From contig NZ_CAJGBN010000034.1 of the NCBI RefSeq assembly GCF_904426505.1, positions 62,001 to 126,000 on the forward strand: DNA of 64,000 nt, read 5' to 3'. Position 1 is the first letter of the stretch; every line of letters starts with the position of its first letter. Positions 1-64,000 of this stretch are shown here, in pieces. Below the pieces are notes generated by a model, which worked only from the letters and a program-made list of their open reading frames with translations, searched no databases and had not been told where the DNA came from. The translations under genes and the position numbers were made by a program. The stretch is from Rubrivivax sp. A210. Lineage in GTDB: Bacteria; Pseudomonadota; Gammaproteobacteria; Burkholderiales; Burkholderiaceae_C.

Positions 1-619
1 GGACGATGGCGCCTTCGGTCAGCGTCTCAAGCAGCTTGGCGCGTTCCTCGCCCATCGAAGCCTCGACGACGGCGCGGCGCGACAACACGACGTTGTTGCG
101 CTTGCGGTCGAGCTTGATGACCTTGAACTCCATCGTCTTGCCCTCGAAGGGCGTCATGTCCTTCACCGGGCGCGTGTCGAGCAGACTGCCGGGCAGGAAG
201 GCGCGGATGCCGTTGACCAGCACCGTGAGGCCGCCCTTGACCTTGCCGCTGACGGTGCCGGTGACGAATTCGCCCGACTCCAGCGCGTTTTCGAGGCTCA
301 TCCACGAGGCCAGGCGCTTGGCCTTGTCGCGGCTCAGGATGGTATCGCCGTAGCCGTTTTCGACGGCGTCGATGGCGACCGAGACGAAATCGCCGACCTG
401 GACTTCGAGCTCGCCCTGGTCGTTCTTGAATTCCTCGATCGCGACGTAGCTTTCGCTCTTCAGGCCGGCGTTGACGACGACGTGGTTGAAGTCGATGCGC
501 ACGACCTCGGCGGAGATGACCTCGCCGACGCGCATGTCGTTCTGCTGCAACGACTCTTCAAACAGGGCGGCAAAGGCGGACATGCCACCGGTGGCGGTGA
601 CGGTAGTAGTGACGGACAT
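1..619 (-). CDS. rpsA: 30S ribosomal protein S1, 5' part (runs off the window)
   Basis: Ribosomal protein S1 binds mRNA on the small subunit and helps initiate translation. The frame is open from the ATG at 619 to the window edge, so about 206 N-terminal residues are present and the C-terminal repeats are missing. The N-terminus contains the S1 signature [11 protein letters not shown], followed by two S1/OB repeats (roughly residues 28-95 and 113-180) with blocks such as [11 protein letters not shown] and [17 protein letters not shown]. An AGGA lies 6 nt before the start. It sits downstream of aroA-cmk on the same strand, the usual cmk-rpsA order. Identification is secure; only the end is unseen. 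Confidence 0.95.
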
Positions 620-710
620 GGATTTCCTGTGGGCCCGGAGGAGTTGAGAGCAGAGCCGGACGTGCTTGCGGCAGGTGCCGCGGTTTGCGGGTTGAACATC
701 CATCGCGCCT

Positions 711-724
711 GAGCCTTTCGGCTC
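711..724 (-). promoter_or_regulatory. small hairpin in the rpsA leader
   Basis: The 195-base gap between cmk and rpsA has no gene. On the minus strand it can form GAGCC-GAAA-GGCTC, a 5-bp stem closed by a GAAA tetraloop, about 90 nt upstream of the rpsA start. S1 leaders in gammaproteobacteria carry regulatory hairpins. Whether this one acts that way, or helps end the cmk transcript, is inference. Confidence 0.25.
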
Positions 725-814
725 GGGGCCTGGCGGCCACTGCGGGCCGATGTGGACTGGTGCGACGGGGCTGGGCTTCTCGCCGCGCGAGACGCCGCCC
801 GGGCCTGGAGAGGT

Positions 815-2848
815 TCAGGGCGGCGAGCCGAACGGCCCGCTCTGCTGCCACCAAGCCAGCACCTGCTGCACCGATTCTTCGATGCCCAGGGCCGAGTTGT
901 CGAGCAGCCTCGCGTCCTCGGCCGGCTTCAAGGGCGCTGTTGCCCGGGACGTGTCCCGCGCATCGCGCGCCTCAAGGTCGGCACGAAGGTCGATCATGTT
1001 AGCCGGAATTCCCTTTGCCATCAATTGCTTATGGCGTCGCGCGGCCCTCTCGGCAGCACTCGCGGTGAGAAAGACCTTGAGCGGCGCGCCGGGGAAGATG
1101 ACGGTGCCCATGTCGCGCCCGTCGGCCACCAGGCCGGGGGCGCGGCGGAAGGCCAGCTGCAGCGCGTGCAAGGCCTGGCGCACGGCCGGCAGCGAGGCCA
1201 CGCGCGAGGCCAGCGCGCCGGTGGCTTCCAGGCGCAGATCGTCGGTCACCTCGCGCCCGCGCAGCCAGACGCGGCCGGCCTCGCTGCCCTGGCCGAAGCG
1301 CAGTTCCAGCGCTGCGGCCAGGCGGGCCACTGCAGCCTCGTCGTCGGGGGCGACACCGTCCCACTGCGCCGCCAGGCCGGTGGCGCGGTAGAGCGCGCCC
1401 GAGTCCAGCAACTGCCAGCCCAGCGCCGCCGCCAGCGCCGCCGCCAGCGTGCCCTTGCCCGAGGCCGTGGGGCCGTCGACCGTGATCACCGGAACCGCGC
1501 CGTCGGCCGCGCCGACGAGGCCGAAGAAGGCCTCGAAGTAGTCGGGGAAGGTCTTGGCCACGCACTTGGGGTCAAGGATGCGCACCGGGCAGTTGCCGCC
1601 CGCCAGCGGGTTGAAGGCGGCCAGCGACAGGCACATCGCCATGCGGTGGTCGTCGTAGGTGTGGATCACGCCCGGCTGCCACTGCAGCGGCGGGCTGACC
1701 TCGATGAAATCCGGCCCCTCGACGACCGCGGCGCCCACCTTGCGCAGCTCGGCGGCCATCGCCGCGATGCGGTCGGTTTCCTTGACGCGCCAGCTGGCGA
1801 TGCCGGTCAGCCGCGTCGGGCCGTCGGCGTAGAGCGCCATCACGGCCAGTGTCATCGCGGCGTCGGGAATCTGCTTGCAGTCGAGATGGATGCCGGCCAG
1901 CGGCCAGCGCCCGCGCTTCACCTCCAGCCAGCCGGGGCCGCCGTAGACCTGGGCGCCCATGGCCTGGGCGGCGTCGACGAAGCGGATGTCGCCCTGGATG
2001 GAGTCGAGACCCACGCCCTCGATCCTCACCACGTCATCGCCCTGGGCCGCGAGGGCGCCGAGGGCGACGAAGTAGGAGGCCGACGAGGCATCACCCTCGA
2101 CGTGGATGGCGCCCGGCGACGCATAGCGGCTGCCCCGCGGGATGGTGAAGCGTTGCCAGCCCTCGCGCCGCACGGCGATGCCGAAGCGTGCCAGCAGGTT
2201 GAGCGTGATCTCGATATAGGGCGTGGAAATCAGCTCGCCATCGACCTCGATCACGATGTCGCGCTCGTCGGCCACCAGCGGCAGGGCCAGAAGCAGTGCG
2301 GTGAGGAACTGGCTCGAGACATCGCCGCGCACGCGGATGGGCAACTCGGTGGCCAGGCGCCCGCCGGCCTGGCCGGAAAGGCGCAGCGGCGGGTAGCCCG
2401 GATTGCCGAGATCGTCAACCGTGCAGCCCAGCGGGCGCAGCGCGGCTACGAGATCGCCGATGGGGCGCTCGTGCATGCGCGGCACGCCGGAAAGCTCGAA
2501 GCGCCCGCCCTGGGTGGCGGCCAGCACTGCCAGCGCCGCCGCCAGCGGCCGCATCGCGGTGCCGGCATTGCCCAGGAAGAGCCGCGCCTCATGCACCGCC
2601 AGGCGCCCGCCCAGGCCGGTGACGCGCAGCACCGCGCCGTCGCGCTCCAGCGTGCAGCCCAGGGCGCGCAGCGCGTCCAGCATGACGCGGGTGTCGTCGC
2701 TGGCGAGCAAGTCGTGGACCGCCGTGGTACCGGCGGCCAGGCCGGCCAGCAACAACACACGGTTGGAGATGCTCTTGGAGCCCGGCAGCCGCACCGTGCC
2801 GGCGGCGCTGTTCAGGGGCGGAAGGTCGAGATGGGGGAGGTCGTACAT
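815..2848 (-). CDS. aroA-cmk: fused EPSP synthase / cytidylate kinase (AroA-Cmk)
   Basis: A 677-residue two-enzyme protein. Residues 1 to about 450 are 5-enolpyruvylshikimate-3-phosphate synthase, which joins PEP to shikimate-3-phosphate: GSKSISNR (K25, S26, R30), [26 protein letters not shown] with the catalytic Asp, and VKETDRI are all present. The rest is CMP kinase with P-loop GPTASGKGT (about 459-467), DSGALYRA and [10 protein letters not shown]. No stop or start separates them, and each half has normal length, so both activities should be intact. It lies 43 nt after tyrA on the same strand and precedes rpsA. The fusion replaces the separate adjacent aroA and cmk genes of most bacteria; such fusions are known in Burkholderiales. 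Confidence 0.95.
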
Positions 2849-2891
2849 GCGGGTGAGCCGGGGAAGGGCGGGCGGTGGGCCGCCGGCCCGG

Positions 2892-3788
2892 TCAGGCCTT
2901 GCCGACCGAAGTGCCGGCGGGGCGCGGCGCGCTCATCTGCCAGTTTGCGCGGCCTTCAGCGGGGGTGCGGATCAGGCCTTCGAGCGCGTCGGCATTGCCT
3001 TCGCGGATGACGTGCTCCAGCGCATCGAGCGCCTGGCGGAAACGCGTCGACTGCTTGAGCAGCTCTTCGCGGTTGGCGACCAGGATGTCGCGCCAGGTCT
3101 CGGGATTGCTGGCAGCGATGCGCGTGAAGTCGCGGAAGCCGGGGCCGGCGAGCGAGAGGAAGTCGCGCCCGGCGGGCTGGTTGACGACCGAGCTGAAATA
3201 GGCAAAGGCCAGCAGATGCGGCAGGTGGCTCACGGCGGCGAAGGCGGCGTCGTGGTTCTCGGGCGTCATCTTGAGCACCTGCGAGCCTATGGCCGACCAG
3301 ACATCGGTGGCCTTCTGCACCAGTTCGGGCAGGGTCTGCGCGAGCGGCGTGATGATGACCTGGCGGTTGGCATAGAGCGAGGCGTCGGCGTTCTGAATGC
3401 CCGAGACCTCCTTGCCGGCGATGGGGTGGGCGGGCACGAAGGAGCTGATGCGCTCGCGCAGCACGCGGCGGGCGGCGTCGACGACATCGCGCTTGGTGCT
3501 GCCGACGTCCATCACCAGCACGCCCGGCTCCACGAGGTGGCGGATGGCCTTGAGCGTGGTCTCGGTGGCCGCCACCGGCACGGCGAGGAGCACGATGTCC
3601 GAGCCCGACACGGCCAGCAGCGCCGATTCGGCGATGACGTCGATGACGCCCAGTTTCTTGGCGCGCTCGGTGGTCGAGGGCGACTTGCTGTAGCCGACGA
3701 CGCGCTTGACGAGGCCGGCACGCTTGAGCGCGAGGGCGAAGCTGCCGCCCATGAGGCCGCAGCCGATGACGCCGAGTTGGGTGAACAT
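2892..3788 (-). CDS. tyrA: prephenate dehydrogenase
   Basis: Oxidatively decarboxylates prephenate to 4-hydroxyphenylpyruvate in tyrosine synthesis. The 298 residues begin with a Rossmann dinucleotide motif [12 protein letters not shown] (GxGxxG at residues 9-14). They continue with [10 protein letters not shown], holding the substrate-binding His, and SHLPHLLAF in the helical dimer domain. There is no chorismate mutase domain and no ACT domain, as is normal for the stand-alone beta-proteobacterial type. It lies 15 nt after pheA and 43 nt before aroA-cmk, in an aromatic amino acid run. NAD versus NADP use cannot be told from sequence alone. Confidence 0.93.
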
Positions 3789-3803
3789 GTTCGTCGGGCC
3801 GGC

Positions 3804-4910
3804 TCAGTGCACGTCGATGGGGTAGGTGCCCAGGATCTTGAAGAAGGCGCAGGCGTCGTGCAGTTCGCGCAGGGCCGTGGCGACGCGCGGCTCGTCGGGG
3901 TGGCCCTGGATGTCGATGTAGAAGAAGTACTCCCACTGGCCCGAGCGCGCCGGGCGGCTCTCGATGCGCGTCATCGAGACGCCGTGGTTCTTCAGCGGCG
4001 TGAGCAGGTCGTGCATCGCGCCGGGCCGGTTGGGAACCGAGACCACCAGGCTGGTGCAGTCGTGGCCCGAGGGCTTGGGCGCGGGGTGGCTCCCGCGATC
4101 GGCCACGACGGCGAAGCGGGTGCGGTTGTTGGGTTCGTCCTGGATCGCCGGCTCCACCACATGCAGGCCGAACTCGCTGCCGGCGCGCTCGCTGGCGATG
4201 GCGGCCAGCGATGGATCGAGGCCCGCCAGGCGCGCGCCCTCGGCATTGCTGGCCACCGGGCGCCGCTCGACATCAGGCAGGTGGGTGTTGAGCCAGCCCT
4301 GGCATTGCGCCAGCGCCTGCGGATGGGCGCACACGGCCTTGATGCCGGCCGGCGTGTTGTCCTTGCGCAGCAGGTTGTGGCGCACCAGCAGGCTGGTCTC
4401 GCCGATGATGAACAGCGGCGTGGTGAGGAAGATGTCCAGCGAGCGGCCGATCATGCCTTCGGTGGAGTTCTCCACCGGCACGACGCCGAAATCGGCCGCG
4501 CCGGCGGTGGTGGTGCGGAAGACCTCGTCGATGCTGGAGCAGGGCAGCTTGACGATGGAGGCACCGAAGTAGCCCAGCGCCGCCAGTTCGCTGAAGGTGC
4601 CGGCCGGGCCCAGGTAGGCCACGCGCGTCGGCGTCTCCAGCGCGCGGCAGGCCGACATGATCTCGCGCCAGATCGGTGCCACGCTGGCGGTGGCCAGCGG
4701 GCCCTGGTTGACGGCCTTGAGGCCGTCGATCACCTGGGCCTCGCGCTCGGGGCGGAAGACCACTGAGCCCTGGTGCTTCTTGATCTCGCCCACCGTCAGC
4801 GCCAGGGTGGCGCGGCGGTTGAGCAATTCCAGCATCTCGCGGTCGACCGCGTCGATGCGCTGGCGCAGGGCCAGCAGTTCGGGGTCGACGGTCGGGTCGG
4901 ACGAACTCAT
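3804..4910 (-). CDS. pheA: chorismate mutase / prephenate dehydratase (P-protein)
   Basis: Bifunctional enzyme converting chorismate to prephenate and then to phenylpyruvate for phenylalanine synthesis. In 368 residues it carries an AroQ chorismate mutase (about 1-95, LRQRIDAVDREMLELLNRR and the downstream FRPEREAQV), a prephenate dehydratase domain (about 100-285, VAYLGPAGTFSE and the catalytic NRTRF motif) and a C-terminal ACT domain (NRPGAMHDLL and IESRP, the Phe-binding GAL/ESRP-type motifs). Feedback inhibition by phenylalanine is therefore expected. It is the second gene after gyrA in this block, with the DUF2059 gene between them. Confidence 0.95.
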   Translation of the reverse strand: MSSSDPTVDPELLALRQRIDAVDREMLELLNRRATLALTVGEIKKHQGSVVFRPEREAQVIDGLKAVNQGPLATASVAPIWREIMSACRALETPTRVAYLGPAGTFSELAALGYFGASIVKLPCSSIDEVFRTTTAGAADFGVVPVENSTEGMIGRSLDIFLTTPLFIIGETSLLVRHNLLRKDNTPAGIKAVCAHPQALAQCQGWLNTHLPDVERRPVASNAEGARLAGLDPSLAAIASERAGSEFGLHVVEPAIQDEPNNRTRFAVVADRGSHPAPKPSGHDCTSLVVSVPNRPGAMHDLLTPLKNHGVSMTRIESRPARSGQWEYFFYIDIQGHPDEPRVATALRELHDACAFFKILGTYPIDVH

Positions 4911-4934
4911 CGCCAGCGGGCCGCGATTGCCTGC

Positions 4935-5504
4935 TTACTTCTTGGCAGCCGATGCGCCCGCGGCCGGCGGCGCAATGCCCAGGCGCTTGCCCACGGTCTG
5001 CTCGAGCGCGCGCATCTTGGCCTCCACCGGTGCGCGCACTTCGGCGCCCAGCTTTTCGCCCAGGGCGCGTTGCATGTCGCCGCCCATCTGCTGGTACTTG
5101 CGGTTCACGGGCGACTCGAGCAGCGCGATGACCTGCTTGAGCTCATCTTCGGTGAAGCGCTCTTCCAGCAGCGGGCCGATGGCGCCCGGCGCCAGCCGGG
5201 TGGCCGCAGCCTTCACCAGCGGCGTGGCTTCTTCGGCGTACTTGCGCACGTCGGCCTCGATGTCCCGCGCCAGCGCCTCGCGCTTGTCGGCCGGCACGCG
5301 CTGCAGGGCCTGTCCGGCCTGCGCCAGCATCTGGCGCGCGGGCTGCTCGGCGATCTGGGTGGCCATCGCGTCGATGCCGGGTTGCTGCAGTTGCAGCACC
5401 TTGGCCACGAGGGCCTTCTTGGCGGCGCTGGTGGCGGGGGCGGTCTGCGCCGAGGCCAGCGTAGCAAACGCCAGCAGCGTCGCCAGGGCGGCGGTCTTGA
5501 TCAT
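4935..5504 (-). CDS. DUF2059 periplasmic protein
   Basis: Secreted protein of unknown function. It has a clear Sec signal peptide (MIKTAALATLLAFATLASAQ) and a helical C-terminal DUF2059 region with RFTEDELKQVIALLESPVNRKY. The frame also allows an ATG 12 nt upstream that overlaps the gyrA stop as ATGA. I prefer the ATG at 5504 because AGGAAA lies 5 nt before it and the signal peptide then starts correctly, giving 189 residues. It sits between gyrA and pheA, where many Burkholderiales carry serC. Family membership is from recognised sequence; the role is unknown. Confidence 0.8.
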   Translation of the reverse strand: MIKTAALATLLAFATLASAQTAPATSAAKKALVAKVLQLQQPGIDAMATQIAEQPARQMLAQAGQALQRVPADKREALARDIEADVRKYAEEATPLVKAAATRLAPGAIGPLLEERFTEDELKQVIALLESPVNRKYQQMGGDMQRALGEKLGAEVRAPVEAKMRALEQTVGKRLGIAPPAAGASAAKK

Positions 5505-5512
5505 CGGTTTCC

Positions 5513-8137
<2,625 letters not shown>

Positions 8138-8194
8138 GCGGATGGGCTGGGTAGGCGGGCTGTGGGCGGTCGAAGATGCCGCACGAAACCGCGC

Positions 8195-8200
8195 ATTCTA
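8195..8200 (-). promoter_or_regulatory. candidate gyrA -10 box
   Basis: On the minus strand TAGAAT occurs about 57 nt upstream of the gyrA ATG, a five-of-six match to TATAAT in otherwise GC-rich sequence. I see no convincing -35 hexamer at 16-18 nt, so this is only a candidate. Confidence 0.3.
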
Positions 8201-8305
8201 CGGGCCGAGCCATGTCGCGGCAGCGCAACAGCGGCACAGGGCTGCCTAAGCGCAGGGCCCAAAATGCAGGCCAATCGGCGCCCTATGGCACAATCGTCCG
8301 ACGAT

Positions 8306-8334
8306 GGCAAATGCCGCGAAGGCGAGCATTTGCC
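8306..8334. promoter_or_regulatory. perfect 9-bp inverted repeat between gyrA and ompA
   Basis: GGCAAATGC (8306-8314) and GCATTTGCC (8326-8334) form a perfect inverted repeat around an 11-nt spacer. It lies in the 276-base divergent gyrA/ompA gap, about 80 nt before the ompA start. No U-tract follows, so it looks more like an operator or an ompA leader hairpin than a terminator. GATACAT, a possible -10, lies just downstream. The rest of the gap holds the divergent promoters and no gene. Confidence 0.5.
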
Positions 8335-8413
8335 CTCTTGATACATCGAGTTTCCCGCTTGTCGTTTTGGACGTTTCGCAGGCTCGTCTGCGGCTTTCCT
8401 CGAGAGGAGAATC

Positions 8414-9133
8414 ATGAAGAAATTGAACAAGGTGGCGATGCTCTTCGCAGCATCCGCCGCCCTTGCCGCCCCGATCGCCGCGTTCGCGCAGGCTGGCTCG
8501 GTGGACAATTGGCGCGCCACCGATGGCACCGTCTGGAAGAACGGCACCAACGAATTGTGCTGGCGTGATGCCGGCTGGACCCCGGCGACCGCGGCTCCTG
8601 ATTGCGACGGCGCCATCAAGCCCGCACCAGCTCCCGCGCCGGCTGCGGCCCCGGCCGCCCCGCGCGCTGCCCCGCCGGCTCCGGCCCCCGCCCCCGCCCC
8701 CGCCCCGGCTCCTGTCGTTGTCCCGGCCCCGGTCAAGCCTGCTGCTCCCCCGGCCGCACCGCCCGCCCCGGTGAGCGAGAAGGTCTCCTTCGCCGCCGAC
8801 GCCTTCTTCGACTTCGCCAAGTCCAACCTCAAGCCCGAGGCCGCCGCCAAGCTGGGCGACCTGGTCGACAAGACCAAGGGTGTCAACCTCGAAGTCATCA
8901 TCGCCGTCGGCCACACCGACTCGGTGGGCAACGACGCGCTCAACAACAAGCTTTCCATCTCGCGCGCCGAAGCCGTCAAGGGCTTCCTGGTCAGCAAGGG
9001 CATCGAGAAGAACCGCGTCTACACCGAAGGCAAGGGCTCCAAGCAGCCCGTGGCCGACAACAAGACCTCCGAAGGCCGGGCCAAGAATCGCCGCGTCGAG
9101 GTCGAGGTTGTTGGTACCCGCACCAAGAAGTGA
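8414..9133 (+). CDS. ompA: OmpA-family outer membrane protein with Pro/Ala linker
   Basis: Outer-membrane or periplasmic anchor that binds peptidoglycan. The 239 residues comprise a signal peptide (1-26, ending AAFAQA), a short N-terminal block DNWRATDGTVWKNGTNELCW with two cysteines (C49, C64), a Pro/Ala linker (about 70-120), and an OmpA C-terminal domain (about 123-235). That domain carries GHTDSVGND and the NRRVEVEV tail typical of peptidoglycan binding. There is no eight-stranded N-terminal barrel as in E. coli OmpA; this short form is usual in Burkholderiales. A strong GAGGAG RBS precedes the ATG. The linker DNA is an almost pure C/G hexamer repeat near 8684-8707. A strong terminator follows. 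Confidence 0.9.
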   Translation: MKKLNKVAMLFAASAALAAPIAAFAQAGSVDNWRATDGTVWKNGTNELCWRDAGWTPATAAPDCDGAIKPAPAPAPAAAPAAPRAAPPAPAPAPAPAPAPVVVPAPVKPAAPPAAPPAPVSEKVSFAADAFFDFAKSNLKPEAAAKLGDLVDKTKGVNLEVIIAVGHTDSVGNDALNNKLSISRAEAVKGFLVSKGIEKNRVYTEGKGSKQPVADNKTSEGRAKNRRVEVEVVGTRTKK

Positions 9134-9170
9134 TGCCGAGGGCCCTTACCGGGCCCGTCCCAGCGTCCAG

Positions 9171-9195
9171 ACCCCGCCTCGGCGGGGTTTTTTAT
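9171..9195 (+). terminator. rho-independent terminator of ompA
   Basis: ACCCCGCC-TC-GGCGGGGT forms an 8-bp GC stem with a 2-nt loop, followed directly by a run of T. This is the clearest intrinsic terminator in the window. It lies 38 nt after the ompA stop. Confidence 0.93.
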
Positions 9196-9274
9196 TGCCC
9201 TCTCGCTGCCGCCCCTGGGGGCGCGCGAGCCACGGAGCCCGCGGCGGCCTGCCGTGTGCCATTACCATCGCACC

Positions 9275-9976
9275 ATGAGCAATGTCGACGCACAGGAACT
9301 CGCCAAGTTCAGCGAACTCGCCCATCACTGGTGGGATCCGGAAAGCGAATTCCGCCCGCTGCACCAAATCAACCCGCTGCGGCTGGAATGGATAGACCAG
9401 TTGGCCAGCCTGCGCGGCAAGCAGGTGCTCGATGTCGGCTGCGGCGGCGGCATCCTGTCGGAATCGATGGCGGCACGAGCCTCTCATGTCACTGGCATCG
9501 ATCTCGCATCGCGGCCGCTGAGCGTGGCGCGGCTGCATGCGCTCGAGGGCGGGGTCGAAAACCTCGCCTACCGCGAGATCGCCACCGAGGCGCTGGCTGA
9601 AGAAAAGCCGGCGGCCTTCGATGTTGTCACCTGCATGGAGATGCTGGAGCATGTGCCCGACCCGGCGGCGGTGGTGGCGGCCTGCGCTCACCTTGTCAAG
9701 CCGGGGGGCTGGGTCTTCTTCTCCACCCTCAACCGCAGCCCAAAGTCCTTTCTCTTTGCCATCGTCGGCGCCGAGTACCTGCTGCGCCTGCTGCCGCGTG
9801 GCACCCATGAGTACGCGCGCTTCGTGCGTCCCAGTGAACTGGCGCGCTGGTGCCGCGACGCCGGTCTGGCGCTGCAGGCCAACCGCGGCATGCAGTACAA
9901 CCCGCTGACGCGGCGCTACTGGCTGTCGGGCGACACCAGCGTCAACTACCTGGTCGGCTGCCGCAAGCCCGGCTGA
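9275..9976 (+). CDS. ubiG: ubiquinone biosynthesis O-methyltransferase
   Basis: SAM-dependent methyltransferase that performs both O-methylations in ubiquinone synthesis. It is 233 residues from the ATG at 9275; a longer frame starts 21 nt upstream but lacks homology. The N-terminus [19 protein letters not shown] is the UbiG signature, followed by SAM motif [13 protein letters not shown], then [13 protein letters not shown] and [15 protein letters not shown]. Its stop overlaps the gph start as TGATG, giving the common ubiG-gph pair. Confidence 0.95.
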
Positions 9977-10638
9977 TGGCGCGTCCGCGCGCACTGCTCT
10001 TCGACCTGGACGGCACGCTGCTCGACAGCGCGCCCGATCTTGCCGGCACCGCCAACGACATGCGCGCCGCACGCGGCCAGGCGCCGCTGCCTTATGCGGC
10101 GCTGCGACCGCATGCCGGCTCGGGCGCTCGCGGCATGTTGGGCGCCGCCTTCGGCCTCGCGCCGGGGCAGACCGCCTATGAGGCGCTGCGCGACGAGTTC
10201 CATGACCGCTACGAGCAACGCATGACGCGCGAGAGCGCGCTTTTCGGCACCGTCGCCGGGCTGCTGGCCACGCTGGACGCCGCCGCCATACCCTGGGCCA
10301 TCGTCACCAACAAGGCGCTGCGCTTCGCCGCCCCGCTGGCGCAGGCCCTGCCGCCGCTGGCGCGCGCCGCAGCCCTGGTGGCGGGAGACAGCACACCCCA
10401 TACCAAACCTCACCCAGCGCCCTTGCTCGAGGCCGCGCGCCGCCTGGGCCTGGTAGCGGCCGACTGCGTCTACATCGGCGACGACGAGCGCGACATGCTG
10501 GCAGCTCGCGCCGCCGCCATGGGCGCCTGGGCCGCCGCCTGGGGCTACCTGGGTCCGGGGCAAGAGGCCGCCGACTGGGGCGCCGATTTCGTGCTGGCTG
10601 AGCCCAATGAGATCTTGAAACGCCTCGAACTGGCCTAA
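9976..10638 (+). CDS. gph: phosphoglycolate phosphatase (HAD family)
   Basis: HAD hydrolase that removes 2-phosphoglycolate. It is 220 residues beginning [18 protein letters not shown], with the nucleophile and acid/base Asp in DLDGT (motif I), IVTNK (motif II), a downstream lysine in HTKPHPAPL (motif III) and GDDERDMLAA (motif IV). The substrate is inferred from the family and from coupling to ubiG (TGATG overlap). Several HAD phosphatases look alike, so specificity is not proven. It ends 12 nt before the tmRNA. Confidence 0.87.
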   Translation: MARPRALLFDLDGTLLDSAPDLAGTANDMRAARGQAPLPYAALRPHAGSGARGMLGAAFGLAPGQTAYEALRDEFHDRYEQRMTRESALFGTVAGLLATLDAAAIPWAIVTNKALRFAAPLAQALPPLARAAALVAGDSTPHTKPHPAPLLEAARRLGLVAADCVYIGDDERDMLAARAAAMGAWAAAWGYLGPGQEAADWGADFVLAEPNEILKRLELA

Positions 10639-10650
10639 ACTCCAAGGTCT

Positions 10651-11024
10651 GGGTCCGACCTGGCTTCGACGTGGGTGCGGAGTCGGCGCGGGGCATGCCG
10701 AGCACCAGTACGCTCGTAAATCCACTGGAAACAAAGTAACTGCGAACGATACTTCGTACGCCCTCGCCGCTTAAAACCGGTGAGCCTCGCAACAGTTGGC
10801 CGATGGGCTGGGTCTGAAGTCGCAAGACGGCAGGCTGCGAGGTCATACACATTGGCTCGTCCCGCAGCGCGTCATTCGTTGCGGGCCTAAAACCAAGTGA
10901 CTCGGGGAACCGGTAGCGTGCTGCTGCGCGATCGGGGCCCTCAAACTCAAATCAGACAGCTACGCATGTAGAACCGTCCGGCGATGGCTTGCGGACGGGG
11001 GTTCGATTCCCCCCGGATCCACCA
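10651..11024 (+). ncRNA. ssrA: tmRNA (transfer-messenger RNA)
   Basis: One-piece tmRNA of 374 nt that rescues stalled ribosomes with SmpB. The 5' end GGGTCCG pairs with CGGATCC at the 3' end to form the acceptor stem, followed by encoded ACCA. The 3' half holds a TTCGATT T-loop with a GC stem. The tag reading frame at 10742-10774 encodes ANDTSYALAA followed by TAA, with the usual ALAA degradation end. The remainder can form pseudoknot stems. It is in the canonical orientation, just after gph. Confidence 0.97.
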
Positions 11025-11033
11025 TCTAGCGAC

Positions 11034-11070
11034 GCCTCGACCGCCGACCGTGGTCGGGGCGTTCTTCTTT
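11034..11070 (+). terminator. terminator of ssrA
   Basis: GCCTCGACC (11034-11042) pairs with GGTCGGGGC (11052-11060) apart from one G-U wobble, followed by GTTCTTCTTT. It lies 10 nt after the tmRNA CCA end, so it probably ends ssrA. Confidence 0.75.
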
Positions 11071-11119
11071 GTGCGACCCTCCAACGCGCTGCGCCGATCA
11101 GCGCAGCCAACTACCGACC

Positions 11120-12736
11120 TCAGCGCTGTATCGGCCGACCCGGCTGGCTGCTGGCGGCGACGCGCGTGCGTGCCGGCGGCGCGGCCTTGCGCTTGCGTGC
11201 CGCGGGTTGGCCGCCTTTTGTCGACTCCGCCAGCGCACGGACCTGGCCGGCGCGGCGCTCGGGCACGAAGGCGACGATGCTCTGGCCGGGCTTGAAGCGG
11301 GCCTGGGAGCCGACGCCATTCCAGCGCGCCAGGTCGGCGGCGGGCAGGCGCAGGCGTGCAGCCGCGGCGGCCACCGTCTCGCCCTGGCGGCCGGCCTTGA
11401 AATGCACCTGGCGCGGCGGCCGGGCCTCGGGGGTGAGCGAGATGCTGGCGTGCTCAGCCAGCAGTTCGGAGACATCGGCCGTGGCATGGGCGGCGCGCGG
11501 CACCAGCAGGGTGGAGCCGGACTTGATCAGCATGCGCGGCGGGATGGCGTTGAACTCGCGCAGGCGGACTTCGTCCATGCCGGTGAGGCGGGCCGCCTCG
11601 GCCGGCTTGAGGGTGCGCGGCGCAACCCAGGCGGTCCAGCTGGCCAGGGCGCCGCGGTGCGTGGCCAGCTCGCGCACGAACAGGTTGGCGTTGTCGTAGG
11701 GCAGCAGGATCTGCGGCGTGCCGGCGGCCAGGATGACCGGCTTGTTCATTTGCGGGTTGAGCTGCTGGAACTCGTCCAGCGTCAGCCCGGCCAAGCGCGC
11801 CGCCAGGGAGACGTCGATGTCGCGCTCGACCGCCACGCTCTGGAAGAAGGGGTGGTTCAGCAGCGGCGGCAGCGCCAGCGCATAGGCTTCGGGGCGCAGC
11901 ACGATGTTCTTGATGGCCTGCAGCTTGGGCACGTAGTTGCGTGTCTCGTCGGGCATGCGCAGGCTGGCGTAGTCGGTCGCCAGGCCGGCCTTGCGATTGC
12001 GCGCCTGCGCCTTGAGCACGCTGCCCTGGCCCCAGTTGTAGGCGGCCAGCGCCAGCGGCCAGTCGCCGAACTGCACATAGAGCTGCTGCAGATAGTCCAG
12101 CGCAGCGCGGGTGGAGGCCAGCACGTCGCGGCGGTCGTCGCGGAAGATGTTCTGGCGCAGGTCGAAATCGCGCCCGGTGGCCGGCATGAACTGCCACATG
12201 CCCGAGGCGCGCGCACGCGACATGGCCTGCGGGTTGAAGGCGCTTTCGATGAAGGGCAGCAGGGCCAGTTCGGACGGCAGCTCGCGCTTCTCGACCTCAT
12301 CGAGCACATGGTAGAGGTAGCGGCTGGCGCGCGCCGTCATGCGCTCGACGTATTCCGGCTGGTCGGCATAGAACTGTTCCCACTTGCGAACCAGCGGGCC
12401 ATCGAGATCGTTGATCGTGAAGCCGCCGCGCAGCCGCAGCCAAAGGTCTCCGCGGGCCGCGGCTTCGTCGGCGTCCAGGCGGGCGCGTGCGGCGGGCGAC
12501 CAGGACGGGGCTTCTTCGGTTTCAGCTGTCGCCACCGGGGCGGGTTCGCTTGCGGCGACGGCAGGCTGCACCAGGGGCGGGGCATCGGCCATGGGCTGGC
12601 TGTCGGTCAACTGGGCTTGCGTGGCGGCGGCAGCGGGCACGGCCTGCACGACGCTGGCGCAGCCGCCAGCCAGCGCCAGCATCAGCACCGCGGCCACTTT
12701 GCCGGCGGCGTGCCAGCGCTGGGTGAGGCTTGTCAT
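11120..12736 (-). CDS. mltD: membrane-bound lytic murein transglycosylase D
   Basis: Lipoprotein that cleaves peptidoglycan glycan strands. From the ATG at 12736 it has 538 residues; a longer upstream frame lies inside gloB and is rejected. The lipobox LALAGGC places the acylated Cys at 26. The SLT domain has catalytic Glu164 in PFIESAFNP, then SGMWQFMP and LAAYNWGQG. A LysM-like module near the C-terminus (GETVAAAAARLRLPAADLAR) should bind peptidoglycan, and a weaker one precedes it. The ATG overlaps the gloB stop (ATGA), giving a gloB-mltD unit. The 95 bases beyond it hold only the ssrA terminator. Confidence 0.92.
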   Translation of the reverse strand: MTSLTQRWHAAGKVAAVLMLALAGGCASVVQAVPAAAATQAQLTDSQPMADAPPLVQPAVAASEPAPVATAETEEAPSWSPAARARLDADEAAARGDLWLRLRGGFTINDLDGPLVRKWEQFYADQPEYVERMTARASRYLYHVLDEVEKRELPSELALLPFIESAFNPQAMSRARASGMWQFMPATGRDFDLRQNIFRDDRRDVLASTRAALDYLQQLYVQFGDWPLALAAYNWGQGSVLKAQARNRKAGLATDYASLRMPDETRNYVPKLQAIKNIVLRPEAYALALPPLLNHPFFQSVAVERDIDVSLAARLAGLTLDEFQQLNPQMNKPVILAAGTPQILLPYDNANLFVRELATHRGALASWTAWVAPRTLKPAEAARLTGMDEVRLREFNAIPPRMLIKSGSTLLVPRAAHATADVSELLAEHASISLTPEARPPRQVHFKAGRQGETVAAAAARLRLPAADLARWNGVGSQARFKPGQSIVAFVPERRAGQVRALAESTKGGQPAARKRKAAPPARTRVAASSQPGRPIQR

Positions 12737-13503
12737 CGGAAGCGGTTCTTCCATTCGCGCAGGGCGGTGAACACCGACAGCGCATCGTTGTCGGTGGCGC
12801 CCTCGGCTCGGGCGGACGCCGCCACCTCGGGCTCGCTGCAGCGCAGGAAAGGGTTGATCTCGAGTTCCATCCCCAGCATTGCGGGCAGGGTGGGCACGCC
12901 CGCGGCACGCCGGCCCTGGCATTGCGCCTCATAGGCGGCGCGGCGTGCATTGCCGGGCTCGACGGCGGCGGCAAAGCGCAGGTTGGACAGCGTGTACTCG
13001 TGGGTGCAGCACACCTGGGTGTCCGGCGGCAGTGCGGCGAGCTTGGAAAGCGACGCGAGCATCTGCGCCGGCGTGCCTTCGAAGAGGCGGCCGCAGCCGG
13101 CCGAGAAGAGCGTGTCGCCGCAAAAAAGGAAGGGCGCCGCACCGGCACCCGCCTGCAAATAAGCGATGTGGCCGGCGGTATGGCCGGGCACGTCGAGGAT
13201 GTCGAAGACCTGGCCGAGAACTTCGATGCGCTCGCCTTCGATGAGGCGATGCACCGGCTCGGGCAGGGCCTCGCTGGCGGGGCCGTAGACGGGGCCTTGC
13301 AGGCGCGGCCTCAAGGCATCGACGCCGCCGACATGGTCGGCATGGTGGTGCGTCACTAGAATCGCGCGCAGTTCCAGCCCGAGGCGGTCAAGCGCTTGGA
13401 TCACCGGGCCTGCATCGCCCGGATCGACCACCGCGGCGCTGGTGCCGTCGTGCAGCATCCAGATGTAGTTGTCGGCGAAGGCGGGCAGCGCTAGGAGATT
13501 CAT
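12733..13503 (-). CDS. gloB: hydroxyacylglutathione hydrolase (glyoxalase II)
   Basis: Hydrolyses S-lactoylglutathione to D-lactate and glutathione, the second step of methylglyoxal detoxification. The 256-residue metallo-beta-lactamase fold shows THHHADH (H52, H54, D56, H57 as metal ligands), GHTAGHIAYL and FCGDTLFSAGCGR, with CTHEYT toward the C-terminus. The start [17 protein letters not shown] is the family norm. Its ATG (13503-13501) overlaps the ATG of the divergent methyltransferase gene, so the two genes share four bases. It is coupled to mltD downstream. Confidence 0.95.
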   Translation of the reverse strand: MNLLALPAFADNYIWMLHDGTSAAVVDPGDAGPVIQALDRLGLELRAILVTHHHADHVGGVDALRPRLQGPVYGPASEALPEPVHRLIEGERIEVLGQVFDILDVPGHTAGHIAYLQAGAGAAPFLFCGDTLFSAGCGRLFEGTPAQMLASLSKLAALPPDTQVCCTHEYTLSNLRFAAAVEPGNARRAAYEAQCQGRRAAGVPTLPAMLGMELEINPFLRCSEPEVAASARAEGATDNDALSVFTALREWKNRFR

Positions 13504-14344
13504 GACGCGTGAAGAGTCGATTATAGAGTTGGGGGATTGGCTGAGGACCCCTCCTGGCCAGTACCTGCTGGGCTGGGAACAGCAAGGTCTGGATCAGGCG
13601 GTGACAGATGCCTTCGGCTTCCATGCCCTGCAGCTGGGCCTGCCCGAACTGGACGGCTTGCGCGCCAACCGCATGCCGCACCGCTGGGTGGCCAGCGACA
13701 TCCTGCAGGTGCCCGAGTCGCTGGCACTGCCGCCGCCCATGGACGCGTTGATCAGTACGCTGCCGTCGCCTGAGGCGGTGAGCCTTCACTGCGAGTTCGA
13801 CGCCTTGCCCTTTCCCGATGCCAGCATCGATCTCGCCGTGCTGCCGCACGCGCTGGAGTTGGCGCGCGACCCGCATCACACCCTGCGCGAGGTCGAGCGC
13901 GTGCTGGTGCCCGAGGGCCGTGTCGTCATCGCCGGCTTCAACCCGGCCAGCCTGTGGGGCCTGCGCCAGAATGCCGGCCGCCTGCGTCGCAGCCTGGGCC
14001 AGGGGCGCGAGCGCGACCTCTTCCTGCCGCAGGCGGGCGATTTCATCGGCTACTGGCGGCTGCGCGACTGGCTGCGCCTGCTCGGCTTCGAGGTCGAGCT
14101 GGGCCGTTTTGGCTGCTGGAGGCCGCCCTTGAACAGCGCGGCATGGCTGGAGCGCTTTGCCTGGATGGAACCCATAGGCGAGCGCTGGTGGCCGGTGCTG
14201 GGGGCCCTGTATTTCGTGGTCGCCGTCAAGCGCGTGCGGGGCATGCGCCTGGTGGGCCTGGTGCGCAAGGAGCGCCGCAAGCCCATGGCGGCACCGGCCG
14301 TGGTGGCCAACCGCCGCCGCAATGCCATCGAACTGGAGCATTGA
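13502..14344 (+). CDS. class I SAM-dependent methyltransferase-like protein
   Basis: A protein of 280 residues whose middle matches Methyltransf_11: [21 protein letters not shown], then [21 protein letters not shown]. The usual glycine-rich SAM motif I (DxGxGxG) cannot be seen upstream of this; instead the N-terminus has [13 protein letters not shown] and RANRMPHRW. It may use a degenerate SAM site. The start is set by AGGAG 4 nt before the ATG, which overlaps the gloB start. It is translationally coupled to rnhA (TGATG). Substrate is unknown; the gloB/methyltransferase/rnhA neighbourhood recurs in Burkholderiales from memory. Confidence 0.8.
13520..13525 (-). promoter_or_regulatory. candidate gloB -10 box inside the methyltransferase gene
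   Basis: A perfect TATAAT reads on the minus strand 16 nt before the gloB ATG, inside the first codons of the divergent methyltransferase gene. It would give a leader of about 10 nt with no Shine-Dalgarno. No good -35 is visible. Confidence 0.4.
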
Positions 14345-14784
14345 TGTCCGAAGTGGTGATTTATGCCGACGGCGCGTGTCGCGGCAATCCGGGGCCCGGA
14401 GGCTGGGGCGCCTGGTTGAAGAGCGGCGAGCACGAGCGCGAGATGTTCGGCGGCGAGACGCTCACCACCAACAACCGCATGGAGCTGACCGCGGTGATCG
14501 AGGCCCTGGCCTCGCTCAAGCGGCGCTGCGCGGTGACCATCTACACCGACAGCGAGTACGTCAAGAACGGCATCACGACCTGGATCCACGGCTGGAAGAA
14601 ACGCGGCTGGCTCACGGCCGACAAGAAGCCGGTGAAGAACATGGAGCTGTGGCAGCGCCTGGATACGCTCAATGCTGCGCATGCGGTGCAGTGGCGCTGG
14701 GTCAAGGGCCATGCCGGTGACCCCGGCAACGAGCGCGCCGACCGCCTGGCCAACCGCGGCGTCGATTCGGTGCTCGGCGCCTAG
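14344..14784 (+). CDS. rnhA: ribonuclease HI
   Basis: Degrades the RNA strand of RNA-DNA hybrids. The 146-residue protein has all catalytic residues in place: D9 in YADGAC, E47 in NNRMEL, D69 in YTDSEY, the His in KGHAGD and the Asp in NERADRLA. The basic handle is present as HGWKKRGW. It starts by TGATG overlap with the methyltransferase stop; the longer frame reaching back to 13954 is an artefact of GC-rich sequence. Confidence 0.97.
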
Positions 14785-14849
14785 CCGCCAGCCCGGCAGG
14801 CAATGGAACGGGCCGTTACAGTGCGGGCTTCGCATATCCGGCGCGAGCC

Positions 14850-16061
14850 TTGAACTTGAAGAAGATCCACACCCTCGTCGCCGTGATCGGCATCGCGGCC
14901 GCCGGCGCCGCCGCCTGGTGGTGGCAGAACGGTGCGGGTGCCGCTCGTGGCGGCCTGGTCGACGCTGCCGCCGTGGCCGCCAGCGGCGCGGCCACGCGCA
15001 CAGGGCCGGGTGCGCCGGTGCCGGCCCAGGGCGGCGGACCGGCCCCGGTGGAAGTGGCGCGGGCCGAACGCGCCCGCCTGGTCGATGACGTGATGGCGGT
15101 GGGCTCGCTCAAGGCCGGCCAGGGCGTGATGCTGCGTCCCGAGGTCTCGGGCCGCATCGCCAGCCTGGGCTTTGCCGATGGCGCGCGGGTCAAGCGCGGG
15201 CAGTTGCTGGTGCAACTGGACGACACGCTGCAGCAGGCCCAGCTCAAGCAGGCCGAGGCCCAGGCCGGCATCGCCCGCACCAACCTGCAACGCAGCCGCG
15301 AATTGCTGGGCCAGGGTTTCGTCAGCGCCAGCGCGGTCGACCAGAACCTGGCCGCGCTGGACGTCGCCGAGGCCCAGGTGGCGCTGGCGCGCGCCCAGCT
15401 CGGCCGCATGAAGGTGCTGGCGCCCTTCGATGGCACTGCCGGGCTGCGTGCGGTGAACGTGGGCGACTACGTGAAGGACGGCGCCGACCTCGTCAACATC
15501 GAGGACCTGAGCTCGCTCACGGTGCAGTTCGCCGTGCCCGAGCGCGTGCTCAACCGCCTGCGCGCTGGCCTGCCGGTGGAGGTGACGCTGGACGCGCTGC
15601 CCGGCCGCACTTTCAAGGGCCGCGTGCTGGCCATCGACGCGGCGGTGGATGCCAACGGTCGCGCGCTGCAGGTCTCGGCCCATGTCGAGAACCCCGGGGC
15701 CCTGCTGCGCCCGGGCATGTTCGCGCGCCCGCGCGTCGTCTTCGCGGTGCGCGACAACGCGGTACTGGTGCCCGAAGAAGCGGTGGTGCCGCTGGGCGGC
15801 AAGCAGATGGTGTTCAAGGTGGTCGAGGGTGCCGGCGGCAAGAAGCAGACGCAGCGGCTGGAGGCGCGCCTGGGCTTGCGCCTGCCGGGCAAGGTGGAGA
15901 TCCTCGAAGGCCTGAAGCCGGGTGACGCCGTCGTCACCGCCGGCCATGGGCGGCTGCTGCGCGGCGACGGTGTGCCAGTACGCACCATCGATCTTGACCG
16001 GCTCGCGGCGCCGGCCCTGGCCGCTTCGGCGCCTGCCTCGGCGCCCGCGCGCCTGCCCTGA
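14850..16061 (+). CDS. RND efflux periplasmic adaptor (membrane fusion protein)
   Basis: Links an inner-membrane RND pump to an outer-membrane channel. It has 403 residues starting at a TTG codon; no other start is possible in frame upstream. One N-terminal hydrophobic segment (residues 6-24) anchors or exports it. The barrel-sandwich half motifs are LRPEVSGRIASLGFADG and LAPFDGTAGLRAVNVGDYV around an alpha-hairpin, and VLVPEEAVVPLGGKQMVF follows in the beta-barrel region. It lies 22 nt before the pump gene. No outer-membrane factor gene is present, so it probably shares TolC-like channels. Substrate unknown. Confidence 0.9.
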   Translation: MNLKKIHTLVAVIGIAAAGAAAWWWQNGAGAARGGLVDAAAVAASGAATRTGPGAPVPAQGGGPAPVEVARAERARLVDDVMAVGSLKAGQGVMLRPEVSGRIASLGFADGARVKRGQLLVQLDDTLQQAQLKQAEAQAGIARTNLQRSRELLGQGFVSASAVDQNLAALDVAEAQVALARAQLGRMKVLAPFDGTAGLRAVNVGDYVKDGADLVNIEDLSSLTVQFAVPERVLNRLRAGLPVEVTLDALPGRTFKGRVLAIDAAVDANGRALQVSAHVENPGALLRPGMFARPRVVFAVRDNAVLVPEEAVVPLGGKQMVFKVVEGAGGKKQTQRLEARLGLRLPGKVEILEGLKPGDAVVTAGHGRLLRGDGVPVRTIDLDRLAAPALAASAPASAPARLP

Positions 16062-16083
16062 GCCTGACGGACCGGATCCCACG

Positions 16084-19000
16084 ATGCGACTGTCGGAGAC
16101 CTCCATACGCCGTCCGGTGCTGGCCACCGTGATGTCGCTGCTGCTGGTGCTGATCGGCCTGGTCTCGTTCAAGCAGCTCAGCCTGCGCGAGTACCCGCGC
16201 ATCGACGAGCCGCTGGTCAACGTCAGCACGCGGCTGCTCGGTGCTTCGTCGGAGGTGATCGAGTCGCAGGTGACCAAGCCGCTGGAAGACTCCATCGCCG
16301 GCATCGACGGCGTCGACATCATGACCTCGGTGTCGCGCACCGAGAGCAGCCAGATCACGGTGCGCTTCCGCCTCAGCAAGGACCCCGACACCGCCGCGGC
16401 CGAGGTGCGCGACCGTGTGGCGCGCGTGCGAGGCCGCCTGCCCGAGGCCGCCGACGAGCCGGTGATCGCGAAGGTCGAGGCCGATGCCACGCCCACCATC
16501 TGGCTGGCCTTTGCCAGCGAGACCATGGGCCCGCTGGAGCTGACCGACCTGATCAACCGCGTCGTCAAGCCGCGCCTGCAGACCATACCCGGCGTGGCCG
16601 ATGTGCAGATCGGTGGCGATCGCAAGTTCGCGATGCGCATCTGGGTCGACGCCGAGAAGCTGGCCGGCTACCGCCTGGCGGTGCAGGACGTCGAAGATGC
16701 GTTGCGCAAGCAGAACCTCGAGGTGCCGGCCGGCCGCATCGAGAGCCGGCAGCGCGAGTTCAGCGTCACCGCGCGCACCGATCTCAACACGGTGGCGCAG
16801 TTCGCGCAGATCGCGCTCAAGACCGTGGGCGGCTACACCGTGCGCCTGGCCGACGTGGCACGCATCGAGGAGGCGGCGGCCAGCGAGCGCAGCCGCGTGC
16901 GCCTGAACGGCGTGCCCAGCATCAGCACCGGCGTCATCCGCAATGCCACGGCCAATCCGCTGGAGGTGGCCGACGGCGTGCGCGCCGCGATGCCGCTGAT
17001 CCAGCGCGACCTGCCGGCCAGCGTCAAGGTGATACAGGCCAACGACCTCTCGGTCTTCATCGACCGCTCGATCAAGGCCGTCTACAAGACCGTCATCGAG
17101 GCGGTGGTGTTGGTGGCTCTGGTGGTGTTCGTCTTCCTGCGCACGCTGCGCGCCTCCATCATTCCGCTGGTGACGATTCCGGTCAGCCTGGTCGGCGCCT
17201 TTGCCCTCATCGCGCTGGCCGGCTTCACCGTCAACACGCTCACGCTGCTGGCCCTGGTGCTGGCCATAGGCCTGGTGGTGGACGACGCCATCGTCGTGCT
17301 CGAGAACATCTTCCGCCACATCGAGGAAGGCCTGCCGCCCTTCCAGGCCGCCATCAAGGGCGTGCATGAGATCAGCTTCGCGGTGGTGGCGATGACGCTC
17401 ACGCTGGCGGCGGTGTTCGCGCCGCTGGCCTTTACGCCCGGCCGCACCGGGCGCTTGTTCGGCGAGTTTGCGCTCACGCTGGCCGGCGCGGTGCTGGTCT
17501 CGGGCTTCGTGGCGCTGACGCTGACGCCGATGATGTGCAGCAAGCTGCTGCGCCACAACGCGCGCCCGACCTGGTTCGACCGCACCGGCGAGGCCTCGCT
17601 GGTGTGGTTGGCCCACGTCTACGGCCGCTTGCTGCGCTGGACGCTGGCGCGGCGCTGGCTGATGGTGGGCGTGATGCTGGCCAGCGGCGCCGGCAGCGGG
17701 TGGTTGTTCAGCCACGCCAAGAGCGAGCTGTCGCCGCTGGAAGACCGAGGCGTGATCGCCATGCCCATACGCGCGCCCGACGGCGCCACGCTGGAATACA
17801 CGGCGCGCTACCTCGATGCGCTGGAAGGCATCGCCTCGCAATACCCCGAGTTCGACCGCCGCTTCCTCTTCATGGGCGGCGGCCAGGTGTCCAGCGCCTT
17901 TGGCGTGCTGCGCACCGTCGACTGGAGCGAGCGCACGCGCACCACGCCCCAGCTGGCCCAGCTGCTGCTGCCGCAGGTGATGGCCTTGCCGGGCATCAGC
18001 GTGTTTCCGGTGACGCCGCCCAGCCTGGGCCAGGGCTTCCGCGAGCGCTCGATCAACTTCGTGCTCGTCAGCGGCGACAGCTACCCCAACATGGCACGCA
18101 CGGCCCAGGCCATGCTGGCCGAGATGCAGAAGAACCCCGGCATCGTGCAGCCCGACAGCGACCTGCAGCTCAACAAGCCCGAGATCTTCATTGACGTCGA
18201 CCGCGCCCGCGCCGCCGACATGGGGGTCTCGGTGGAGGCGGTGGCGCGCACCGTCGAGACCATGCTGGGAGGCCGCGTCGTCACGCGCTACAAGCGCGAT
18301 GCCGAGCAGTACGACGTGCTGGTGCAGACCAATGCCGAGGGCCGCGCCACGCCCGAGGACATTGATCGCATCTTCGTGCGCGGCCGCAACGACGTGATGG
18401 TGCCGCTGTCGGCCCTGGTCAGGGTGCGCGAATCGGTGAGCCCGCGCGAGCTGAACCACTTCAACCAGCGCCGCAGCGTCACCCTCACCGCCAACCTGGC
18501 GCCGGGCTATGCGCTGGGCGAGGCGCTGGAGTACATGAACGAGGCCGCGGCGCGCGTGCTGCCGCCGGGCTATGCCACCGAGCTGAACGGCGTCAGCCGC
18601 GAGTTCCGCTCATCGTCGGGCTCGCTGGGGCTGGTCTTCGTGCTGGCACTGCTCTTCATCTTCCTCGTGCTCTCGGCGCAGTTCGAGAGCTTCGTCGACC
18701 CCTTCGTGATCCTGCTCTCGGTGCCGCTGTCCATGGTGGGCGCGCTAGGGGCTTTGCAGCTCTCGGGCGGCACGCTCAATGTCTTCTCGCAGATCGGCCT
18801 CATCACGCTGGTGGGCCTGATCACCAAGCACGGCATCCTGATCGTCGAATTCAGCAACCAGCTGCGCCGCCAGGGCCGCCCGGTGATGGACGCCGTGGCC
18901 GAGGCCGCGACGCTGCGCCTGCGCCCCATCATGATGACCACCGGCGCCATGGTGCTGGGCGCGCTGCCATTGGCGCTGGCCACCGGCGCCGGTGCCGAGA

Positions 19001-19179
19001 GCCGGCAGCAGATCGGGTGGGTCATCGTCGGCGGCATGCTGGTGGGCACGGCGCTGACCATCTTCGTCGTGCCCACGGTCTACACGTTGTTCGCACGCCG
19101 CGCCGTGCCCGGCGAAATCACGACGCCGTCTGACGAGAGCGGCCCCGCTGCCGAGCCGGCGGCCGTGGCGCACGGCTGA
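16084..19179 (+). CDS. RND multidrug efflux transporter, AcrB/HAE1 type
   Basis: Inner-membrane proton-driven efflux pump of 1031 residues from the ATG at 16084. The start SETSIRRPVLATVMS is typical of the family. The proton relay Asp-Asp is present in GLVVDDAIVVLENIFRH in TM4, and the second half repeats the fold with FLVLSAQFESFVDPFVI and GLITKHGILIVEF. Large periplasmic loops lie between TM1-TM2 and TM7-TM8. It forms a two-gene operon with the adaptor. It resembles the MexF/AcrB-like group with short C-terminus; the substrate cannot be read. Confidence 0.93.
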   Translation: MRLSETSIRRPVLATVMSLLLVLIGLVSFKQLSLREYPRIDEPLVNVSTRLLGASSEVIESQVTKPLEDSIAGIDGVDIMTSVSRTESSQITVRFRLSKDPDTAAAEVRDRVARVRGRLPEAADEPVIAKVEADATPTIWLAFASETMGPLELTDLINRVVKPRLQTIPGVADVQIGGDRKFAMRIWVDAEKLAGYRLAVQDVEDALRKQNLEVPAGRIESRQREFSVTARTDLNTVAQFAQIALKTVGGYTVRLADVARIEEAAASERSRVRLNGVPSISTGVIRNATANPLEVADGVRAAMPLIQRDLPASVKVIQANDLSVFIDRSIKAVYKTVIEAVVLVALVVFVFLRTLRASIIPLVTIPVSLVGAFALIALAGFTVNTLTLLALVLAIGLVVDDAIVVLENIFRHIEEGLPPFQAAIKGVHEISFAVVAMTLTLAAVFAPLAFTPGRTGRLFGEFALTLAGAVLVSGFVALTLTPMMCSKLLRHNARPTWFDRTGEASLVWLAHVYGRLLRWTLARRWLMVGVMLASGAGSGWLFSHAKSELSPLEDRGVIAMPIRAPDGATLEYTARYLDALEGIASQYPEFDRRFLFMGGGQVSSAFGVLRTVDWSERTRTTPQLAQLLLPQVMALPGISVFPVTPPSLGQGFRERSINFVLVSGDSYPNMARTAQAMLAEMQKNPGIVQPDSDLQLNKPEIFIDVDRARAADMGVSVEAVARTVETMLGGRVVTRYKRDAEQYDVLVQTNAEGRATPEDIDRIFVRGRNDVMVPLSALVRVRESVSPRELNHFNQRRSVTLTANLAPGYALGEALEYMNEAAARVLPPGYATELNGVSREFRSSSGSLGLVFVLALLFIFLVLSAQFESFVDPFVILLSVPLSMVGALGALQLSGGTLNVFSQIGLITLVGLITKHGILIVEFSNQLRRQGRPVMDAVAEAATLRLRPIMMTTGAMVLGALPLALATGAGAESRQQIGWVIVGGMLVGTALTIFVVPTVYTLFARRAVPGEITTPSDESGPAAEPAAVAHG

Positions 19180-19197
19180 GGCCGGCGCCGCGCTTTC

Positions 19198-20205
19198 TCA
19201 GCCGGCCTGCACTGCCAGCCGCCCACCCTGGGCGGCCAGCGTCTGCGCCAGCAGGCTGGTGGCGGCGTGGATGGCCTCGATGGTGGGCGTGGCCACGCCG
19301 GCGATGCGGCCGAGCTCGATCACCGCGCCCACCAGGGCCTCGAGCTCGAGGGCGCGGCCGTGTTCCACGTCCTGCAGCATCGAGGTCTTGTGCGCGCCCA
19401 CGGCCTCGGCGCCGGCGATGCGCTGCTCAAGGCTGATCTTGAACACCACGCCCAGGGCCTCGGCCACGGCCCTGGCCTCGACCATCATGCGCGCGGCCAG
19501 CTCGCGCGTGGGCGGGTGGCGGCAGATGTCCTGCAGCGTGGCATGGGTCAGCGCCGAGATCGGGTTGAAGCTGAGATTGCCCCAGAGCTTGACCCAGATC
19601 TCGCCGCGGATGTCGCGGCTCACCGGGCTCTTGAAGCCGGCCTTCATCATGGCCTTGGACAGCGCTTCGACGCGCTCGCTGCGGCTGCCGTCGAGCTCGC
19701 CCAGGCTGAAGCGGTTGCCCTCGATCACGCGCACCACGCCCGGCGCCACCAGCTCGCTGGCCGGGTAGACCACGCTGCCGATGATGCGCGCGGGCTCGAT
19801 GGCGGCGGCGATGGCGCCGTCGGGGTCGAGGCTGGCCAGGCTGCGCCCCTCGTGCGGGCCAGCGAGCCGGTGGAAATACCACCAGGGCACGCCGTTGATC
19901 ATGGTCACCACCACCGTCTGCGGGCCGAACAGGCCGCGCAGCCCGGGCAGCAGGTCGCGCACCTGGTGGGCCTTCACGGTGAGCAGCACGGCGTCCTGCG
20001 GCCCGGCCTCGGCCGGCTCCTGCACCGCGCGCACGGCGGCGGCATGCAGCTCGCTGCCGTCCTCTTGCAGGAGGCGGAAGCCGTTCGCGTTGATGGCCGC
20101 GAGGTTGCGGTTGCGCGCGATGAAGGTGACTTCCTCGCCCGCCAACGACAGGCGGGCGCCGAGATAGCCGCCGATGGCACCGGCGCCGACGATGGCGATC
20201 TTCAT
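19198..20205 (-). CDS. 2-dehydropantoate 2-reductase family (ApbA/PanE-like)
   Basis: NAD(P)H-dependent reductase family that in its classical form makes D-pantoate. The 335 residues start MKIAIVGAGAIGGYLGARL (GxGxxG), followed by LLTVKAHQ, TMINGVPWW, the catalytic-lysine region VKLWGNLSFNPISALT, and EHGRALELEALVGAV for substrate binding. Its ATG overlaps the tctA stop (ATGA), so it is the last gene of a TctCBA transport operon led by an acyl-CoA ligase. That context suggests a catabolic 2-oxo or 2-hydroxy acid step rather than pantothenate synthesis. This is inference. Confidence 0.85.
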   Translation of the reverse strand: MKIAIVGAGAIGGYLGARLSLAGEEVTFIARNRNLAAINANGFRLLQEDGSELHAAAVRAVQEPAEAGPQDAVLLTVKAHQVRDLLPGLRGLFGPQTVVVTMINGVPWWYFHRLAGPHEGRSLASLDPDGAIAAAIEPARIIGSVVYPASELVAPGVVRVIEGNRFSLGELDGSRSERVEALSKAMMKAGFKSPVSRDIRGEIWVKLWGNLSFNPISALTHATLQDICRHPPTRELAARMMVEARAVAEALGVVFKISLEQRIAGAEAVGAHKTSMLQDVEHGRALELEALVGAVIELGRIAGVATPTIEAIHAATSLLAQTLAAQGGRLAVQAG

Positions 20206-21722
20206 GCGGCCCTCCCGAAAGAGCGGCGTTCGTGGGCCCGGGCCAGCTTCTTGGCAAAGCCCCACAACGGCCACAGCAGCAGCGCCAGCGCCAATGCGGT
20301 GATGCCGCCGACGAGGCCGTTGGACCAGAAGATGGAGAGGCTGCCCTGGCTGGACAGCATGGCCTGGCGGAAGCTGCTTTCGGCCATGTCGCCCAGCACC
20401 AGGGCCAGCACCATGGGCGCCATCGGGTAGCGCAGCTTCTTGAACAGGTAGCCGACGACGCCGAACACCACCATCAGGTAGACGTCGAACATCGAGCTGT
20501 GCACGGTGTAGGCGCCGATGGCGCAGATGACGATGATCACCGGCCCGATGATCGAGAACGGCACACGCAGGATGGCGGCCCACCACGGCACCGTGGTCAG
20601 CACGACGATGAGGCCGACGATGTTGCCGATGTACATGCTGGCGATCAGGCCCCAGACGAATTCCTTCTGCTCGATGAAGAGCATGGGCCCGGGCTGGAGG
20701 CCCCAGATCAGCAGGCCGCCCAGCAGCACGGCGGCGGTGGGCGAACCGGGAATGCCCAGCGTCAGCATGGGCAGCAGGGCCGATGTGCCGGCCGCGTGCG
20801 CGGCGGTCTCGGGCGCAACCACGCCCTCGATGCGGCCCTTGCCGAAGGACTCGGGATCCTTGGACAGGCGCCGCGCCATGCCATAGCTCATGAAGGAGGC
20901 TGGCGTGGCGCCGCCGGGCGTGATGCCCATCCAGCAGCCCACGGCCACGCTGCGCAGGAAGAGCTTCCAATGCTTGATCAACTCGCCCCAGGTCTGCCAG
21001 ACGACCTTGAAATCGATCTTCGCGCTCTTGCCCTTGAAGGCCAGGCCCTCTTCCATCGTGAGCAGGATCTCGCCGATGCCGAAGAGGCCGATCACCGCGA
21101 TCAGGAAGTCGAAGCCCTTGAGCAGCTCGGGCACGCCATAGGTCATGCGCAGCTGGCCGGTGACGTTGTCCATGCCGACGGCGGCGAGCGCAAAGCCCAG
21201 CATCATGGCAGCGATGGTCTTGGCCGGTGGCTCCTTGCTCATGCCGACGAAGCTGCAGAAGGTGAGCAACTGCACCGCGAAGAACTCGGCAGGGCCGAAC
21301 TTGAGCGCGAACTTGGCCAGGAGCGGCGCCGTGAAAGTGATCAAGAGCACGGCGAACATGGCGCCGACGAAGCTGGACGTGAAGGCCGCCGTCAGTGCCT
21401 GCGCCGCGCGGCCCTGCTGGGCCATGGGGTAGCCGTCGAAGGTTGTGGCCACGCTCCAGGGTTCGCCCGGGATGTTGAACAGGATGGAGGTGATAGCGCC
21501 GCCGAACAGCGCGCCCCAGTAGATGCAGCTCAGCATGATGATGGCCGAGACCGGGTTCATGCTGAAGGTGAGCGGCAGCAGGATGGCCACGCCGTTGGCG
21601 CCACCCAGGCCCGGCAGCACGCCGATCAGCACGCCCAGCGTGATGCCGACCAGCATGAAGCCCAGGTTGGGCAGGGTCAGCGCGACGCCGAAGCCGTGGA
21701 AGAGGTTTTGAAGCTCGTCCAT
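20202..21722 (-). CDS. tctA: tripartite tricarboxylate transporter, large membrane subunit TctA
   Basis: The 506-residue, roughly 12-helix permease of a TTT secondary transporter, working with TctB and the periplasmic TctC. Signatures include GVLIGVLPGLGGANGVAIL near the N-terminus, FNIPGEPWSVATTFDGYP, and a second-half repeat GCWMGITPGGATPASFMSY with LGIPGSPTAAVLLGG. The duplicated PGxG motifs are diagnostic. It follows tctB by 4 nt and overlaps the reductase gene by ATGA. The carboxylate transported is unknown; citrate should not be assumed. Confidence 0.93.
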   Translation of the reverse strand: MDELQNLFHGFGVALTLPNLGFMLVGITLGVLIGVLPGLGGANGVAILLPLTFSMNPVSAIIMLSCIYWGALFGGAITSILFNIPGEPWSVATTFDGYPMAQQGRAAQALTAAFTSSFVGAMFAVLLITFTAPLLAKFALKFGPAEFFAVQLLTFCSFVGMSKEPPAKTIAAMMLGFALAAVGMDNVTGQLRMTYGVPELLKGFDFLIAVIGLFGIGEILLTMEEGLAFKGKSAKIDFKVVWQTWGELIKHWKLFLRSVAVGCWMGITPGGATPASFMSYGMARRLSKDPESFGKGRIEGVVAPETAAHAAGTSALLPMLTLGIPGSPTAAVLLGGLLIWGLQPGPMLFIEQKEFVWGLIASMYIGNIVGLIVVLTTVPWWAAILRVPFSIIGPVIIVICAIGAYTVHSSMFDVYLMVVFGVVGYLFKKLRYPMAPMVLALVLGDMAESSFRQAMLSSQGSLSIFWSNGLVGGITALALALLLWPLWGFAKKLARAHERRSFGRAA

Positions 21723-21726
21723 CGTG

Positions 21727-22236
21727 CTACAGCCCCAGCAGGGCGGCCAACGGTCCCTTGGGCAGGGGCACGAGGAACCAGCGCTCGAAGACGGCGAACA
21801 CCGCCAGCGGCACGCCCAGGGCTACGCCGGCGGTCAGCGCGAGGCCATGGCGGCCGTGGCGGCGCATGAAATAGCCGATCAGCAGCGCCGAGGCAATGTA
21901 GATGCCGCTGACGCGGATGAGCGCCACATAGACCACCATGGGCAGCAGCACCGCCATCACCATGCGCAGCTGCGCGCGCTCGGCAAAGGGCTGGAGCTTG
22001 CGCCATTGCCACAGTTGCACGCCGGCGGTCCACAGGCTGGCGCCGAGCAGGGCGAGGCCGATGTAGAAGGGGAAATAGCCCGAGCGCGGGCCGTCGTCGG
22101 CCCAGCCCGTGCCCACGCGCAGGCTGTCGGTGATGACAGTCAGCGCCAGCGCCGCCAGGCCCAGGGCGGTCAGCAGCTCGGGCCAGCGCGTGGCCACCGC
22201 CGGCTCGGCGCCGGCGTTCTCTGCGGGGTCGCTCAT
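21727..22236 (-). CDS. tctB: tripartite tricarboxylate transporter, small membrane subunit TctB
   Basis: Small membrane partner of TctA, 169 residues, with four predicted hydrophobic segments (LLTALGLAALALTVI, YFPFYIGLALLGASLW, MVMAVLLPMVVYVALI and a C-terminal pair around LTAGVALGVPLAVFAVF). The central GPRSGYFPFYIGL resembles the DUF1468/TctB core. Sequence conservation in this family is low, so the call rests on size, topology and its place between tctC (9 nt) and tctA (4 nt). Confidence 0.88.
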   Translation of the reverse strand: MSDPAENAGAEPAVATRWPELLTALGLAALALTVITDSLRVGTGWADDGPRSGYFPFYIGLALLGASLWTAGVQLWQWRKLQPFAERAQLRMVMAVLLPMVVYVALIRVSGIYIASALLIGYFMRRHGRHGLALTAGVALGVPLAVFAVFERWFLVPLPKGPLAALLGL

Positions 22237-22245
22237 GGCCCCGGA

Positions 22246-23247
22246 TCAGTTGGCCAGGAAGCCGGCGTCGCGCATCAGCGTGCGGTGCATCTGCTCGGCC
22301 TTGGCCAGCCAGTCGAAGTATTCCTGGCCGCTCATCACCGTCTGCTTGAAGGCGCCCTTGGCCATGAAGTCCTTCCACTCGGGCAGCGCGCGCACCTTGG
22401 CCAGCAGGTCAACGTAGAACTTCGTCTGCTCGGGCGTGACTCCCGGCGGCATGAAGATGCCGCGCAGCATCAGGTATTCGATGGGAATGCCGGCGCTGGC
22501 GCAGGTGGGCAGGTCGGCCCAGCTTTGCGCCGTGGTGACCTTGCCGGCATAGGGCAGCTTCTGCGCGTCCATCACGCACAGCGCGCGCAGCTTGCCGGCG
22601 CGCCAGTGGCTTTCGGCCTCGATGGGGTTGTTGACGGTGGCGTCCACATGCTTGCCCACCAGCTGGGTGGCGACCTGGCCGCCGCCGCCATAGGGGATGT
22701 AGATGAGCTTCTTGCCGGCGGCCTTCTCAAGCATCACCGTGATGATCTGGTCTTCCTGCTTGCTGCCGGTGCCGCCCACCTTGAGGGCGCGGTCGGAGCC
22801 GCCTTTGACGGCGTCGAAGAAGGCCTTGGGCGTCTGCCAGGGCGATTCGGCATTCACCCACAACACGAACTGGTCGAGCGCCAGCATGCTCACCGGGGTC
22901 AGGTCGCGCCAGTTGAAGGGCACGGCCGTGCCCAGCGGCGTGGTGAACAGGTTGGACAACGTAATGACGATCTTATGGGGATTGCCCTTGTCGCCCTTGA
23001 CGTCGAGAAAGCCCTCCGCGCCGGCGCCGCCGCCCTTGTTGACGACGATGATGGGCTGCTTCATCAACTGGTTCTTGGCCACCACGCCCTGGATGAAGCG
23101 CGCCATCTGGTCGGCACCACCGCCGGTGCCGGCCGGCACCACGAACTCGACCGGCTTGGCCGGCTCCCAGGCAAGCGCAGGCAATGCAGAAAAGGCGAGC
23201 GAAAGGGCGATCAAAGGGGCCGCGATGCGGGGGCCGGACAACTTCAT
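22246..23247 (-). CDS. tctC: periplasmic substrate-binding protein TctC (Bug family)
   Basis: Exported solute receptor of the TTT system. The 333 residues have a signal peptide ending near ALPALAWEPAKP, then the Bug signature VEFVVPAGTGGGADQMARF, VVNKGGGAGAEG and IPYGGGGQVATQLVGKHVDA. GGAG is set 6 nt before the ATG. Bug proteins are greatly expanded in Burkholderiales and bind diverse carboxylates or amides. The ligand is not predictable here beyond the ligase context. It is separated from the upstream ligase by 106 nt that contain an AT-rich inverted repeat. Confidence 0.9.
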   Translation of the reverse strand: MKLSGPRIAAPLIALSLAFSALPALAWEPAKPVEFVVPAGTGGGADQMARFIQGVVAKNQLMKQPIIVVNKGGGAGAEGFLDVKGDKGNPHKIVITLSNLFTTPLGTAVPFNWRDLTPVSMLALDQFVLWVNAESPWQTPKAFFDAVKGGSDRALKVGGTGSKQEDQIITVMLEKAAGKKLIYIPYGGGGQVATQLVGKHVDATVNNPIEAESHWRAGKLRALCVMDAQKLPYAGKVTTAQSWADLPTCASAGIPIEYLMLRGIFMPPGVTPEQTKFYVDLLAKVRALPEWKDFMAKGAFKQTVMSGQEYFDWLAKAEQMHRTLMRDAGFLAN

Positions 23248-23306
23248 CTGCTACTCCATGAACACAGGGATGCGGCCGACTCTAGACGGCCTGTGTGTGT
23301 CAGGCT

Positions 23307-23347
23307 ATTAAGACTTTACCGATGTGGTGCATCAGCAAAGCCTTAAT
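23307..23347 (-). promoter_or_regulatory. AT-rich inverted repeat between the ligase and tctC
   Basis: ATTAAGACT (23307-23315) and AGCCTTAAT (23339-23347) are inverted copies with one mismatch. Their centres are 32 bp apart, close to three helical turns. They lie in an AT-rich patch of the only sizeable gap in this minus-strand operon. This looks like an internal promoter with a dimer-type operator ahead of tctC; function is inferred. Confidence 0.4.
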
Positions 23348-23353
23348 GCGGGT

Positions 23354-24868
23354 TCACCCCAGGCCGAGCTTGGCCGCCAGGCCTATGCGCTGCAGCTTGC
23401 CGGTGGCGCCCTTGGGAATCTCGTCCATGAAGAGGATCTTCTTGGGCACCTTGAAGTCGGCGGCGCGCTTGGCCACGAAGTCCTGCAACTCGCGCTCGCT
23501 CGCGGCCTGGCCCTCGCGCAGCACCACCACCGCGGCCACTTCCTCGCCCAGCTTGGGGTGGGGCATGCCGAAGCAAACGACCTGGGCTACGGCCGCATGG
23601 TCCATCAGGATCTCGTCGACCTCGCGCGGGCTGATCTTCTCGCCGCCGCGGTTGATGATTTCCTTCAGGCGGCCGGTGAGGCTGAGGTAGCCGTCGGCGT
23701 CCATCTGGCCCTGGTCGCCGGTGCGGAACCAGCCGTTGATGAAGGCCTCGGCATTGGCCTTGGGGTTGCTCTCGTAGCCGGCCGTGACATTGGCGCCGCG
23801 GATCACGATCTCGCCGATACCGCCGCGCGGCAGCAGGCTGCCGTCCTCGCCCATGATGGCGATCTCGGGCCCGGCCGGCAGACCCACGGCGCCGGGCTTG
23901 CGCACGGCCGGCGGCAGCGGGTTGCTGGCCATCTGGTGCGTGGCCTCGGTCATGCCGTAGGCCTCGATCAGCGGTGCGCCGAAGACCTCTTCGAGTTCGC
24001 GTATCACCTGTGGCGGCATCGAGCTGCTGCTGCTGCGCATGAATCGCAGCGGGTGGCGCTTGATGATCTCGGTGTTCTTGCCGGCGCGGCCGACGATGGC
24101 CTGGTGCATGGTCGGCACGGCCGTGTACCAGGTGGGGCGGGCCTCGTCCATCCAGGCGAAGAACTTGAGCGCGTTGAAGCCCGGCGTGCAGAAGACCTTG
24201 GAGCCAGCCGCCAGCGGCGCCAGCACGCCGGCGATGAGGCCGTGGATGTGGAACAGCGGCATGATGTTGAGGCCGCAGTCACCGGGCCTGAACTGCAGCG
24301 TGGCCGCGATATTGCGCGCCGAAGCGCAGAGATTGGCCTGGCTCAGCGGCACGATCTTGGGCCGCGAGGTCGTGCCCGAGGTGTGCAGCACCATCGATTC
24401 GTCCTGCGGCGTGGCCGGCCCTCCTGTGCTGGAGGGCGTGCCGCCGCCGCCATCGCGCGGGCGCAGCGTGAAGTCGCCCGCGGCCTCGCCAGCCACCAGG
24501 TCGATCAGGCGCACGCCCAGTTTCTGCGCCACGGCGATGGCCGGCGAGGCGCTGTCGTGCTCGACGATCAAGGCCTTGGCGTGCAGGTCGGAGAGGTAGA
24601 ACTCGAACTCGTCGGCGCGGTAGGCCGGGTTCAGCGGCGCGGTGGCCACGCCGCAGGCGGCGCCCAGGAAGCAGGTCGCCATCTCGGGGCCGTTGGCGAG
24701 CACGATGGCGACACGGTCGTTGCGGCCTATGCCCAGGCCGTTCAGCGTGGCCAGCGTGCGCGCGATGAGTTCACGCAGGCCGGCGTAGCTGAGGGCAGGG
24801 CGGCCGGGGGCGGCAATGGCAGGGGCATCGGCGGCGGCCGCGCCCAGCATCTCGAGCAGGGTTTGCAT
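23354..24868 (-). CDS. acyl-CoA ligase, oxalate-CoA ligase (AAE3/Pcs60)-like
   Basis: AMP-forming ligase of 504 residues. The P-loop is [16 protein letters not shown], followed by [55 protein letters not shown] and the C-terminal catalytic Lys in [10 protein letters not shown]. The [31 protein letters not shown] pattern is that of plant/yeast oxalyl-CoA synthetases, so oxalate is the leading candidate substrate. A TTG start 9 nt upstream is possible, but AAGGAAG is better placed for the ATG at 24868. It precedes tctCBA and a PanE-like gene, so it probably activates the imported acid. Confidence 0.85.
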
Positions 24869-24897
24869 CGGGTTCAACTTCCTTGGGATGGGGCGGC

Positions 24898-26040
24898 TCA
24901 GCCGCCGATGTAATGCATTTCAACGCGGCGCTCGCCGCTGCCGGCATCGGCCTGGTTCGCGCCGCGCAGCTCGGAGTAGCGGTCTTCGCGCTCGCCCCAG
25001 ACCAGGCCGATGGCGGCCGCGATCTGGGCATCGTTCCAGGCCTGGCCATCGGGCGAGCGGCCGCGCAACAGGGCGCGCAGGTCGTGGCCGCGGCTGGCGA
25101 AAAGGCACAGGAAGAGCTTGCCCTCGGTGGACAGGCGGGCGCGGTTGCAGTCGCTGCAGAAGGCCTGGGTGACGCTGCTGATGACGCCGATCTCGCCGCG
25201 GCCGTCGGTGTAGCGCCAGCGCGAGGCGGTCTCGCCGGGGGCCGAGGCCGCCAGTGGCACGATGCCGAACGCCTCGTCCAGGCGCGCCAGCACCTCCTGC
25301 GAAGGCAGCACCTCGTCCATGCGCCAGCCATTGCTGCTGCCGACGTCCATGTACTCGATGAAGCGCAGCACGACGCGCGGGCCGTAGTGCTCGCGCACAT
25401 GGCGGGCCAGCGGCAGGATCTGGTCGTCGTTGGTACCGCGCTTGACGACCATGTTCACCTTCACCGGCGCCAGCCCCACGCGCAGCGCCGCGTCGATGCC
25501 GGCCAGCACGTCGGCGACGGGGAAGTCGACGTCGTTCATGCGCTTGAACACGGCGTCATCCAGGCCGTCCAGGCTGACGGTGACGCGCTCCAGCCCGGCA
25601 TCGCGCAGCGCCTGCGCCTTGCGCGCCAGCAGCGAGCCATTGGTGGTGAGCGTGATGTCCAGCGGCCGGCCCTCGGGCGTGCGCAGCGCCGCCAGCTGGG
25701 CCACCAGCACCTCGAGGTTCTTGCGCAGCAGCGGTTCGCCGCCGGTCAGGCGCAGCTTGACCACGCCGTGGGCGACGAAGAGGCGGGCCAGGCGCGCGAT
25801 CTCCTCGAAGCTCAGCAGCGAGGCTTGGGGCAGGAAGCGGTAGTCGCGGTCGAACACTTCCTTGGGCATGCAGTAGCCGCAGCGGAAGTTGCAGCGGTCG
25901 GTGACCGAGATGCGCAGGTCGCGCAGCGGCCGGCCGCGGCGGTCGGACAGCAGCCCGTTGGGAACCAGCGGCGCCTCGGGCACGCGCGGCAACTCGGCGG
26001 CATAGCGAAGATCGGCCAGCGGTATGAAGGTCTCACCCAT
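24898..26040 (-). CDS. moaA: GTP 3',8-cyclase (molybdopterin biosynthesis protein A)
   Basis: Radical-SAM enzyme that cyclises GTP in the first step of molybdenum cofactor synthesis. It has 380 residues from the ATG at 26040. The SAM cluster motif is CNFRCGYC (C50, C54, C57); the second cluster is made by [10 protein letters not shown] with the downstream Cys in KLFLCLF. The C-terminal YIGG double-glycine tail is intact. [11 protein letters not shown] is also diagnostic. It lies 29 nt upstream of the ligase gene and may be co-transcribed. moeA, moaD and moaE are elsewhere in the window; moaC is not seen. Confidence 0.95.
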
Positions 26041-26073
26041 GGCGAGATTGTGCCGCCGGCACCGCTGCAAGCC

Positions 26074-26700
26074 TCATCGCGGCGAGTCAACCCCTGCCGC
26101 GGTATCGGCCGCCGCCGAGCCCGAGGCGGCCGCCGCCGGTGCCTCGGCGCGGCGCGCGCCGTTGAAGCGCTTGACCCAGTAGGCCTGTCGCATGTCTTCG
26201 ATGCGCACCTCGCCGCCGGCACGCGGCGCGTGGATGAAGCGGCCTTCGCCGACATAGATGCCGACGTGGGAGAAGGCGCGCCTCAAGGTGTTGAAGAAGA
26301 CCAGGTCGCCCGGCTTCAGGTCTTCGCGCGCCACCTGCAGCAGGCCGGCTTCGCGCGCCTGTTGGTCGGCGCGGCGCGGCAGCACCAGGCCGACGCTGCG
26401 CTCGAAGACGTGGCGGGTAAAGCCGCTGCAGTCGAAGCCCTGCTCGGCGCTGTTGCCGCCGCGGCGGTAGCGCACGCCGAGGAAGTTCATCGCCGACATC
26501 ACGAGATCGGAAGCCGCGTCGCGCACCTGCTGCACCAGCGGGCTGGACTCGATCTGGCCGGCGCTGGGCAGCAGGCCCTTGTCCTGAAGCATCTGCAGCA
26601 CGGCGTCGCCCGGTGCTGGCTCGGCATGCAGCGGCGCGGCGCTGCACAGCAGGCAGGCGGCGAAGGCAAGGTTCAGGAAGAGAGCGGCGGGCTGTCGCAT
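26074..26700 (-). CDS. exported NlpC/P60 peptidoglycan endopeptidase
   Basis: Cysteine peptidase expected to cut peptide stems of murein. The 208 residues have a signal peptide (to about residue 26, LHAEPA) and a C40 domain with the catalytic Cys91 in [11 protein letters not shown], His145 in SHVGIYVG and the third polar residue His157 in FIHAPR. There is no LysM or SH3 domain. The Ala-rich C-terminal 30 residues look unstructured. It is 33 nt upstream of moaA on the same strand, but a functional link is not evident. Confidence 0.9.
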
Positions 26701-26787
26701 CGGCCGGGCAGGATAGCAGCCGAGGGGGGGCCGTCAACACGGCAAACCCGTGGCAGCATGGCGGCCCCTGGTAACAGAGATCGCACC

Positions 26788-27765
26788 ATGTTCAAGGCCC
26801 TGCTGCTCGCAAAAGACGAGGCCGGTTTCCGCGCCGGCGTGACCCAGGTCGACGAGGCCCGCCTGCCGCCCGGCGAGGTGCTGGTGGAGCCGGCCTTTTC
26901 CACGCTCAACTTCAAGGATGGCCTGGCGCTCACCAACAAGTCGCCGGTGGTGCGCGTCTGGCCGATGGTGCCGGGCATCGACGGCGCCGGCACCGTGCTG
27001 GAAAGCAGCCACCCCGACTGGAAGCCGGGCGACCGCTTCGTCCACAACGGCTGGGGTGTGGGCGAAACCCACTGGGGCTGCCTGGCCCAGCGTGCGCGGC
27101 TCGAGGGCGACTGGCTGGTCAGGCTGCCGGCGGCCTTCACGCCGCGCCAGGCCATGGCCATCGGCACGGCCGGTTACACCGCGATGCTGTGCGTGCTGGC
27201 GCTGGAACGCCACGGCCTGGCGCCCGGCGCCGGCGAGGTGCTGGTGACCGGCGCCAGCGGCGGCGTCGGCAGCGTCGCCATCGCGCTGCTGGCGCGCCTG
27301 GGCCACCGCGTCGTCGCGGCCAGCGGCAAGCCGCAATCGGCCGACTACCTCAAGGCGCTGGGCGCGTCGGCCGTGATTGATCGCGCCGAACTCGCCGCCG
27401 CCGGCAAGCCGCTGCAGAAGGAGCGCTGGGCCGCGGTGGTGGACGCTGTCGGCAGCCACACCCTGGCCAATGCGCTGGCGCAGACCCGCTACGGCGGCGT
27501 CGTCGCCGCCTGCGGCCTGGCCCAGGGCATGGACCTGCCGGCGAGTGTGGCGCCCTTCATCCTGCGCGGCGTCACGCTGGCCGGCATCGACAGCGTGATG
27601 GCGCCGCGACCGTTGCGCGGCGAGGCCTGGTCGCGGCTGGCGCGCGATCTCGATCCGGCCCTGCTCGAGACCATGGTCGAGGAGATCCCCCTCGAGGACG
27701 CCGTGACGGCTGCCGCGCGCCTGATGGCCGGCCAGGTGCAGGGGCGCATCGTCGTGCGTATCTGA
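26788..27765 (+). CDS. acuI: acrylyl-CoA reductase (AcuI/YhdH family)
   Basis: NADPH-dependent medium-chain reductase that converts acrylyl-CoA to propionyl-CoA. The 325-residue protein shows [28 protein letters not shown], the NADP-binding [20 protein letters not shown], and [16 protein letters not shown]. There is no zinc site, as expected for YhdH-type enzymes. The start at 26788 is set by homology; the long frame extending back across moaA is an artefact. prpE, which also makes propionyl-CoA, lies about 750 nt downstream with a globin gene between. Confidence 0.92.
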
Positions 27766-27790
27766 GCCGGCACGGGCAGGGCCGGGCCTG

Positions 27791-27806
27791 GGTGACCCAG
27801 GTCACC
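27791..27806. promoter_or_regulatory. perfect palindrome upstream of the globin gene
   Basis: GGTGACC-CA-GGTCACC is a perfect 7-bp inverted repeat with a 2-nt centre. It lies 25 nt after the acuI stop and 122 nt before the globin start. No T-run follows. It is a plausible operator for the globin gene. It does not match the FNR box or any motif I know of here. Confidence 0.4.
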
Positions 27807-27928
27807 GAGCCTGGGTGGGGGCGTCGATACATTGCGCAGCGTCATGCCGGCGGCCCGTTCCGCTGCATGGCCGCAGCGGGCCGCAGGCGCCGCGGCGACC
27901 TCCCAACCTGCCCGAGAAAGCCCCATCG

Positions 27929-28369
27929 ATGAACACCCTGAACCGCGTTGCCCTGCGCCTGGCCGCCGCCGGCCTCGTTTCCCTGGCCCTGAGCGGCGTC
28001 GCCAGCGCCGCCGACAAGAGCCTCTACGAGCGCCTGGGCGGCAAGCCCGCGCTCACCGCCGTCGTCGGCGAGGTCTGGAACAACGTCGCCGCCGATGCGC
28101 GCATCAACAAGTACTTCGCCAAGACCAAGCCCGAGGTCTTCGGCGGCCAGCTGGTTGACTTCCTGTGCCAGGCCAGCGGCGGCCCTTGCCAGTACAAGGG
28201 CAAGGACATGCAGGCCGCGCACACCGGCATGAAGCTCAGCGACGGCGACTTCAACGCGCTGGCCGAGGACGTGGCCAAGGCCCTCGACAAGTTCAAGGTG
28301 CCGGCCAAGGAAAAGAGCGAGGTCATGAACATGCTCGGCGGTCTCAGGGGCGCCGTCGTCAATCACTGA
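27929..28369 (+). CDS. exported group 1 truncated haemoglobin
   Basis: Small haem protein that binds O2 or NO. The 146 residues carry a Sec signal peptide (1 to about 28, SGVASA before ADKS), then the 2-on-2 globin fold: SLYERLGGKPALTAVV, INKYFAKTK and the proximal His98 in AAHTGMKLSDGDF. Two cysteines (C80, C87) flank the haem region and could form a disulfide in the periplasm. Most truncated globins are cytosolic, so export is notable. It lies between acuI and prpE in the same direction, with its own upstream palindrome. Confidence 0.88.
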   Translation: MNTLNRVALRLAAAGLVSLALSGVASAADKSLYERLGGKPALTAVVGEVWNNVAADARINKYFAKTKPEVFGGQLVDFLCQASGGPCQYKGKDMQAAHTGMKLSDGDFNALAEDVAKALDKFKVPAKEKSEVMNMLGGLRGAVVNH

Positions 28370-28388
28370 TCGCAGCCGCATCCCCACG

Positions 28389-28418
28389 GCCCCGGGCCGG
28401 CCTTGCGCCGCCCGGGGC
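28389..28418 (+). terminator. GC hairpin after the globin gene
   Basis: GCCCCGGGC (28389-28397) and GCCCGGGGC (28410-28418) form a perfect 9-bp stem with a 12-nt loop, 20 nt after the globin stop. There is no U-tract, so intrinsic termination is uncertain; it may stabilise the 3' end. Confidence 0.45.
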
Positions 28419-28519
28419 TGCGGCGCTAAGTCAGCGGCTCGTCAGACCCTGGCCGCCCAATCCTTGGATGGCGTGCAGCGATCGCGCCACAGCCCCATAC
28501 GCCTTATCCAGGAGACCGC

Positions 28520-30418
28520 ATGACGACCTACGCCGACTTCCACCAGCGTTCGATCACCGAGCGCGACGCGTTCTGGGGCGAGCAAGCCGCCCTCATCGAC
28601 TGGAAGACGCCGCCGCAGCAGATCTGCGACTACAGCAATCCGCCTTTCGCGCGCTGGTTCGTCGGCGGCACCACCAATCTCTGCCACAACGCGGTCGACC
28701 GTCATCTGGCCACGCGCGCCGACCAGAACGCGCTGATCTTCGTCTCCACCGAGACCGGCATCGAGCACGCCTACAGCTTCCGCGAACTGCACACCGAGGT
28801 GCAGCGCATGGCGGCCACGCTGCAAAGCCTGGGCGTCAAGAAGGGTGACCGCGTCCTCATCTACATGCCGATGATTCCCGAGGCCGCCTTCGCAATGCTG
28901 GCCTGTACGCGCATCGGCGCGCTGCATTCGGTGGTCTTCGGCGGCTTCGCCTCGGTCAGCCTGGCCACGCGCATCGACAACGCCGAGCCGGTCGTGATCG
29001 TCAGCGCCGACGCCGGCAGCCGCGGCGGCAAGGTCGTGCCCTACAAGCCCCTGCTCGACGAGGCCATCAACCTGGCCGCCTACAAGCCGTCCAAGGTGCT
29101 GATGGTCAATCGCGGTCTCACCGCCTTCCCCCGCGTCGAGGGCCGCGACGAGGATTACGCCACCTGGCGCGAAAAGCATGCCAACGCCAGCGTGCCCTGC
29201 GAGTGGGTGGACGCCACCCACCCCAGCTACACGCTCTACACCAGCGGCACTACCGGCACGCCCAAGGGCGTGCAGCGCGACACCGGCGGCTATGCCGTGG
29301 CCCTGGCCGCGAGCATGAAGCACATCTATTGCGGCAATGCCGGCGAAACCTACTTCAGCACCAGCGACATCGGCTGGGTGGTGGGCCACAGCTACATCAT
29401 CTACGGCCCGTTGATCGCCGGCATGGCCACCATCATGTACGAGGGCTTGCCCACCCGCCCCGACGCCGCCGTCTGGTGGAGCCTGGTCGAGAAGTACAAG
29501 GTCACGGTGATGTTCTCGGCGCCCACCGCGGTGCGCGTGCTCAAGAAGCAGGACCCCGAGTGCCTGAAGCGCCACGACCTGTCGAGCCTGCGCGCCCTGT
29601 TCCTGGCCGGCGAGCCGCTGGACGAGCCCACCGCCAAGTGGATCGCCGAGGCCCTGGGCAAGCCCATCGTCGACAACTACTGGCAGACCGAGACCGGCTG
29701 GCCCATCCTGAGCATCTGCAAGGGCGTCGACAACGCCAACACCAAGTTCGGCTCGCCCGGCAAGGCCGTCTACGGCTATGACGTGAAGCTGCTCGACGAG
29801 GCCACCGGCGAGATCCTCACCGGCGCCAACCAGAAGGGCGTGGTCGTGGTCGAGGGCCCGCTGCCCCCGGGCTGCATGCAGACCGTGTGGCGCGACGACG
29901 AGCGCTTCGTCAAGACCTACTGGCAAAGCGTGCCGGGCAAGATGGTCTACAGCACCTTCGACTGGGGCATCCGCGACGAGGACGGCTACTTCTTCATCCT
30001 CGGCCGCACCGACGACGTCATCAACGTCGCCGGCCATCGCCTGGGCACGCGCGAGATTGAGGAAAGCATCTCCAGCCACCCGGCCGTGGCCGAAGTGGCG
30101 GTGGTCGGTGTGGCCGACCAGCTCAAGGGCCAGGTGGCCATGGCCTTTGCCGTGCTCAAGGACGTGGCGCGCGCCGCCACGCCCGAGGGCGCGCTCAAGC
30201 TCGAAGGCGAGATCATGAAGCTCGTCGACGAGCAACTGGGCGCCGTCGCGCGGCCGGCCCGCGTGCGCTTCGTCACCGTGCTGCCCAAGACGCGCTCCGG
30301 CAAGACGCTGCGCCGTGCCATCCAGGCCGTGTGCGAGCAGCGCGACCCCGGCGACCTGACCACCATTGAAGACCCGACGGCGCTGCAGCAGATCAAGGAT
30401 CTGGTCTCGCCCGCCTGA
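28520..30418 (+). CDS. prpE: propionate-CoA ligase
   Basis: AMP-forming ligase that activates propionate. The 632 residues match PrpE: DFHQRSITERDAFW at the N-terminus, P-loop TLYTSGTTGTPKGVQRDTGG, DNYWQTETGWPI, and the catalytic/acetylatable Lys595 in PKTRSGKTLRR. The RDTGGYAV block is typical of PrpE rather than Acs. AGGAG precedes the ATG. With acuI upstream, two genes feed propionyl-CoA, but no methylcitrate-cycle genes are in view. Confidence 0.93.
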   Translation: MTTYADFHQRSITERDAFWGEQAALIDWKTPPQQICDYSNPPFARWFVGGTTNLCHNAVDRHLATRADQNALIFVSTETGIEHAYSFRELHTEVQRMAATLQSLGVKKGDRVLIYMPMIPEAAFAMLACTRIGALHSVVFGGFASVSLATRIDNAEPVVIVSADAGSRGGKVVPYKPLLDEAINLAAYKPSKVLMVNRGLTAFPRVEGRDEDYATWREKHANASVPCEWVDATHPSYTLYTSGTTGTPKGVQRDTGGYAVALAASMKHIYCGNAGETYFSTSDIGWVVGHSYIIYGPLIAGMATIMYEGLPTRPDAAVWWSLVEKYKVTVMFSAPTAVRVLKKQDPECLKRHDLSSLRALFLAGEPLDEPTAKWIAEALGKPIVDNYWQTETGWPILSICKGVDNANTKFGSPGKAVYGYDVKLLDEATGEILTGANQKGVVVVEGPLPPGCMQTVWRDDERFVKTYWQSVPGKMVYSTFDWGIRDEDGYFFILGRTDDVINVAGHRLGTREIEESISSHPAVAEVAVVGVADQLKGQVAMAFAVLKDVARAATPEGALKLEGEIMKLVDEQLGAVARPARVRFVTVLPKTRSGKTLRRAIQAVCEQRDPGDLTTIEDPTALQQIKDLVSPA

Positions 30419-30427
30419 CCCGGGGGG

Positions 30428-30463
30428 GTGACGCGCCACGCCATGCAGAGCCTGGCGCGTCAC
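30428..30463 (+). terminator. 11-bp inverted repeat after prpE
   Basis: GTGACGCGCCA (30428-30438) and TGGCGCGTCAC (30453-30463) form a perfect 11-bp inverted repeat with a 14-nt loop, starting 9 nt after the prpE stop. It lacks a T-run. Its place suggests a 3'-end hairpin or terminator; an operator for the next gene is also possible. Confidence 0.5.
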
Positions 30464-30604
30464 AATCGAGACGGCCCGAAAGGTATCCGGGTCGGCGTCT
30501 GAATCTCTTTCAAGGATTGGCGTGCGCCTTGCTGCGGCAGGCGCGCCCCAGCCCCACGGTTCGGCGGTGGTGGCCCTTCTTTCCTTGATGTCCGAGGTTC
30601 CGAC

Positions 30605-31561
30605 ATGTCGAGTTCCGCAGTTTCCTTTCTGGCGCTTGCTGCCCTCACCTTGCTCGCCGCGCCGCTGGCCCAGGCGGCCGACATTTCCATTGGCGGCACC
30701 AGCTGGACCGCCACCGGCAGCGCCGGGCTGATCGCCCGCGACTACGACTCGCAGCGCACCAACCAGGTCTTCGAGTTCGCCGACGCCCAGCTGGACGCCT
30801 CGCCCACCGGCAACACCCTCTTCGGTTACCTCGGCACCGCCGGCAGCACTGCTACCGGGGTCTCGCCCCTGCAGTTGCTGGACACGGTGGACATCCCGGG
30901 CTTGAACCAGACCAATGGTTCGAAGATCGTCTCCAGCGCCTTCACGGCGGCGGCCAACGACCGTCTCACGCTGTACTTCAATTACATCTCCACCGACGGC
31001 CGCAACTACGAGGACTACGCCTGGGCGCGCCTGGTATCGGCCGCCACCGGCCGCACGGCGGCCTGGCTGTACACCGCGCGCAGCGGCAACAAGCCCGACG
31101 CGGACGGCACCAGCGACTACGTGCCCGGCAAGGTGCTGCAAGACCAGGTCGGCTTCCGCGACCTGGACAACCGGGACCCCAACCGCCAGATCGCCGCTAC
31201 GCTCAATAACGGCCTGCCGGTCATCGGCGTGGCCGACACCAACACGCAGTGGGCACCGCTGGGGGCCTCGTCCGGCATCTGCTGGGACGTGGGTACCAGC
31301 TGCGGCTATACCGGCTGGGTCAAGTCCGATTACGTGGTGGCCACCACCGGCAGCTACTTCCTCGAGTTCGGCGTCACCAACTGGGGCGACGACATCTACG
31401 ACACCGCACTGGCCTACGACTTTGCCCACCTGTCACAGGCCCAGTTCAATGGCTTGACCGTGCTCGAGAACGTGGCCGTCGTGCCCGAGCCGCAGGCTGC
31501 GGCCTTGATGCTGGGCGGGCTGGGCCTGCTGGGCTGGCTGGGGCGCCGGCGCGCTGGATAA
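30605..31561 (+). CDS. PEP-CTERM sorted exoprotein
   Basis: Secreted protein of 318 residues with a signal peptide (to about residue 25, LAQAADIS) and a C-terminal sorting signal VPEPQAAALMLGGLGLLGW followed by GRRRAG. This is the Pro-Glu-Pro, transmembrane, Arg-rich tripartite signal processed by exosortase/archaeosortase-type EpsH proteins. The 270-residue mature body has no recognised catalytic motif; it is rich in Asp, Thr and Gly, like many beta-rich exoproteins. No exosortase gene is in the window, so it must lie elsewhere. The start is the ATG at 30605. Confidence 0.88.
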   Translation: MSSSAVSFLALAALTLLAAPLAQAADISIGGTSWTATGSAGLIARDYDSQRTNQVFEFADAQLDASPTGNTLFGYLGTAGSTATGVSPLQLLDTVDIPGLNQTNGSKIVSSAFTAAANDRLTLYFNYISTDGRNYEDYAWARLVSAATGRTAAWLYTARSGNKPDADGTSDYVPGKVLQDQVGFRDLDNRDPNRQIAATLNNGLPVIGVADTNTQWAPLGASSGICWDVGTSCGYTGWVKSDYVVATTGSYFLEFGVTNWGDDIYDTALAYDFAHLSQAQFNGLTVLENVAVVPEPQAAALMLGGLGLLGWLGRRRAG

Positions 31562-31604
31562 TGTGGTCGATGCGCGCGTCTGTGCCACCGGGAGGAGGCT
31601 GCGC

Positions 31605-31874
31605 GTGCCTGGCACCTGTATGAGCAATACGCAGCAAACCATCATCGACATCATCGCCAAGACCTGCTCGATAGAGCCGGCGCGCATCTCGCTCGACGCC
31701 ACGCTGAAGGAATTGGACGTGCATTCGCTCGATGCGGTGCAGGTGCTGTTCGAGATCGAAGACCGCTTCGACATCACCGTGCCCGAGCGCCAGGACCAGT
31801 ACGCCGCCGGCACCGTGCGCGACCTCGTCGCCGGTGTCGAACAGCTGCTGGCGGCCAAGGCCCAGGCGGCCTGA
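31605..31874 (+). CDS. acyl carrier protein with HSL attachment site
   Basis: Small carrier protein that holds an acyl chain on phosphopantetheine. GGAGGAGG ends 6 nt before the GTG at 31605, so I use that start (89 residues); the ATG at 31620 has no RBS but remains possible. The attachment serine is S41 in ELDVHSLDAVQV. Fatty-acid ACPs have DSL here; HSL is common in NRPS carriers served by Sfp-type transferases. EIEDRFDITVPE follows as in normal ACP helix III. A ketosynthase gene follows at once, so the pair probably serves a specialised acyl product. Confidence 0.82.
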   Translation: MPGTCMSNTQQTIIDIIAKTCSIEPARISLDATLKELDVHSLDAVQVLFEIEDRFDITVPERQDQYAAGTVRDLVAGVEQLLAAKAQAA

Positions 31875-31893
31875 TCCCGTGAGGTCGGGCGCG

Positions 31894-33105
31894 ATGCGAC
31901 GCGTCGTCGTCACCGGCATGGGCTGCGTCAGCGCCCTGGGCCTGAGCGCCACCGCCACCTGGCAGGCGATGGCCGAGGGCCGGGCCGGCATCGGCCCGCT
32001 CAGCGGGCTCTCGGGCCATGAGCTGCGCACTTCGGTGGCGGCCCAGTTGCGCGGCTACGAGCCGCTGGCCTACTTCGACGAGAAGCGCCTGGTCCTGCTC
32101 GACCCGGTGTCGCAGTACGCGCTGATCGCGGCGCGCGAAGCGGTGGGCCAGGCCGGCATCGATTTCGCGGGTGCGGCAGGTGATGAGGTCGCGGTCATCA
32201 TCGGCACCGGCATCGGCGGCGCCAGCACCCAGGACGGCATGGCGCGCCGGCTCTATGGCGAGGGCAATCCCCGCGTCCACCCGATGGCCATCGTGCGCGT
32301 GATGCCCAACGCGCCGGCGGCGCAGCTCTCGCTCGAATTCGGCCTGCGCGGACCTGCCTTCGCGGTGGCCAGCGCCTGTGCCTCGTCCAACCACGCCCTG
32401 GCCCAGGCGCTGATGCTGCTGAAGAGCGGCGGCGCCGAGGTGGCCCTGGCCGGCGGTGCCGAGGCCTGCATCACCGTGGGCACGGTCAAGGCCTGGGAGG
32501 CGATGCGCGTGCTCGCCGACGACACCTGCCGCCCCTTCAGCAAGGGCCGGCGCGGGCTGGTGCTGGGCGAGGGTGCCGGCGTCTTCGTGCTCGAGACGCT
32601 GGAGCACGCCCAGGCCCGCGGCGCCACCATCCTGGCCGAGCTGGCCGGCGCCGGCATGACGGCCGATGCCGCCGACATCGTGATGCCCGACGCCAGCGGT
32701 GCCGCGCGTGCCATGCGCGCCGCCCTGGCCCAGGCGGGGCTGGCGACCGACGAGATCGGCTACATCAACGCCCACGGCACCGGCACGCCGGCCAACGACG
32801 CCACCGAGACGCGCGCCATCAAGGCCGTCTTCGGCGAGCACGCGCGGCAATTGGCGGTGTCTTCCACCAAGTCCATGCACGGCCACGCGCTGGGTGCCGG
32901 CGGCGCCATTGAACTGGTGGCGGTGATCGGCGCGCTGCGCGATGGCGTGCTGCCGCCCACCATCAACCACCTCGGGGCCGACCCCGAATGCGACCTCGAC
33001 GTCGTGCCGAATGTGGCGCGCGAGCGCACCGTCGGTGCGGCGCTGTCCAACAGCTTCGCCTTCGGCGGGCTCAACGCGGTGCTGGCGCTGCGGCGCTGGG
33101 GCTGA
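31894..33105 (+). CDS. beta-ketoacyl-ACP synthase (FabF/NodE-like)
   Basis: Condensing enzyme of 403 residues with an intact catalytic triad: Cys162 in ASACASSNHAL, His294 in NAHGTGTPAND and the Lys326/His331 pair in TKSMHGHALGAGG. SACASSNHA is closer to NodE-type than to housekeeping FabF (TACATGVHN). It starts 19 nt after the carrier protein stop, and no fabD, fabG or fabZ is adjacent, so this is not the main fabF locus. A role in a specialised acyl chain is inferred. Confidence 0.9.
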   Translation: MRRVVVTGMGCVSALGLSATATWQAMAEGRAGIGPLSGLSGHELRTSVAAQLRGYEPLAYFDEKRLVLLDPVSQYALIAAREAVGQAGIDFAGAAGDEVAVIIGTGIGGASTQDGMARRLYGEGNPRVHPMAIVRVMPNAPAAQLSLEFGLRGPAFAVASACASSNHALAQALMLLKSGGAEVALAGGAEACITVGTVKAWEAMRVLADDTCRPFSKGRRGLVLGEGAGVFVLETLEHAQARGATILAELAGAGMTADAADIVMPDASGAARAMRAALAQAGLATDEIGYINAHGTGTPANDATETRAIKAVFGEHARQLAVSSTKSMHGHALGAGGAIELVAVIGALRDGVLPPTINHLGADPECDLDVVPNVARERTVGAALSNSFAFGGLNAVLALRRWG

Positions 33106-33120
33106 CGGCTGCGGCGAAGG

Positions 33121-33164
33121 CCGCAACCCCTCTTGCGGGGGCCCCCGCCGGGCCCGCCGGCGGG
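33121..33164 (+). terminator. two hairpins after the ketosynthase gene
   Basis: CCGCAA-CCCCTC-TTGCGG (33121-33138) and CCCGCCGG-GCCCG-CCGGCGGG (33144-33164) are consecutive perfect hairpins starting 16 nt after the ketosynthase stop. No U-tract follows. They probably mark the 3' end of the carrier-ketosynthase transcript. Confidence 0.4.
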
Positions 33165-33227
33165 TGATTTCCGCGAGGGCGGCGCGGCCAGAGACTGGTG
33201 GCTCCTTGCACTGCACCGGAGCCCCGC

Positions 33228-34094
33228 ATGAAGCCAGACCGCCGCCGCTTTCTCGCTGCCCTATCCGCGCTCTCTACCTTGCCGGCCTGGCCAGCCTGGG
33301 CGCGGCCCGCGTCGGACGATGCGTCGCCACCGCGCCTGCTGCTGGCCCTGGAGGCCGCGCCCGACGTCGACCCCGCCGGCTGGCTGGTGAGCGAGAAGTA
33401 CGACGGCGTGCGTGCGTTCTGGGACGGCCGCGCTCTCCGCTTGCGCAGCGGCACGCCCGTCGCCGCGCCGGCCTGGTTCACCGCGCGGTTGCCGGCCACG
33501 CCGCTGGACGGCGAACTGTGGCTGGGCCCAGGCCGCTTCGACGCGCTTTCGGCCGCAGTGCGCCGCGCCCGCCCCGTCGACGCGGAATGGCGGGCGCTGC
33601 GCTACATGGTCTTCGAGCTGCCCGATGCCGCGGGCGACTTTGCCAGCCGCGCCGCGCGCATCGCGAGCCTGCTTCAGGCCACCGGCAACCCTCAACTGGT
33701 GGCCGTACACCAGGCCGCGCTGGTCGACCGCGCGGCGCTGCAGGCGCGGCTGGCCCAGGTGGTGGGCACCGGCGGCGAGGGGCTGATGCTGCATCGCGCC
33801 GATGCCCCGTACTCAAGCGGGCGCAGCCCGCTGCTGCTCAAGCTCAAGCCAGTGCAGGACGAGGAGGCCACGGTGGTGGGCCATGTCGCCGGCCGAGGCC
33901 GCCACGAAGGTCGCCTCGGCGCGCTGCGCGTGCGCATGGCTGACGGGGCGGAATTCCTCATCGGCACCGGTTTCAGCGATGCCCAGCGAGAAAGCCCGCC
34001 GCCGCTGGGGGCGCTGGTGAGCTACCGCTACCGCGGACGCACGGCGGGCGGCCTGCCGCGCTTTGCCAGCTTTCTGCGGCTGCGTGATCTTTGA
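33228..34094 (+). CDS. exported ATP-dependent DNA ligase (LigE type)
   Basis: Minimal ATP-dependent DNA ligase of 288 residues with an N-terminal export signal (DRRRFLAALSALSTLPAWPAWA; the RRRFL is Tat-like). The nucleotidyl-transfer domain starts with motif I SEKYDGVRAFWDG (adenylated Lys57), then ELWLGPGRFD (motif III), YMVFELPD (IIIa), GGEGLMLHRADAPY (IV) and LLLKLKP (V). An OB-fold domain follows to the end. Lig E enzymes of Haemophilus and Neisseria have the same layout and are periplasmic. NAD-dependent LigA is presumably elsewhere. It stands alone here. Confidence 0.9.
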   Translation: MKPDRRRFLAALSALSTLPAWPAWARPASDDASPPRLLLALEAAPDVDPAGWLVSEKYDGVRAFWDGRALRLRSGTPVAAPAWFTARLPATPLDGELWLGPGRFDALSAAVRRARPVDAEWRALRYMVFELPDAAGDFASRAARIASLLQATGNPQLVAVHQAALVDRAALQARLAQVVGTGGEGLMLHRADAPYSSGRSPLLLKLKPVQDEEATVVGHVAGRGRHEGRLGALRVRMADGAEFLIGTGFSDAQRESPPPLGALVSYRYRGRTAGGLPRFASFLRLRDL

Positions 34095-34116
34095 GGCGCC
34101 CGCCCTCGCTGGCCGT

Positions 34117-34605
34117 TCAGGGCGTGTGGTCGGCCATGCCGTCGCAACGCGGATCGATGCCGTAGGCGGCGCTGCTGACCAAGCCGTCGTCGGTGACCGA
34201 GGCCTGGAACCAGAGGCAGTCGTTCGTCGGGTAGCGCCACGACCAGACCTCGCCACCCGGTCGCCCGCCGTGGCGGCGCTCGCCCGGTCTGCCTATCCAG
34301 CGCAGCAGGGCCTCGCGCGTGAGCCCGGGCGCCGACTGCACGGCCAGGAACTCTGCCTCGCTCAGCACCTGGCGCGCGCCGGTGACGCGGCCGGCGGCAT
34401 CGAGGTCGATCATCCAGGTCGTGCGGCCATAGGGGCCTGTCGCGTATTCCAGCCTTTCGCCGCCGCCCGGCAGGGCATAGCGGGCGCTGGGCTGGCCGCG
34501 AGCTCGCAGCACCTCGTCGCGGCCGCTGCCTAGCGGTGGCGGCGCGACGGCACAGGCGCCCAGCAACAGCGTCAGCATGAGACAGGAAGCCAGGCTGCGC
34601 GGCAT
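34117..34605 (-). CDS. lipoprotein with two BamE/SmpA-like repeats
   Basis: A 162-residue predicted lipoprotein (LLLGAC, acylated Cys18). The mature part contains two similar units: GSGRDEVLRARGQPSARY through GRVTGARQVLSEAEF, then LTREALLRWIGRPGER through DGLVSSAAYGIDPRCD. Each has a helix ending in GxP and a beta-hairpin, as in BamE/OmlA-like folds. It follows phoH by 12 nt and is probably co-transcribed with it. No function is known to me. Confidence 0.72.
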   Translation of the reverse strand: MPRSLASCLMLTLLLGACAVAPPPLGSGRDEVLRARGQPSARYALPGGGERLEYATGPYGRTTWMIDLDAAGRVTGARQVLSEAEFLAVQSAPGLTREALLRWIGRPGERRHGGRPGGEVWSWRYPTNDCLWFQASVTDDGLVSSAAYGIDPRCDGMADHTP

Positions 34606-34617
34606 GGGCTCACTCCT

Positions 34618-36351
34618 TCAAAGCACCTCGCTGGCGTAGTCGGCCAGGCGCGAACGTTCGCCGCGCGCCAGCGTCAGGTGGCCGCCATGGGGCCAGCCCT
34701 TGAAGCGGTCGACAGCATAGGTGAGGCCGGAACTGCCCTCGGTGAGGTAGGGCGTGTCGATCTGCGCCAGGTTGCCCAGGCAGACGATCTTGGTGCCGGG
34801 ACCGGCGCGCGTGATCAGGGTCTTCATCTGCTTGGGCGTGAGGTTCTGGGCCTCGTCGATGAGGACGAACTTGTTCAGAAATGTCCGCCCGCGCATGAAA
34901 TTCAGGCTCTTGATCTTGATCTTGCTGCGCACGAGGTCATTCGTCGCCGCGCGGCCCCATTCGCCGGCGCTGGCGTCGCTGCGCGCCAGCACCTCGAGGT
35001 TGTCGTCCAGCGCGCCCATCCAGGGGCCCATCTTTTCTTCCTCGTTGCCGGGCAGGAAGCCGATGTCGTCGCCCACCGGCACGGTGACGCGGGTGACGAT
35101 GATTTCGGTATAGCGCCGCTCGTCCAGCACCTGGGCCAGGCCGGCGGCCAGGCTCATCAGCGTCTTGCCGGTGCCGGCGGTGCCGGCCAGCGTGACGAAA
35201 TCGCACTCCGGGTCCATCAGCAGGTTGAGGGCGAAGTTCTGCTCGCGGTTGCGCGCCGTCACGCCCCAGACCGCGTTCTTGGCGTGGCTGTAGTCGCGCA
35301 AGGTCTTGAGCACCGCGGTCTTGCCGGTGATCTCGGTGACGCGGGCGTAGAGCGCGGCGGCACCCGCCACCTCGAGGTAGACGAACTGGTTGATCAGCAG
35401 GCCCGGCACCAGCGGCCCGCTGATGCGGTAGAAGGTGGCACCTCCCTGCTGCCAGCTTTCCATGGTCTTGCCATGGCGGTCCCAGAAGTCGGCCGGCAGC
35501 GCCAGCACGCCGGTGTAGAGCAGGTCGCCGTCTTCCAGCGTCTTGTCGTTGAAGTAATCCTCGGCCGGCAGGCCCAGGGCGCGTGCCTTGACGCGCATGT
35601 TGATGTCCTTGGACACCAGCACCACTTCGCGCCCCGGATGCTGCTCGCGCAGGCTTTGCACCACGCCCAGGATCTGGTTGTCGGCCTTGCCATGGGGCAG
35701 GCCGGCGGGCAGCTTGAAGTCGAGCAGCAGGGTCTGGAAGAAGAGTTTGCCGCCGGCCTCGCGGTGGCCGGTGCGCGACAGCTCGATGCCGGCATGGCTG
35801 TCGAACAGGCCGTCCTGGGCCGACAGACTGGCCAGCGCGTCGAGTTCGCGGCTGACCTGGCGCACGCTGCGCGCGACCTCGCTCATGCCCTTCTTGTGGC
35901 CGTCGAGTTCTTCCAGCGTGATCATGGGCAGGAAGACGTCGTGTTCCTCGAAGCGGAACAGGCTCATCGGGTCGTGCATCAGCACATTGGTGTCGAGCAC
36001 GAAGAGCTTGGCCGGGCCGCCGGACTTGGGCTTGCGCGGCTTGGGGGCCGGGGCGGCGGGCGGCCTGGCAGCGGGCCTTGCCGCGGCGGCGGGCCTGGTG
36101 GGCGCGGCCGGAGCGGCTGTCGCGGCGGGCAGGGTGCGTGCGTTGGCCACCGCGGCCGAGGCGGTGCTTGCCGCACTGGCCGCCAGGGCCGCGGCCGCTG
36201 TGCCGTCGTCGAGCGCCAGCGTGGTCTGGGCCGGCGCCTCGGCGGCGCGGGTCTTGAGCGAGCGCTTCTCGGGACGCGGCGCGGCCTGGGCCTCGTAGGC
36301 GGCGCTGGCGATCAGATCACCCTTCTTGGACGGCGGTTTGGGCAGCGGCAT
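34618..36351 (-). CDS. PIN-PhoH family ATPase (PhoH2 type)
   Basis: A 577-residue protein joining an N-terminal PIN nuclease domain and a C-terminal PhoH ATPase. The PIN part begins LFVLDTNVLMHDP (Asp120) and continues with ITLEELDGHKKG. The ATPase has Walker A AGTAGTGKTL (about 389) and Walker B KFVLIDEAQN, plus ARGERSRLADYAS at the end. PIN-PhoH2 proteins act as RNA helicase/nucleases in mycobacteria. Residues about 35-110 are an Ala/Pro-rich linker unlike the folded domains. No Shine-Dalgarno is visible. It lies downstream of the bcp terminator. Confidence 0.9.
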   Translation of the reverse strand: MPLPKPPSKKGDLIASAAYEAQAAPRPEKRSLKTRAAEAPAQTTLALDDGTAAAALAASAASTASAAVANARTLPAATAAPAAPTRPAAAARPAARPPAAPAPKPRKPKSGGPAKLFVLDTNVLMHDPMSLFRFEEHDVFLPMITLEELDGHKKGMSEVARSVRQVSRELDALASLSAQDGLFDSHAGIELSRTGHREAGGKLFFQTLLLDFKLPAGLPHGKADNQILGVVQSLREQHPGREVVLVSKDINMRVKARALGLPAEDYFNDKTLEDGDLLYTGVLALPADFWDRHGKTMESWQQGGATFYRISGPLVPGLLINQFVYLEVAGAAALYARVTEITGKTAVLKTLRDYSHAKNAVWGVTARNREQNFALNLLMDPECDFVTLAGTAGTGKTLMSLAAGLAQVLDERRYTEIIVTRVTVPVGDDIGFLPGNEEEKMGPWMGALDDNLEVLARSDASAGEWGRAATNDLVRSKIKIKSLNFMRGRTFLNKFVLIDEAQNLTPKQMKTLITRAGPGTKIVCLGNLAQIDTPYLTEGSSGLTYAVDRFKGWPHGGHLTLARGERSRLADYASEVL

Positions 36352-36373
36352 GTCGAAAAACTGTCATGGAGAA

Positions 36374-36406
36374 GAAAAAAAGCCGCGCAGCGGGTGCTGT
36401 GCGGCT
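36374..36406 (-). terminator. terminator of bcp
   Basis: On the minus strand AGCCGCACAGC-ACCC-GCTGCGCGGCT forms an 11-bp stem with one mismatch, followed by seven Ts. It lies between the bcp stop and the phoH start, so it should end bcp. Confidence 0.9.
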
Positions 36407-36459
36407 TGCGGATGTGCTTTCGGCGCCCTGGCGCCGGCGGCCTGGCGTGGGCTGGGTGT

Positions 36460-36936
36460 TCAAGCGGCCTTCTTCAGCGCCTTCACAGCCTTCAAGACCT
36501 CGTCGACATGGCCGGCGACCTTGATGCCGCGCCACTCGGCGCGCATCACGCCCTCGGCGTCCATCAGGAAGGTGCTGCGCTCGATGCCCTTGACCTTCTT
36601 GCCGTACATGATCTTGTTCTTGACCACGCCGAACATGTGGCAGAGCTTTTCTTCGGTGTCGGCGATCAGCTCGAAGGGCAGCTCAAGGTTCTGCTTGAAC
36701 TTTTCGTGGCTGGCCATGTTGTCGCGCGAGACGCCGAAGACCACCGCGCCGGCCTGGAGGAAATCCTTGTGCTGGTCGCGGAACTGCATCGCCTCGGTGG
36801 TGCAGCCGGGGGTGTTGTCCTTGGGGTAGAAGTACAGTACAACGGCCTTCCCGAGATGGGACTGCGGCGTGAATTTCACGCCGCCGGTGGCCATTGCTTC
36901 GAATTCGGGTAGAGTTTTGTTGATGACTGGCGTCAT
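36460..36936 (-). CDS. bcp: thioredoxin-dependent peroxiredoxin (BCP/PrxQ)
   Basis: Reduces hydroperoxides with thioredoxin. The 158 residues carry the peroxidatic Cys45 in NTPGCTTEA and the FYPKDNTPGC signature. E. coli BCP has the resolving Cys at position 50; here position 50 is Met (TTEAMQFRD). The only other cysteine is Cys99 in EEKLCHMFG, in the helix where some PrxQ proteins place a resolving Cys. It may therefore be a variant 2-Cys or a 1-Cys enzyme. A TATAAT lies 49 nt upstream and a strong terminator follows. Confidence 0.93.
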   Translation of the reverse strand: MTPVINKTLPEFEAMATGGVKFTPQSHLGKAVVLYFYPKDNTPGCTTEAMQFRDQHKDFLQAGAVVFGVSRDNMASHEKFKQNLELPFELIADTEEKLCHMFGVVKNKIMYGKKVKGIERSTFLMDAEGVMRAEWRGIKVAGHVDEVLKAVKALKKAA

Positions 36937-36985
36937 GGATGGTGTTTCTCGGACTGCGCAGATGCCGAAGCCGGCCTAAGGGCGA

Positions 36986-36991
36986 ATTATA
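36986..36991 (-). promoter_or_regulatory. candidate bcp -10 box
   Basis: Perfect TATAAT on the minus strand 49 nt before the bcp start, inside a short AT-rich patch of the 78-base gap. No clear -35 is visible at 16-18 nt. Confidence 0.5.
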
Positions 36992-37014
36992 AGTTCAACG
37001 CCGGAGCCGCCCCC

Positions 37015-37404
37015 TCAAGCCGCTGCCGGCGGGCCTTCGAGCAGCAGTGCGGCGACCACCGAACGTTGCTCGTTCACCAGCACGTTGTAGGTGCGGCAGG
37101 CCGCCGCCGTGTCCATGGTCTCGATGCCGATGCGGCGCTCCATGAGGGCCCGCATCAGGGCCGGCGGCGCGAAGCGGATGCGCGCGCCGCTGCCGAAGAT
37201 CACCAGCTCAGGCTGAAGCGCCACGATGGCTTCGAAGGCCGCGGCGTCCAACTGCCCGAAATCCTGCGGTGCCCATGCCCGCACCTCGCCCACCCAGGGC
37301 ACGAGCACGCTGCGGACGTAGGGCGTGGCACCCACCCAGACGCGCCCGCTGTCGTGGCGCGTGATGCTGTTGACGCCGGCTAGCGTGTCGGGCTGGAACT
37401 TCAT
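37015..37404 (-). CDS. Mth938-like (DUF498/NDUFAF3-type) protein
   Basis: A 129-residue protein of the Mth938-like family (Xcc1710/NDUFAF3 relatives). The core is FGQLDAAAFEAIVALQPELVIFGSGARIRFAPPALMRALMERRIGIETMDTAAACRTYNVLVNEQRSVVAALLL, seen here as its LVIFGSG, MDTAAACRTYN and ER/AALLL blocks. The mitochondrial relative assists complex I assembly; bacterial roles are not established. It diverges from alaA, and the start codons are about 40 nt apart. I am confident of the family, not of the job. Confidence 0.8.
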   Translation of the reverse strand: MKFQPDTLAGVNSITRHDSGRVWVGATPYVRSVLVPWVGEVRAWAPQDFGQLDAAAFEAIVALQPELVIFGSGARIRFAPPALMRALMERRIGIETMDTAAACRTYNVLVNEQRSVVAALLLEGPPAAA

Positions 37405-37442
37405 GAGTGGATAATTCTAGGTTCGCTGCAGGAGCACCCTTC

Positions 37443-38681
37443 TTGAGACCCACCTTCAAGCCCCTGACCAAGTCGGCCAAGCTGGCCAACGTGGCCTACG
37501 ACATCCGCGGCCCCGTGCTCGACAAGGCACGCCAGATGGAGGACGAAGGCCAGAAGATCATCAAGCTGAACATCGGCAACGTCGCCGCCTTCGGCCTCGA
37601 GCCGCCCGACGAGATCGTGCAGGACATGATCCGCAACCTGCCGCACTCGGCCGGCTACACCGACAGCAAGGGCCTTTTTGCGCCGCGCAAGGCGGTGGTG
37701 CATTACACGCAGGAGAAGGGCGTGAAGGGCGTCACGGTGGACGATGTCTACCTCGGCAATGGCGCCTCCGAGCTGATCCAGATGAGCATCAGCGCCCTGC
37801 TCAACGACGGCGACGAGGTGCTGATCCCGGCGCCCGACTTCCCGCTCTACACCGCGGTGGTGGGGCTATCGGGCGGGGTGCCGGTGCACTACGTCTGCGA
37901 CGAGCAGGCCGGCTGGCTGCCCGACATCGCCGACATCCGCGCCAAGATCGGCCCGCGCACGCGCGGCATCATCGTCTGCAACCCGAACAACCCCACTGGC
38001 GCGCTCTACCCCGACAACCTGCTGCTCGAGATCATCGAGCTGGCGCGCCAGCACCAGTTGGTGGTGTTTGCCGACGAGATCTACGACAAGACGCTCTACG
38101 ACGGCAACACCCACACCGCGATGGCCAGCCTGGCCGACGACGTGCTGTTCGTCAGCTTCAACGGCCTTTCCAAGAACTACCGCAGCTGCGGCTACCGCGC
38201 CGGCTGGATGGTGGTTTCGGGTGAGAAGCGCCATGCGCGCGACTACATCGAGGGCCTGAACATGCTGGCCAGCCTGCGCCTGTGCAGCAACACGCCGGGC
38301 CAGCTGGCGATCCAGACCGCCCTGGGCGGCTACCAGAGCATCAAGGATCTGGTGGCGCCCACCGGGCGCCTGTGCCGCCAGCGCGACCTGGCGCACGAAC
38401 TGCTGTCGCAGATCCCCGGCGTCAGCGTCGTCAAGCCGCGCGCCGCGCTCTACATGTTCCCGCGCCTTGACCCCGCGGTCTACCCCATCGCCGACGACCA
38501 GCAGTTCGCCTACGAGCTGCTGGCCGAGGAGAAGGTGCTGATCGTCCAGGGCACGGGCTTCAACTGGATTGCGCACGACCACTTCCGCCTCGTCTTCCTG
38601 CCCAACGTCGACGACCTGACCGAAGCCATCAAGCGCATCGAGCGCTTCCTGTCCCAATACCGCAAACGGCACTTCACATGA
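37443..38681 (+). CDS. alaA: alanine-synthesising aminotransferase (AlaA-like)
   Basis: PLP-dependent aminotransferase making alanine from pyruvate and glutamate. From the TTG at 37443 it has 412 residues; a GTG 36 nt upstream lacks an RBS, whereas AGGAG lies 8 nt before this TTG. The match to E. coli AlaA is strong: SAKLANVAYDIRGPVL, IVCNPNNPTGALY, FADEIYDK, PLP-Lys244 in NGLSKNYRSCGYRAGW, LRLCSNTPGQLAIQTALGGYQSI. The pocket loop reads NIGNVAAFGL rather than the usual NIGNPAPFGF. It overlaps hom by ATGA. Confidence 0.9.
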   Translation: MRPTFKPLTKSAKLANVAYDIRGPVLDKARQMEDEGQKIIKLNIGNVAAFGLEPPDEIVQDMIRNLPHSAGYTDSKGLFAPRKAVVHYTQEKGVKGVTVDDVYLGNGASELIQMSISALLNDGDEVLIPAPDFPLYTAVVGLSGGVPVHYVCDEQAGWLPDIADIRAKIGPRTRGIIVCNPNNPTGALYPDNLLLEIIELARQHQLVVFADEIYDKTLYDGNTHTAMASLADDVLFVSFNGLSKNYRSCGYRAGWMVVSGEKRHARDYIEGLNMLASLRLCSNTPGQLAIQTALGGYQSIKDLVAPTGRLCRQRDLAHELLSQIPGVSVVKPRAALYMFPRLDPAVYPIADDQQFAYELLAEEKVLIVQGTGFNWIAHDHFRLVFLPNVDDLTEAIKRIERFLSQYRKRHFT

Positions 38682-39991
38682 GCTCTCCCATCCAAGTCGG
38701 CCTGCTCGGCATCGGCACCGTCGGCAGCGGCACCTTCAAGGTGCTGCAGCGCAACCAGGAAGAAATCCGCCGCCGCGCCGGCCGCGGCATCGCCATCACC
38801 ATGGTGGCCGACCTCGATGTCGAGCGCGCCCGCGCCATCGTCGGCGACGCTGCCCAGGTGGTGGCCGACGCACGCCAGGTCATCGCCAACCCGGCCATCG
38901 ACATCGTGGTCGAGCTGATCGGCGGCTATGGCATCGCGCGCACCCTGGTGCTCGAGGCCATTGCGGCCGGCAAGCACGTCGTCACCGCCAACAAGGCGCT
39001 GCTGGCCGTGCATGGCACCGAGATCTTCCAGGCCGCCAGCGCCAAGGGCGTGGTCGTCGCCTTCGAGGCCGCGGTGGCCGGCGGCATCCCCATCATCAAG
39101 GCGCTGCGCGAAGGCCTCACGGCCAACCGCATCGAGTGGGTGGCCGGCATCATCAACGGCACCACCAACTTCATCCTCTCGGAGATGCGGGCCAAGGGCC
39201 TGGACTTCGGCGTCGTGCTCAAGCAGGCGCAGGAGCTGGGCTATGCCGAGGCCGACCCCACCTTCGACATCGAAGGCGTGGACGCGGCCCACAAGGCCAC
39301 CATCATGAGCGCCATCGCCTTCGGCGTGCCGGTGCAGTTCGACCGTGCCCACGTCGAGGGCATCACCGGGCTGCAGGCGGCCGACATCCGCTATGCCGAG
39401 CAGCTGGGCTACCGCATCAAGCTGCTGGGCATCACGCGCCGCCGGGAGCACGGGATCGAACTGCGCGTCCACCCCACGCTGATCCCCAGCCAGCGCCTGA
39501 TCGCCAATGTCGAGGGCGCGATGAACGCGGTGGTGGTGCAGGGCGACGCCGTCGGCACCACGCTCTACTACGGCAAGGGCGCCGGCAGCGAGCCCACCGC
39601 CAGCGCGGTGATCGCCGACCTGGTGGACATCACCCGCCTGCATGCCGCCGACCCCGAGCACCGCGTGCCCCACCTGGCCTTCCGCCCGGGCTCGATGGCG
39701 GCCACCCCCATCCTGCCCATCGCCGAGGTCATCACCGCCTTCTACCTGCGCCTGGTGGTGGCCGACAAGGCCGGCGTGCTGGCCCGCATCACCGGCATCC
39801 TGGCCGAGCATGCGATCTCCATCGACGCCGTGCTGCAGCGCGAGAGTGCCGAGGGCGAGAAGCAGACCGACCTCATCATCCTGACCCACGACACGGTCGA
39901 GGGCCGCATGGTGGCGGCGCTGGCCCAGATGCAGGCCCTGCCCACGGTGCTGGCGCCCATCGTGCGGATACGCAAGGAAGAGCTGGCGTGA
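38678..39991 (+). CDS. hom: homoserine dehydrogenase
   Basis: Reduces aspartate semialdehyde to homoserine for threonine and methionine. The 437 residues have the NAD(P) motif GLLGIGTVGSGTF, then VVTANKALLAVHG, IINGTTNFILSEM (substrate loop), YAEADPTFDIEGVDAAHK, and a C-terminal ACT domain (about 355-437, VADKAGVLARITGILAEHAISI). The ACT domain suggests threonine feedback. The start overlaps the alaA stop by ATGA and the end overlaps thrC by GTGA. Confidence 0.96.
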   Translation: MSSPIQVGLLGIGTVGSGTFKVLQRNQEEIRRRAGRGIAITMVADLDVERARAIVGDAAQVVADARQVIANPAIDIVVELIGGYGIARTLVLEAIAAGKHVVTANKALLAVHGTEIFQAASAKGVVVAFEAAVAGGIPIIKALREGLTANRIEWVAGIINGTTNFILSEMRAKGLDFGVVLKQAQELGYAEADPTFDIEGVDAAHKATIMSAIAFGVPVQFDRAHVEGITGLQAADIRYAEQLGYRIKLLGITRRREHGIELRVHPTLIPSQRLIANVEGAMNAVVVQGDAVGTTLYYGKGAGSEPTASAVIADLVDITRLHAADPEHRVPHLAFRPGSMAATPILPIAEVITAFYLRLVVADKAGVLARITGILAEHAISIDAVLQRESAEGEKQTDLIILTHDTVEGRMVAALAQMQALPTVLAPIVRIRKEELA

Positions 39992-41397
39992 ACTACATCA
40001 GCACCCGTGGCGACACCACCCCCCGCGGCTTCTGCGACATCCTGCTCGAGGGCCTGGCGCCCGATGGCGGGCTCTACCTGCCCGAGCGCTACCCCAAGGT
40101 CGACGCCGCCACGCTGGGCCGCTGGCGCAGCCTGCCCTATGCCGAGCTGGCCTTCGAGATCCTCTCGCTCTACATCGCCGACATTCCGCCGGCCGACCTG
40201 AGGCGCCTGGGCGAGGCCACCTACACCGAGGCCGTCTTCGGCACGCCGCAGATCACGCCGCTGACCCGGCTCGATGAGGGCCTCTACCTGCAAGGCCTGT
40301 CCAACGGCCCCACGCTGGCCTTCAAGGACATGGCGATGCAGCTGCTGGGCAACCTGTTCGAGTACGAGCTGGCGCGGCGCGGCGAGCAGCTCAACATCCT
40401 GGGCGCCACCAGCGGCGACACCGGCAGCGCGGCCGAGTACGCGATGCGCGGCAAGCAGGGCGTGCGCGTCTTCATGCTCAGCCCCCACGGCCGCATGAGC
40501 CCCTTCCAGCAGGCGCAGATGTTCAGCCTGCAGGACGCCAACATCCACAACATCGCCGTCGAGGGCGTGTTCGACGACTGCCAGGACATCGTCAAGGCGG
40601 TCAGCAACGACCTCGACTTCAAGCGCCGCTACAGCATTGGCACGGTCAACTCGATCAACTGGGCGCGCCTGCTGGCCCAGGTGGTTTATTACTTCGCCGG
40701 GTACTTTCAGGCCACCCGTTCCGACCATGAAGTGGTGAGCTTCGCCGTGCCCAGCGGCAACTTCGGCAACATCTGCGCCGGCCACGTGGCGCGCATGATG
40801 GGCCTGCCCATCCGTCGCCTGGTGCTGGCCACCAACGAGAACGACGTGCTCGACGAGTTCTTCCGCACCGGCACCTACCGCGTGCGTGCCACGGCCGAGA
40901 CGCACGAGACCTCGAGCCCGAGCATGGACATCAGCAAGGCCAGCAATTTCGAGCGTTTCGTGTTCGATCTGCTGGGCCGCAATGCGGCGCGCACCGCCGA
41001 GCTCTTCGGCCCGGCGCTGGCGCGCGACGGCGGCTTCACGCTGGCTGCCGCCGAGTTCGCGCCGGCCGCCAGCTACGGCTTCGTCTCGGGCCGCAGCAGC
41101 CATGCCGACCGCCTGGCGACTATCCGGGACACCTGGCAGCGCCACGGCGTGATGATCGATACCCACACGGCCGACGGCCTCAAGGTGGCGCTCGCCCACC
41201 GCGCGCCTGGCGAGACCATGATCGTGCTCGAGACCGCGCTGCCGGCCAAGTTTGCCGCCACCATCATCGAGGCCACGGGCGTGGCGCCCAAACCGCCGGC
41301 CGCGCTGGAGGGCATCGAGAACCTGCCGCGCCGCTACACCGTGATGGCGCCCGAGGTCGACACGGTCAAGCGCTTCGTCGCCATGCACTGCGCCTGA
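39988..41397 (+). CDS. thrC: threonine synthase
   Basis: PLP enzyme converting O-phosphohomoserine to threonine. It starts at a GTG overlapping the hom stop (GTGA) and has 469 residues, the long type II form. Motifs are NYISTRGDTTPRGFCDIL, the PLP-binding Lys113 in LAFKDMAMQLLGNL, ATSGDTGSAAEYAMRG and SFAVPSGNFGNICAGHVARMMGLP. The longer frame reaching back into hom is not real. moeA begins 11 nt after its stop. Confidence 0.96.
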   Translation: MNYISTRGDTTPRGFCDILLEGLAPDGGLYLPERYPKVDAATLGRWRSLPYAELAFEILSLYIADIPPADLRRLGEATYTEAVFGTPQITPLTRLDEGLYLQGLSNGPTLAFKDMAMQLLGNLFEYELARRGEQLNILGATSGDTGSAAEYAMRGKQGVRVFMLSPHGRMSPFQQAQMFSLQDANIHNIAVEGVFDDCQDIVKAVSNDLDFKRRYSIGTVNSINWARLLAQVVYYFAGYFQATRSDHEVVSFAVPSGNFGNICAGHVARMMGLPIRRLVLATNENDVLDEFFRTGTYRVRATAETHETSSPSMDISKASNFERFVFDLLGRNAARTAELFGPALARDGGFTLAAAEFAPAASYGFVSGRSSHADRLATIRDTWQRHGVMIDTHTADGLKVALAHRAPGETMIVLETALPAKFAATIIEATGVAPKPPAALEGIENLPRRYTVMAPEVDTVKRFVAMHCA

Positions 41398-41408
41398 AGA
41401 AGATTGCA

Positions 41409-42638
41409 ATGCAGGACCGCAACCTGATTACCCTGGACGAGGCGCTGGCGCGCCTGGTGGCTGGCGCGGCGCGTCTGCGCATTCTCGAGGCCGAGACCGT
41501 CTCCAGCTTCGAGGCCCTGGGTCGCGTGCTGGCGGCCGACCTGCATTCGCAGATCGACGTGCCGCCGCGCGACAACACGGCGATGGACGGCTATGCCCTG
41601 CGTGCAGCCGACGTGCCGGCGGCGGGTACGCGGCTGCCGGTGTCGCAGCGCATCCCGGCCGGCGTCGTGGGTGAGCCGCTGGTGCCCGGCAGCGCGGCGC
41701 GCATCTTCACCGGCGGCCAGCTGCCCGAGGGCGCCGACGCGGTGGTGATGCAGGAGCAGTGCGAGGCCGTTCCTGGCGATGGTCTGGGCGAGGTCGTCGT
41801 CAACCAGGTGCCGGCCGCCGGCCAATGGGTGCGCCGCCGCGGTGAAGATGTGCTGCGCGGCCACACCGTGCTGCGCCTGGGCACGCGGCTGACACCCCAG
41901 GCCCTGGGCATGGCAGCCACCGTGGGCGCCGAGACCCTGGCCGTGTGGCGGCGCCCGCGCGTGGCGCTGTTCTCCACCGGCGATGAACTCGTGCTGCCCG
42001 GCCAGCCGCTGCCGCCGGGGGCCATCTACAACTCCAATCGCCACACGCTGCGCGCGCTGCTGCAGGCCGCCGGCTGCGAAGTGCAGGACCTGGGCATCGT
42101 GCCCGACCGGCTGGACGCCACGCGCGCCGCGCTGCGCCAAGCCGCCGAGGCCAGCGATTTGATCCTCACCTCGGGCGGGGTTTCGGTGGGCGAGGAAGAC
42201 CACCTCAAGCCCGCCGTGCAGGCCGAGGGCGAGTTGCAGTCCTGGCAGGTGGCGATGAAGCCGGGCAAGCCGCTGGCCTTCGGGCGCGTCGGCAAGTCCC
42301 TGGTGATGGGGCTGCCGGGCAACCCGGTCTCGAGCTACATCACCTTTCTGCTCACGGTGGCGCCGGTGTTGCGCACGCTGCAGGGCATGGATGCCACGCC
42401 GCCCCGGCCGCTGCTGCTGCGCGCCGATTTCGACTGGCCGCGGCCCGACCGCCGGCGCGAGTTCATGCGCGCCCGCCTCAATGAGCAGGGCGGGCTGGAA
42501 CTTTTTCCCAACCAGAGCTCGGGCGTGCTGACCTCCACTGTCTGGGCCGACGGACTGATTGACAACCCCGCCGGCCAGGCGGTGAAGCGCGGCGACATGG
42601 TGCGCTTCCTGCCACTGGATACGCTGGTGTGGCGATGA
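41409..42638 (+). CDS. moeA: molybdopterin molybdenumtransferase
   Basis: Inserts molybdate into adenylylated molybdopterin. The 409-residue MoeA has DVPPRDNTAMDGYALR near the N-terminus, then IFTGGQLPEGADAVVMQE, a central MoCF domain with FSTGDELVLPGQPLPPGAIYNSN and LTSGGVSVGEEDHL, and GLPGNPVSSYITFLLTV. It overlaps moaD by ATGA. It is part of a run that joins threonine synthesis to molybdenum cofactor genes, an order I recall from other Burkholderiales. Confidence 0.95.
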   Translation: MQDRNLITLDEALARLVAGAARLRILEAETVSSFEALGRVLAADLHSQIDVPPRDNTAMDGYALRAADVPAAGTRLPVSQRIPAGVVGEPLVPGSAARIFTGGQLPEGADAVVMQEQCEAVPGDGLGEVVVNQVPAAGQWVRRRGEDVLRGHTVLRLGTRLTPQALGMAATVGAETLAVWRRPRVALFSTGDELVLPGQPLPPGAIYNSNRHTLRALLQAAGCEVQDLGIVPDRLDATRAALRQAAEASDLILTSGGVSVGEEDHLKPAVQAEGELQSWQVAMKPGKPLAFGRVGKSLVMGLPGNPVSSYITFLLTVAPVLRTLQGMDATPPRPLLLRADFDWPRPDRRREFMRARLNEQGGLELFPNQSSGVLTSTVWADGLIDNPAGQAVKRGDMVRFLPLDTLVWR

Positions 42639-42886
42639 AGGTTTCGGTGCGCTATTTCGCGGCGCTGCGCGAGGCCTTGGGGCCCGGCGAGCAGGTCGAG
42701 CTGGCCGCCGGCAGCACGCTGGGCGCGCTGCGCGACCAGCTGCTGGCGCGCGGTGGCCGCCATGCCGAGGTGCTCTCGCGCCAGCGCGCCGTGCGCTGCG
42801 CGCTCAATCAGGTGCTGGCCGACGAGGCGGCCGTGGTGGGCGAGGGCGCCGAGGTGGCCTTCTTCCCGCCGGTGACCGGAGGCTGA
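42635..42886 (+). CDS. moaD: molybdopterin synthase small subunit
   Basis: Ubiquitin-like sulfur carrier of 83 residues that donates sulfur to precursor Z in the MoaD-MoaE complex. The C-terminal FFPPVTGG ends in the required Gly-Gly. The N-terminus KVSVRYFAALREALG is typical. I use the ATG overlapping the moeA stop; a GTG 6 nt upstream is possible. Confidence 0.95.
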   Translation: MKVSVRYFAALREALGPGEQVELAAGSTLGALRDQLLARGGRHAEVLSRQRAVRCALNQVLADEAAVVGEGAEVAFFPPVTGG

Positions 42887-42891
42887 TAGCC

Positions 42892-43401
42892 ATGTCTCCC
42901 CGCGTCAGCATCCAGTCCGCAGACTTCGACCTCAGCGCCGAGGTCGCGGCGCTGCGCGCGGGTGACGGCGGCGTCGGCGCCATCGCCACATTCACCGGCA
43001 CCGTGCGCGAACGCAGCGGGGATGCCGCCATCAGCGCGATGGAGCTGGAACACTACCCTGGCATGACCGAGGCCGCCATTGAGGCCATGATCGATGCCGC
43101 AAGTGCGCGCTTCGACATCCGCGGTGCGCGCGTCATCCACCGCGTTGGCCTGCTGCAGCCGCGCGAGCAGATCGTGCTGGTGGCCGTCACCTCGGCCCAC
43201 CGCGGCCAGGCCTTCCAGGCCTGCGAGTTCCTGATGGACTACCTCAAGACCCAGGCGCCGTTCTGGAAGAAGGAAACCACGCCGGCCGGCGCGCAGTGGG
43301 TGGATGCCCGCGTCGCCGACGACGAGGCGCTGGCGCGCTGGGGCATCGCTGCCGGCAATGCGGGTGGCGGTGCTGTCGCCGCGCCAGACGCGGTCGCCTG
43401 A
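42892..43401 (+). CDS. moaE: molybdopterin synthase catalytic subunit
   Basis: Large subunit of MPT synthase, 169 residues. Diagnostic blocks are GAIATFTGTVRERSGD, ELEHYPGMTEA, VIHRVGLLQPREQIVLVAVTSAHR, and the catalytic lysines in APFWKKETTPAG. The last 20 residues are Gly/Ala-rich and probably loose. It follows moaD by 5 nt and overlaps the flavin reductase start by one base. Confidence 0.96.
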   Translation: MSPRVSIQSADFDLSAEVAALRAGDGGVGAIATFTGTVRERSGDAAISAMELEHYPGMTEAAIEAMIDAASARFDIRGARVIHRVGLLQPREQIVLVAVTSAHRGQAFQACEFLMDYLKTQAPFWKKETTPAGAQWVDARVADDEALARWGIAAGNAGGGAVAAPDAVA

Positions 43402-43877
43402 TGGACAAGCGCCGCCTGCGCACGGCCCTGGGCCGCTTTGCCACCGGCGTGACCATCGTCAGCTGCGTCGACGAAGGCGGGCGCTGGGTGGGCCTCACCG
43501 TCAGCTCCTTCTCGTCGCTGTCGCTCGAGCCGCCACTGGTGCTGTGGTCGCTGCGCCAGGAAAGCCCCAACCTGGCCGCCTTCGAGGCTGCGCCGCGCTT
43601 TGCGGTCAACGTGCTGGCCGAGGCGCAGATCGGCCTCTCGCGCCGCTTTGCCAGCAGCCATGACCACCGCTTCGGCGAAGGCGAGTGGGCGTTGGGTGCC
43701 CATGGCCAGCCGGTGCTCAAGGACGCGGTGGCGGTGTTCGAGTGCGAGACCGTCACGCGCCAGGATGCCGGCGACCACCGCCTCTACATCGGCCGTGTGC
43801 TGGCCTTTGCCGAGCACGCGCACGCGCCGCTGCTCTACCGCTCGGGCCACTACCACAGCCTCGGCGAGACCCTGTAG
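43401..43877 (+). CDS. flavin reductase-like (FMN-binding split barrel) protein
   Basis: A 158-residue NAD(P)H:flavin reductase fold. The N-terminal LGRFATGVTIVSC, VGLTVSSFSSLSLEPPLVLWSL and SPNLAAFEAAPRFAVNVLAEAQ are the family FMN-binding blocks, and GRVLAFAEHAHAPLLYRSGHYH closes it. Such proteins usually supply reduced flavin to a two-component monooxygenase, but none is adjacent. It is coupled to moaE by TGATG and is the last gene before the clpB promoter. Confidence 0.88.
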   Translation: MDKRRLRTALGRFATGVTIVSCVDEGGRWVGLTVSSFSSLSLEPPLVLWSLRQESPNLAAFEAAPRFAVNVLAEAQIGLSRRFASSHDHRFGEGEWALGAHGQPVLKDAVAVFECETVTRQDAGDHRLYIGRVLAFAEHAHAPLLYRSGHYHSLGETL

Positions 43878-43925
43878 TGCGCCGCCCGCGCGGCGGGGGG
43901 CGCCGGTCCCTGCCCGCAGCAGGGT

Positions 43926-43953
43926 CTTGATTCGTTGACGGCCGGCCCCACGT
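43926..43953 (+). promoter_or_regulatory. clpB: sigma-32 heat-shock promoter of clpB
   Basis: CTTGATT (43926-43932), 13 nt, then CCCCACGT (43946-43953) closely fits the sigma-32 consensus CTTGAAA / CCCCATNT. It ends 24 nt before the clpB ATG, with an AGGAG RBS between. Known clpB genes are RpoH-dependent. A GC hairpin lies just upstream. Confidence 0.8.
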
Positions 43954-43977
43954 TCCTTGCAACCGAGGAGCCCCGCC

Positions 43978-46578
<2,601 letters not shown>

Positions 46579-46603
46579 GGGCGGCGTGACATCCGGGCGT
46601 CTG

Positions 46604-46621
46604 CTTGCGAAGGCTTGCGAA
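46604..46621 (+). repeat. direct repeat CTTGCGAA x2
   Basis: Two CTTGCGAA copies (46604-46611, 46614-46621) with a 2-nt spacer recur every 10 bp, so they face the same side of the helix. They lie in the 119-base gap before the outer-membrane protein gene. A regulator site is possible but unproven. Confidence 0.4.
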
Positions 46622-46648
46622 AGTTTTCAGCGGGGCGGCCGATGATGG

Positions 46649-46671
46649 GAGGTGGCGCGGCGCGCCGCCTC
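46649..46671 (+). promoter_or_regulatory. leader hairpin before the outer-membrane protein gene
   Basis: GAGGTGGCGC-GGC-GCGCCGCCTC forms a 10-bp stem with one wobble pair. It lies 27 nt before the ATG at 46698 and upstream of the AAGGA RBS. It could modulate translation or be chance in GC-rich DNA. Confidence 0.3.
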
Positions 46672-46697
46672 GCCTTCATCCCATCAAGGACCGCCCC

Positions 46698-47351
46698 ATG
46701 ATCCAGGACTTCCGCTTTCCGCTTTCGCTGGTGCTTGCTGCGCTGGCTTTTCAGGCCCAGGCCGGCGAGGTCTACGCGCCCATCGGCATACCGGGCATCG
46801 GCATTGGCTATGCCCAGCCGGTGAACAGCATGTTCACGCTGCGCGCCGACTTCATGACCCTGGGCTCGCGCAGCAAGGACACCACCGAGGACGGCATCAC
46901 CTACCAGGGCCGCTACAAGCTGCAGCGCACCGCGCTGCTGGTCGACTTGTTCCCGATGGCGGGCTCGTTCCGCTTCACTGCGGGCGCCGTGCTCAGCACC
47001 TACAAGGGCACGCTCGACGCCTCGGGAGCGAGCGGCACCATCACCATAGGCGACACCACCTACACAGGCCTTTCCGCGGCCGATGGCATGAACGTGGAAA
47101 TCAAGTTTCCCAGCACCACGCCTTATCTGGGTATCGGTTGGGGCCACCAGGCCGGCAGCGGCCTGCGCTTCAGCTTCGACATCGGCGCCGCCATCGGCCG
47201 CGCCAAGCTCACGGCCTCGCCGCGCGGCCAGCTGGCCAGCGAGCCCACCATACAGGCCGACATCGACAAGGAACTGGCCGAGTTGCGCGACGGCGTCGGC
47301 AAGGTGCGCGCGATACCGCAGCTCAGCTTCGGCATCGGCTACAGCTTCTGA
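46698..47351 (+). CDS. small outer-membrane beta-barrel protein
   Basis: A 217-residue secreted protein of unrecognised family. It has a Sec signal peptide (to about residue 22, FQAQA) and alternating polar/nonpolar strands such as FTLRADFMTLGSRS, YLGIGWGHQ, and LRFSFDIGAAIG. It ends LSFGIGYSF; a terminal aromatic Phe is the BAM recognition signature. I expect about 8 strands. It stands alone downstream of clpB, with a leader hairpin and direct repeat before it. Function is not known. Confidence 0.75.
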   Translation: MIQDFRFPLSLVLAALAFQAQAGEVYAPIGIPGIGIGYAQPVNSMFTLRADFMTLGSRSKDTTEDGITYQGRYKLQRTALLVDLFPMAGSFRFTAGAVLSTYKGTLDASGASGTITIGDTTYTGLSAADGMNVEIKFPSTTPYLGIGWGHQAGSGLRFSFDIGAAIGRAKLTASPRGQLASEPTIQADIDKELAELRDGVGKVRAIPQLSFGIGYSF

Positions 47352-47396
47352 GGCGGATTCGCCTTCAACCGCCTGGCGGCGTTGGGGCGCCTCGCT

Positions 47397-47420
47397 GTGC
47401 CGAAGCACGGTCTTCGGCAC
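47397..47420. terminator. hairpin between converging genes
   Basis: GTGCCGAAG (47397-47405) and CTTCGGCAC (47412-47420) are a perfect 9-bp inverted repeat with a 6-nt loop between the barrel-protein gene and the converging roadblock-like gene. There is no U-tract on either strand. It could serve as a shared 3'-end hairpin. Confidence 0.45.
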
Positions 47421-47450
47421 CCCGCCCGGCGATACGGTCGAATGCGAACC

Positions 47451-47468
47451 CCTAAAGAGCCTAAAGAG
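47451..47468. repeat. tandem 9-bp repeat beside a stop codon
   Basis: CCTAAAGAG occurs twice in tandem (47451-47459, 47460-47468), directly beyond the stop of the minus-strand gene that ends at 47470. In the minus frame it adds an extra in-frame TAG. It looks like a recent small duplication. Confidence 0.5.
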
Positions 47469-47469
47469 G

Positions 47470-48744
47470 TCAGCGCGGCGCTTCGATGCGCTCCAGCTGC
47501 ATGCGTGCCAGCGTCAGGTTGCCGGTGCTGGCCTGGATCACCAGGTGCACGGCCACGCCGGGGTGGCCCGGCACCGGGCGCAGCAGCAGGTGGTGGGCCT
47601 GGGTGCTGACGCTGGCCTCCGAGCGCGCCGGGCCCAGGCCGAGGGCGCGCGAGGCATCGTTCATGGCCGCCAGCAGGGCCGTGCCCTGCTGCGCCAGGCG
47701 TTCGGCCGACGGCGGCCCGCCGGCCATGGCCATGGGCTGCATCGAATGGGTGTCGAAGACGCAGCAGGCCACCGCGCCCTTGATCACCGCGCAGCGCTCG
47801 GCATAGGCCTGCCAACGCGTGCTGCCGGGCACCGGCATCGGGGTCGGCGGCGTCGTCGATGCAGCCGTGCGCGCAGGCGCGGCCTGGGTGGCGGCCTGGG
47901 CCAGCGGCATGGGCTGGGTATCGGCCTCGGGCATGGGCACGCGCGGCTTGGGCACGGCGCGCGTCATGTCGGTGGGCAGGGCGCGCTTGCCGCCGGTGCG
48001 GTCGTGGACGCGGTTCCAGGCGCCGCCGATGAAGGTCCACACGTCCTTGGGTTGGGCGGCATGCGGCGTCACCTGCACCGCCACGGTGTTCTGGCGCGCC
48101 AGCTGGGCGCCCTGGGCGGCGAGTGCCGCGCCCGAACCCAGCGGCACCAGCAGCAGGTCGCGGTTGGACCAGGCCCCGCTGGCGATGGCATCCTGCAGCG
48201 GCGCCAGCTGGGTGGCCAGCAACTTGGCCGGTACCTCGCCCACCAGCAACACGCCCAGCTGGCTGTGGCTCAGCAGCAGGAGGGCGAGTTCGGCGCGCTG
48301 GGCGAGATCGGCGGTCACGTCGGTGGAATACACGCGCACCGGCGTGCCGTCGGCCAGCGGCACTTCGACAAACTGCAGCACCGCCAGCGGCACGCCCTGG
48401 CCCGCCTTGCGCACCAGCAGGCGCTGCACGCGGGCGCCGGCGGCGCCGGCCAGGCCGGTGAGCAGGCGCAGCGAGGCGCTGGTGCCGACATCGTGCAGCG
48501 CAATGAATTCGGGCCGGTGCTGCTTGAACTCGAGTTCGAGCGAGGCGATGAGCCCGCTGGCGACGAAGAGCTCGACCTGGTCGTCGGCGATGCGGCGGCC
48601 TATGTCCTGGCTGCCCTGTCCCAGGTAGGCGTCGCGGTCGGCGATGAATTGCGTGCTCGGCTCCAGCAACTCGGCGCGCTTGTCGGTGGCGCGGTGGTCG
48701 AAGCGCTGGGTGTCGGGCCAGGTCGGATCGTCACGGCCTTGCAT
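47470..48744 (-). CDS. uncharacterised protein with roadblock/LC7-like C-terminus
   Basis: A 424-residue soluble protein I do not recognise by name. Residues about 1-230 contain hydrophobic/charged segments without a known motif. A Pro/Ala/Thr-rich linker (about 255-310) follows, then about 110 residues resembling a roadblock/LC7 fold: AERCAVIKGAVACCVFD, MAMAGGPPSAERLAQQ, STQAHHLLLRPVPGHPGVAVHLVI. Roadblock proteins often act as GTPase regulators such as MglB. No signal peptide or membrane helix is seen. It diverges from nadB. The 155-base gap on that side holds no gene. Confidence 0.6.
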   Translation of the reverse strand: MQGRDDPTWPDTQRFDHRATDKRAELLEPSTQFIADRDAYLGQGSQDIGRRIADDQVELFVASGLIASLELEFKQHRPEFIALHDVGTSASLRLLTGLAGAAGARVQRLLVRKAGQGVPLAVLQFVEVPLADGTPVRVYSTDVTADLAQRAELALLLLSHSQLGVLLVGEVPAKLLATQLAPLQDAIASGAWSNRDLLLVPLGSGAALAAQGAQLARQNTVAVQVTPHAAQPKDVWTFIGGAWNRVHDRTGGKRALPTDMTRAVPKPRVPMPEADTQPMPLAQAATQAAPARTAASTTPPTPMPVPGSTRWQAYAERCAVIKGAVACCVFDTHSMQPMAMAGGPPSAERLAQQGTALLAAMNDASRALGLGPARSEASVSTQAHHLLLRPVPGHPGVAVHLVIQASTGNLTLARMQLERIEAPR

Positions 48745-48899
48745 GGTGGGCTCTGCTTATGGGTGGCGGAACCAGTCATCATAGGGTGGTCCTCCAGCCG
48801 CCGCATCGCCATTGCGGGGGGTGATCCTTAGAATCCAAGCAGGCGTTCACGTCTGGCCTCGCGTTCGCGACGCCGCTGCGCCTTCAACCGCCCCACCGC

Positions 48900-50525
48900 A
48901 TGACACCCAGCCCAAACCCAAACCCGCCCAATGCCCGCATGGTCGTCATCGGCGCCGGTCTCGGCGGTCTCACGGTGGCGCTGGAACTGGCCCGCTACCA
49001 CCCGGTGCTGGTGCTGGCCAAGCGCGAGCTGGGCGAGAGCGCCACGGCCTGGGCCCAGGGCGGCATCGTCGGCGTGCTGGGCGACGACGACAGCGTCGAA
49101 TCGCATGTGCGCGACACCCAGGATGCTGGCGCCGGCATCGTCGACGAGGTCACGGCGCGCTTCATCGCCGAGCGCAGCGCGCAGGCCGTGCAGTGGCTGG
49201 TCGACGCCGGCGTGCCCTTCTCGCCCGATCCCGCGGGCCCGCTGGGCCTGCACCTCACGCGCGAGGGCGGCCACGCGGTGCGGCGCATCGCGCATGCCGC
49301 CGATGCCACCGGCAAGGCCATCCACGACGCCCTGCTCGAGCGAGCGCGCGCCCATCCCAACATCGATCTGCGCGAGCGCTGGATGGCGGTCGACCTCATC
49401 ACCTCGCGCCATCTCAAGCGGCGCGAGAGCCCGCGCTGCTACGGCGTCTACGCCCTCGACATGGACCGCGGCCGCGTCGAGACGCTGCCGGCGCGCGCCG
49501 TGGTGCTGGCCACCGGCGGCGCCGGCAAGGTCTACCGCTACACCACCAACCCCGAGACCGCCACCGGCGACGGCACGGCGATGGCCTGGCGTGCCGGCTG
49601 CCGGGTGGCGAACATGGAGTTCATCCAGTTCCACCCGACCTGCCTGTACCACCCGCAGGAGCGCAGCTTTCTCATTACCGAGGCGCTGCGCGGCGAGGGC
49701 GGCCATCTCACGCTTCCCGACGGCACGCGCTTCATGGCCGCGCACGACGCGCGCATGGAACTGGCGCCGCGCGACATCGTCGCCCGCGCCATCGACTTCG
49801 AGATGAAGCGCCACGGCCTCGATCACGTCTGGCTCGACGCCCGCCATCTCGGCGAGGCCTTCCTGAAAGAGCACTTTCCCACCATCCACGCGCGCTGCCT
49901 GGAACTTGGCATCGACATCGCGCGGGCCCCTATCCCCGTGGTGCCGGCGGCGCACTACACCTGCGGCGGCGTGGTTACCGATCTCGACGGCCGCACCGAC
50001 CTGCCCGGCCTCTACGCGGTGGGCGAGACCACCTACACCGGCCTGCACGGCGCCAACCGCCTGGCCAGCAATTCGCTGCTCGAATGCGTGGTGGTCGGCT
50101 GCACCTGCGCCGTCGCCATCCAGAACCAGAAGGAGATGGCCGAGCCGCCGCTGCCGCCCTGGGACGAGAGCCAGGTTGAGGACGCCGACGAGCAAGTGGT
50201 GATCGCCCACAACTGGGACGAGTTGCGCCTCTTGATGTGGAACTACGTCGGCATCGTGCGCACCACCAAGCGGCTGGAGCGGGCACTGCACCGCATCAAG
50301 CTGTTGCGCGACGAGATCGACGACTACTACGCCAATTTCCGCGTCAACCGCGACCTGCTGGAGTTGCGCAACCTGGTCGTCTGCGCCGAGTTGATCGTGC
50401 GTTCGGCACTGCGCCGCCACGAAAGCCGCGGCCTGCACTACAGCCGCGATTTCCCCGACACGCTGCCGATCAGCTTTCCCACCGTGCTGACGCGGCCGGC
50501 CACCAGCGGAACGAAGCGACGCTGA
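48900..50525 (+). CDS. nadB: L-aspartate oxidase
   Basis: FAD enzyme that makes iminoaspartate for NAD synthesis. The 541 residues carry the FAD motif VVIGAGLGGLTVAL, ATAWAQGGIVGVLG, HTREGGHAVRRI in the active site (LTREGG), VLATGGAGKVYRYTTNPE and PAAHYTCGGVVTDLDGRT, plus GANRLASNSLLE. The C-terminal helical domain includes VCAELIVRSALRRHESRGLHY. No Shine-Dalgarno is obvious. Its partner nadA is 2.2 kb away on the other strand, separated by the c-di-GMP genes. Confidence 0.95.
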   Translation: MTPSPNPNPPNARMVVIGAGLGGLTVALELARYHPVLVLAKRELGESATAWAQGGIVGVLGDDDSVESHVRDTQDAGAGIVDEVTARFIAERSAQAVQWLVDAGVPFSPDPAGPLGLHLTREGGHAVRRIAHAADATGKAIHDALLERARAHPNIDLRERWMAVDLITSRHLKRRESPRCYGVYALDMDRGRVETLPARAVVLATGGAGKVYRYTTNPETATGDGTAMAWRAGCRVANMEFIQFHPTCLYHPQERSFLITEALRGEGGHLTLPDGTRFMAAHDARMELAPRDIVARAIDFEMKRHGLDHVWLDARHLGEAFLKEHFPTIHARCLELGIDIARAPIPVVPAAHYTCGGVVTDLDGRTDLPGLYAVGETTYTGLHGANRLASNSLLECVVVGCTCAVAIQNQKEMAEPPLPPWDESQVEDADEQVVIAHNWDELRLLMWNYVGIVRTTKRLERALHRIKLLRDEIDDYYANFRVNRDLLELRNLVVCAELIVRSALRRHESRGLHYSRDFPDTLPISFPTVLTRPATSGTKRR

Positions 50526-50528
50526 GCT

Positions 50529-52319
50529 TCAGGTCAGCGTGCCGAAGCCGGTGCGCGGCGCCACCTCGACGCGGGCGCGGCCGTGGTGCTTGGCGGCATA
50601 GAGGGCGCGGTCGGCGCGCGACAGCAACTGCTCCAGCGTGCTGCCGTGGCGCGGAAAGAGCGCGATGCCGGCCGAGAACGAGACGCTGGGCAGGCGGCGC
50701 CGGCCTATGGTGTTGCGTTGCAGCTGGAAGGCCTCGAGCAGACGGTCGAGCATGTTCTGCGCGCCTTCGCCGTCGATCTCGGGCATCACGGCGACGAATT
50801 CCTCGCCGCCGTGGCGGGTGATGACGTCGCTGCGGCGCAACGACTGCTGCAGCAGCGCCGAAAACTGCTTGAGCACCAGGTCGCCGGCCTGGTGGCCGTA
50901 GGTGTCGTTGATGAGCTTGAAGTGGTCCAGGTCGAGCAGCACCACGCACAGCGGGCGGCCGTTGCGGCGCGCCAGCTCGAGCATCGCCGGCGCGGTCTCG
51001 AAGAGGTAGCGGCGGTTGTGCAGGCCTGTCAGCGGATCGTGCAGTGCCTGCTCGCGCAACTGGGCCTGCAGCATGTCGGTTTCGGCGATGCGGGCCTGCA
51101 GCGCGGCGTTGAGATCTTCGAGCCGGCGGCGGTCGTCCTCGGCCGAGCGGTGTGAATCGACCGCGCAGTCACGCTCGCGCCGCGCATTGCCCAGCTGGTG
51201 GGCGATTTCCAGCGCGATGTAGCGGGCGCGTGCGCTGCGCCCCACCAACTGCTCGTGCAGCTCATGCACCTGGCGCATGCAGCGCAGCGCCGCCGCCACG
51301 TCGCCGGCGGCCTCGCAGGCGTCGGCCAGCACCAGGTGCAGCTGCAATGTGTCATAGGGATCGTCGCCCAGGCGTGCGCCGTCAAGGCGGTCCAGTGCGG
51401 CTTCGGCCAGGGTGCGCGCGGCGGCGGCGTTGCCGCGCAGCAGGCGGCAGCGCGCGCCGACCCAGGCGCGCAGCACAGCGCCTTCCTCGTCGCCAGTGGA
51501 TGTGGCGCCGGGCGCACCTTCGGCGGCCTCGAGATGGCGCAGCGCCGCCTCGATCTCGCCGCTGCCCAGGCAGGCCAGGGCCAGCGAGCCGACATGACGC
51601 TGGGCCGCGTCGGGCATCAACTCGGCGGCATTGCGCTCCATGAAGGAGGCCATGGTCTGGGCGCGCTCGAAATCGCCGGCCGCGTGGTAGATGCGCACCA
51701 GGTGGGATGCGGCACTGCCCACCACCGGGCGCGCGCCGGCCTGGCGTGCCGCCAGCAGGGCCTGCTCGCACAGCGTGCGGGCGTCTTCCAGGTTGAACAG
51801 CGTGTGGTGGTAGCCGCCCAGGGCGTCGGCGGCGGTGATGCGTGGGCCTGCCCAGCCGGTTTCGTCGGCCGCGTCGCGTGCGGCGTAGAAGTGGCGCAGC
51901 GCGGCGTCGGCCTGGCCCAGGGCCTTGCAGGTGGCGGCACGCGCGCTGTGGGCGATGTAGCGCTGCATGGGGCCGGGCTGCAGGCCGTCGCGGCGGGCTA
52001 TGCCGGCCTGCAGGCCGGCGGCCTCGGTGTGCCGGCCGCTGCGGTGCAGGGCCAGGGCCTGGATCTCGTCGCACAGCGCCAGGCCGGTGCCGTCCGGGCC
52101 CAGCACCAGCAGCTGGCCGGCCTCGTGCAGCGCGGCCTGGGCGGCCGCCTGATCGCCCTGGCGCGCCTCGACCCAGGCCGTGATGAGCCAGCCCTGGGCC
52201 GCATCGGCGCCACCCGCCCGGGTGAGCGCCTGGCCGCAGTCGCGTGCGGCGGCCGGGTCCAGCGTACACAGCTCCCAGCCGCGCGCCACGGCCTCGCTCA
52301 GCGGCGGGGCATCAGACAC
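50529..52319 (-). CDS. diguanylate cyclase with TPR-like N-terminus
   Basis: Makes cyclic di-GMP from GTP. The 596 residues have about 400 helical repeat residues resembling TPRs, a short coiled coil (about 380-430), and a GGDEF domain. DLDHFKLINDTYGHQAGD and the active-site GGEEF (504-508) are intact, and the inhibitory RxxD is RRSD at 495-498, so product inhibition is likely. No membrane segment is visible. The GTG start overlaps the end of comFB by 8 nt, coupling the two. Confidence 0.92.
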   Translation of the reverse strand: MSDAPPLSEAVARGWELCTLDPAAARDCGQALTRAGGADAAQGWLITAWVEARQGDQAAAQAALHEAGQLLVLGPDGTGLALCDEIQALALHRSGRHTEAAGLQAGIARRDGLQPGPMQRYIAHSARAATCKALGQADAALRHFYAARDAADETGWAGPRITAADALGGYHHTLFNLEDARTLCEQALLAARQAGARPVVGSAASHLVRIYHAAGDFERAQTMASFMERNAAELMPDAAQRHVGSLALACLGSGEIEAALRHLEAAEGAPGATSTGDEEGAVLRAWVGARCRLLRGNAAAARTLAEAALDRLDGARLGDDPYDTLQLHLVLADACEAAGDVAAALRCMRQVHELHEQLVGRSARARYIALEIAHQLGNARRERDCAVDSHRSAEDDRRRLEDLNAALQARIAETDMLQAQLREQALHDPLTGLHNRRYLFETAPAMLELARRNGRPLCVVLLDLDHFKLINDTYGHQAGDLVLKQFSALLQQSLRRSDVITRHGGEEFVAVMPEIDGEGAQNMLDRLLEAFQLQRNTIGRRRLPSVSFSAGIALFPRHGSTLEQLLSRADRALYAAKHHGRARVEVAPRTGFGTLT

Positions 52320-52602
52320 GGGACCTCAACGCCACCCGCGTCTTGACGAAGCCAAAGGCGTACTCCACCGCTTCCTGCAGCGCATGCTCGTGCTCGGTGC
52401 GCTCATGGTTGCTGAGGTAAAAAACGTAGTCGACCTGGTGACGGATGTAGCGCGGCGCCAGCTTGTTGAGCGCGACGCAGGCGACATCGGCCAGCAGTTC
52501 GGGGTTGTCGCCGACGCCGGGGTGGCGCGCCGCTTCGGCGAGCACGAGGTCGAAGACGGCGTTCTCGTTGTGGTTGTGGACGGTGGTGAAATCGACGGTC
52601 AT
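52312..52602 (-). CDS. ComFB-family protein
   Basis: A 96-residue ComFB (late competence) family protein. HNHNENAVFDLVLAEAARHPG and CVALNKLAPRYIRHQVDYVFYLS are the family blocks. ComFB proteins of cyanobacteria have been reported to bind c-di-GMP. Here the gene overlaps the diguanylate cyclase start by 8 nt, so a c-di-GMP receptor next to its own synthase is plausible. GGAG lies 9 nt before the ATG. Any competence role is not implied. Confidence 0.8.
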   Translation of the reverse strand: MTVDFTTVHNHNENAVFDLVLAEAARHPGVGDNPELLADVACVALNKLAPRYIRHQVDYVFYLSNHERTEHEHALQEAVEYAFGFVKTRVALRSRV

Positions 52603-52678
52603 GCTCGAAGCTCCGCGCTTGCAAGGGCTGCTGTCGGTTATCGGCGCTTGCGGGTTACAACTTAGTGTCTTCCGGCGA

Positions 52679-53791
52679 TCAAGCGGCGCCGATGTTCTTC
52701 ACCAGGCCGCCGCGCGCCGGCGCCAGGGCGGCGGGATGGCGGGTGACGAAGTCGAGCATGCGTTCGATGCAGCCCAGGGCGCGGCCACGCACCGGCTCGG
52801 CCACCGTGATCTCGCCGCTGCCATGCTCCAGGCAGGCGACCACGCCTTGCAGGCCGTTCATCGCCATCCAGGGGCAGTGGGCGCAGCTCTTGCAGGTTGC
52901 GCTGTTGCCGGCCGTGGGCGCCTCGATCAGCGTCTTGCCGGGCGCCAGTTGGCGCATGCGGTGGAGGATGCCGTTGTCGGTGGCCACGATGTAGGCGCTG
53001 GCGCTGCCCTGCACCACGGCGGCCAGCAATTGCGAGGTGCTACCCACCACGTCGGCCTGCTCGACCACGCTGCGCGGCGATTCCGGATGCACCAGGATCC
53101 GCGCGCCCGGGTGCTCGCGCTTCAGCAATTCGAGCTCGAGGCCCTTGAACTCGTCATGCACGATGCAGGCGCCGTCCCACATCAGCATGTCGGCGCCGGT
53201 CTGCTCCTGGATGTAGCGGCCGAGGTGGCGGTCGGGCGCCCACAGCACCTTCCTGCCCTGGGCGTGCAGGTGCGAGACGATGGCCAGCGCGCAGGAACTG
53301 GTCACCATCCAGTCGGCGCGCGCCTTCACGGCGGCGCTGGTGTTGGCGTAGACCACCACCTCGCGCTCGGGATGGGCATCGCAGAAGGCGGCGAATTGAT
53401 CGGGCGGGCAGCCGAGGTCGAGCGAGCAGGTGGCGTCGAGATCGGGCATCAGCACGCGCTTGTCGGGGCTCAGGATCTTGGCGCTCTCGCCCATGAAGCG
53501 CACGCCGGCCACCACCAGCGTCTGCGCCGCGTGGTCGCGACCGAAGCGCGCCATCTCCAGCGAATCGGCCACCAGGCCGCCCGTGGCCAGGGCCAGGTCC
53601 TGCAGGTCGCCGTCGACGTAGTAGTGCGCCACCAGAACCGCGCCGCGCGCCGCCAGCAGCGCGGCGGCGCGTTCGCGCAGGCCCTGGCGCTGGGCCGGGG
53701 TGAGAGGTGCCGGCACCTTGGCCCAGGCCTGGGCGGTGCAGGTGGCGCCGCTGGCGTCGGGGCGGGCGTAGTCGTAGGCGATGTCGTTCAT
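52679..53791 (-). CDS. nadA: quinolinate synthase
   Basis: [4Fe-4S] enzyme condensing iminoaspartate with DHAP to quinolinate. From the ATG at 53791 it has 370 residues with AGGA 7 nt before. The three cluster ligands are expected in TCSLDLGCP (C122), [10 protein letters not shown] (C209) and [14 protein letters not shown] (C300/C303/C306). [15 protein letters not shown] and [12 protein letters not shown] are further signatures. The longer frame in front of it is an artefact. The 76-base gap beyond its stop holds nothing I can name. nadC is not in the window. Confidence 0.96.
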
Positions 53792-53814
53792 GGGTTTTCC
53801 TGGGCGGGCAGGGG

Positions 53815-54699
53815 CTAACCAGTGGTGAAGAAACGGCTGGGTGGCACGCCCACCGAGCGCCGCACCATGGCGGTAAAGGCGCTGGCGCTGGCATAGCCGA
53901 GTTCGGCGGCGATGTGGGCCATGGGCCGCTTGCGCGCCGCCATCGACAGCGCCTTGGCCAGCAGCACCTGCTGGCGCCATTCGGCGAAGGTGGTGCCCAG
54001 TTCCTGGCGGAACAGCCGCGCCACCGTGCGCACGCTGGCGCCCGATTCGCGCGCCCAGCCGGGCAGGGTGGGGTGGCGGCAGGGGTCGTCCAGCACCGCC
54101 TCGCACAGCGCGCGCAGGCGCTTGTCGGCCGGCAGGCCCACGCCCAGCGGCAGCGGGCGGGCGCGGCGCAGCTCGTCTTGCGCCAGTGCCACCAGGCAGC
54201 GCTCGCGCGCCAGTGGCGGCGGGTCGGGCAGGGCGTTGATCTGCTCGACCACCTCGCGCAGCAGCGGCGAGACCTCGAGCACGCGGCAGCGCTGCCAGGC
54301 CGCCGGCGTGTCGTCCAGGCTCGCAGCCGCGCCCAGCTGGGCCGGCAGGCTCTGGCCGGGCGGCAGGTGCAGGTAGAGGGTGCGCAGCTCGGCGTCTTCC
54401 ACCACCGTCACCGCGTGCTCGCAGCCGGGCGGTATCCACACCGCACGCGACGGCGGCACGATGTAGGTGTGGTCGCCGGCGGTCACGCGCAGCACGCCGG
54501 TGGCCGAAAACACCACCTGGGCCCAGGCATGGCGGTGGGGCACGATGCGGGTGTCGGCCGCCAGGTGGCGGGCACGCACGCGCAGCGGACGCTCGGCGTC
54601 CGGCCCGTAGCGCACGGGGTCGGAGGGCAGGGCTGGTGAGGGCGCGGGGCGGGCAGGGCGGGCGGAACCCACGCGGGAGGCGGCGAGCGTGTCTGGCAT
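53815..54699 (-). CDS. AraC-family regulator with cupin sensor
   Basis: Transcription factor of 294 residues. The N-terminal cupin region has [21 protein letters not shown] and [17 protein letters not shown]. The C-terminal double HTH (about 195-294) shows [22 protein letters not shown] and [29 protein letters not shown]. The layout resembles RmlC-cupin AraC proteins such as NimR. It diverges from the MFS transporter gene with 65 nt between, the usual regulator-target arrangement. The inducer is unknown. Confidence 0.9.
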
Positions 54700-54764
54700 G
54701 AAATCGACAGAACTTGTCTTGCTATCGTAACCCGGCCGGGCGGGGCCCGCTTAGGCTCGTGGCC

Positions 54765-56006
54765 ATGGCTTCCACCCTCACGGCAAGTACACCGGCAGCG
54801 ACAGCGCGCGGCGACTACGCGGTGATCTCGCTCATAGGCCTGGCACACGGCACCTCGCATTTCTTCCACATGCTGCTGCCGCCGTTGTTCCCGGCCTTCA
54901 TCCGCGATTTCGGCCTCAGCTATTCGCAGCTGGGCCTGCTGGTGACGCTGTTCTTCGTGATCTCGGGCGTGGGCCAGGCGGCGGGCGGCTTTGTCGTCGA
55001 CCGCATCGGCGCGCGGCCGGTGCTGTTTGCAGCCCTGGCCTGCTTCATCACCGCCGGCCTGGCGGCCTCGGTGGCCAGCGGCTACCCGGGCCTGCTGCTG
55101 GCGGCGGCGCTGGCGGGCCTGGGCAACTCGCCCTTCCACCCGGCCGATTTCACCATCCTCAACAAGCGCGTCTCGGCGCCGCGCCTGGGCCATGCCTTTT
55201 CGGTACACGGCATCTCGGGCAATCTGGGCTGGGCGGCGGCGCCGGTGTTCCTGATCGGCATCAGCCAGGCCAGTGGCAGTTGGCGCCTGGCCTGCGCCTG
55301 TGCCGCCGGGGTGGCGGCATTGGTGCTATTGCTCCTGGTGACCCAGCGCGAGCGCGTCGACGACAGCCGCGGCCAATGGGCCCACCAGGCGGCCGGCGCG
55401 GCGGCGGTGGCGGCCGAGCACCCGATGGCCTTCCTCAAGCTGCCCTCGGTGTGGCTGTGCTTCTCCTTCTTCTTCTGGACCACGGCGGCGCTTTCGGCCA
55501 TCCAGAGCTTCGCCGCGCCGGCGCTTTCGCGGCTCTACGGCCTGCCGCTGTCGACCACGGCCTTCGTTGTCACCGGCTACATGCTGTGCGGCGCCGCCGG
55601 CATGCTGGCCGGCGGCTTCGTGGTGGCGCGCGTGCAGCAGCTGGAACGCACCATCGCGCTGGCCATGGCTGCGGCGGCGGCGCTGCTGCTGCTGGTAGCC
55701 AGCGGCTGGTTGCCGCCGCTGGTGGCCGCCGCGGCCGCGGCGCTGGCCGGCGCCGGCACCGGCCTGGCCGGACCTTCGCGCGACATGCTGATCAAGCGTG
55801 CGGCACCGCCCGGCGCCACCGGGCGCGTCTATGGCACGGTGTATTCGGGGCTGGACGTCGGCTTCGCGCTGTCGGCGCCGGTCTTCGGCGCCCTGCTCGA
55901 CGGCGGCCACACCCAGGCCATCTTTGCCGGTGCCGCCGCAACGCTGATGCTGGGTATAGGCTCGGCCGCGCTGGTGGGTGCCAGCGTGCGGCAGCGGCTA
56001 AAGTGA
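54765..56006 (+). CDS. MFS transporter
   Basis: A 12-helix major-facilitator protein of 413 residues. ISLIGLAHGTSHFFHMLLPPLFP opens it and GGFVVDRIGARPVLF is the motif A region; the second half has GYMLCGAAGMLAGGFVVARVQ. The AHGTSHFF start and the overall layout resemble the fosmidomycin-resistance (Fsr)-like subfamily, but that is family resemblance only. It begins 65 nt from the divergent AraC gene and is 5 nt before the TPP enzyme gene. Confidence 0.87.
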   Translation: MASTLTASTPAATARGDYAVISLIGLAHGTSHFFHMLLPPLFPAFIRDFGLSYSQLGLLVTLFFVISGVGQAAGGFVVDRIGARPVLFAALACFITAGLAASVASGYPGLLLAAALAGLGNSPFHPADFTILNKRVSAPRLGHAFSVHGISGNLGWAAAPVFLIGISQASGSWRLACACAAGVAALVLLLLVTQRERVDDSRGQWAHQAAGAAAVAAEHPMAFLKLPSVWLCFSFFFWTTAALSAIQSFAAPALSRLYGLPLSTTAFVVTGYMLCGAAGMLAGGFVVARVQQLERTIALAMAAAAALLLLVASGWLPPLVAAAAAALAGAGTGLAGPSRDMLIKRAAPPGATGRVYGTVYSGLDVGFALSAPVFGALLDGGHTQAIFAGAAATLMLGIGSAALVGASVRQRLK

Positions 56007-56011
56007 GCGCG

Positions 56012-57721
56012 ATGAACACCGCCCCCATGACGCCCCGGCCCGCCGGCCACGCCCTCGTCGAGGCCCTGGTCGCCCAGGGCGTGGACACCTGCTTCGGCGT
56101 GCCCGGCGAGAGCTATCTCGCCGTGCTCGACGGGATGCACGAGCACCGCGGGCGCATCCGCTTCATCGCCTGCCGCCAGGAGGGCGGCGCCGCCTTCATG
56201 GCCGAGGCCCAGGGCAAGCTCAGCGGCCGGCCCGGCATCTGCTTCGTCACGCGCGGCCCCGGCGCCACCAATGCCGCCATCGGCGTGCATACGGCCTTCC
56301 AGGATTCGACGCCGCTGATCCTGTTCGTCGGCCAGGTGGCCAGCGACCAGCGCGACCGCGAGGCCTTCCAGGAGATCGACTACCGCCAGATGTTCGGCCC
56401 CGGCACCCTGGGCCTGGCCAAGTGGGTGGCCGAGGTGCAGCACGCCGACCGCCTGCCGGAGTACGTGGCGCGCGCCTTCCACACCGCGATGCAGGGCCGC
56501 CCCGGGCCGGTGGTGCTGGCCCTGCCCGAGGACATGCTGACCACGCTGACCGCCGCGCCGGTGCTGCCGCGTGCCGAGCCGGCCCGCGCCTGGCCGGCCC
56601 CGGGGGGTCTGCGCGAGTTGCGCACGATGCTGCTGGCGGCCGAGCGCCCGCTGGTCATCGCCGGCGGACCGGGCTGGGACGCCGAGGCGGCCGCGGCGCT
56701 GCAGCGCTTTGCCGAGAACTGGCAGCTGCCGGTGGCCTGCGGCTTCCGCTTCCAGGACACGTTCGACAACCGCCATCCGCTCTACGCCGGCGATGTCGGC
56801 ATCGCCATCAACCCGCGGCTGGCCGCGCGCATCCGCGACGCCGACCTGATCATCGCGCTGGGCGTGCGCCTGGGCGAGATGACGACCGGCGGCTACACCC
56901 TGCTGCAGGCGCCGCGGCCGGCGCAAAAGCTGGTCCACATCCACGCCGGAGCCGAGGAACTGGGCCGCGTCTACGCCGCCGACCTGATGCTGCAGGCTGC
57001 CGCCGCGCCCGCGGCCAAGGCGCTGGAGGCGCTGGCCGCGCCGACTACCCTGCCCTGGCAGAGCCAGGCCGAGGCCGCCCATGCCGACTATGAGGCCAAC
57101 CTCGTGGCGCCCGCAGTGGCGCCGCTGGACATGGCGGTGGTGGTCAAGACGCTGCAGCGCCTGCTCCCCGCGGACACGGTCTACACCAATGGCGCCGGCA
57201 ACTACTCGGGCTGGCTGCACCGCTACTGCCGCTACACCGGCCTGCAGCACCACGGCCGCACCCAGCTGGCACCGACCTCGGGCGCGATGGGCTACGGCCT
57301 GCCGGCGGCGGTGGGCGCGGCCCTGCTGCAGCCCGGGCGCTGGATCGTCAACATCGCGGGTGACGGCGATTTCCTGATGAACGGCCAGGAACTCGCCACC
57401 GCCACCGGCTATGGCGCGAAGAATCTGATCAGCATCGTGGTCGACAACGGCAGCTACGGCACCATCCGCATGCACCAGGAGCGCGAGTACCCCGGCCGCG
57501 TCAGCGGCAGCGAGCTCTTCAATCCCGATTTCGCGGCGCTGGCGCTGGCCTATGGCTGGCGCGGCGAGCGCGTGGACGAGACGGCGGCCTTCGAGCCGGC
57601 GCTGGCACGCGCCATCGCCGCCGGTGTGCCGACGCTGCTGCACCTCAAGCTCGACCCCGAAGTGAGCACCACGCGCAGCACGCTAAGCGCGATACGGGCT
57701 GCCGGCACCAAGAAGGCCTAG
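56012..57721 (+). CDS. TPP-dependent enzyme, acetolactate-synthase-like
   Basis: Thiamin diphosphate enzyme of 569 residues with the acetolactate synthase layout. The catalytic Glu lies in CRQEGGAAFMAEAQ, followed by FVTRGPGATNAAIG, a central domain (AERPLVIAGGPGW), and the TPP-binding motif GDGDFLMNGQELATA to VVDNGSYGTI. The housekeeping ilvB is usually followed by ilvN, absent here, so another 2-oxo acid reaction is likely. It forms a unit with the MFS gene under the divergent AraC regulator. Its stop overlaps the converging EamA stop at CTAG. Confidence 0.85.
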   Translation: MNTAPMTPRPAGHALVEALVAQGVDTCFGVPGESYLAVLDGMHEHRGRIRFIACRQEGGAAFMAEAQGKLSGRPGICFVTRGPGATNAAIGVHTAFQDSTPLILFVGQVASDQRDREAFQEIDYRQMFGPGTLGLAKWVAEVQHADRLPEYVARAFHTAMQGRPGPVVLALPEDMLTTLTAAPVLPRAEPARAWPAPGGLRELRTMLLAAERPLVIAGGPGWDAEAAAALQRFAENWQLPVACGFRFQDTFDNRHPLYAGDVGIAINPRLAARIRDADLIIALGVRLGEMTTGGYTLLQAPRPAQKLVHIHAGAEELGRVYAADLMLQAAAAPAAKALEALAAPTTLPWQSQAEAAHADYEANLVAPAVAPLDMAVVVKTLQRLLPADTVYTNGAGNYSGWLHRYCRYTGLQHHGRTQLAPTSGAMGYGLPAAVGAALLQPGRWIVNIAGDGDFLMNGQELATATGYGAKNLISIVVDNGSYGTIRMHQEREYPGRVSGSELFNPDFAALALAYGWRGERVDETAAFEPALARAIAAGVPTLLHLKLDPEVSTTRSTLSAIRAAGTKKA

Positions 57722-58638
57722 CGCCGCCCGCCCATCAACAGCAGCACGACGCCGCCGGAGACGATGGCGGCGGCCGTCCATTCGAGGCTGCTCACCGCCT
57801 CGCCGCCCACCACCACGCCCAGCACCAGGCCGATGACCGGGTTGACGAAGGTGTAGGTCGAGGCCAGCGTCGGCGTGGTCTGCTGCAGCAGCACCATATA
57901 GGCCGAGAAGCCGATCAGCGAGCCGGCCACCACCAGGTAGAACCAGCAGGCCAGCGACAGCGCATCGGGCGGCAGCGTCGGCTGTTCACCGGCCAGCCAC
58001 GAGGCGCCCAGCAGCATCAGCCCGCCCACCAGCATCTGGCTGGCATAGCCGGCGGCGCCCGGGGCCAGCGTCAGCGGCCGGCCGCCGGGCAGGCCGCGCA
58101 GCGCCCACACGCTGCCCAGCGACCAGGTCAGGCAGGCGGTGGCGATGGCCAGCAGGCCGGGCAGCGAGCCGGCAAAGCCCTGGCCGCGCGTGAGCAGCAG
58201 CACGCCGGCCAGGCCCAGCAGGATGCCGGCGGCCTCCCAGCCCGAGGGGCGCTGGCCGTAGAAGCACTGGATCAGCGCCACCAGGGCCGGCACGACGGCG
58301 ATGAAGGCGACCACGAGGCCGGAGTTGACGCTGGTCTGGGCCAGCGCGGTGGCGCCATAGCCGCCGCCCAGCATCAGCGCGCCCAGCACGGCGGCGTTGA
58401 CCCATTGCGCCTTCGTCGGCCAGCGCGCGCCGCGCCAGGCGGCCCAGGCGCCCAGCAGCAGGCCGGCGGCGACGAAGCGCGTGCCCATCTGGAAGAAGGG
58501 TGGAAAGCTCACCAGGGCCCATTTGATGGCCAGGTAGGTCGAGCCCCAGACGATCCAGGTGGCGGCCAGGCAGGCGACGATGAGACCCGACAGGCGCGGC
58601 GCGGAGGGCATCGGGAGGGACAAGATGGCGTTGCTCAT
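57718..58638 (-). CDS. EamA/DMT-family exporter (YedA-like)
   Basis: A 306-residue transporter with two EamA repeats, about 10 helices. The first repeat begins TWIVWGSTYLAIKWALVSFPPFFQMGTRF, the second ends TYTFVNPVIGLVLGVVVGGE; both are signatures of the family. It resembles YedA-like metabolite exporters, often of amino acids. The divergent Lrp-type regulator gene begins 105 nt away and is the likely controller. Substrate is not known. Confidence 0.88.
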   Translation of the reverse strand: MSNAILSLPMPSAPRLSGLIVACLAATWIVWGSTYLAIKWALVSFPPFFQMGTRFVAAGLLLGAWAAWRGARWPTKAQWVNAAVLGALMLGGGYGATALAQTSVNSGLVVAFIAVVPALVALIQCFYGQRPSGWEAAGILLGLAGVLLLTRGQGFAGSLPGLLAIATACLTWSLGSVWALRGLPGGRPLTLAPGAAGYASQMLVGGLMLLGASWLAGEQPTLPPDALSLACWFYLVVAGSLIGFSAYMVLLQQTTPTLASTYTFVNPVIGLVLGVVVGGEAVSSLEWTAAAIVSGGVVLLLMGGRR

Positions 58639-58743
58639 GGGCCGGCATCTTATGAAGGCCGCCTCCTTCCTTCCATGGGAATATCAAGGTCGAAAATCGG
58701 CTTTGCCTTGTGTTTGAAGGAAATCGCGCGCAAAGTCCTGGAT

Positions 58744-59208
58744 ATGGCAGCCATCACCCCCCTCGACAGCTACGACACCCGCATCCTGGCCGAGTTGCAG
58801 GCCGATGCGCGCCTGACCCTGGCCGAGCTGGGCCGGCGCGTCCACCTCAGCCAGCCGGCCGCGGCCGAGCGGGTGCGCAAGCTCGAGGCTGCCGGCGTCA
58901 TCACCGGCTACCGCGCCACCGTCAACCTGGGCGCGCTGGGCTACGGCATCCGCGCCCTGGTGCGCGTGGGGCGGGCCGATCATGTGCGACTGGTCCAGCT
59001 CATCGTCACCATGCCCGAGGTCTTGACCGCCTGGAGCGTGACCGGCGAGGACAGCTCCATGCTCGAGATCGCCGTCACCGACGTGGCCCATCTCGACGCC
59101 GTCGTCACCCAGCTGTCGGCGCTGGCCGAGACCTCGACCTCCATCATCCTCAAGACCTTGCGCCAGCACCAGGTGATGCTGCCGGCGCCGGCCGGGGTGG
59201 CGGCATGA
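58744..59208 (+). CDS. Lrp/AsnC-family regulator
   Basis: A 154-residue regulator with an N-terminal winged HTH (LDSYDTRILAELQADARLTLAELGRRVHLS, then VRKLEAAGVITGYRA) and a C-terminal RAM/ligand domain (VLTAWSVTGEDSSMLEIAVTDVAHLD). It probably senses an amino acid and controls the divergent EamA exporter. Its stop overlaps the start of the DUF697 gene by ATGA. The start is the ATG at 58744; the frame reaching back into EamA is not real. Confidence 0.92.
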   Translation: MAAITPLDSYDTRILAELQADARLTLAELGRRVHLSQPAAAERVRKLEAAGVITGYRATVNLGALGYGIRALVRVGRADHVRLVQLIVTMPEVLTAWSVTGEDSSMLEIAVTDVAHLDAVVTQLSALAETSTSIILKTLRQHQVMLPAPAGVAA

Positions 59209-59729
59209 ACCCCGCCGCCCCTGCCTCGGCACCCGAGGCCGCGGTGTGGGAGGTCGCGCCCGACGAGGGTGGCGACATCCAGGCCGTCGCGCGCCGCTGC
59301 CGCCGCCTCGTCGCCCAGCGCGCGCTGCTGGCCGCGGGCGTGGCGATGGTGCCGATTCCCGGCCTGGACTGGGCCGTCGACGTGGGCCTGTTGATGCGCC
59401 TGCTGCCCAGGATCAGCGCCGAGTTCGGGCTCACGCCGGAGCAGGTGGAGCGCCTGGCGCCCGAGCGCCGCGTCGTCGTCTACAAGGTCATCAGCGCCAC
59501 GGGCGGCGTGCTGGTGGGGCGTATCGTCACGCGCGAGCTGGTGCTGCAGCTGGTGCGCCTGGTGGGGGTGCGCCTCAGTGCCCAGCAGGCGGCCAAGTTC
59601 GTGCCGCTGGCCGGCCAGGCGGTGTCGGCGGCGCTCACCTATGGCGCGCTGCGCTATGTCTGCGAGCAGCACATCCGCCAGTGCATGGCGGTGGCGCGCC
59701 AGCTGCAGCTGCCCATGCCGGCGGCCTAG
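59205..59729 (+). CDS. DUF697-like membrane protein
   Basis: A 174-residue protein with two or three hydrophobic segments (LLAAGVAMVPIPGLDWAVDVGLLMRLLPRI, GGVLVGRIVTRELVLQLVRLVGVRL). The VPIPG and downstream A/G-rich helix pattern resembles DUF697/YcjF-like proteins. Function unknown. It is translationally coupled to the Lrp regulator (ATGA) and is followed by tRNA-Pro. Confidence 0.65.
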   Translation: MNPAAPASAPEAAVWEVAPDEGGDIQAVARRCRRLVAQRALLAAGVAMVPIPGLDWAVDVGLLMRLLPRISAEFGLTPEQVERLAPERRVVVYKVISATGGVLVGRIVTRELVLQLVRLVGVRLSAQQAAKFVPLAGQAVSAALTYGALRYVCEQHIRQCMAVARQLQLPMPAA

Positions 59730-59762
59730 CCATGGCCGCGGCCCCTACAATCGCGCCCTCGT

Positions 59763-59839
59763 CGGGGTGTAGCGCAGCCTGGTAGCGCAACTGGTTTGGG
59801 ACCAGTGGGTCGAAGGTTCGAATCCTTTCACCCCGACCA
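59763..59839 (+). tRNA. tRNA-Pro (anticodon TGG)
   Basis: A 77-nt tRNA with CCA encoded. The acceptor CGGGGTG pairs with CACCCCG. The anticodon stem ACTGG/CCAGT encloses TTTGGGA with anticodon TGG at 59797-59799, reading CCA/CCN proline codons. The T arm contains GGTTCGAATC. It lies 33 nt after the DUF697 stop and 57 nt before the cytochrome gene. Confidence 0.97.
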
Positions 59840-59896
59840 CAGCAAGAGCTTGTGCCCTGGCCTGCCGGCCTTCGACCAGCCCACGGAGACGCCTTC

Positions 59897-60199
59897 ATGA
59901 AACCCCTGTTGACGGCCGTGCTGCTGGCCGCCATTGCCATGCCTGCCTCGGCGCAGGACGCCCTGCTCGGGCGCAACCTCGCCGCCAGCTGCGCCAACTG
60001 CCATGGCACCAACGGCCACGCCATCGGCGAAATGAAGCCGCTGGCCGGCGTCTCGGCCGGCCGCATCTTCGCGATGCTCACCGACTTCAAGAGCGGCGCC
60101 CAGCCCGGAACCATCATGCCGCAGATCGCCAAGGGCTACAGCGACGAGCAGATCAAGGCGCTGGCCGCGCATTTCGCGGCCCAGCAGTCGCGGAGGTGA
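59897..60199 (+). CDS. small cytochrome c, flavocytochrome subunit
   Basis: A 100-residue periplasmic c-type cytochrome. After a signal peptide (to about A19, PASAQ) the haem motif is CANCH (C32, C35, H36), and M74 in GTIMPQ is the likely axial Met. It overlaps the flavoprotein gene by GTGA, so it is the haem subunit of flavocytochrome c sulfide dehydrogenase (FccA/SoxE-like). It is a one-haem form; some FccA proteins carry two. Confidence 0.88.
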   Translation: MKPLLTAVLLAAIAMPASAQDALLGRNLAASCANCHGTNGHAIGEMKPLAGVSAGRIFAMLTDFKSGAQPGTIMPQIAKGYSDEQIKALAAHFAAQQSRR

Positions 60200-60201
60200 G
60201 C

Positions 60202-61518
60202 GTGGCGATGGGCAAAGAATCTACCCGCGGCCTGAACCGCCGTTCCTTGCTGCTGGCCGGCGGCGGCCTGGCCCTGGCCGGCTGCGCCCCGATGGCGCCG
60301 ACGTCGACCCCGGCGCCTGCCGCAACGCCGGCGCGCACCTCCATCGGCCGCGTCGTCGTCGTCGGGGGCGGCTTCGGCGGCGCCACCGCGGCGCGCTACC
60401 TGAGGCTGTGGGGCGGCGACATCGAGGTCACCCTGGTCGAGCGCCAGGCGGCCTTCGTCTCCTGCCCCATCTCCAACCTCGTGCTGGCCGGCCACCGCCA
60501 GATGGCCGACATCACGCGCGGCTATGGTGGACTGGTGTCGTTGGGCGTGCGCGTCATCCAGGGCGAGGTCATCGCCATCGATGCGGCGCGACGCCTCGTG
60601 CGCCTGGCCGAGGGCGCCGAGCTGCCCTATGACCGCCTCATCGTCGCGCCCGGCATCGACTTCATGCTCGACGGCATAGGCGGCCTGGGCGCAGCGCTGG
60701 ACAGTGGCCGCGTGCTGCACGCCTGGAAGGCCGGGCCGCAGACACTGGCGCTGCGCCGCCAGTTGCAGGATCTGCGCGACGGCGGCGTGGTGGCGCTGAC
60801 CATCCCGAGGTCGCCCTACCGCTGCCCGCCCGGGCCCTATGAACGCGCCTGCATGCTGGCCAGCTACCTGAAGGCGGCCAAGCCGCGCAGCAAGCTGCTG
60901 GTGCTGGACGCCAACCCCGAGATCCAGAGCAAGAAGGGCCTGTTCGATCGCGCCTTCGCCCAGCACTACAAGGGCGTGCTCGAGTACCGCCCCAATGCCG
61001 AGCTGAAGGAGGTGGGTGCCGACGGCCTGGCCCGCTTCGAGTTCGAAGACCTGAAGCCCGACCTGCTCAATGTCGTGCCGCCGCAGCGCGCCGCCAACCT
61101 GGCGCGCGACGCCGGCCTCATCAACGTCAACGGGCGCTGGGCCGGCGTGAACTGGCTGACCATGGAATCGACTGCCGTGCCCGGCATCCATGTGCTGGGC
61201 GACGCCACCTTTGCCGCACCGCAGATGCCCAAGTCGGGCCATCTGGCCAACCAGCACGCCAAGGTGGCGGCGGCGGCGGTGATCCAGCTGCTCAAGGGCG
61301 AGCCGGTGAATGCCACGCCGGTGGTGATGAACACCTGCTACAGCTTCGTCACCGCCAAGGAGGCCATGCATGTGGCCGCCGTCTACCAGTACGACGCCAC
61401 CGAGAAGACCTTCAAGGCCGTGACCGGCGCCGGCGGCGTCTCGTCTGCGTCCAGCGAGAAGGAAGGCCGCTTCGCCCAGGCCTGGGCCGAGAACGTCTGG
61501 GCCGATTCTCTGGGCTGA
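60202..61518 (+). CDS. fccB: flavocytochrome c sulfide dehydrogenase, flavoprotein subunit
   Basis: FAD subunit that oxidises sulfide with the cytochrome partner. I start at the GTG at 60202 because GGAGG lies 5 nt before it (438 residues); GTG 60196 and ATG 60208 are alternatives. A Tat-type signal (NRRSLLLAGGGLALAGC) precedes VVVVGGGFGGATAARYL. The redox cysteines expected in FccB are seen as Cys208 in YRCPPGPYERAC and Cys379 in MNTCYSF. It overlaps the cytochrome gene by GTGA. SoxF and FccB are hard to separate by sequence. Confidence 0.9.
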   Translation: MAMGKESTRGLNRRSLLLAGGGLALAGCAPMAPTSTPAPAATPARTSIGRVVVVGGGFGGATAARYLRLWGGDIEVTLVERQAAFVSCPISNLVLAGHRQMADITRGYGGLVSLGVRVIQGEVIAIDAARRLVRLAEGAELPYDRLIVAPGIDFMLDGIGGLGAALDSGRVLHAWKAGPQTLALRRQLQDLRDGGVVALTIPRSPYRCPPGPYERACMLASYLKAAKPRSKLLVLDANPEIQSKKGLFDRAFAQHYKGVLEYRPNAELKEVGADGLARFEFEDLKPDLLNVVPPQRAANLARDAGLINVNGRWAGVNWLTMESTAVPGIHVLGDATFAAPQMPKSGHLANQHAKVAAAAVIQLLKGEPVNATPVVMNTCYSFVTAKEAMHVAAVYQYDATEKTFKAVTGAGGVSSASSEKEGRFAQAWAENVWADSLG

Positions 61519-61610
61519 GGCCCGACGTGAGCCCCCGGAAGGAGGCGAACGCTGGGCCCAGGACCGCGGGCGATTTCACGGCCGCGGGCTGATGCGCTTG
61601 CCGGGCTGGC

Positions 61611-62237
61611 CTACCAGTTGGCCAGCAGCCGCCCCTTGACCACCTTGCTCGGCCAGCGCCGCAATGGCGCATCGCCTTGCGCCGTGCACTCGCCGCTGCG
61701 GATGTCGAAGACCCAGCCGTGCTTGGGGCAGGTGAGGCTGTGGCCATCGAGGGCCAGGTGCGGGATGTCGGTGGTCTGGTGCGGGCAGCGGCTGTCGTAG
61801 ACCCGCCATTCCTTGCCGGCGCGGTGGACGAAGAGGCTGCGGCCGTCGCAATCCAGGCGCACCGTCAGGCCGTCCTTGTGACCCTTGGTGGGCATCAGGT
61901 CGTGCCAGGTGCCGGCCGCGCCCAGGGCTCCGGGCTCGAACTCCGGCAGGCCCATGGCGAGGATGATGTCCACGGCCCAGACGATCCTGGTCAGCCCCAG
62001 CATCGGGAAGGCCATCAGGAGCGCGTCCAGCACCTCGGCCGGCGTACAGCCTTCGCGCAGCGCCCGCCCCAGGTACTGGCGAAAGCCGCGTTCGGTCTGC
62101 GCGTGGACCTTGCTGATGACCGAGATCAGGTTGCGCGTCTTGGGGTCGAGCTGGGTGCCGCAGGCCTTGAGGAAGGCGAAATAGTGGCCGACGGCGTCGG
62201 GCCGCGCCTTGACGAGATAGCTCAGCGCATCGCTCAT
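61611..62237 (-). CDS. fused CMD-like / Rieske [2Fe-2S] protein
   Basis: A 208-residue protein joining two domains I do not usually see together. Residues about 10-95 resemble carboxymuconolactone decarboxylase/AhpD helices (KTRNLISVISKVHAQTERGFRQYLGRALREGCTPAEVLDALLMAFPM, shown here in pieces), but lack the CxxC of AhpD. Residues about 125-205 are a Rieske domain with C151-P-H153 and C170-P-K-H173 (CxH-X16-CxxH), so both cluster ligand pairs are intact. It is the last gene of the tauE operon, overlapping the USP stop by ATGA, and faces fccB. No precedent is known to me; function unknown. Confidence 0.78.
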   Translation of the reverse strand: MSDALSYLVKARPDAVGHYFAFLKACGTQLDPKTRNLISVISKVHAQTERGFRQYLGRALREGCTPAEVLDALLMAFPMLGLTRIVWAVDIILAMGLPEFEPGALGAAGTWHDLMPTKGHKDGLTVRLDCDGRSLFVHRAGKEWRVYDSRCPHQTTDIPHLALDGHSLTCPKHGWVFDIRSGECTAQGDAPLRRWPSKVVKGRLLANW

Positions 62238-63073
62238 GGCGGGCTCGCTCCTTGTTTGTTGACATGGACCAGCACCGGGCACAGCGCATGCCCGATCACT
62301 TCTTCGGCCACGCCGCCCAGGCGGCCGCGCTTAGGCCTGCCGCGCTCGCGCGCCAGCACCATCAGGTCGGCGCCGCAGGCCTGGGCCGCGGCCAGCAGCT
62401 GCTCGTGCGGGCGGCCGATGCGCAGCTCGCCTTCGGCCTGGCCGCACAGCGCTTGCGCCTGCGCGACGGCGGCATCCAGCGCCACCTGAGCCGCCGCCCG
62501 GGTGGATTCGGCGGCGGCCACGCACACCGCGCGCAGCGGCAGCCGGCAGGCGTCGGCCAGGGCCGCGGCCTGACGCAGCAGGGCGGCGTCGGGGGCGGTC
62601 GGGTCCAAGCCCAGCAGCACGCGCCGCGACCACATCGTCGAACCTTGCGGCGTGACCAGCACGCTGCAGGGCGCATGGGCGACGACCTGGCTCACCATCT
62701 CGCCCACCAGCAGCTGGGCCAGCAGGCCGCGACGGCCGCGGCGGCGGATGACCAGCAGATCGGCCCCGCGCTCGCGCGCCTCGGCCACGATCTCCTGGAA
62801 GAGGCGTGCGCCGCGGCGCAGGCGCAGATCCAGCGCCACGCCGGCCTGGCTGGCGCGCGCCGCCAGGCTCTGGATGCGCGCCGCGGCCTCGGCCTCGGCC
62901 TGGCGGGCGCGCTGCGGCGCCACCATCTCGAACTCGGGGTTGCTCAAGAGCGGCAGCACGCCGGCCAGTGGCAGCTGACAGTGGCTGGCCAGCGCAAAGG
63001 CCAGGGTCTCGGCGCCGCGGTCATGTTCGCTGTGCTCGGTGGCCAGCAGCAATCTCGAGTAGGGGGTGGTCAA
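62234..63073 (-). CDS. tandem universal stress protein
   Basis: A 279-residue protein with two UspA domains (about 1-140 and 145-279). The first ends GADLLVIRRRGRRGLL and VSQVVAHAPCSVLVTP, the second GADLMVLARERG and VIGHALCPVLVHV. The ATP-binding GxxG pattern is only partial in both. It starts at TTG, with AAGGA 6 nt before it. It lies 10 nt after the DUF1634-like gene and overlaps the CMD-Rieske gene by ATGA. Confidence 0.85.
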   Translation of the reverse strand: MTTPYSRLLLATEHSEHDRGAETLAFALASHCQLPLAGVLPLLSNPEFEMVAPQRARQAEAEAAARIQSLAARASQAGVALDLRLRRGARLFQEIVAEARERGADLLVIRRRGRRGLLAQLLVGEMVSQVVAHAPCSVLVTPQGSTMWSRRVLLGLDPTAPDAALLRQAAALADACRLPLRAVCVAAAESTRAAAQVALDAAVAQAQALCGQAEGELRIGRPHEQLLAAAQACGADLMVLARERGRPKRGRLGGVAEEVIGHALCPVLVHVNKQGASPP

Positions 63074-63083
63074 GGGGTGTCCT

Positions 63084-63506
63084 TCAGCCTGCCAGGCTTG
63101 CCAGCCAGCCCGAGGCGGCCAGCGCGATCAGCGCCACCTGGGCCAGGCAGAGCGCGGCATAGAGGCGCTCGCCGCGCCGCAGGTACAGCGGCAGCACGGC
63201 CAGCAGGGCGGCCAGCGAGCAACCGGCCAGCAGGGCGATGCCGGCCAGGCCGGCGCTGTCGCCGTGGGCCAGGTCACGAAGCCAGCCCCAGCCGGCCGTG
63301 GCGTGGGTCTGGCGCAGGTAGTCGGCCACCGGCAGGCCCCACAGCTCGGGCAGGCGCTGCAGCGCCACCTGGGGCGGCAGCAGGCCCGTGGCCAGGGCGG
63401 CAAAGCTGGCCACCAGCAGCACGAGGCCGGCGCGTGCGCCGGCCTCCAGCCAGCGTGCGTAGCGCAGTTGTTCGGGCGGCTGCGCAGCGCCGTCGGGCTG
63501 CGTCAT
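63084..63506 (-). CDS. DUF1634-like membrane protein
   Basis: A 140-residue protein with about three membrane helices (GLVLLVASFAALATGLL, LAGIALLAGCSLAALLAVLPLYL, LCLAQVALIALAASGWLASL). It overlaps the TauE gene by ATGA, and DUF1634 proteins typically neighbour TauE/SafE permeases, which supports the call. An ATG 6 nt upstream (63512) is possible. Function unknown; perhaps an accessory to the permease. Confidence 0.65.
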   Translation of the reverse strand: MTQPDGAAQPPEQLRYARWLEAGARAGLVLLVASFAALATGLLPPQVALQRLPELWGLPVADYLRQTHATAGWGWLRDLAHGDSAGLAGIALLAGCSLAALLAVLPLYLRRGERLYAALCLAQVALIALAASGWLASLAG

Positions 63507-64000
63507 GGCCATGCCGTCACCGCCTGTTGCAGCGCGCGCAGCCCGGCCAGCAGCAGCAGCGCGATCACCAGCCGCCGCACCACCGTGCCGTCCAGCACGC
63601 CCAGCAGCCGCGCGCCAAGGCGTGCTCCCAGCATCATGCCCACCACCGAGGGCACGGCGATGACCGCCAGCACCGCGCCCTGGTCGAGGTAGACCCAGGC
63701 GGCGCTGGACGAGGCCAGCGACAACACCAGGCCCGAGGTGCCGGCTGCCACCTTGAGCGGTGCGCCCAGCAGCAGATTGAGCGCCGGCACATTGGCCCAA
63801 CCCGCGCCTATGCCCAGGATGCCGCCCAGCAGTCCGATGACGCCGAAGGCCGCCAGCCCGGGCAGCGTGCGATGTACCTGCCAGCGTACGCTGCGGCCGG
63901 TGGCGCCGTCGACAAAGACGCCGTGCAGGCCCAGCGCCCGCGCCAGCGCGTCGGGCGCGGCGACCTGCGGAAACTCGGACTTGGCGGACACCAGCATCAG
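63503..64000 (-). CDS. sulfite exporter TauE/SafE-family permease, C-terminal part
   Basis: C-terminal 166 codons of an anion permease; the 5' end is beyond the window. Two blocks identify the family: GVIGLLGGILGIGAGWANVPALNLLLGAP and AVIAVPSVVGMMLGARLGARLL (the GGxxGxGGG-like half-repeat and GxxxGxxLG). Members export sulfite, sulfoacetate or related anions. The nearby fccAB genes suggest sulfur use, but the anion is unproven. Confidence 0.85.
   Translation of the reverse strand: MMLVSAKSEFPQVAAPDALARALGLHGVFVDGATGRSVRWQVHRTLPGLAAFGVIGLLGGILGIGAGWANVPALNLLLGAPLKVAAGTSGLVLSLASSSAAWVYLDQGAVLAVIAVPSVVGMMLGARLGARLLGVLDGTVVRRLVIALLLLAGLRALQQAVTAWP

Follow-up and report, generated by a model that had tools for sequence, protein, structure and literature searches.

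The closest described relatives of the protein studied here are the cyanobacterial CdgR/ComFB proteins, represented by Slr1970 and Alr3277 and by the Synechocystis structure 8hja, which gave its best match by both profile and fold. In the extracts of the literature on which we draw, Slr1970 and Alr3277 are termed ComFB homologues, the protein is described as a c-di-GMP receptor, and ComFB proteins are said to occur in many phyla (PMC12313861). In Anabaena, c-di-GMP is reported to influence cell size and viability through CdgR, and in the extract of the same paper a two-hybrid assay gave no interaction of CdgR with the major cyclases (PMC13075795). Transformation of Bacillus subtilis did not require comFB, for which a regulatory role was suggested, according to the extract used (PMC4381287). 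In Piscirickettsia, one strain of the two studied was modestly affected by comFB knock-down, according to an extract that describes comFB-like proteins as largely uncharacterised (PMC12955456).

We analysed a window of 64,000 nucleotides, meaning the whole stretch of DNA under study, from an organism that groups with Rubrivivax (GTDB-style genus). Its comFB gene (52312-52602, minus strand) starts with ATG and encodes 96 residues that its open reading frame, Pfam match, AlphaFold model and fold matches identify as a four-helix protein of the ComFB/CdgR type. The protein matched Pfam ComFB (PF10719) with 62.7 bits (cut-off 25) over model positions 1-81 of 83, and the predicted structure was four-helical with a mean AlphaFold pLDDT of 87.6. 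Conservation was highest at residues 39-58 (DVACVALNKLAPRYIRHQVD; 52429-52488, minus strand), and D39, C42, L45, Y52 and D58 were invariant when 24 diverse sequences were aligned. Foldseek placed 8hja, which is CdgR with c-di-GMP, first (probability 0.99, TM-score 0.61, E 0.14) and B. subtilis ComFB (4wai) second (probability 0.57, E 0.99). VIA-align gave Z 7.8 over 87 residues (rmsd 4.8) for 8hja and Z 7.5 over 86 residues (rmsd 3.9) for 4wai, with the row after these at Z 6.0. These fold scores are modest, as the Foldseek E-values are weak and a Z below 8 in a helical protein may reflect a common arrangement only. Kinship with CdgR is therefore carried by a profile of the 24 sequences, which found 8hja at E 1.2e-6 with all remaining matches at 0.28 or above; the window protein alone as query reached 8hja at only E 0.34. 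We did not accept kinship with the Foldseek rows beneath the ComFB entries (probability below 0.1) or with the VIA-align rows at Z 5-6 (sigma factor domains, DXR). In the alignment with 8hja, DxAxxALNRLPxxY was largely common to CdgR and the ComFB proteins of the window clade, and the clade signature R51-Y-I-R54-H-x-V-D58 (RYIRHxVD) was mostly missing from CdgR, so the residues of the ligand pocket may differ in the window clade. The window protein is also shorter than the 8hja chain (96 versus 179 residues), and the four-cysteine zinc site of B. subtilis ComFB (4wai) is absent, C42 being the sole cysteine in its 96 residues.

The gene behind comFB (50529-52319, minus strand) starts with GTG and encodes a putative diguanylate cyclase of 596 residues with a TPR-coiled-coil-GGDEF layout, as judged from its open reading frame, Pfam, AlphaFold and a fold search. 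Pfam recognized GGDEF with 162 bits and TPR with 31.6 bits (cut-off 30.1). The AlphaFold model (mean pLDDT 87.8, pTM 0.65) predicts a TPR-like superhelix (helices within 7-337), a long helix (341-426) and the GGDEF domain (425-582). A sequence-only reading of the locus had described the GGEEF catalytic motif (residues 504-508; 50796-50810, minus strand) and the RxxD inhibitory site (RRSD, residues 495-498; 50826-50837, minus strand) as intact, and alignment bears this out: GGEEF and R495xxD498 were invariant in 25 aligned sequences, window included, and present in all 30 genus frames that hold both TPR and GGDEF. With GG(D/E)EF as GGEEF and the metal-binding aspartate in DLDHFKLIND, the protein has the signature residues of diguanylate cyclases.

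The same reading had claimed that the two genes overlap by 8 nt, and bases 52312-52319 (GTGTCTGA, minus strand) are indeed common to both open reading frames, running from the cyclase GTG start within comFB to the comFB TGA stop. When we looked for the overlap across the genus (56 loci, window included), 24 of the 33 loci that carry the TPR cyclase had a GTG exactly at -8 relative to the comFB stop, compared with 2 of the 23 that lack it (Fisher p 1.8e-6, species kinship ignored). It does so because the last-but-one sense codon of comFB is CGT in these loci, whereas loci without the cyclase mostly have CGC. An AGG codon at the possible ribosome-binding place was likewise seen in 10/33 loci with the cyclase and 1/23 without (p 0.019, kinship again ignored). 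Among the nine cyclase loci with no GTG at -8, two start at -4 and the rest later or ambiguously. Given 24/33 versus 2/23, the overlap looks maintained, and this pattern of codons suggests that the position of the cyclase start within comFB is under selection.

Genes for NAD synthesis flank the pair. nadA, encoding quinolinate synthase (52679-53803, minus strand; Pfam NadA 333 bits; start codon of our choosing), has its stop codon at 52679-52681, 76 nt upstream of the comFB start and on the same strand. nadB, encoding L-aspartate oxidase (48900-50525, plus strand; NCBIfam L-aspartate oxidase equivalog), converges on the cyclase gene tail to tail, with the stop codons 3 nt apart. We found no terminator-like site between nadA and comFB, so a shared transcript is plausible; no promoter-like site was found at the locus, which says little, and no riboswitch was found there. 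Antisense to the 3′ end of nadB lies a match to the Rfam Betaproteobacteria-1 RNA (window 50381-50492, minus strand), which at 24.9 bits is below the cut-off of 49.4.

The neighbourhood of comFB proved to be the more general and less expected observation. comFB shared a stretch, mostly of about 12 kb, with nad genes in 55/55 loci from relatives in the genus; in the family outside the genus, where 60 of 101 matches were covered, it did so in 41 of these 60. Where nadA or nadC lay upstream on the same strand, the nearer of the two to comFB was one or the other about equally often. Of the 55 genus loci, 53 had nadA and 52 had nadB no more than 3 kb from comFB. Our own profiles found no nadA, nadB or nadC near comFB in 47 loci of the class outside the family (49 of 55 neighbourhoods, less L199 and L200, which our ComFB profile missed). 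All 55 genus genomes with comFB contained nadA compared with 13 of 26 without comFB, a co-occurrence inflated by physical linkage and incomplete assemblies. The other 13 of the 81 genus genomes had neither gene: three of these (G041, G073 and G077; 95-97% complete) may use another NAD route, and in G042 the locus ends at a contig end.

It had been proposed that the comFB unit separates nadB from nadA, and this does not describe the locus well: comFB itself belongs with the nad genes in the genus and in much of the family, and the cyclase is the added part. We rejected comFB as an insert splitting the two genes, as most relatives show nadA-(nadC)-comFB with nadB convergent. We also inspected ten comFB-less genus loci, from the 26 genomes without a ComFB match. 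In six of them nadA-nadC abut nadB (L222, L223, L224, L226 and L227, and likewise L219, where nadA is cut), L220 has the cyclase between nadC and nadB, L221 has nadB with no adjoining nadA, and in L225 and L228 a contig end falls inside the cyclase. The bond between comFB and the genes of NAD synthesis across much of the family gives ComFB a concrete output to test. Among the matches listed in our literature search we recognized no paper linking ComFB to NAD.

Of the 81 genus genomes, 55 had ComFB matches, 56 in total; matches also occurred in 105/299 of a family sample, four of them from the Rubrivivax genus, in 1/200 of an order sample (the window's own), in 56/369 of a class sample and in 33/397 of a phylum sample, all from the same class. 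The TPR cyclase stands behind comFB in 33 of the 56 genus loci, window included, and is absent from 23. TPR and GGDEF share one frame in 30 of the 33; this set includes two loci cut by contig ends (L056 and L065), one with TPR but no GGDEF (L054) and one with a stop-broken cyclase (L037). A search of the 81 genus genomes for the TPR part gave 34 strong matches, with E-values up to 1.6e-46, and 32 of these lie beside comFB. One of the other two is at a contig edge in L225, the nearest relative (nadB 93% identical), and one is in L220, where the TPR cyclase directly follows nadC (L220:1826-4569), comFB was not found and no comFB remnant could be seen by eye in the 260 bases between nadC and cyclase. 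In L228 a GGDEF end lies ahead of nadB at the contig edge. Genus genomes that have comFB without the cyclase at it showed no strong TPR match elsewhere. On a quick NadB tree (84 rows, 28 with cyclase), the presence label changed 10 times compared with a shuffled mean of 23.7, and well-supported branches force at least four changes; one early gain of the cyclase followed by several losses is only one reading of this pattern.

The expectation that comFB would be found next to GGDEF genes in relatives was thus borne out within the genus and not as a general rule beyond it. Of the 60 family loci outside the genus, one had a GGDEF gene within 3 kb of comFB, no more than chance would give, and the class loci gave 2 of 47, with two more at 3.7 kb; in phylum loci, where only 1.5-kb flanks were covered, the count was 6/27, five from one genus. 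Counted by genus, the pairing occurred in about 4 of 62 compared with about 2 expected (p 0.15), the expectation resting on GGDEF density in eight genomes and 62 being an approximate genus count. We therefore rejected a general comFB-GGDEF pairing, since outside the genus enrichment was not clear, and regard the cyclase as a genus-limited addition to a comFB of the nad locus.

Other genes were seen around comFB in individual lineages. In L035 a Cache-HAMP chemoreceptor gene (L035:6379-8184; Pfam run on L035 only) stands in the slot of the cyclase, and the four R. gelatinosus-type loci (L035, L045, L070 and L077) all carry a frame of 601-603 residues there. L079 and L083 have a HAMP-GGDEF gene between nadC and comFB, hence upstream (L079 6344-9025; Pfam run on L079 only), and the slot of L079 holds a 210-residue protein with no Pfam match. 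L123, a family member whose comFB is away from nad genes, has a PilJ-PAS-GGDEF gene after comFB (L123:6317-8059), which its congeners L212 and L213 do not share. Five loci were covered in the gammaproteobacterial genus g520 (8 comFB genomes), and four of them (L334, L343, L344 and L345) have a GGDEF gene next to comFB in divergent orientation. Elsewhere in Gammaproteobacteria comFB is often in or near a pdxA-rsmA-apaG-apaH group (L158, L160, L169, L175, L176, L188, L192 and others); within 3 kb of comFB, the 47 class loci outside the family had rsmA in 11, apaG in 12 and apaH in 12. Pfam scans of neighbours list the 25 commonest families and covered 86 of 93 proteins upstream and 82 of 89 downstream, and small genes may be missed because gene calls near comFB came from our own composition score.

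We next consider the ligand. Kinship with a c-di-GMP receptor had been anticipated, and this part stands on the profile match and the best fold match; Synechocystis ComFB is reported to bind c-di-AMP (KD 2.6 µM) as well as c-di-GMP (PMC12313861, extract). A search for the diadenylate cyclase family matched none of the 81 genus genomes, with the search control positive in 11/14, and we therefore set aside c-di-AMP made by the host as the ligand. GGDEF matches were present in 8/8 genomes checked, two of them of the genus, at 17-57 each, with 29 in the window genome. On these genome counts, c-di-GMP is the likelier of the two known ComFB ligands for the window protein.

We give about even credence to the view that, in the Rubrivivax genus, a comFB of the nad locus has been joined by a translationally coupled diguanylate cyclase to form a receptor-plus-cyclase unit. 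In such a unit nadA, comFB and the cyclase would be on one mRNA, and ribosomes finishing comFB would restart at the overlapping GTG, so that the amount of cyclase would follow that of ComFB. Through its TPR superhelix the cyclase may receive a ligand or a partner protein, with the long helix passing this input on to a GGDEF dimer. The c-di-GMP produced would be handed directly to a ComFB dimer, and ComFB with bound c-di-GMP would act on a target, most simply de novo NAD synthesis, because that is where comFB sits in most loci of the family. Several findings speak against a coupled unit. The clade signature is mostly missing from CdgR, Anabaena CdgR did not bind the major cyclases in the two-hybrid assay, the fold scores are modest and GGDEF genes show no clear enrichment near comFB outside the genus. 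The cyclase is also absent from 23/56 loci and solo in L220, and other genes use its slot.

These last observations bear on a less likely alternative, in which the gap from comFB to nadB readily accepts new genes, the cyclase is functionally unconnected to ComFB and the overlap does no more than ensure that the cyclase is expressed from the nadA-comFB transcript. Such hitchhiking would account for the chemoreceptor of L035, with three similar frames, and the 210-residue protein of L079 in the same slot, for the upstream HAMP-GGDEF genes of L079 and L083 and for the cyclase of L220 without comFB. It sits less well with an overlapping start retained in 24/33 loci and with a distribution in which 32 of 34 strong TPR matches are at comFB and none occurs elsewhere in genus genomes whose comFB stands without it. 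The coupled unit can also be placed within a broader proposal, which we consider improbable, that ComFB regulates de novo NAD synthesis in the family by reading c-di-GMP or an NAD-type dinucleotide at the nadA-nadC-nadB locus and that Rubrivivax added a coupled, TPR-controlled cyclase. If true, one operon would sense, make and read the signal that sets the NAD supply.

By analogy with SiaC-SiaD of Pseudomonas aeruginosa, a GGDEF cyclase and its partner protein, ComFB might instead be a protein switch of the cyclase and not a receptor of its product. The top fold match of the cyclase model was SiaD complexed with its activator SiaC (7e6g), SiaD was its second NCBIfam match (NF038266; 163.8 bits, below the equivalog cut-off of 290), and siaC sits just ahead of siaD. 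However, the match to 7e6g is limited to GGDEF and its helix, which are common to many cyclases, the SiaD model of 252 positions leaves no space for the TPR part that the window cyclase has, and ComFB occurs without the TPR cyclase in 23/56 genus loci and in 60/60 other family loci. SiaC is not known to be a ComFB protein. We consider a switch of this kind decidedly unlikely.

A further idea is that ComFB of the window clade senses a linear dinucleotide or a pathway precursor (NAD, nicotinate adenine dinucleotide or Ap4A) and that the cyclase converts NAD status to c-di-GMP. ApaH hydrolyses Ap4A, and comFB is found with nadA, nadC and nadB in the family and near apaH and apaG in 12 of 47 class loci each. 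The ComFB specificity tests named in the extract of PMC12313861 cover ATP, ADP, AMP, cAMP, cGMP and c-di-GMP; NAD and Ap4A are not among them. The ligands reported for ComFB proteins in the extracts used are cyclic dinucleotides, with zinc in addition in B. subtilis, and we hold this idea to be very improbable. The idea that ComFB serves type IV pili or natural competence, like its cyanobacterial counterparts, and that its nad position is historical has slight prospects in our judgement: deletion of Synechocystis comFB is reported to lower transformation and raise piliation (PMC12313861, extract) and L123 has a PilJ-PAS-GGDEF gene behind comFB, but B. subtilis transformation was unaffected by comFB deletion (PMC4381287, extract) and the nad neighbourhood offers no hint of competence.

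The proposed receptor-plus-cyclase unit can be set beside described systems. Cyanobacterial comFB adjoins hfq (PMC12313861, extract). B. subtilis comFB likewise shares 4 nt with comFC, the gene that follows it (PMC4381287, extract), but belongs to the comF competence operon, whereas the window comFB lies among nad genes. Salmonella NadR likewise connects c-di-GMP with NAD synthesis, a link described as new in 2025; NadR does not belong to the ComFB proteins but combines repressor and enzyme activities in one trifunctional protein, and the extract mentions no adjacent cyclase (PMC12421817). Direct local pairing of cyclase and receptor is described for B. subtilis DgcP and DgcK with DgrA and YdaK (PMC7064775, extract), where the receptors are of other kinds and contact has been shown, whereas the Rubrivivax pairing is known from gene order. 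Next to these systems, Rubrivivax provides a naturally occurring pair of putative receptor and cyclase with which local c-di-GMP signalling can be studied.
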